Source of the DNA: a virus
DNA: 26,546 nucleotides
Virus record (IMG/VR): IMGVR_UViG_3300023174_003475
Location: 1-26,546 of that record
Strand: one strand, 5' to 3'
Shown here: in pieces, positions 1 through 26,546 of the stretch
Layout: each line of letters starts with the position of its first letter
How positions within the stretch are numbered: position 1 is the stretch's first letter
Notes under the pieces: generated by a model
Told to the model about the DNA's origin: nothing
Database searches by the model: none
What the model saw: only the letters and a program-made list of their open reading frames with translations
Translations under genes and position numbers: made by a program

Positions 1-1
1 A

Positions 2-1414
2 TCATCAATACGGGCTCCAAGTGCCTGGGATATAACAACAGGGAATGACACATTTCTTGCTGTGGTAATTGATACGGGAATAGACTACACACACCAAGAC
101 TTACAGAAAAATGTGTGGACCAATCCAGGAGAAATACCAGGAAACTATATTGATGATGATAACAATGGATATGTTGATGATATTCATGGAATAAACGCAA
201 TTACCAACACCGGAAATCCTCTTGATGACCATGGACATGGAACCCATGTTGCCGGAAGCATTGGTGCTGATACAAACAACTCTCGTGGAATCTCTGGTGT
301 GGCGTGGAATGTAAAGCTAGTTGGTGCAAAGTTCCTAAGCTCTTCTGGTGGCGGAAGCACAACAAATGCAATTAAATGTATTGCATACGCCAACAAACTT
401 AAGCAGATGGGACACAATGTAATTTTAACAAACAACTCTTGGGGTGGGGGTTCTTATTCAGAAGCCCTTAAATCCGCAGTTAAAAGCTCTGAAGACCTAG
501 GAATTGTGTTTGTTGCTGCTGCTGGAAACAATTACAAAAGTAATGATGTGTATCCATTCTATCCAGCATCTTTACCTGATACTAATATTGTTTCAGTTGC
601 TGCTATTACATCAAGCTCCACATTAGCATCATATTCTAACTATGGAAAAACCACAGTGCATCTTGCAGCACCGGGGTCTTCAATTTTAAGCACTATTCCT
701 AATGCCTCATACGGATATAAGTCTGGAACATCTATGGCAGCTCCGCATGTTTCTGGGGCAATCATTCTTGCCCAATCTGCATGTTCCGGTACGTTGACGC
801 CATCTGAGATTAAAAATCTTTTGATAACCAGCTCCTCCCCAAACATAAATTTAAAGGACTATGTTGTTAGTGGTGGACAACTTAATGCTGTAAATCTAGT
901 AAACCAAGCCGTGACTCTTTGTAACGCACCTCCAACCCCAACTCCTACACCAACCCCCACACCCACAGGAACAATAATTACTACACCCACAGCAACACCA
1001 ACTAACACACCAACCCCAACGTCTACACCAACTAGAACTCCAACCGCCACACCAACACCAATCAAACCATCTGCAACTTTTTCATCCAAGTTTATGGATG
1101 TTGATAAAACCTATTCATTGTCTGTTCAAGGAATTCCAGCCACAACATCAAAGGTAAAAGTTAGATATGTATTGCAAGATGTGTCGGGGCAATCGTGGGC
1201 TTGTACCGGAAAAATAGTACCAATTAGTACACAAAAGACCTTTAGCTTAAAACTACCACAGGCCGCAAGAAGGTATGGTGCTATTCATGCTCTCATTCAA
1301 ACAAACACAACTATAGCACAAACAAAATCACAAATTAATGACCCAAATACATATAAAGGCGATTTGGCTTCACTAACAACTGTTTGTTCAACTCTAGAAT
1401 CGCAATTAAAATAA
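2..1414 (+). CDS. Subtilisin-like serine protease (S8 family), 5' end missing
   Basis: Peptidase of the subtilase family. The reading frame is open to the left edge, so the true start and any signal peptide lie outside the window. The GTG at 62 lies inside the first catalytic motif and is not a credible start. Visible are catalytic Asp in VIDTGID (codon 71), catalytic His in HGHGTHVAG (codon 236), oxyanion Asn in AAAGNN (codon 527) and catalytic Ser in GTSMAAPHVSG (codon 731). An Asp/Asn-rich DDDNNGYVDD segment, common in this subfamily, sits between the Asp and the His. A Pro/Thr linker of about 44 residues follows, then about 110 residues that I do not recognise, containing two Cys. The architecture is that of an exported or surface enzyme. 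It lies 54 bases before phage small genes on the same strand. It may be a virion or lysis protein, or a cargo gene; the substrate is unknown. The family call is secure and the role is not. Confidence 0.93.
   Translation, partial: SSIRAPSAWDITTGNDTFLAVVIDTGIDYTHQDLQKNVWTNPGEIPGNYIDDDNNGYVDDIHGINAITNTGNPLDDHGHGTHVAGSIGADTNNSRGISGVAWNVKLVGAKFLSSSGGGSTTNAIKCIAYANKLKQMGHNVILTNNSWGGGSYSEALKSAVKSSEDLGIVFVAAAGNNYKSNDVYPFYPASLPDTNIVSVAAITSSSTLASYSNYGKTTVHLAAPGSSILSTIPNASYGYKSGTSMAAPHVSGAIILAQSACSGTLTPSEIKNLLITSSSPNINLKDYVVSGGQLNAVNLVNQAVTLCNAPPTPTPTPTPTPTGTIITTPTATPTNTPTPTSTPTRTPTATPTPIKPSATFSSKFMDVDKTYSLSVQGIPATTSKVKVRYVLQDVSGQSWACTGKIVPISTQKTFSLKLPQAARRYGAIHALIQTNTTIAQTKSQINDPNTYKGDLASLTTVCSTLESQLK
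929..1060 (+). repeat. Pro/Thr-rich low-complexity linker tract in the protease
   Basis: Runs of ACA/ACC/ACT and CCA/CCC codons encode alternating Thr and Pro with a few Gly, Ile, Ala, Asn, Ser and Arg interruptions. It joins the catalytic domain to the C-terminal domain. Such tracts usually act as extended, protease-resistant spacers in exported proteins. The antisense strand reads as a false Val/Gly-rich open frame. Confidence 0.9.
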
Positions 1415-1425
1415 CTCTTGACCAA

Positions 1426-1464
1426 CATTCCACCATAAATTAATATTAATATATTGGTGGGATG
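1426..1464 (+). promoter_or_regulatory. Inverted repeat just before the 1469 start codon
   Basis: CATTCCACCA (1426-1435) can pair with TGGTGGGATG (1455-1464) over 10 bp with one G-U pair and a 19-base AT-rich loop. The 3' arm overlaps the G-rich GGTGGGATGGG that would serve as ribosome binding site for the ATG at 1469, so the hairpin could hide it. No T-run follows, so a classic intrinsic terminator is less likely. The pairing is seen; the role is inferred. Confidence 0.4.
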
Positions 1465-1468
1465 GGAT

Positions 1469-1705
1469 ATGAAAAAGACTCTACACACGAGCGTAAAAAT
1501 CTTAGAAAAAATCTTATTTAAAAACAGCGTGTTACGTCTTGTAACAGAAGTTCGTATATGGCTGGCATTTAAGATAATGCCCCCAGACTTGGCACATTTT
1601 ATGTACTTAGTATTATATAAATTAAGTGATAAGTATGTGAAAATGGATGATAAAAAGAAAGAAAAAATATCAACATTACATATTGACTTTGAAACAAATG
1701 AATGA
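1469..1705 (+). CDS. Hypothetical small protein, 78 aa
   Basis: I do not recognise this protein. I chose the ATG at 1469 because GGGATGGG lies just upstream. A TTG at 1454 would add five residues. The product starts with a basic helix-like stretch (MKKTLHTSVKILEKILFKN), has a moderately hydrophobic middle around residues 25-50, and ends in a charged Lys/Asp/Glu-rich tail. The hydrophobic part is not a convincing membrane helix. It is the first of five small same-strand genes between the protease and the baseplate genes. The next gene starts 12 bases after its stop. Confidence 0.6.
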   Translation: MKKTLHTSVKILEKILFKNSVLRLVTEVRIWLAFKIMPPDLAHFMYLVLYKLSDKYVKMDDKKKEKISTLHIDFETNE

Positions 1706-1717
1706 GAATATAAAAGT

Positions 1718-1987
1718 ATGACAAGAAATAAAAGAACAAAAGCATCCCTTGAGCAAAAAGTTACCGAATTGTATATTCGAGCTAACAGCAGAAAAACAAC
1801 TAAGCTCAGTCGAAAGCTTGGTCTTCAAAGAAGGTATCACTTCTATCGAAATCTTCTTATGCAAGAGCTACAAAATTCAAATGAAATGGCTGATATGGCG
1901 ACCTTGAACAAGGAAGCAACTGAAACTGCAACTAAAGCTGGTGTTGAGTCTTTACCAATACCTCAGAACACAGTGGAAGAGGCTTAA
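1718..1987 (+). CDS. Hypothetical basic helical protein, 89 aa
   Basis: Unrecognised. The first 55 residues are very basic (RKTTKLSRKLGLQRRYHFYR within them) and look helical. The last 30 are acidic and Ala/Thr/Glu-rich. A basic head with an acidic tail could bind nucleic acid or a partner protein, but no family is visible. The ATG at 1718 has only a weak upstream GAATGAGAA. Its TAA stop shares one base with the ATG of the next gene (TAATG at 1985-1989), so the two are probably translationally coupled. Confidence 0.65.
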   Translation: MTRNKRTKASLEQKVTELYIRANSRKTTKLSRKLGLQRRYHFYRNLLMQELQNSNEMADMATLNKEATETATKAGVESLPIPQNTVEEA

Positions 1988-2640
1988 TGGGATGTGATAT
2001 CCACGCACACATAGAATATTATGATAAAAATGCAAGCAAACACCCAGTTGCTAAAAAACTTAGAGCAACCCCATTTTCTTGTAATATTCAATTGGGCCGA
2101 AACTACCCCATGTTTTCAATTTTAGCTGGTGTGCGTGGTATGACTAATCCAGTCGCATCTCCTAGAGGATTGCCATACGACCCCCCAATTAGTTTGGATG
2201 TTAAAAATCATTATTATGCTCGTGTTGTAGAAACCGAGCAGGAAAAGCACCACACATATAATAGGCTTTATGGTGGTGTTGTGTATACTAAAGCAGAGGC
2301 AGATGAGTTTCTTGCTGATGGATTATCAACAGCGCACCCAACTGACAATTGTTTAATTAAAAATCCAGCATGGCACACCGCGTCATATCTGTATGTGGAC
2401 GAGCTTATACAAGCTAGAAGACTTTATCTATATAATTCGTTGCAATATAATTCTGACATACAAGGAGAGAGGTATAAAAATGCTATAGATATCTTAGATA
2501 AAACATCAAATGTAGAGTTAATGAAGCATGTATTTGGAGATATTGAATCGGTTGGATTAAATGCCGCGATTGCATCAATGATTGTAATTGAGAGAAGCGG
2601 AAACTATACAACCAGATTTGTGTTTTGGTTTGATTCGTAA
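1987..2640 (+). CDS. Conserved phage protein of the MGCDIH family, 217 aa
   Basis: The N-terminus MGCDIHAHIE, the segment RNYPMFSILAGVRG and the later PRGLPYDPP match a family I know from many large phages and some bacteria, always annotated as hypothetical. The conserved Cys3, Asp4, His6 and His8, with the Arg and Asp of PRGLPxDP, could form a metal or nucleotide site. That is inference from conservation, as I know of no assigned activity. The length fits the family. The start is fixed by the conserved N-terminus and by the TAATG overlap with the preceding gene. It ends 15 bases before the next start. Confidence 0.85.
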   Translation: MGCDIHAHIEYYDKNASKHPVAKKLRATPFSCNIQLGRNYPMFSILAGVRGMTNPVASPRGLPYDPPISLDVKNHYYARVVETEQEKHHTYNRLYGGVVYTKAEADEFLADGLSTAHPTDNCLIKNPAWHTASYLYVDELIQARRLYLYNSLQYNSDIQGERYKNAIDILDKTSNVELMKHVFGDIESVGLNAAIASMIVIERSGNYTTRFVFWFDS

Positions 2641-2655
2641 TATATTGGTGAAAAT

Positions 2656-2970
2656 ATGGTGAATAAAATTAAGTACGATCCGCAACTAATTTCTCAAGCA
2701 AATAAGCTGTTTCCAGAATTTACTGACCTGCATGTTGCGATGCGCCTTGGTAAAACCCAACCAGCACTAGATTTGATCTTCAGCCGTGTTGGGTTTATCC
2801 TCGATGAAGATGATGTTATTAGAGCCTTTAAGAATAAAAAAGAGCACAAGATCTTTGACTTGGCTAAGAAAGCAAAAGAAGTTCGAGACTTCTATCAAAA
2901 GATGTTTGTTTTTGTAGATAAGCATGAGGGAAAGTTTGCCGAAAAAAACAGCCTTGATGATTGTTTTTAA
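2656..2970 (+). CDS. Hypothetical helical protein, 104 aa
   Basis: Unrecognised. The sequence looks mainly alpha-helical, with a Lys-rich middle (FKNKKEHKIFDLAKKAKEV) and no membrane segment or signal peptide. The ATG at 2656 follows TTGGTGAAAAT, whose GGTG is a weak ribosome binding site. The 13 bases TAATATATTGGTG that precede it also occur before the 1469 gene. It sits between two conserved phage hypotheticals with short gaps (15 bases before, 3 after), so it is probably co-transcribed with them. Confidence 0.65.
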   Translation: MVNKIKYDPQLISQANKLFPEFTDLHVAMRLGKTQPALDLIFSRVGFILDEDDVIRAFKNKKEHKIFDLAKKAKEVRDFYQKMFVFVDKHEGKFAEKNSLDDCF

Positions 2971-2973
2971 TTT

Positions 2974-3384
2974 ATGAATCTAGAAAACACACAAAGAATT
3001 ATTAGCACCTGCCCATCTTTATTTGCCACAGACTCATCAAACCCAATATTTTTTGGATTTGAGTGTGGTGATGGGTGGGCCAACCTTTTAGTGGAGCTTT
3101 GCGCAAAAATTAATCTGCGTCTACAACAGTTTCCAAAAAATATCGCAGAAGAGTTTGTGGTTTTGCAGGTAAAAGAAAAATATGGAAAACTTAGGTTTTA
3201 CATGTCGTATGCTGATGACATTATAGACTCTTATATAAAAGATGCTGAACAACAGTCTTCTGTTACATGCGAAACTTGCGGAAAATCTGGAAAACTTAGA
3301 GGAACAATGTGGCTTTATGTTGCCTGTGATTCCCACACCTTAGACGTTGATTTAAATCCTCCTGATGAAAATGACCTTCCGTAG
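2974..3384 (+). CDS. Conserved phage protein with CxxC...CxxH zinc-type motif, 136 aa
   Basis: It contains FGFECGDGW (residues 28-36), VLQVKEKYGKLRFY (63-76) and a C-terminal putative zinc site C99-x2-C102-x15-C118-x2-H121. This pattern is the hallmark of a hypothetical family common in tailed phages of many hosts; I know no experimental function. The Cys/His spacing suggests a structural zinc knuckle, so a nucleic-acid or protein adaptor role is possible but unproven. The ATG follows the previous stop by 3 bases and has no Shine-Dalgarno, so coupling is likely. The acidic Pro-rich tail (residues 123-136) looks disordered. Confidence 0.85.
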   Translation: MNLENTQRIISTCPSLFATDSSNPIFFGFECGDGWANLLVELCAKINLRLQQFPKNIAEEFVVLQVKEKYGKLRFYMSYADDIIDSYIKDAEQQSSVTCETCGKSGKLRGTMWLYVACDSHTLDVDLNPPDENDLP

Positions 3385-3389
3385 ATGTG

Positions 3390-3399
3390 GCTAAATATC
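3390..3399 (+). promoter_or_regulatory. Candidate late promoter GCTAAATATC before gp5
   Basis: It matches the CTAAATA variant of the T4 late -10 box TATAAATA and is shared with the 9835 and 11772 boxes. It lies in the 25-base gap before the gp5-type gene. By T4 geometry transcription would begin about 6-8 bases after the box, only a few bases before the ATG at 3410. Confidence 0.6.
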
Positions 3400-3409
3400 C
3401 ATATAGACT

Positions 3410-5386
3410 ATGGACAGTACATTTTTCGGAAAAGATGGCTTTATTTGGTGGAAGGGCGTTGTTGAAAACCGCAAAGACCCACTATTCTTAGGCCGAGTTA
3501 AAGTTAGAATTTTTGGTTGGCATACTGACGATGTGTTGGAAATGCCCACTGAGAATTTGCCTTGGGCTACTCCAAGTCTTCCTATTGATAATGGTAGAAA
3601 CCCCGTTGGATTAAAAGAGGGTGATTGGTGTTGGGGATTCTTTCTTGATGGTGCTGAGGCACAGAAGCCTGTAGTTGTTGGGTTCATGCCTGGTATTGAT
3701 ACAGAGCCGTCCAACCCAGAGCGTGGGTATGGTGACATGACTCCAGATAGTGAGTTGGAGGCAGGTAAAGTACCTAGACCACCCGAGATGGTTCCACCAG
3801 CAGAGCCGGGTGAAGAGGATGAAAATGCACCAAAAACACCAGGAGGAAGGTTCTATAACACAGATAGACTTCCCGGAACAAATATTGCGTTTGGTGTGTT
3901 GGCGGATCAATACGACCCACAAAAATACAAATACGATGTCAATAAAGATGGTGCATACAACCAAGAAGATGCTGAAACCATCATAGACAGCAGTAAAGGA
4001 AAATTCTTTACAGGCTCTGTTTCAACAACTCAGGCAGCAGCTCCAATTTCACGATACCCACTTGAAACACGATTGAATGAGCCTTTTACTTCTCGTTTAG
4101 CTCGAAATGAAAAGATTGAAAGTAGTGTACTTGGTACAAAGCTTGCGGATTTGTCTTCTGGTGAAGTTGCTGGATTTGAAGGAACTAGCATGGGAGAAGA
4201 TCAATCAGAGGAACCTAGTGGCTTTATTGAGCCACAATCTCCATATGCAGCAGTATATCCATACAACCACGTATACGAAAGCGAATCGGGACATGTAGTG
4301 GAGATTGATGATTCTCCTGGTGCAGAGAGATTGCATTGGTATCACCGTTCTGGAACGTTTAGAGAGATTCATCCTGACGGAACTCAGGTCAATAAAGTTA
4401 AGAACACAGAGTATAATTTTATCTACAAAGACTTCTTCAACTACACCGAAGGCTCTGTTAATTTCCATGCAAATGAGGCTTTTAGGGTTAAGGCTGGAGC
4501 AGCAGCAACAGTAAATGCAACCGCAGCAATTAACCTCCAAGCAGGGGCTAATTTGAATGCATTAGCTAAGAGCAACATTAATGCCAGAGCAAAGTCAAAC
4601 TTAAATGTTGCAGTGGGTGATGATTGTCTTGTGTATGTAGAGGGTGGAAAGCTTCACATTAAAGTTGCTAAGGATGTTGTTATTCAAGCTGACGGCGCAA
4701 TCCAACTACAATCACCAGAATCTGTTTCTTTGATGTCTCCTGTAATTAACTTGCAGGGAGAGGGTGGAGGAGAAGCTACCATAAACCTCGTGTCTAGTGA
4801 CATTAGGGCTAATTGGCTTACAGCACATCGAGCAACAACAGCTATGCCAGGCCCTCCAGGAAAGCCAGACCCAGCTACTCCAGCAGGAGCTTTGGATAAT
4901 GATGCAGATAAGGATGTAAAAAAGACCCCAGAAGATTCTTCACAAAAGGAAGGGTTCTTGCTTCCATATGGAACACCTGGAGATGTTTGGAAACCAGAAT
5001 CTGATAGCGACGGAAAATTAGTAACTCTCAGTGCAACAGCCGGAGCGCATGTATTGCGAGAAGCCATTCCAACAGGGGAATTGGAATCAGTTGTCATAAA
5101 GTACCAGCACCCAGATCAATCAGTCACAGAATGGACTGTGGTTCGCCCTGTTCATGTTCCTGGTGAGATTATTGCAACCGGGGAATATAAAGGAATGTTT
5201 GAGGATGGTGTCCGACACATGTATCGGTGGCCAAAATCTGGAAAAGCATATCCAAAGCAGTGTTTTTGGATTAATGAGGGTGGAACTGAGAGCTTAATTT
5301 TGGATGGCTCGGTTCGACACCAGTGTTTCCCACCAGCCCCCTTCAATGACAAGGTTCCAATGAACCTTAGAAAACCAAATAACTAG
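3410..5386 (+). CDS. gp5: Baseplate hub/central spike protein, T4 gp5-like, no lysozyme domain
   Basis: The N-terminal ~95 residues are the gp5 OB domain (GVVENRKDPLFLGRVKVRIF, then ENLPWATPSLPI and GFFLDGAEAQKPVVVGFMPG). T4 gp5 next has a lysozyme domain. Here residues 100-285 are a Pro/Glu-rich linker plus a region with a dockerin/EF-hand type loop, DVNKDGAYNQED (176-187), and no lysozyme motif is visible. Residues ~285-345 resemble the VgrG/gp5 C-terminal entry (HVYESESGHVVEIDDSPG). Residues ~345-470 are Ala/Asn/Val repeats fitting the triple beta-helix spike. A ~140-residue C-terminal domain is unrecognised. The protein would cap the tail tube as a trimeric needle. An in-frame TAG at 3404 fixes the ATG at 3410, which has no Shine-Dalgarno. 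gp25 and gp6 follow. Confidence 0.9.
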   Translation: MDSTFFGKDGFIWWKGVVENRKDPLFLGRVKVRIFGWHTDDVLEMPTENLPWATPSLPIDNGRNPVGLKEGDWCWGFFLDGAEAQKPVVVGFMPGIDTEPSNPERGYGDMTPDSELEAGKVPRPPEMVPPAEPGEEDENAPKTPGGRFYNTDRLPGTNIAFGVLADQYDPQKYKYDVNKDGAYNQEDAETIIDSSKGKFFTGSVSTTQAAAPISRYPLETRLNEPFTSRLARNEKIESSVLGTKLADLSSGEVAGFEGTSMGEDQSEEPSGFIEPQSPYAAVYPYNHVYESESGHVVEIDDSPGAERLHWYHRSGTFREIHPDGTQVNKVKNTEYNFIYKDFFNYTEGSVNFHANEAFRVKAGAAATVNATAAINLQAGANLNALAKSNINARAKSNLNVAVGDDCLVYVEGGKLHIKVAKDVVIQADGAIQLQSPESVSLMSPVINLQGEGGGEATINLVSSDIRANWLTAHRATTAMPGPPGKPDPATPAGALDNDADKDVKKTPEDSSQKEGFLLPYGTPGDVWKPESDSDGKLVTLSATAGAHVLREAIPTGELESVVIKYQHPDQSVTEWTVVRPVHVPGEIIATGEYKGMFEDGVRHMYRWPKSGKAYPKQCFWINEGGTESLILDGSVRHQCFPPAPFNDKVPMNLRKPNN

Positions 5387-5398
5387 CCGTTTGGTTTT
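5351..5398 (+). terminator. Two adjacent hairpins at the end of gp5, possible weak terminator
   Basis: AAGGTTC (5351-5357) and GAACCTT (5362-5368) form a perfect 7-bp stem with a CAAT loop. AAAACCAAA (5371-5379) and TTTGGTTTT (5390-5398) form a perfect 9-bp stem with a 10-base loop that holds the stop codon (5384-5386). The second stem ends in TTTT but is AT-rich, so termination would be weak. A late promoter box follows at 5422. Confidence 0.45.
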
Positions 5399-5421
5399 GT
5401 CCAGCCCCTCCATTTAACTGG

Positions 5422-5431
5422 TATAAATATC
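5422..5431 (+). promoter_or_regulatory. T4-type late promoter TATAAATATC before gp25
   Basis: Exact match to the T4 late consensus TATAAATA in the 70-base gap between gp5 and gp25. By T4 geometry transcription would start near 5435, giving a leader of about 22 bases to the ATG at 5457. It would serve gp25, gp6 and the following wedge-type gene. Confidence 0.75.
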
Positions 5432-5456
5432 TAATAGTTTTTTAATATTTGTGTGC

Positions 5457-5954
5457 ATGACAGATTCAGACGACTTAGATCAAACTGGCATATCAGACGT
5501 TGCCTACAGTAACCTGCAAAAACCAAGCACCAAAAATAGTGTGTTGCGGGGATCTAGTAAGTCTGATGCTCTTGAAAATGTTTTTTCGGATATAAACATG
5601 GATTTTGTCCCACATCCTGTGAATGGGGATATTATTCCATTAAAAAATGCAGACGCAGTTAAACGAGCAATTAGAAATTTGTTATATACGGAGCACTTTG
5701 AGCGCCCATTTGCCCCCAACTTGGGCGCAAATCTAAAGCAGTTGTTATTTGAGCCCATAAATCCAATGACAAAGATGAGTATTGAATTGCTCATTCGTGA
5801 CACAATTAAATTATATGAGAGACGAGCCTCAATAATTGAACTAAAAGTTACAATTAATGAGGATGAGAATGGATATGACGTTTTTATGGTAATTGCTATT
5901 GATAACACATCTGAAGTAATTTCTGTGGACTTTTTCTTGGAGCGATTGAGATAG
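5457..5954 (+). CDS. gp25: Baseplate wedge subunit gp25 (GPW/gp25 family)
   Basis: Small wedge protein that in T4 joins the baseplate wedge to the tail sheath; homologues occur in all contractile tails and as TssE in type VI secretion. The family core is clear: IRNLLYTEHFERPFAPNLG (72-90), LKQLLFEP (93-100) and a helix ending LYERRASIIEL (119-129). At 165 aa it exceeds T4 gp25 (132 aa) because of an N-terminal extension of about 43 residues. The family's EPR motif reads ERR here (121-123). I chose ATG 5457; a GTG at 5451 would add two residues. No Shine-Dalgarno is visible. One base separates it from gp6. Confidence 0.93.
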   Translation: MTDSDDLDQTGISDVAYSNLQKPSTKNSVLRGSSKSDALENVFSDINMDFVPHPVNGDIIPLKNADAVKRAIRNLLYTEHFERPFAPNLGANLKQLLFEPINPMTKMSIELLIRDTIKLYERRASIIELKVTINEDENGYDVFMVIAIDNTSEVISVDFFLERLR

Positions 5955-5955
5955 T

Positions 5956-7815
5956 ATGGCTGAAATTAGATTTGCTGAATTGGATTTTGCAAAAATAAAA
6001 CAAAATCTAAAGGCATATTTACAATCGCAAACTCAATTCAAAGACTATAACTTTGAGGGTTCTGCCATATCAACGTTATTGGATGTTCTTGCATATAACA
6101 CAGCATACAATGGCTTTTACTTAAACATGCTCTCCAGTGAGATGTTTTTGGATAGTGCAAGTCTACGAGAAAGTGTAGTATCACACGCCAAGCATCTTGG
6201 CTTTGTTCCTCGGTCGGTTCATGCTCTCAGAACTCGCATGGACATCACGTTGACTGTCACTGAAAGAATCGAGAACATCAGCTCTTTGCCATTTTCTCTT
6301 CTAATCTCACCAACAGACCAGATTTATTGTGTTGTTGATGGCGTTCGATATGATTTCAGTCCAGTCACATCCACTTACGTTGAAAATCCAGAGCTGACGT
6401 ATTCAACTAATGCATATGGACAGAGTGTTGTTGCTGCAACATTTACAGCAACAAATGTAGAGTTTGTTGAAGGAAAACGATTTACTCACCGTTGGACGGT
6501 TGATAACACCACTCCAGTTAAACAAAGATTCATTATTCCAAATAATAATGTAGATATGTCGATGGTAAAAGTTAGTGTGCAAGACTCTGCTCAGAGTAAT
6601 AACACTACAGGTTTTTTGCCATTTAACGATCTAAACACCCTTAACCCAACAAACACCATCTACTATACACAAGAAGTATCAAACGGAAGATACGAGATTG
6701 TCTTTGGCGATGGCGTGTTGGGTAAAGCATTGGCTGATGGAAACATTGTAATTGTTGATTATGTTGTTGCTAGTGGCAATCAAGCTAACAAAGCAACGTC
6801 GTTTAAAGTATCTGGCTCTTTGGGTGGAGTCAAATCACAGTCTGTGGTGTTGAAGTTGGTTCAAGCTGCTGGTGCATATCAAGCTCAAGAAACACTCGAT
6901 CAAATCAAATTTTTTGCACCAAAGGTCTACAACACACAAAATCGTGCTGTAACAAAATCTGATTATGAGACTTTACTCAAACGAGAAATCCCATCAATCA
7001 AACACTTGAGAGTGTGGGGTGGTGAGGAGAACGTTCCTCCAGTGTATGGTAAAGTTTTTTGTGCAATTCAACCAGATACTGGCCGAACTATTAGCGAAGA
7101 AGAAAAAGCACGAATCATCAACACATACATCAAACCTAGAAGTGTGTTGTCTATTCAAGTAGAGTTGGTTGAGCCAGCGTATTTGGGGCTTCAAATTTCA
7201 TCACAAATTAACTACTTCTCCAACAAAACTACAAAAAACAAAGACGACATTAAGAATCTTGCTGTTAATAAAATCAAAGAGTATAGAAATCAGAATTTAG
7301 TTGGATTTGATGCAGACTTTAGATATTCAAAGCTCATTAAGGAGATTGATTCTGTTGACTCTTCAATTGAAAGCAATTTAACAGAAATCAAGATGAAGTA
7401 TCGGTTAGTTCCTGCTTTTGATGTGCTTTCAAAATATTCTTTTACTTTGAATAATCCAATAGACCTTGGTGATGCAACAAACAACATCTCCTCCGTTAAT
7501 AGTACTGGATTTTTATACAATGGTTTGATGGTGTATATCAGTGACAATGGGCAAGGTAAATTATACATCTACTATCTCTCCAACCAACAAAAAATTGTAA
7601 TCCAGCCAAATGCAGGTACTGTAAATTACAAGACGGGAGAAATTACTATTGAAAACTTGTTAGTCACGGGCATTCCGAACGGACTAAACTATATTGATTT
7701 GATTGTGACCCCAGCTATTAATGATATTATTGCTTTGAGAAATCAAATACTTCTTTTGGATGATTCTGACATTAATGTGCAAGTTGTAGATTTACTTAGA
7801 GCTAACATCTCATAA
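5956..7815 (+). CDS. gp6: Baseplate wedge subunit gp6 (J-like)
   Basis: Core wedge protein; in T4 a gp6 dimer clamps gp7 and the wedges close into the inner ring. The N-terminal signature is unmistakable: DYNFEGSAISTLLDVLAYNT (30-49), FLDSASLRESVVSHAKHLGF (64-83) and VPRS. A J-protein type segment, FGDGVLGKALADGN, begins at residue 250, and NTQNRAVTKSDYETLLKREI, typical of J/gp6 proteins, lies in the middle. At 619 aa it is close to T4 gp6 (660 aa). The ATG sits one base after the gp25 stop. GGAG at 5939 is rather far away (13 bases), so coupling with gp25 is likely. Confidence 0.95.
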   Translation: MAEIRFAELDFAKIKQNLKAYLQSQTQFKDYNFEGSAISTLLDVLAYNTAYNGFYLNMLSSEMFLDSASLRESVVSHAKHLGFVPRSVHALRTRMDITLTVTERIENISSLPFSLLISPTDQIYCVVDGVRYDFSPVTSTYVENPELTYSTNAYGQSVVAATFTATNVEFVEGKRFTHRWTVDNTTPVKQRFIIPNNNVDMSMVKVSVQDSAQSNNTTGFLPFNDLNTLNPTNTIYYTQEVSNGRYEIVFGDGVLGKALADGNIVIVDYVVASGNQANKATSFKVSGSLGGVKSQSVVLKLVQAAGAYQAQETLDQIKFFAPKVYNTQNRAVTKSDYETLLKREIPSIKHLRVWGGEENVPPVYGKVFCAIQPDTGRTISEEEKARIINTYIKPRSVLSIQVELVEPAYLGLQISSQINYFSNKTTKNKDDIKNLAVNKIKEYRNQNLVGFDADFRYSKLIKEIDSVDSSIESNLTEIKMKYRLVPAFDVLSKYSFTLNNPIDLGDATNNISSVNSTGFLYNGLMVYISDNGQGKLYIYYLSNQQKIVIQPNAGTVNYKTGEITIENLLVTGIPNGLNYIDLIVTPAINDIIALRNQILLLDDSDINVQVVDLLRANIS

Positions 7816-7820
7816 AAAAC

Positions 7821-9839
7821 ATGAGTACAGTTGTTGATTTAAATTTGTGTGGTATTGAGTCTTCTGAACAGCTTGGATCAACAAGTGTCGTACTCATTGT
7901 CACAGCACCATCTTTAGGAGATAGTGCAGAATTTGGATATGGTGCTGTATACGATAGCTCTAGTTTGGTGATTACAGAACAACCAGGTATCATTGAACTT
8001 GGGGGGCTTGGAATTCCATCAGAAGAAGATTTTAGAAGCCTACAAAAACTTGCTCCAATACCATCATCTGAGGCATTTGGGACTTTCTTTGTTAAACGAG
8101 TTGTCAGAACCGTCTCAATAACGGCTTCAGTTTCTGTACCAACCCCAGCATTTAAAAACATTCTAGCATACGGAATTGTAAGTAAAGAGTCCGTTTCTGC
8201 ACCATCAATTGCTCAAATTAATGATCGCCCCGGAAATAACATTCTCATCGCATCTCACTTCCCAGGATTTGTTAGCGAAGAGCACCCAAGATTTTTGGCG
8301 TTTGTGGAATCATACTACAAGTGGTTGGAGACCAAAGGAAATGTCCTATACGAATCCAAAAGATTAAAGAACTATAGAGACATTGATACATCAGTAGATG
8401 AGTTTGTTGAGTATTTGTTTAAAGAATATCTTCCACAAATTCCAAGAGATGCTTTAGCAGACAAAAAAATACTCCTGAAACATATCAAACAGTTCTATAG
8501 AGCAAAGGGAACTGAGAAGTCCTATAAGTTTTTCTTTAGAATCCTGTTTAATTCAAATGTTGAGTTCTACTATCCACGAGTTGATATTCTACGAGCATCT
8601 TCTGGTAAGTGGGTCCAAAATAAGACCATTCGTATCTTAAATGTTAAGGGTAATATTGCAGACCTTGTTGGACAGCGAATTAGAGGTCTTAATAAGAATT
8701 GTACTGCTACGGTAGAAAGAGTTTTTGGAATCTCTTCCGGTGGAACTAGCGGATATGAGTTGACATTGAATCAATCTAGCATAACTGGAACATTTGGGCC
8801 AGGGGAGCAGGTTGAGTCGGATAATACCACAGTTTTGGAAGATGGGTCGGTTGTCCCTGCTGTATGGGCAATTATAAGTCCTATACCAGTCTCTGTTAAG
8901 ATTATTGATAATGGGTCGAGCTATCGAGTGGGTGACGTTTTTCCTATCGTGAGCCTTGTAGGAAAGGGCTCTGGCGGTAAAGTTAAAGTCGAAAAGGTCG
9001 ATTCTAATGGTGGAATCCAAAAATTGTCCGTAATGGCGTATGGTTTGGGATACAGTAAAGACGAAGTTCCTGTAATTGATTTCAGCCAACCCGAACAAAC
9101 TATTGAAAACAATCTAGATTCTTTTATTGATACAACTCCAACAGACAGAACAGTGGCTATTGGAATAGTGCAAATGGGGTCAACTACTCAATATCCTGGA
9201 TATTATTTGGATGAAGAGGGGCATTTAAGTACTTCCAAATATCTACAAGATGGGCATTTTTATCAACAATTCTCTTATGTTACATATGTGTCTGAGGCAT
9301 TAACACAATATAAAGAACTACTTAGACAGATCTTGCATCCAGTTGGATTAAAACATTTTGGTGGTGTCAGAATACAAAATAGACTTAACACAAACATCAA
9401 AAATCCAAAACAAAAACCATTTCCAACAAAACGACAGGTTACTTTACACACACCAAACAGCAAATTTAACATTCATGTTGAAACCACGTTGAGACACACC
9501 ATCTTGAAAAATCCAAAATCTTTTGGGCTTGGTGCTAATCAATATTCATTATACAGAAACCGATATAATTATAAACCATTTGAAAAATATGATGCAAATG
9601 ATGAGATGCGGGGGGTTAATGGCGACTATTATGGAGATTATTACGATCTTTCCGCACAAAAGGCAGCCTCACCTATTGCACATTTTGGCCATATGAAACC
9701 ATCAGACCTAGAAAAGAACGCTCCTTGGGTGTCAATAAATATGATGCCAGACAGCTTTATTAGAAAAGAGCCGTTTGTCAAAATTGGATCTATTTTCACT
9801 GAAAACTTTTTTGGAAACTGCGCAATAACAAGCAACTAA
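7821..9839 (+). CDS. Baseplate wedge-type structural protein in the gp7 position, 672 aa
   Basis: I recognise this as a structural family conserved in marine T4-like phages beside gp6 and gp8. The hallmark is residues 147-262: FPGFVSEEHPRFLAFVESYY, then YRDIDTSVDEFVEYLF, HIKQFYRAKGTEKSYKFFFR and YYPRVDILRASSGKW. Its place between gp6 and gp8 suggests it does the job of T4 gp7, but I cannot see sequence similarity to gp7, so that is inference. The first 130 residues hold about five diverged copies of a short SxExxG repeat. Residues ~265-430 look like small beta modules with GSSYRVGD and GLGYSKDE type turns. The tail is basic and Tyr-rich. It starts 5 bases after gp6 without a Shine-Dalgarno. 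Confidence 0.8.
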   Translation: MSTVVDLNLCGIESSEQLGSTSVVLIVTAPSLGDSAEFGYGAVYDSSSLVITEQPGIIELGGLGIPSEEDFRSLQKLAPIPSSEAFGTFFVKRVVRTVSITASVSVPTPAFKNILAYGIVSKESVSAPSIAQINDRPGNNILIASHFPGFVSEEHPRFLAFVESYYKWLETKGNVLYESKRLKNYRDIDTSVDEFVEYLFKEYLPQIPRDALADKKILLKHIKQFYRAKGTEKSYKFFFRILFNSNVEFYYPRVDILRASSGKWVQNKTIRILNVKGNIADLVGQRIRGLNKNCTATVERVFGISSGGTSGYELTLNQSSITGTFGPGEQVESDNTTVLEDGSVVPAVWAIISPIPVSVKIIDNGSSYRVGDVFPIVSLVGKGSGGKVKVEKVDSNGGIQKLSVMAYGLGYSKDEVPVIDFSQPEQTIENNLDSFIDTTPTDRTVAIGIVQMGSTTQYPGYYLDEEGHLSTSKYLQDGHFYQQFSYVTYVSEALTQYKELLRQILHPVGLKHFGGVRIQNRLNTNIKNPKQKPFPTKRQVTLHTPNSKFNIHVETTLRHTILKNPKSFGLGANQYSLYRNRYNYKPFEKYDANDEMRGVNGDYYGDYYDLSAQKAASPIAHFGHMKPSDLEKNAPWVSINMMPDSFIRKEPFVKIGSIFTENFFGNCAITSN

Positions 9840-9844
9840 ATATC
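9835..9844 (+). promoter_or_regulatory. Candidate late promoter ACTAAATATC before gp8
   Basis: The CTAAATATC box overlaps the stop codon of the 672-residue gene (TAA at 9837-9839) and lies 21 bases before the ATG at 9866. AAGG at 9850-9853 is a distant candidate ribosome binding site. The box shares the CTAAATA core with those at 3390 and 11772. Confidence 0.55.
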
Positions 9845-9865
9845 ATAATAAGGTAAACTAATATT

Positions 9866-11770
9866 ATGACAGCAATTATAAAAAATAGATTCCGACTTCA
9901 AAATGCAAAAGATTTTCTAGAAAATTTTGCACAACATCCAAGAATGAGAAATGGCGCACCACTTCGCCTTACTGACGCAATTTCTTTGGTGAATGTCAAT
10001 CCAGAAGAAAGAGTTGCATCAGCGCACTTGTCGTTTCAATGGCGACTTGATCCTCGCATCACCGATTTAACAAACTCAGATAGCAACACTCAAATTAAAA
10101 ATGATGCTCCTCGTGGTCTTATAGAATATTCTGGGGCGCACGTTCGTGATAGAAATCACTATTTGTTTGTAGGAAAAGCTCTTCCATGGGGCTCCACCAC
10201 CGCATCAGAAAACAATCCACCAGTAGCAGCTGATACTCTTCTTGAAGAGCGAGAAGTGTGGCATGAGATGTTGAGTCTCAAAAAAATAGCCCAGATAGAT
10301 GGAACGCTCGTTATTCCTAGAGTTGATTGGGATGGTTCTCAAAAGACCATATACGTTCCTTTTGATGATAGAGATGCAAACCTTTACAACCACCCAACTC
10401 CAGCAGAATCTTTAGCTGCTAATACTGCAAATGCATATGCTGGTTCGTTTTATGTTTTAACTGACGACCATCACATTTTTGTTTGTTTAGAGAATGGTGG
10501 TGGAAGAAAGAGCACAGTTAAGCCAGTTTGGACTGATGATTACACTAATGTGTTAGATTATAGAGATTTGGATGGCTACGTCTGGAAGTACATGGGATCA
10601 GTAAGTTCTGCAAATGCTGCAAAATTTTTGACTGACAGTTGGATTCCAGTTCGTACTCTTGGAAATATTCCAAATGATTCTTCATTTCAATGGCAGGTTG
10701 AGTTTAATGCTAAACCAGGCCAGGTGTTGTCTTTCATCATTGATAATCCAGGAAGTGGATACACAAAGATTCACAAAGGCAAATTCACAAATGCAAGCAA
10801 CGTAAACAACAACGGAACTGCAACATTAACTGCACTTCCTGATGGAACTCCTCCATCTGACGTTGAAGGATATTATGTTGGCGCACAAATTCATATTGTT
10901 GCGGGTGCAGATGAAGGAAAGGCATATGATATTGTTGCATACAATACCAGCAATGGAAAGCGAGAGCTTACTGTAAATGGTCCATGGGCTGTAGATGATT
11001 TAACATCTGAATATACTATTACACCAAAAATTGCAATTCAATCGGATAGCAATCCTGCAATAAAAATTCTTCCTATCGTACAAGATGGGAAACTCAAGTC
11101 TATCAAGATACTAGAGCGTGGTTTAAATGCTAGTTTTGTAAATGCAACTGTTGTTGCAAACTCAGCTCAAGCTGTTGGTGGAATTCAAGCTAAGGTTAGA
11201 GCTGTTCTTAGTCCAGCAGAAGGATTAGGAAAAGACATTGAGAAAGATTTGGGCGCACATTATGTAATGCTTTCTGCAAAATTGGCATACCAAGAAGGCT
11301 CTGGGGATTTCCCAATTGATAATGATTATAGACAGATTGGAATTATTAGAGATGTTAAAAATGCTGATGGAACATTAGCAACAGCAAACACTCTTAATGC
11401 AACAAAGAGAGTGCGTCTTTCAAACATATCTTCTAGCGCATTTCAGCCAGACGAAAACATTTTGATGAGCACAAACGGTGGAACAACTTGGGTTGAGGCT
11501 GGAAAAGTGTTGGAATATGCAGCCAGCACTAATGAAACTGGTATTTCATATATGTCATTCTTTAAAACTCTTGGAAACACCACGTCTCTTGTTGGCGGTG
11601 GAACTGTTCTTGTGAAAGGACAAACATCCAATGCCCAAGCTACTGTATTGGATGTATACAATGAAGAAGTTTTAAAATTTTCTGGAGAAATTTTGTATTT
11701 GGAAAATCGTCGTCCTATTCTGCGCTCACCAGACCAGATAGAAGATATTAAAGCTATCGTAGAATTTTAA
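9866..11770 (+). CDS. gp8: Baseplate wedge subunit gp8-like, C-terminally extended
   Basis: In T4 gp8 is a dimeric wedge protein on the outer side of the baseplate. The family signature is present: MTAIIKNRFRLQNAKDFLEN at the N-terminus, HYLFVGKALPWGS (about 97-109), VWHEMLSLKKI, FYVLTDDHHIFVCLENGGG and DLDGYVWKYMGSVSSANAAK (about 235-254) with FLTDSWIPV following. T4 gp8 has 334 residues and this has 634. The extra part has GSGYT-type and ILERGLNASF beta modules and the segment DIEKDLGAHYVMLSAKLAYQ, an arrangement I associate with marine T4-like gp8 proteins. It has its own promoter box. Confidence 0.88.
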   Translation: MTAIIKNRFRLQNAKDFLENFAQHPRMRNGAPLRLTDAISLVNVNPEERVASAHLSFQWRLDPRITDLTNSDSNTQIKNDAPRGLIEYSGAHVRDRNHYLFVGKALPWGSTTASENNPPVAADTLLEEREVWHEMLSLKKIAQIDGTLVIPRVDWDGSQKTIYVPFDDRDANLYNHPTPAESLAANTANAYAGSFYVLTDDHHIFVCLENGGGRKSTVKPVWTDDYTNVLDYRDLDGYVWKYMGSVSSANAAKFLTDSWIPVRTLGNIPNDSSFQWQVEFNAKPGQVLSFIIDNPGSGYTKIHKGKFTNASNVNNNGTATLTALPDGTPPSDVEGYYVGAQIHIVAGADEGKAYDIVAYNTSNGKRELTVNGPWAVDDLTSEYTITPKIAIQSDSNPAIKILPIVQDGKLKSIKILERGLNASFVNATVVANSAQAVGGIQAKVRAVLSPAEGLGKDIEKDLGAHYVMLSAKLAYQEGSGDFPIDNDYRQIGIIRDVKNADGTLATANTLNATKRVRLSNISSSAFQPDENILMSTNGGTTWVEAGKVLEYAASTNETGISYMSFFKTLGNTTSLVGGGTVLVKGQTSNAQATVLDVYNEEVLKFSGEILYLENRRPILRSPDQIEDIKAIVEF

Positions 11771-11771
11771 G

Positions 11772-11781
11772 GCTAAATACC
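11772..11781 (+). promoter_or_regulatory. Candidate late promoter GCTAAATACC before the giant gene
   Basis: Third copy of the CTAAATA core, right after the gp8 stop (11768-11770) and 25 bases before the ATG at 11807. By T4 geometry transcription would start near 11785 with a leader of about 22 bases. No Shine-Dalgarno is visible in that leader. Confidence 0.6.
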
Positions 11782-11806
11782 TTACAAATGATTTTTTGAA
11801 AAAATT

Positions 11807-14800
11807 ATGACAAAAATTAGCTTAAATCAATTTCCATATTACGACGATTACAATGAGAAGGATAACTACTATCAAATCCTTTTCAAACCAGGAAAAGCTG
11901 TTCAGGCTAGAGAATTAACACAACTTCAGTCTATTCTTCAAAAGCAGATTGAAAGACTTGGTTCTCATATTTTTAAAGATGGTTCTCAAGTTCTTCCTGC
12001 CACAGAAAATGGAGTTCGATACACAGCTAATAATGGATTCTTCAAGTTAGCAGAATCTGAAAACTCTCTCACACACACTAATGCTGCAATTGAAAATAAC
12101 TGGTTGAATAAGGTTGTTAGAAATCAGGCTGGTGTTGAAGCTAAAGTTATTGGCTATCGTCCAGTAGATGTGTTGGGGGAAGTTCGATTGTTTGTGTCTT
12201 ACACTAAGGCATCTACCGATGGATTAACTTTAGTGTTCTATCCAAATGACACTATTTCTGTAGTAGATTCTACTCCAGCATTAGCAGCAACTATTCCTGG
12301 AGCCATCCTCCCCGATAAAACAATTCAAAAGAAGACAGGAAGCATTGCTTCAGTTACTGTAGAAGAGGGAGTATATTTCTACAGTGGCTTCTTCGTGTAT
12401 GTAGAAAAGCAGACAATTTTTGTCACGCCATCTATCAACCCAGACTCGGTTGAAAATCAAAATTTGTGGGATAACAAGCCAACGGCTTCTATCGGCTTAA
12501 GCATGACACAATCTTTTATAACATCTGAAGAAGATCCTAACCTTTTAGATGTTGCTCTTGGTGCTCCAAACTACTCTGCTCCAGGAGCAGACCGTTTGCA
12601 CATTGATGCAAAACTTGAACAGAAACTCATTAGGCTTGATGAGACAAAACAAGATCAAAACTTCATTGAATTGGTTTCAGTTAGCGCAGGAGAAGTAACA
12701 TATAAAGTTATCACTGCTGCATATGGTCCTATTGAAAGCACTCTTGCTCGACGTACATATGACGAATCTGGTGATTACACAGTTACGCCGTTTGCTGTTA
12801 GTGTTCGAGAGTTTTTGAGAGAAGGTAACAACAATGGTGTGCATGATGAGACCGAATTCTACGCATACACTATCAATGAAGCAGAAGCATTAGCTAAAAG
12901 TAAGTTTAATTTGAATAAGTCGGATGTTCCATCTGGATTTAAGACATATTGTAAACATCCAACACTAACTTCTCCACAAGTTTATTTGCCAGGTTCTACC
13001 TACGATGGAACAGAGTTAACTTCGTTTAAAAATCTTTGTCGCTCTTACATTAGTGCTCGTATTGATCCAGGAAAGGCTTATGTTAAGGGTTATGAAATTC
13101 AAAAGCTTGCCCGAGCAACTGTAGATATACCAAAAGCACAATCTGTAACATACAAAACAAATCAGACATGTTTTACTCCTCTTGGCACTCACATTGTAGT
13201 CACTGATGTTAATGGTTCAATAGATTTCACCACACATCAGACAGTAGAACTCTATGATGCACCATACAACACTTCAACACGACAAGTTGCTGGAACAAAA
13301 ATTGGAACAGCAAAGATGTTGTTTGTTGACTTTTTCGAGGGCGTTTCTGGAACTACAAACTCCGGTAAGTATAGATTATATCTTTATGATATTAATCTAG
13401 ACGACAACAAAGACTTGGAGAAAGTTAAATCTTTCAGAGCTGCCTCCACATCAAATGCAGCCACAGATTTTTATGCAAATGCTGTCTTATCACAGTTGTC
13501 ATTGAGTGGATCTGTTTCTCGAACTCCACAAAACTCATCTGACGCACCAGCAGCAAATACTTTGTATGGTACTGGAACGAAGTGGAAAAATGATGCTGTT
13601 GAAAAGCTTACTGTAGGTGATTTAATTCAAGTTGGAAATGTTCTGTATCAAGTTACAGAAGAACCAACATCCGACACAATATTAAAAGTCACTCCAAACC
13701 CACAATCTACTAGCAGTGCAATTGAACAAGCTAAGACGTGGACTAATGGTTCTTCGTTTACATACATGTTTGCTCTTCCACAATCTAATTCGAGTGAAAG
13801 TGCAATTGTATATAAACTTCCAGACCAATACATTGCCAGCATTAGAGATGGTGGTGACGCACCATTATCATCGCCACTTACAAAAACAAACTATTCAGCA
13901 TCCTACACTGTACCAAGAGTGTTTTCTGCACAACAGGTTGCAAACAATAAGATTACACTATCTTCAGTTCTTAGCACAGATGAAACATTCTCAGCCTTTT
14001 CAAATAACTATGTTGTTATTAATGAAACAACAGGAAACTGGCTTCGTGTTATTAGTGGAAGCTCTCAGCCTGCTGATGCCAATACTGCGGCTATTCAACA
14101 GGGGGCAACAAATCTTACCGTTTGGGTTAATCAAGACAATTCAGCACCCCCAACAAAATATACAGTAATTGCTCCAGTTGTTATTGCAAAAGCAAAAGAA
14201 AGAAGCAAAACGTTACAAGCAGCAACGTTTGATGCTACAACAAACATTTATAAGTCTACATTTACTGTTTCAAACAACGGAACTCCAGTAACGTCCGGTG
14301 GAGATGGTGGTGGAGTTGTTATAGTGGATGGAAACGTTTCTTCAGAAATCTCTCTACACATGGAAGATGTTCTTCGCATTACCAGAGTAATAGAACAAAC
14401 CTTATCTGGTCAAGAACCTTCTGGAAAAAATACCCTTCAAAATGGCGAAAGAGATATTACTGCAAATTACATTTTGGATGATGGTCAGAGAGACTATTAC
14501 TATGACATTGCTAAGGTAACTTTACGTCCTGGTGTTTCTAGACCAACAGGAAGAGTTAGAGTTGAGTTTGACTATTTTAAGCACACAAATGATGGTGGAA
14601 GATTCTTCTCTGTGGATTCATATAAGGTTCGTGGTACTAAAGCCAATATGAGCTACGATGAAATTCCAACGTATGTTGCGTCTGATGGAACTGCATACAA
14701 TCTTGCTAACTGTATTGATTTTAGAAAAAAGATTACAGACTCAGTTGAAAGAATTTCTATTGATAACTTTACTTGTAATTATTACACCTTCTTAGGGCGT

Positions 14801-17800
14801 AAAGACAAGATTATTCTTAATAGCAAAACCAAATCGTTTGAGTTGAGCCAAGGCACACCAGCATTTAATCCTCTTCCTGCTGATGAAAATGCTGACGGAA
14901 TGACTATCTGTGAGCTTACTCTTCAACCATATACCTACTCATCTAAGGCAGTTTCAATTCGTCCAATTGAAAATCGTCGATATACGATGAGAGATATTGA
15001 AAAGTTGGAAAACCGCATCAAGAACCTTGAGCACTACACATCACTCACTTTGCTTGAGGTAGAGACGGCAACATTGAACATCACTAATGCAAACGGAGAC
15101 ACCAGATTTAAGAATGGTTTCTTGGCTGATAATTTTGGTTCATTTGACGTTTGTGATTTGGGATCTTTAGATTTTAGATGTGCTGTTGATACATCAGACA
15201 AAACGGTTCGTCCATTAATCCACACATCAGCAGTTAGTTTGTATGAAAGTGCTATAGATGAAGCATCTCCAGACACATACAGATCCACAAAGACATCTGG
15301 ACCATATAAAAAGACTGGGGACCTTTTCACACTTCCTTACTCAGCATCTATCTTCATAAGACAAGGACTTGCAAGTAAGACCATCAACGTAAACCCATTC
15401 AATGTACAGTCATTTGTGGGTGATGTAACTCTTAGTCCATGGTCAGACGAGTGGCATGAGACGAATCTTTTACCAGAGATTAAAGTTCAAGATTCATCAG
15501 GATTTGATGCTGCTATGGCAATGGTTGGTCCTACTGGAACAAGCATTAACTACAACACAACAGTTAATAACTGGACTGGGCCAGGACCACAATCTGCATA
15601 CGAGCCGACTGGAAGAGAAGTTTTGAAAGTTGCTGGGCATGATGTTCTTTCTAAACTTTATCCTGGAAGAAAGAAAAAAGACTGGCCAGCTATGGTCACT
15701 GTACCACAACCATATGCAAATGCTGGTCAGCGTGTTCCAACAGGAAGAAGCTCTTATGTGAGCCAACAATTACGAAGCACAACCACCATTACTGGAAATG
15801 AAATTAGAATGGGGTTGGAGACAAAGGTTAAAGACCTTGGTTGGAGCGCAGAGCAAAGAGCACTCACTCTCATTAACTCATCACAAATCCAATGGATGCG
15901 TTCACGAGAGATTGAGTTTGAAGGAAATTGCTTCATGCCTAATGCGGCTCTGTATGCATTCTTCGATGATGTTGCAGTGTCTGAAGATTGTAGACCAACA
16001 CCAGCAGATGGCTGGGTCGATTTTACCGTTACAGCATCTGAAAATACCGTTTCAATTCACAGCAGTAGCACAAACCAGACATTTAACTCTGCTGTTGGTG
16101 GTAACACATTTAATATTCGAGCTGGGGCTGAGTTAGTTTATCAAAATAGAAAATTTGAAGTAGTTCAGGTGGTTAATGCAGGAACATTAAAAGTTTCTCC
16201 AAAAAATACCGCAGAAATGACTCAAGATGCTTTAACATCTACAAATCCCATTACAGTCCGTATTACCAAGTATACCTATGGCGATCCTCTTAAAGCAGAT
16301 GTTAGAGGTAACACTAAGGGTGTGTTTAAGATTCCATCTAAGGAGTCTAAGAAATTCCAGACTGGAGATGCTATTTTCCGTCTTACTACATCATCCGTTA
16401 ATGCTAAGTTCCCAAATCCATTAGCACAAAATACTTCTATAGGTGATGCTAGGTTTGCGTCAACTGGTTGGTTGGATACTCAACAATATACAGTATCTCA
16501 AACTAGAATGTTTGAAGTCACATCCAATCTTGTTGCTACCACAGGCGCTCCAATTAATGCGGCTACTGGAGAAGTTTATAGTGAGTCTATTCCAGAAAGA
16601 CGTGACCCAATTGCACAGACATTTAAAATTAGAGAAGATGGTGGATGTTTCATTACTGCAATAGATGTGTTCTTCTTCACTAAACCATCTAGTATTGGTA
16701 TCAATCCAGATCTTCCAATCACTCTTGAGCTTAGATCTGTTCGAGATGGGATGCCAATTGAAGTTCTTCCTGCTGGAAAGCTTGGTGTTGTAACCAAGCA
16801 GGCTAGAGATGTAGTCACAAACTTTGTTGATTTGTCTCTTAAGACTCTTACAGTTACTGGAAATGTGGGCGGTAAAGTTCCAGAAAATAATCCTGAAGCA
16901 TATGTTTGGGATGCCACAACCACGTTGAAGTCTGAAAATCTTGAAAAAGGAGCTACCAGCAATCAGATTGTTAGTGGAACTCCGTTCAGAAGTACTGATA
17001 TGGCATTAGACATGGTGCCAACCAGATTCACTTTTGCTTCTCCTATTTTCTTAGAGCAGAACAAAGATTACTCATTTGTATTGCTATCTGATAGCAATGA
17101 ATATGAGGTTTGGGTTGCACAAATTGGACAAGACAATGATAAGAATCCTAAGTTTAATGCTAAATCTGGTCTTCCAAACTACAAAATTGGAACAGATGAG
17201 CAGATTGGAACTCAGGTATACCAAGATGGTAACTTCTACAAGTCACATAATGCAAGTGGTTGGGCTATCGACAACACTATAACCTGTAAGTTTAACTTAC
17301 ATAAGGCATTGTTTGATATTTCTAAGACGGCTGAAATTGATTTCGTAAATCAAGAGTTGTTTGATAGAGGCATCTTTACTGATGGTATTGAGGTTGTTGC
17401 AAACTCTCCATTCTTCCGAGTTGTATTGCCAAACCATGGTCTCAGTAAGGGAGATAAGGTTCGCATTTCCAATATTACCACACCTATTGATAGTGGGACT
17501 ACCGCAGCTCCAAAGATCAAAGGAATTTTGAAGACCGTTTTTGATGATCTTGTTGTTACAAGAACTGAGATTGACCACGCAATAGTTGCTTGTGCAGACA
17601 CAACTAGACGAGCTTCAACTGGATACTTTGCAACTAGCACAGGAAGACTTGGTGGCTCTACGGCTACTATTACTGATAACAGACGGTTTGAAGATATCAC
17701 TATCATCACCAATCCATTTGCTCCACCAACTACTTCCGTAGAGTGGAAGATGGTAACAACTGCTAGTTCTGGAATTAACAATGGTGAATTGGTTAAGACC

Positions 17801-19081
17801 AAGCAACCATTCATCAACTTTACTCCGAATGAGAGGGTATTTTTTGATGATTCTATGCGAATTAACGCACGTTTGAATGAGGACTTGGCTGATACAACAA
17901 AGGCTGGATTTAACTTAACCAAAAAGTCTTTGATTGTAACTGCTATATTGGGTAGCTCCAATCCAAACTTATCGCCAGTTTTAGATCAATCCAGATTTAC
18001 CGCAGCTCTAACCTTAAATCGTTTAGATGCTCCTGTGGGTTCTGGACAAACTGCACAAAATATTAATGATGAGTTTGATATTTTAAATGTTCTTACTGCT
18101 TCAGATGATGCTGGTGGTAAAGTTCATTTCTCAACATCGACTGGAGAGTTATCTGGAACTTTTAGTTCCGTAGGCTCCATTGTTACTAATGATCTTGAGA
18201 ATCCTCCCCAAGATTTACGTTCTCGGTTAAATCCAGGAACTCTTGTATTTGACCCAAGCAGTGGACAGACCGTTAGAGTTGTTGAGGTATTAAGTGCAAA
18301 CAGCTTCAGAACAGAAGTTGCATTCAATCCACAATTAACAAATGCAACAGTTGTAGCAAATCCAGAAAACCTTGTTATTAAGACGGACAACTTACAACTT
18401 GCACAGAAGCTCAGTTTGTTGGATGTTGGTAAGTTGGTAACAATTGCTGGAGCAACTGATATTACTGACGAAGGGACTATAGTTGCAAGACGAAATTGCG
18501 AAGATGTTAGAGTGCTTAAGGTTGAGTACACACCATCAAACACAACTCCAGACTCCGACTTAAAAGACTCAAGCAATGTTTCTCAACCATGCTACTGCAA
18601 AGTTACTTTGGATATCCAAACTAACGTTGGTGCAGGAAGAGAAGCTAATGATTTTACATTGACACAAAAAGACCGATTTATTGATGAAATTGCTCCTCAA
18701 GGTGGGTCTTGCTCTGCCAAGTATGTTTGTAAGAAGTTGGTTGTTTCTCGTGTCTCAAACGCACTAAAAGTTACATTTGATGCTAGTAGAGATGAAAGTT
18801 GTAATTTGGAACTGTACTACAGACTTGAGAAGCCAAACAGCACAACCTCTATAGAAGATGAATTGTGGGTTAGAGCACCATTTAATGTGGATATTAATGG
18901 AGTTTTACAAAACAAGACTCCAGATCCAGATCCAACTGGCACTGTATACTCGTCTTATGAGTCTACAATTGAAGGCTTGTTAGGATTTGTTGGCGTTCAA
19001 TGTAAGATTGTTATGAAGGGTGGTAATGCCGCCAAGTGTCCAAAAATTAAGAACTTTAGAATGATTGTGTTGGATGAATAG
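11807..19081 (+). CDS. Giant DUF4815-type virion protein (baseplate/fibre), 2424 aa
   Basis: The N-terminus (NQFPYYDDYNEKDNYYQILF, then GKAVQARELTQLQSILQKQI) is the hallmark of DUF4815 proteins of marine T4-like and related phages, which are virion proteins thought to sit in the baseplate or fibre base. Later conserved blocks are YTMRDIEKLENRIKNLEHYT, a probable coiled coil (about 1056-1085); FMPNAALYAFFDDV (about 1375); VFKIPSKESKKFQTGDAIF (about 1504); RRDPIAQTFKI (about 1597); and FTFASPIFLEQNKDYSFVLL with SDSNEYEVW (about 1740-1770). The C-terminal 160 residues contain several Cys and end in KCPKIKNFRMIVLDE. It is the largest gene here and probably starts the transcript that carries the small proteins and two fibres. 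Confidence 0.88.
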   Translation: MTKISLNQFPYYDDYNEKDNYYQILFKPGKAVQARELTQLQSILQKQIERLGSHIFKDGSQVLPATENGVRYTANNGFFKLAESENSLTHTNAAIENNWLNKVVRNQAGVEAKVIGYRPVDVLGEVRLFVSYTKASTDGLTLVFYPNDTISVVDSTPALAATIPGAILPDKTIQKKTGSIASVTVEEGVYFYSGFFVYVEKQTIFVTPSINPDSVENQNLWDNKPTASIGLSMTQSFITSEEDPNLLDVALGAPNYSAPGADRLHIDAKLEQKLIRLDETKQDQNFIELVSVSAGEVTYKVITAAYGPIESTLARRTYDESGDYTVTPFAVSVREFLREGNNNGVHDETEFYAYTINEAEALAKSKFNLNKSDVPSGFKTYCKHPTLTSPQVYLPGSTYDGTELTSFKNLCRSYISARIDPGKAYVKGYEIQKLARATVDIPKAQSVTYKTNQTCFTPLGTHIVVTDVNGSIDFTTHQTVELYDAPYNTSTRQVAGTKIGTAKMLFVDFFEGVSGTTNSGKYRLYLYDINLDDNKDLEKVKSFRAASTSNAATDFYANAVLSQLSLSGSVSRTPQNSSDAPAANTLYGTGTKWKNDAVEKLTVGDLIQVGNVLYQVTEEPTSDTILKVTPNPQSTSSAIEQAKTWTNGSSFTYMFALPQSNSSESAIVYKLPDQYIASIRDGGDAPLSSPLTKTNYSASYTVPRVFSAQQVANNKITLSSVLSTDETFSAFSNNYVVINETTGNWLRVISGSSQPADANTAAIQQGATNLTVWVNQDNSAPPTKYTVIAPVVIAKAKERSKTLQAATFDATTNIYKSTFTVSNNGTPVTSGGDGGGVVIVDGNVSSEISLHMEDVLRITRVIEQTLSGQEPSGKNTLQNGERDITANYILDDGQRDYYYDIAKVTLRPGVSRPTGRVRVEFDYFKHTNDGGRFFSVDSYKVRGTKANMSYDEIPTYVASDGTAYNLANCIDFRKKITDSVERISIDNFTCNYYTFLGRKDKIILNSKTKSFELSQGTPAFNPLPADENADGMTICELTLQPYTYSSKAVSIRPIENRRYTMRDIEKLENRIKNLEHYTSLTLLEVETATLNITNANGDTRFKNGFLADNFGSFDVCDLGSLDFRCAVDTSDKTVRPLIHTSAVSLYESAIDEASPDTYRSTKTSGPYKKTGDLFTLPYSASIFIRQGLASKTINVNPFNVQSFVGDVTLSPWSDEWHETNLLPEIKVQDSSGFDAAMAMVGPTGTSINYNTTVNNWTGPGPQSAYEPTGREVLKVAGHDVLSKLYPGRKKKDWPAMVTVPQPYANAGQRVPTGRSSYVSQQLRSTTTITGNEIRMGLETKVKDLGWSAEQRALTLINSSQIQWMRSREIEFEGNCFMPNAALYAFFDDVAVSEDCRPTPADGWVDFTVTASENTVSIHSSSTNQTFNSAVGGNTFNIRAGAELVYQNRKFEVVQVVNAGTLKVSPKNTAEMTQDALTSTNPITVRITKYTYGDPLKADVRGNTKGVFKIPSKESKKFQTGDAIFRLTTSSVNAKFPNPLAQNTSIGDARFASTGWLDTQQYTVSQTRMFEVTSNLVATTGAPINAATGEVYSESIPERRDPIAQTFKIREDGGCFITAIDVFFFTKPSSIGINPDLPITLELRSVRDGMPIEVLPAGKLGVVTKQARDVVTNFVDLSLKTLTVTGNVGGKVPENNPEAYVWDATTTLKSENLEKGATSNQIVSGTPFRSTDMALDMVPTRFTFASPIFLEQNKDYSFVLLSDSNEYEVWVAQIGQDNDKNPKFNAKSGLPNYKIGTDEQIGTQVYQDGNFYKSHNASGWAIDNTITCKFNLHKALFDISKTAEIDFVNQELFDRGIFTDGIEVVANSPFFRVVLPNHGLSKGDKVRISNITTPIDSGTTAAPKIKGILKTVFDDLVVTRTEIDHAIVACADTTRRASTGYFATSTGRLGGSTATITDNRRFEDITIITNPFAPPTTSVEWKMVTTASSGINNGELVKTKQPFINFTPNERVFFDDSMRINARLNEDLADTTKAGFNLTKKSLIVTAILGSSNPNLSPVLDQSRFTAALTLNRLDAPVGSGQTAQNINDEFDILNVLTASDDAGGKVHFSTSTGELSGTFSSVGSIVTNDLENPPQDLRSRLNPGTLVFDPSSGQTVRVVEVLSANSFRTEVAFNPQLTNATVVANPENLVIKTDNLQLAQKLSLLDVGKLVTIAGATDITDEGTIVARRNCEDVRVLKVEYTPSNTTPDSDLKDSSNVSQPCYCKVTLDIQTNVGAGREANDFTLTQKDRFIDEIAPQGGSCSAKYVCKKLVVSRVSNALKVTFDASRDESCNLELYYRLEKPNSTTSIEDELWVRAPFNVDINGVLQNKTPDPDPTGTVYSSYESTIEGLLGFVGVQCKIVMKGGNAAKCPKIKNFRMIVLDE

Positions 19082-19082
19082 T

Positions 19083-19340
19083 ATGAAGCTTAGGGCTAAA
19101 GACTTTCCTGAATTTTATAGAGATCCAAAAACAAATGGTATTGTGCATGATGATGATGCCGCATACCAAGAGTATAGGAAGAAAAAGTTAACCAAAAAGC
19201 AAGAAATGGCACAAAAACAAGCACATGAAACAAGACTAAATAATCTTGAATCTGAAGTAAGAGAGTTAAAATCTGGGATTAATCAAATTTTAGAATTGTT
19301 AAAAAATGGCACCAAAGACGTTGGAACAAAAAACAGTTAA
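19083..19340 (+). CDS. Small conserved coiled-coil protein, 85 aa
   Basis: The segments KLRAKDFPEFYRDPKTNGIV and DDAAYQEYRKKK resemble a small conserved protein found beside fibre genes in marine T4-like phages; I know no assigned role. Residues ~45-78 (TRLNNLESEVRELKSGINQI within them) form a probable coiled coil. I chose ATG 19083, one base after the giant gene's stop, because the conserved family begins there; an upstream TTG at 19065 would add six residues inside the previous gene. Its last 35 bases overlap the next gene. It may link the giant protein to a fibre, by context only. Confidence 0.78.
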   Translation: MKLRAKDFPEFYRDPKTNGIVHDDDAAYQEYRKKKLTKKQEMAQKQAHETRLNNLESEVRELKSGINQILELLKNGTKDVGTKNS

Positions 19341-19839
19341 TTATGAAAATGACAGCTTTGAAGTCTGGCTTCAAAAAACTAATGTCATTTCATCCGAACA
19401 AGGCGATCTAAACCGCCTCAACCCACAGATCTATCAACCCAATCCAACAACTCTAACTGCTATGCCCATTCAGGGTGGAGCTTTCACACAGACTTTACCT
19501 AATGGTGATGTTAAGATTGTTGGTATTTCTACCAAGTTTTTACGAGATGTAAAAGCTACAGATTTGATTTGTTTGATGTTTACTCAAACTCCAACTTCAC
19601 CTCACAACGATCTTGTTAATTATTTGTTAGAGGTTGTTAGTGTAGACAGTGATACTCAAATTACTGCTAAGAAAAAATACTCCGGTAGTGCGCCATATCC
19701 GACCTATTCAACATCATCTCAAACTCTACACCCAGTCTTTGTTAAGATGCCAAACATGGTTGATAGTCTTAATAAGGCACACAGTGCTACCCATTTTTAC
19801 AAGAGACAATCATTAATTTTTTCTATAGGAATGAGCTAA
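19306..19839 (+). CDS. Hypothetical virion-type protein with FEVWxxKTN motif, 177 aa
   Basis: The N-terminal NYENDSFEVWLQKTNVISSE followed by QGDLNRL resembles short segments at the start of fibre-associated proteins in marine T4-like phages. The remainder looks beta-rich with no enzyme motif, and it ends near HFYKRQSLIFSIGMS. The ATG at 19306 makes a 35-base overlap with the preceding gene in another frame; an in-frame TTG at 19321 is the only nearby alternative before the conserved segment. The position between the giant DUF4815-type gene and the fibres suggests a structural or adaptor role, which is inference. Confidence 0.72.
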   Translation: MAPKTLEQKTVNYENDSFEVWLQKTNVISSEQGDLNRLNPQIYQPNPTTLTAMPIQGGAFTQTLPNGDVKIVGISTKFLRDVKATDLICLMFTQTPTSPHNDLVNYLLEVVSVDSDTQITAKKKYSGSAPYPTYSTSSQTLHPVFVKMPNMVDSLNKAHSATHFYKRQSLIFSIGMS

Positions 19840-19843
19840 GTGT

Positions 19844-20197
19844 ATGACAATGCTAGGTAAGTTCAAAAATGCAGTAAAGAAGGATGTTGGAAACACATCT
19901 ACCACAATTTACACAGCTCCGGCTGCTGGGTCTTATGTCATACAGTGTGACATTGCCTGCACTAGCAACACTGGTGTTCAGGTATCCGTATCTGTCGAAG
20001 ACTCATCTCAGGGTGTTGAGGTGTTCTTGGTAAAAAATGCCCCTGTGCCTGTTGGTTCCTCTCTCCAAGTTATTGATAGCCAAAAAATAGTCCTAGAAGA
20101 AGCTGATAAGCTTAAGGTTGTCTGTGACACTACAGGAAAGACTGTGGATGTAATCGTGTCTCTTGTAGAGAATGTTAATTTAGAGCCTACATATTAA
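19844..20197 (+). CDS. Small beta-rich virion-type protein, 117 aa
   Basis: The pattern LGKFKNAVKKDVGNTSTTIY then APAAGSYVIQCDIACTSNTG, with SSLQVIDSQKIVLEEADKLK and a final SLVENVNL, matches a small conserved family of marine T4-like phages near fibre genes. The predicted fold is a beta sandwich; no function is known to me. The start is ATG 19844 or ATG 19850, two codons apart; neither has a strong Shine-Dalgarno. It could be a decoration or adaptor protein on the fibre base, by context. The fibre gene follows after 11 bases. Confidence 0.78.
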   Translation: MTMLGKFKNAVKKDVGNTSTTIYTAPAAGSYVIQCDIACTSNTGVQVSVSVEDSSQGVEVFLVKNAPVPVGSSLQVIDSQKIVLEEADKLKVVCDTTGKTVDVIVSLVENVNLEPTY

Positions 20198-20208
20198 TGG
20201 AATAGACA

Positions 20209-23091
20209 ATGGCTTATATTGGAAACGCAAAAACTCCATTAATTTTTGCCTCTAATACTAGAGACGATATTGTTCCAGTTAAAAACGCAAATGGAACATA
20301 TAAGGCTCAGTTTTTGCTTTCTCAAGAAGTACCTGGTGGTTATGATGCTAATGTGATGGTTCTTCGCCGTCAATATGTTAACACCCCTCTGGTACAAAAT
20401 TGTAGTTTGTTAACACTCACTAAGACATTAGATTCTAACTATGCCAGTGGATATAAAGTAGCTCTTTCCACCACTGATTCTGATTTGATTGCCACCTTAA
20501 ATGATGTTACTCCACAATCATCGTCGTATGATGGAGACTCTGTTGAGATTTCTGGCGCAACAAATGAATATAATAACAAAATTGTTCTTGTTATTGAAAA
20601 GAATTATGATGGTAATGCGCTAGAGCTTGTTCTCGAAAATCCAGATCTTGTTGCAGAAGCTGGTGGCTCCATCACTCTCAATAAACGATTCTATGCCCCA
20701 TGGGAAGTATTAGAACCAGAGGCCGATTACAGTATTGAAAATGGTGGGCTTCTATCTGAAAAAAATCGAGTAATTCGATTTACTAAACCTCCAACAGAGT
20801 TGGATGTTGTGTATGTGTTACATCGTGGAGATGCAACATATAACTTTGTTCCCTCAGCAAAGTCGGTTGGTCCAGAACAATTAAGTGATAATTTAAGAAA
20901 TTTTGTTTGTGATAGATTTACCGTAGTAGTAGACGGCGAAACTCAATTTGTTCTAAGTCAAACTATTCCCAGCTCACGCTCCGTTTTAGTGTTTGTTGAT
21001 AATGTCATAACCGATGGTGATGATATTACATCAGGGTTTTTAGAGGGTGATTGGAGTTTAGAAGAAGATGGACAAACCATCACGTTTAAGTCTGGGTTGT
21101 CATTAGGCACAAAAGTAAAAGTGTGGCACCTTGGTTTGGGCACAATCTCTAGAAGGGCAGTATTTTCCCCAGGTCAGGGTCAAGGAGCAATTTTAGATCG
21201 ATCTATTACTACTGATAAGCTTGCATATGGAGCTGTAACAACAGAGCGTCTTGCTGATAATGCTGTAACCCTGGCAAAGATGGCTGATGACAGCGTAAAT
21301 GGTAGCAACATATTACTTGAAAATAATCAAGCTATTAGAATTAAAGACTTGGCTGGTAATGCAATTCCTGCAATTAAAATGCAGGATTCTGATATAAAGA
21401 TAACAACACCAGCAAATGGTCAGATACTATTTCAAAATCAACAAAATGCTAATGCAGGAATGCAGGTTCAATTATCTTCTGTTTTAACTGCATTGACTTT
21501 AAATTGTCAAACATCACCAGAATCTTTTGATATTATCACAACACAAACACAAACTCTATTAACCAGAAATAACGCAGATATTGTTATTGATGGAAATGGA
21601 ATTAAACAACGGTTTACTACACTAGCTGGAACACCAACTCTAAAAATTACTCCAAGTAGTGGAAGTGGATTTTTTAACATTGAGGCACCCGAAGGCAGTC
21701 TTTCTACAGATACAGTAAACGCATCTCTGGTGGTAGCTGACAATGTAATGTGCTCAAATTTAACTGCTACTACAATTAATAATGTTCCAGTATCACAAGT
21801 TGGTTCTCCAACCGGAACTATTGTTATGACCGCATTAGATACTGCACCAGAGGGGTGGTTATTGTGTGACGGTCAAGAATATGACGTTTCTACTACACCA
21901 GCTCTTGAGGGGTTGCGCACAGCTATTGGAACTAAATTTGGTGGTACTGGCACAAGATTTAAAGTTCCAGATTTAAGAAAACGATTTCCAATTGGAAAAT
22001 CTTCAGATACGCTCGTGGGCGACTCTGATGGATTAGATGTCTCCGAAAGAAACATCAGACATGCCCACGATGGTGCGCCGCATACTCACGATATATCTCA
22101 TACACATACCATTCCTGGCCATGTGCATGAGATGGTATCGACCCAATCAACATTAGCTGTGACTTCATTGCAATCTGGTGATCATGAAACTAGCCTTGCT
22201 CATACTCATGATACATTTACAACATCTGAAGAAGATTTAAATCACAGACACGAATTTACTCACGGCCACGGCAGCGAATCTTCAAAATTTGATACAAAAA
22301 CTGAGAGTGTAGATCACACACATAGTGGTTCAACAACCGCCGCCGCAGCAGACCCAGTTTATTCTGGGGGAGCGCATCAAAATACTTTATATGGTCGATC
22401 TGGCACTCCAGCACAAAATGGATACCCAAGAGTTAGCACCACAATTAGTAGAGATAGTGCTCTGGATAATAGTCCAGCAACTCAATTGAGTGGGGCACAC
22501 CAACATGCATTTTCTACCGGAGGTGCTAGTGTAAGCCATACACACGCATTTTATATTAACGATACCGCCCAAAAATTTACTCTTGGTGCAATAAACACAA
22601 ACAGCACATCAAATAAAGATTTAAAACATAAACACACAATTACTGCGTTGTCTTTACCTGAGTTAAATTCAAGTGGAGTTAAAAATAAAAGCTCTAGTGT
22701 TGGGTATCACACCCATGCAGCAGACCATTTTACTGGTGCTATAGGTAGAAAAAATACCCCTAAAACTCTTACAAGAGTATTGTTGCAGGATAGTAATATT
22801 ATTTACTGCGATACTACAAATGTTTTTGTTGGATCTAGCATTAGCTCAACCGACAATAGCTTCCCAACAAATACAATTGTTATGGAAGTTTTTGCAGACA
22901 GAGTTAGAGTGTCTAAGAATGCATTGGTAAACAGAGCAGTTGGAACAACGGTTACATTCAGTGCAGCAAACGGAAATGATGAGCTTTCTACAAATTTCCA
23001 AAATAACACAAGCTCTGGAACTAGCACGGCATCTCAAACTGGTTCTGCAACATCTCCATACTTAGTTTTAAATTTTATTATTAAGACATAG
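20209..23091 (+). CDS. Tail fibre with phage collar domain and twelve HxH motifs
   Basis: Probable receptor-binding fibre, comparable with T4 gp12 (short fibre) or the gp37 tip. Residues 1-310 hold beta modules of the kind 'VLVFVDNVITDG...GLSLGTKVKVWHLG'. Residues ~325-365 carry fibre repeats (SITTDKLAYGAVTTERLADN, then AVTLAKMADDSV). Residues ~530-605 are the phage tail collar domain (GTIVMTALDTAPEGWLLCDG, then GTRFKVPDLRKRFPIGKS). From 616 to about 835 there are twelve HxH motifs (such as HAH, HTH, HVH, HRH, HGH, HQH and HKH), the type that binds iron in the T4 gp37 tip. The C-terminus YLVLNFIIKT is typical of collar fibres. The ATG follows TGGAATAGACA. A dedicated chaperone was not found in the window. 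Confidence 0.9.
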   Translation: MAYIGNAKTPLIFASNTRDDIVPVKNANGTYKAQFLLSQEVPGGYDANVMVLRRQYVNTPLVQNCSLLTLTKTLDSNYASGYKVALSTTDSDLIATLNDVTPQSSSYDGDSVEISGATNEYNNKIVLVIEKNYDGNALELVLENPDLVAEAGGSITLNKRFYAPWEVLEPEADYSIENGGLLSEKNRVIRFTKPPTELDVVYVLHRGDATYNFVPSAKSVGPEQLSDNLRNFVCDRFTVVVDGETQFVLSQTIPSSRSVLVFVDNVITDGDDITSGFLEGDWSLEEDGQTITFKSGLSLGTKVKVWHLGLGTISRRAVFSPGQGQGAILDRSITTDKLAYGAVTTERLADNAVTLAKMADDSVNGSNILLENNQAIRIKDLAGNAIPAIKMQDSDIKITTPANGQILFQNQQNANAGMQVQLSSVLTALTLNCQTSPESFDIITTQTQTLLTRNNADIVIDGNGIKQRFTTLAGTPTLKITPSSGSGFFNIEAPEGSLSTDTVNASLVVADNVMCSNLTATTINNVPVSQVGSPTGTIVMTALDTAPEGWLLCDGQEYDVSTTPALEGLRTAIGTKFGGTGTRFKVPDLRKRFPIGKSSDTLVGDSDGLDVSERNIRHAHDGAPHTHDISHTHTIPGHVHEMVSTQSTLAVTSLQSGDHETSLAHTHDTFTTSEEDLNHRHEFTHGHGSESSKFDTKTESVDHTHSGSTTAAAADPVYSGGAHQNTLYGRSGTPAQNGYPRVSTTISRDSALDNSPATQLSGAHQHAFSTGGASVSHTHAFYINDTAQKFTLGAINTNSTSNKDLKHKHTITALSLPELNSSGVKNKSSSVGYHTHAADHFTGAIGRKNTPKTLTRVLLQDSNIIYCDTTNVFVGSSISSTDNSFPTNTIVMEVFADRVRVSKNALVNRAVGTTVTFSAANGNDELSTNFQNNTSSGTSTASQTGSATSPYLVLNFIIKT

Positions 23092-23099
23092 GGTTAGAT

Positions 23100-25235
23100 A
23101 TGGGAAAATATATTGGTAGAGATAACCCATACGGATTATTTGAGAAACAGGTTTTAAACTCTGATGGTTCTGAGACTTCTTTTGATTTGAACTACACTGT
23201 AGGTAGTGCTGAGTCTTTGTTGGTTGTATCTAATGGGGCTGTTTTGCAGCCAGGCTCTGATTATGACTTGGATGCTGGTGGCGCTAAGATTCAATTTAAT
23301 ATTGATCCACCACCAGGGGCTCTTTATGTCTTGTATTTGGGTCGAGAGTTAGCTGTTGCTACTGGTATTTCTTCTGGGCCAATTGTGGCTTTGACTCAGT
23401 TATCGGATGTTTTCATTCAAATACCATCTGAAGGACAGGTTCTTAAATTTGATGGATCGGCTTGGGTTAATTCTGATGTGGAAGGAACTTTTAGTGGCGA
23501 TTACAACGATCTAAGAAATAAGCCAGTTATACCAGACGTTACTGCACTTCAAAGTAACATTAACTCACTCTTATCCACAACTTCGACTCACACAAGCCAA
23601 ATTGCTGCTCTTCAATCCTCTATATCAGCAATTGATTTAAATGCTTTAAGTGATGTTGCAGTTTCTTCTCCATCTTCTGGACAAATTCTTAAGTATAATG
23701 GAAGTTCTTGGATTAATTCTGCTAACGAAACTGTAGCCAACTTAGAAGACCTTCAAAACGTTTCTATTACGTCACTTAGCACAAATCAAATCTTAAAGTA
23801 CAATGGAACTAATTGGGTTAATAGCACCCCTACAAGTATTCCAACTACATTAGATGGTCTTGATGATGTTGCTGTAGTTTCTCCACAGACCGACCAAGTG
23901 TTGCGCTATACAGGAAGTGTTTGGGTAAACAGCTCACTTCCGACTGTTACAGGTCTTGCAACGGTTGCTACCACAGGATCTTACAATGATCTTATAGACA
24001 AACCAAATCTACCAGAGGCTGGAAATACAACAAATATTGTTGTTAATAATTTTAACACCAATTTAACTCCAGTAAGCAACACACTAACTATTGATTGTTC
24101 ATTAGGAACCGTCTTTTTAGGACAACTTACAGCAAGTGTGAGTACTTGGAATTTTACAAACATTCCAGCAACAAATGGAAAAGCAACAAACGTAACTGTA
24201 GTAATTGATGGAAACACAAGTTACACATACGGCAGTAACTGTTCTGTTGATGGGGCGTCTATTGCAGATGGGGTTCTCTGGAGCAAGGGGCTTTCTCCTA
24301 GAGCCACATCTGAATTAGATATGCTATCATTCTGCATTATTAAAGATAACGCAGGAAGTGTTAAAGTATTAGGCTCCTCTACATTCAACTACAATAGTGC
24401 TACCCTTGAAATATCTGGGCCATATCCTGAAGGTCCAGGTGGAATTGCAATTCAAGGGCTGTTAGGTTGGTATGATGCAAATGAAGTTTCTACAATTCGT
24501 AATGCATCTGATGAGGTTGTGTCTTCTTATGGAGAACTTGTTTATGAATGGCATAATAAAGCAAACACAAACAATGAGCACTATTTAAGAAATAGTGGGC
24601 CACCTGGAGGGGTTTCATACATTCCAAACGCATTAAATGGGCTTCCTGGAATTTATTTTGATGGAACATCTTTTATTAGTTTACAAAATGATAGTAATTT
24701 TGAACTTGGATCATTTACCATTTTTACTGTTATGTTGCCCGAAACAACACTAGGGTCAGCATATCAAGCCATAGGGTCAAGCTTACAAGATACCTCAGAT
24801 GGATATTTTAACATGGCGGTAAATTTAAACAGCACTTGGGGTGTTGGTGGTGGTACTGGCCCAGGAGATATTAAAAGGTCTTACAAAATTGGAACCGCAA
24901 ATGAATATATTGTGCCAACAGCAGCAAGAGTTATATGCCACGCATTTCATGCAAATGCCAATAATGTGTTGAGCTATGCGTCTAGAACAAGCTCAACTCT
25001 TGTTGAATCTCTTGCTTCATATACGGAAACATATCCAGATAACCAGCCACCCCCAAACATTTATAACTACCAGGGCGGGTTTCCTCAGTATAAGATGATG
25101 ACATATGGTGCTTCGGGGTTTATTTTTGAGCACATTGTATATGCCCGGCCATTAGATTTCCAAGAGAGAATATCCGTTTTAGCATACCTTGGCTCTAAGT
25201 GGTATGGGTCAATTTTTGTAAATCAGGCATACTAA
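23100..25235 (+). CDS. Tail fibre with four GQxLxYNGSxWVNS repeats and a lectin-like tip
   Basis: Probable second receptor-binding fibre. Residues 1-85 are a beta module also seen in the previous fibre (SLLVVSNGAVLQPGSDYDLD, then PPPGALYVLYLG). Four repeats of the form LxDVxxxSPxxxQxLxYxGSxWVNS follow (about 101-125, 183-207, 218-242 and 254-278). Two G-x-YNDLxxKPxxP motifs (GDYNDLRNKP and GSYNDLIDKP) are common in phage fibres. Residues ~450-711 (GLLGWYDANEVSTI ... GLPGIYFDGTSFISL ... FEHIVYARPLDFQERISVLA then YLGSKW) fit a concanavalin/LamG-like jelly roll, suggesting glycan binding. The ATG has AGGGTT just upstream. A terminator follows the stop. Confidence 0.87.
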   Translation: MGKYIGRDNPYGLFEKQVLNSDGSETSFDLNYTVGSAESLLVVSNGAVLQPGSDYDLDAGGAKIQFNIDPPPGALYVLYLGRELAVATGISSGPIVALTQLSDVFIQIPSEGQVLKFDGSAWVNSDVEGTFSGDYNDLRNKPVIPDVTALQSNINSLLSTTSTHTSQIAALQSSISAIDLNALSDVAVSSPSSGQILKYNGSSWINSANETVANLEDLQNVSITSLSTNQILKYNGTNWVNSTPTSIPTTLDGLDDVAVVSPQTDQVLRYTGSVWVNSSLPTVTGLATVATTGSYNDLIDKPNLPEAGNTTNIVVNNFNTNLTPVSNTLTIDCSLGTVFLGQLTASVSTWNFTNIPATNGKATNVTVVIDGNTSYTYGSNCSVDGASIADGVLWSKGLSPRATSELDMLSFCIIKDNAGSVKVLGSSTFNYNSATLEISGPYPEGPGGIAIQGLLGWYDANEVSTIRNASDEVVSSYGELVYEWHNKANTNNEHYLRNSGPPGGVSYIPNALNGLPGIYFDGTSFISLQNDSNFELGSFTIFTVMLPETTLGSAYQAIGSSLQDTSDGYFNMAVNLNSTWGVGGGTGPGDIKRSYKIGTANEYIVPTAARVICHAFHANANNVLSYASRTSSTLVESLASYTETYPDNQPPPNIYNYQGGFPQYKMMTYGASGFIFEHIVYARPLDFQERISVLAYLGSKWYGSIFVNQAY
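23400..23934 (+). repeat. Four diverged 25-residue repeats in the second fibre
   Basis: Copies end in KFDGSAWVNS (to 23474), KYNGSSWINS, KYNGTNWVNS and RYTGSVWVNS (to about 23934). Spacing is uneven: about 82, 35 and 36 residues between copy starts. Each copy has Leu-Ser/Asp-Asp-Val at its head. They are protein-level repeats with little DNA identity and probably build shaft or neck modules. Confidence 0.75.
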
Positions 25236-25243
25236 TTTAAATA

Positions 25244-25321
25244 AAAAATACCCCCAAAAAGCCCTAAAAACGGGCCTTTTAGAAAATTTTGGAAATATTT
25301 TTGGATTTCTGGGGTATTTTT
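25244..25321 (+). terminator. Intrinsic terminator after the second fibre gene
   Basis: AAAAATACCCC (25244-25254) and GGGGTATTTTT (25311-25321) are perfect 11-bp inverted repeats. Inside them, GCCC (25261-25264) pairs with GGGC (25272-25275), flanked by AAAA/TTTT, with CTAAAA/TTTTAG (25264-25269 and 25277-25282) as an alternative stem. Both the inner hairpin and the outer stem end in T-runs. It begins 8 bases after the fibre stop and would close that transcript; the A-rich left arm means it could also act on the opposite strand. Confidence 0.75.
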
Positions 25322-25333
25322 GGATTGTTCTGT

Positions 25334-25341
25334 TATAAATA
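25334..25341 (+). promoter_or_regulatory. T4-type late promoter TATAAATA before the last fibre
   Basis: Exact TATAAATA, 12 bases after the terminator. By T4 geometry transcription would begin near 25347, giving an unusually long leader of about 133 bases before the ATG at 25480. Together with the terminator it isolates the last fibre as a separate late unit. Confidence 0.75.
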
Positions 25342-25479
25342 ACTGTAACCATTGAATATATTTGAAAATATTCATAATTCTTATTATTTCACAAAACCTA
25401 TACTATTGTATTCATTAAGCTTTTATAAGTGCTTGGTGGATATTTTACATTTAATTCATATTTTTAAGGAATTCTTAAA
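25342..25479 (+). other. Long AT-rich leader of the last fibre gene
   Basis: No open reading frame of note. GAATAT (25354-25359) and ATATTC (25368-25373) can pair around a short loop. AAGGA at 25466-25470, 9 bases before the ATG, is the clearest Shine-Dalgarno in the window. No known riboswitch was recognised. Confidence 0.5.
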
Positions 25480-26546
25480 ATGGCATTAACTAAAATTCGT
25501 GGTAATACACAAATTAAGTCGGGGTCCATTACTAATGCAGAAGTAGCAGCAAATGCTGGTATTGAGCTTAGTAAACTCGCCCAAGGCGCAGAACTTATTC
25601 TCAAAGACGGTTCCGTAGCATTTACTGGAAACGTAGACGCTGGTTCTAACAAAGTCGTAAACGTAGCTACTCCAACGGCATCAGGCGATGCTGCTAATAA
25701 AGCATATGTTGACCAAGAGATTGCTGCTGTTGCAGATCAAGTCGTAAATGACCTTGAGCCTCGCCTCAGCAACATCGAAGATCGCATGACAGGTGCCGAG
25801 GGAGATATTGATTCTCTCGAAGGTCGTATGTCAACTGCTGAAGGAGATATTACTGCTCTTGAAGCTGCTGTAGCTGCTGAAGCTTCTCGTGCTGGTGCTG
25901 CTGAAGCTGCACTCCAAGCTGATATTGATGCTGAAGAAGTTAATCGCTCTGCTGCGGTTGCTGCTCTTCAATCAGAATTAGACGGAACACAAGATGGCCT
26001 TGCTGCTGAAGAAGCTCGTGCAATGGCTGCTGAGGCTGCTCTTGACACTCGCATGGATCAAGCTGAATCTGACATCAATGCTCTTGAAGCTGCTGATGTT
26101 GTGCTTGATGGTCGTGTAACTGATCTTGAGAACGGTCTTTCTGCTGAGACAACTGCTCGTGTAGCTGCTGATGCAACTCACACAAGTCGTTTGAACGGTG
26201 CAGAGTTTGACATCGACGCTCTTGAAGGACGAGCAACTGCTGTTGAAGCTGATGTTGCTGAACTTCAATCTGACCTTGCTGCTGAAGAAGCTCGTGCAAT
26301 GGCTGCTGAGGTCGCACTTCAAGCTGAGATTGATGCTGAACAAGCTCGTGCTGAGGCTGCTGAGGTTGCACTTGCTAGTGATCTTTCTGACGAAGAGTCT
26401 GCTCGTATTGCTGGTGACGCCGCTCTTGCTGCTGACCTTGCCGACGAAGAGTCTGCTCGTATTGCTGGTGACGCCGCTCTTGCATCAGACATTTCTGATG
26501 TTGCTGCTGACCTTGCTGCTGAGACTGCTGCTCGTATTGCTGATGT
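25480..26546 (+). CDS. Ala/Glu-rich coiled-coil tail fibre, 3' end missing
   Basis: The frame is open from ATG 25480 to the window edge (355 codons visible). The start is supported by AAGGA 9 bases upstream and by the N-terminus MALTKIRGNTQIKSGSITNA, which with LSKLAQGAELILKDGSVAFT and DAANKAYVDQEI is typical of fibre attachment regions in marine T4-like phages. From about residue 85 it is a long coiled coil of Ala, Glu, Asp, Leu and Arg, with units such as LAAEEARAMAAE and DEESARIAGDAAL. A trimeric rod carrying a tip beyond the window is the likely form. Codon choice leans to GCT and the GC content is higher than in its neighbours. It has its own promoter and terminator-bounded unit. Confidence 0.85.
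   Translation, partial: MALTKIRGNTQIKSGSITNAEVAANAGIELSKLAQGAELILKDGSVAFTGNVDAGSNKVVNVATPTASGDAANKAYVDQEIAAVADQVVNDLEPRLSNIEDRMTGAEGDIDSLEGRMSTAEGDITALEAAVAAEASRAGAAEAALQADIDAEEVNRSAAVAALQSELDGTQDGLAAEEARAMAAEAALDTRMDQAESDINALEAADVVLDGRVTDLENGLSAETTARVAADATHTSRLNGAEFDIDALEGRATAVEADVAELQSDLAAEEARAMAAEVALQAEIDAEQARAEAAEVALASDLSDEESARIAGDAALAADLADEESARIAGDAALASDISDVAADLAAETAARIAD
25998..26311 (+). repeat. Pair of identical 38-base segments in the coiled-coil fibre
   Basis: 25998-26035 and 26274-26311 are identical over 38 bases, 276 bases (92 codons) apart and in the same frame, encoding LAAEEARAMAAE. This points to duplication or recombination between coiled-coil units. Confidence 0.85.
26389..26483 (+). 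repeat. 41-base direct repeat, period 54, in the coiled-coil fibre
   Basis: 26389-26429 and 26443-26483 are identical over 41 bases with a period of 54 bases (18 codons), encoding DEESARIAGDAAL. The in-frame period means copies can be gained or lost without breaking the gene, changing fibre length. Confidence 0.9.

Follow-up and report, generated by a model that had tools for sequence, protein, structure and literature searches.

Twelve HxH motifs inserted in the collar of a phage tail fibre point to an elongated gp37-like needle

The window, which is the whole 26,546-nucleotide stretch of viral DNA analysed here, encodes a tail fibre in which a collar domain is interrupted by an array of twelve HxH motifs and closed by the C-terminal strand of the protein. 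The tip of the fibre is likely to be a gp37-type collar that carries a long hairpin needle with a metal axis lined by the HxH motifs. The combination of the collar, the inserted array, the closing strand, the conserved histidine pairs, and the placement of hydrophobic residues on the same strand face as the histidines makes a gp37-like needle well supported. By analogy with phage T4, the fibre is very probably a stretched version of the T4 tip with a row of metal ions, and not a new kind of structure or principle.

The HxH array and its collar frame

All twelve HxH motifs are located between residues 618 and 836 of the fibre (bases 22060–22716), and the rest of its 960 residues contain none (Table 1). 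The interval of residues 617–839 that holds them comprises 223 residues, of which 26 are histidines. In 20,000 shuffles of this interval the number of HxH motifs had a mean of 2.9 and a standard deviation of 1.5, and never exceeded 10. The earlier note had counted twelve motifs in about 220 residues, and the count is confirmed. The starts of consecutive motifs are separated by 7, 6, 7, 27, 14, 6, 18, 61, 13, 30, and 27 residues. The array is not a microsatellite, because both histidine codons are used in it and no tandem DNA repeat was found at positions 21700–23100. The linkers had been called rich in serine, threonine, and glycine. Together with asparagine, these residues constitute 44% of the linkers, compared to 33% of fibre residues 1–535 and 64% of the gp37 needle, which bears out the description only in part. 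Searches of the array alone against Pfam and PHROGs gave no match at E ≤ 1.

Table 1 Features of the collar-type tail fibre gene in the window (aa, residues of the fibre; relatives, eight related fibres in which the motif is kept)
Feature	Position	Strand	Basis or remark
Collar-type tail fibre gene, 960 aa, ATG start	20209-23091	+	ORF call and Pfam; relatives with common neighbours
Fibre N-terminal part, aa 1-240, kept in relatives	20209-20928	+	37-44% identity, 10/12 loci
Collar domain, aa 532-600, D10-like	21802-22008	+	Pfam PF07484; model pLDDT
HxH 1, aa 618, HAH	22060-22068	+	8/8 relatives; low motif score, -0.2
HxH 2, aa 625, HTH	22081-22089	+	8/8 relatives
HxH 3, aa 631, HTH	22099-22107	+	8/8 relatives; motif score 9.5
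HxH 4, aa 638, HVH	22120-22128	+	8/8 relatives
HxH 5, aa 665, HTH	22201-22209	+	8/8 relatives
HxH 6, aa 679, HRH	22243-22251	+	3/8 relatives
HxH 7, aa 685, HGH	22261-22269	+	4/8 relatives; low motif score, -3.9
HxH 8, aa 703, HTH	22315-22323	+	6/8 relatives
Longest HxH-free gap, aa 706-763, 58 residues, proposed tip	22324-22497	+	by analogy with gp37
HxH 9, aa 764, HQH	22498-22506	+	6/8 relatives
HxH 10, aa 777, HTH	22537-22545	+	4/8 relatives
HxH 11, aa 807, HKH	22627-22635	+	6/8 relatives
HxH 12, aa 834, HTH	22708-22716	+	6/8 relatives
In-frame orphan insertion, 68 aa, aa 850-917, return arm, no HxH	22756-22959	+	absent from relatives
C-terminal strand closing the collar, aa 951-959	23059-23085	+	model strand 428-436; structural alignments

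The collar matches the Pfam family Phage Tail Collar (PF07484) with 64.4 bits at residues 536–594. In the AlphaFold2 model, calculated from a 20-sequence alignment, block means of pLDDT are 81–92 at residues 534–593 and 89 at residues 954–960. Structural alignment of the model with VIA-align gave Z values of 8.1 to T4 gp12 (1ocy), 7.0 to the fibre of Anabaena phage A-1(L) (8kec), and 5.9 to gp37 (2xgf), and the alignments, which extend from model residues 6–8 to 437, pair the two ends of the model with those of the gp12, gp37, and A-1(L) chains. Of these, the Z value to gp37 is moderate. Values in this range could not establish kinship alone, but they agree with the sequence matches. A Foldseek search with the tip model returned no match at E ≤ 0.001. 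The match of the confident C-terminal strand to the last strand of known collars places the array inside the collar, as an insertion like that of T4 gp37. The insertion has about 325 residues, or about 257 without the orphan segment, with its boundaries placed by analogy.

The orphan segment, residues 850–917, is absent from the aligned parts of the six relatives of the fibre in a seven-sequence profile (A1) and of the IMG/VR fibres L129 and L130, and has no match at E ≤ 1 among 50,697 phage records. Its single-sequence model is poor, with a mean pLDDT of 44, yet shows strands.

Homology to both gp12 and gp37 was detected in searches of solved structures, and the preferred structure depends on the query. 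The single fibre protein matched gp12 alone (0.0034). Profile A1 ranked gp12 first (3.1e-9) and also matched gp37 (2.4e-5), with hhalign probabilities of 96% for gp12 and 95%, over 123 columns, for gp37. In contrast, the best match of a 20-sequence profile (A2) was gp37 (2XGF; 5e-13), over both the collar and the needle, followed by gp12 (2.5e-11); the score to 2XGF is inflated, with a composition bias of 32.7 bits beside a domain score of 48.7 bits.

The closest parallel in architecture is the tip of T4 gp37. According to passages of PMC6957217, domain D10 of gp37 (residues 811–881 and 1010–1026) has the fold of the gp12 collar, domain D11 (residues 882–1009) is a 128-residue insertion in D10 that forms a stem and a tip, and seven iron atoms lie along the needle. 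The sequence of gp37 contains eight HxH motifs, seven of them after the collar, in agreement with the earlier statement that seven irons are bound through HxH motifs. In gp37 (2XGF), as in the window fibre, an insertion with HxH motifs splits the collar and the C-terminal strand closes it, and the context of the motifs is similar. The two differ in that gp37 has seven motifs in its 128-residue insertion, compared to twelve in about 325 residues, and lacks the tight cluster with spacing 7-6-7 that adjoins the collar of the window fibre. The needle had been proposed to be unusually long; its length is borne out by this comparison, and its rarity only in part, as detailed below.

Gp12 (1OCY, 5IV5) shares the collar and provides the best fold match and the best single-protein sequence match, and the window gene follows baseplate-wedge genes as gp12 follows gp10 and gp11. 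However, gp12 has one HxH motif, and its region after the collar has no sequence match to the window fibre. Gp34 of phage A-1(L) (8KEC) combines a collar with an HxH array, but the array has five motifs at a regular spacing of 9. The fibre arm of A-1(L) is described as similar to gp37 in passages of PMC10966104, the main text of which does not contain the words "metal", "histidine", or "HxH".

Conservation and strand-face pattern of the histidine pairs

Eight fibres from IMG/VR (L129, L130, L012, L043, L047, L080, L082, and L133) possess the collar, 11–15 HxH motifs, and the same closing strand. They differ from the window fibre in the number and spacing of the motifs, and those inspected lack the 68-residue insertion. 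Seven of them also have the fibre N-terminus and the preceding gene in common with the window, and L080 is cut. The relatives were found through an HxH-spacing DNA pattern or an alignment search with an HxH pattern among its patterns. In separate pairwise alignments, both histidines of a motif are aligned to histidines in 75 of 96 comparisons, and identity is 80% at motif histidines, compared to 26% for the other residues of the needle and 48% for the collar; these figures are somewhat inflated because the relatives were HxH-selected and L082 closely resembles L133. When the motif positions in the relatives were shuffled in 20 replicates, the mean was 43.8 of the 96 comparisons and the maximum was 50. 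Conservation is complete for the first five motifs and weakest for those at residues 679, 685, and 777 (Table 1). A search for relatives with the C-terminal part of the fibre as a single sequence found none.

A lone histidine at residue 659 (bases 22183–22185), in the context SGxH, is kept in seven of the eight relatives. It is replaced by HTH in L047, which indicates that sites change between relatives. His 659 may be what is left of a thirteenth site.

Residues 0, +2, and +4 of a beta strand lie on a common face. Counted from the first histidine, position +4 is hydrophobic in 7 of the 12 window motifs, 240 of 413 family motifs, five of seven in gp37, and all five in A-1(L) gp34. The corresponding numbers for position +3 are 0 of 12, 31 of 418, one of seven, and none of five. 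The +4 count of the window was reached in 0.3% of 20,000 shuffles. In a second family sample selected by the collar only, which partly overlaps the first, hydrophobic residues occupy position +4 in 140 of 260 and position +3 in 17 of 264 motifs. Position −2 is hydrophobic in eight of the twelve window motifs, as opposed to none of seven in gp37 and 99 of 413 in the family. Scored on the family motif matrix, the window motifs range from −3.9 (residue 685) to 9.5 (residue 631), and the needle motifs of gp37 from 1.7 to 5.2. The gp37 HxH at residue 742, outside the needle, scores −6.6.

The hydrophobic same-face pattern suggests that the sites are buried. Since the histidine pairs of gp37 show the +4 pattern and bind iron, there is indirect evidence that the histidine pairs of the window fibre also point inward and may face the trimer axis. 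The needle has low confidence in the AlphaFold2 monomer model, in which 341 of 437 residues have pLDDT below 50, and the direction of the histidines is therefore deduced from the sequence pattern.

Proposed needle and its loading with metal

In the preferred structure, three chains would form the collar and extend from it as an intertwined thin beta needle with the histidine pairs inside. Each chain would turn at the tip, in the gap between motifs 8 and 9, and return so that its last strand closes the collar. The two histidines of each HxH motif would be on the inner face, the three chains would thus supply six histidines per metal ion, and up to about twelve octahedral sites could be arranged along the needle axis. 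The metal, which by analogy would be Fe(II), may fix the register of the chains, their folding, and the stiffness of the needle. The longest gap may serve as the receptor-binding tip, as in gp37, where the tip, residues 932–959, falls in the widest interval between needle motifs (929 to 966). It had been suggested that the segments between the motifs could loop out. No evidence for this was found for the linkers, and the 58-residue gap probably is the tip.

Passages of PMC6116203 report that iron is also bound by HxH sites of pyocin fibres and of central spikes, describe six histidines per ion in pyocin fibres, with the same motif as in gp37, suggest a role of the metal in folding, said there to be without data, and mention that zinc in gp12 may stem from reconstitution. 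Magnesium is depicted in needle domains in a figure legend of PMC12028318. In gp37, the substitutions H929A and H931A led to the loss of plaque formation, and more than 30 purified tip mutants were all trimeric; the relevant passages of PMC6957217 are silent on whether histidine mutants were among them.

It is possible, but less likely than the structure preferred above, that the needle is only partially loaded. Not all twelve motifs need be metal sites, because those at residues 618 and 685 score low on the family matrix and the last seven, beginning at residue 679, are kept in only three to six of the eight relatives. A core formed by the four tight motifs after the collar, the motif at residue 665, and some later ones would then bind metal, perhaps 6–9 ions. 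The remaining motifs would be partly degenerate or exposed, with the serine-, threonine-, and glycine-rich segments bulging as loops. The motifs at residues 679, 685, and 777, aligned in three, four, and four relatives, are the best candidates for such loss, and the histidine at residue 659 illustrates that sites vary between relatives. However, L129 retains twelve motifs with almost equal spacing, and in gp37 seven needle motifs correspond to seven irons (PMC6957217, in part).

It is improbable that the histidine pairs form a surface for metal exchange or iron presentation that engages host siderophore receptors, although this "Ferrojan horse" hypothesis has been printed for HxH fibres of marine phages, in passages of PMC11705849. 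Besides the pattern that suggests burial of the sites, the ions of gp37 are placed along the stem and it is residues of the tip that contact the receptor, yet H929 and H931 at the end of the stem are needed for plaques (passages of PMC6957217). Furthermore, passages of PMC10892097 report that five Vi01-like phages infect TonB- and FeoB-deficient Salmonella approximately as well as the wild type, with HxH motifs unmentioned there. The least probable explanation, an unstructured and fast-drifting low-complexity tract of histidine, serine, and threonine or a DNA repeat artefact, agrees with the composition of the linkers and with the variable length of the region among relatives, but is largely contradicted by the mixed histidine codons, the lack of a tandem repeat, and the conservation of the histidine pairs far above that of the linkers.

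HxH numbers in related fibres and the gene neighbourhood

The number of HxH motifs was counted in two samples of related fibres; because both consist of the best 80 matches to queries that included HxH-rich fibres, the counts are not population frequencies. Loci seeded by HxH pattern or alignment contained 124 collar ORFs, which gave 91 distinct tails, or 75 once incomplete ones were dropped. These 75 have 0–17 HxH motifs, and ten have at least twelve. The collar-only sample contained 87 collar ORFs in 80 loci, from which four cut and six duplicate ones were dropped. The remaining 77 tails have a median of two motifs; 13 have at least seven and eight have at least twelve. The eight originate from six contigs, one of which is the contig of the query L012. 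Twelve motifs are thus a high number for these samples, but a recurrent one, which answers the earlier call for a comparison with related fibres and qualifies the description of the needle as unusual. The number of motifs and the length of the part beyond the collar are correlated (r of 0.73 and 0.70 in the two samples). These counts suggest that, in a family graded from 0 to 17 HxH motifs after a related collar, the tip of gp37 is among the shorter of those with many motifs.

The closest relative in profile A2 is L129 (42%), with twelve motifs spaced by 7, 6, 7, 26, 16, 6, 18, 47, 24, 27, and 22 residues. The exact 7-6-7 spacing, written as a DNA pattern, matched at least 120 stretches, many in chance frames. 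Many matches to the spacing pattern were rejected as relatives, because the frames are short or repetitive and their HxH motifs arise by chance, as was L085, a serine- and histidine-rich low-complexity tract. A search with the collar and first motifs hit 569 records of the phage collection at E ≤ 1. Among the named phages inspected, Synechococcus phage S-CAM7 has nine motifs, S-N03 two, and ACG-2014f four and three in two proteins. The tail protein of the cultivated S-CAM7 (KU686213) resembles the window fibre in that its collar precedes the array, but the spacing differs and the 36% identity covers only the collar and first motifs. In bacterial genomes, six relatives were recognised among 97 pattern matches; their alignments cover the collar and extend no further than the beginning of the array.

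Binding of iron in trimers has been proposed for the HxH arrays in fibres of Alteromonas phage R22Y (six motifs; PMC11705849) and Burkholderia phage E094 (gp23, seven motifs; PMC8174754), in passages of these papers. Both arrays are shorter than that of the window fibre, beside which they are set by description. Three motifs are given in print, in partial text, for V22. In a literature search mostly outside subscription papers, and in the passages seen, no published fibre with at least twelve HxH motifs was met, and the maximum was seven.

The window fibre may belong to a mostly uncultivated class of fibres with hyper-metallated needles, in which length and ion number grow together to 12–17 ions per trimer, about twice as many as in T4, and in which the 7-6-7 cluster by the collar forms a structural unit absent from gp37; we regard this broader proposal as tentative, at slightly less than an even chance. 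If it is correct, a virion with an assumed six fibres would hold at least about 72 ions. The graded family is relevant to the question of how fibres become longer and to the suggestion that tails of marine phages bind dissolved iron, and offers natural length variants for probing what the metal ions do.

Two further loci are rich in HxH motifs. L147:3929-7946 contains three consecutive collar-fibre ORFs with twelve HxH each at nearly equal spacing. In L003, a 379-residue frame around 9128-9667 contains 32 HxH, mostly spaced by 6–7 residues; its start looks collar-like and it runs to the end of the locus examined.

The window contains T4-like baseplate genes, one gp6-like (5956-7815) and one gp8-like (9866-11770). 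The best gp6 matches, at about 36%, are from Pelagibacter phages HTVC008M and Mosig and from Methylophilales phages. Three small ORFs precede the fibre gene. Upstream, the window also encodes a DUF4815 protein of 2424 residues, whose relatives in named phages carry labels that include VrlC protein and baseplate wedge tail fibre connector. The fibre N-terminus, presumed to be the virion-proximal end with a role in attachment, is matched in ten of the twelve loci compared (seven distinct contigs). The 117-residue gene immediately upstream is matched in the same ten loci, and the DUF4815 protein in nine of the twelve. We consider it likely that the gene belongs to a T4-like myophage and that its fibre is trimeric with a gp37-type distal tip. 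The full-length fibre matched four records of the phage collection, aligned at residues 136–366 and none at the array, and no close DNA relative of window bases 1–25000, or of part of L129, was found in the collection.

The gene 3′ of the fibre (23100-25235) encodes another putative fibre, of 711 residues, and its PHROGs matches are tail fibre, virion structural, or unknown proteins. Its first approximately 90 residues recur directly after the collar fibre in relatives and are perhaps a shared virion-attachment module. The last ORF (25480-26544) is open-ended and encodes 355 residues rich in alanine, glutamate, and aspartate, with a match to a tail-needle PHROG (2e-10). Over its first 134 residues the product has 80% identity to L129, a much higher value than for the other genes compared.
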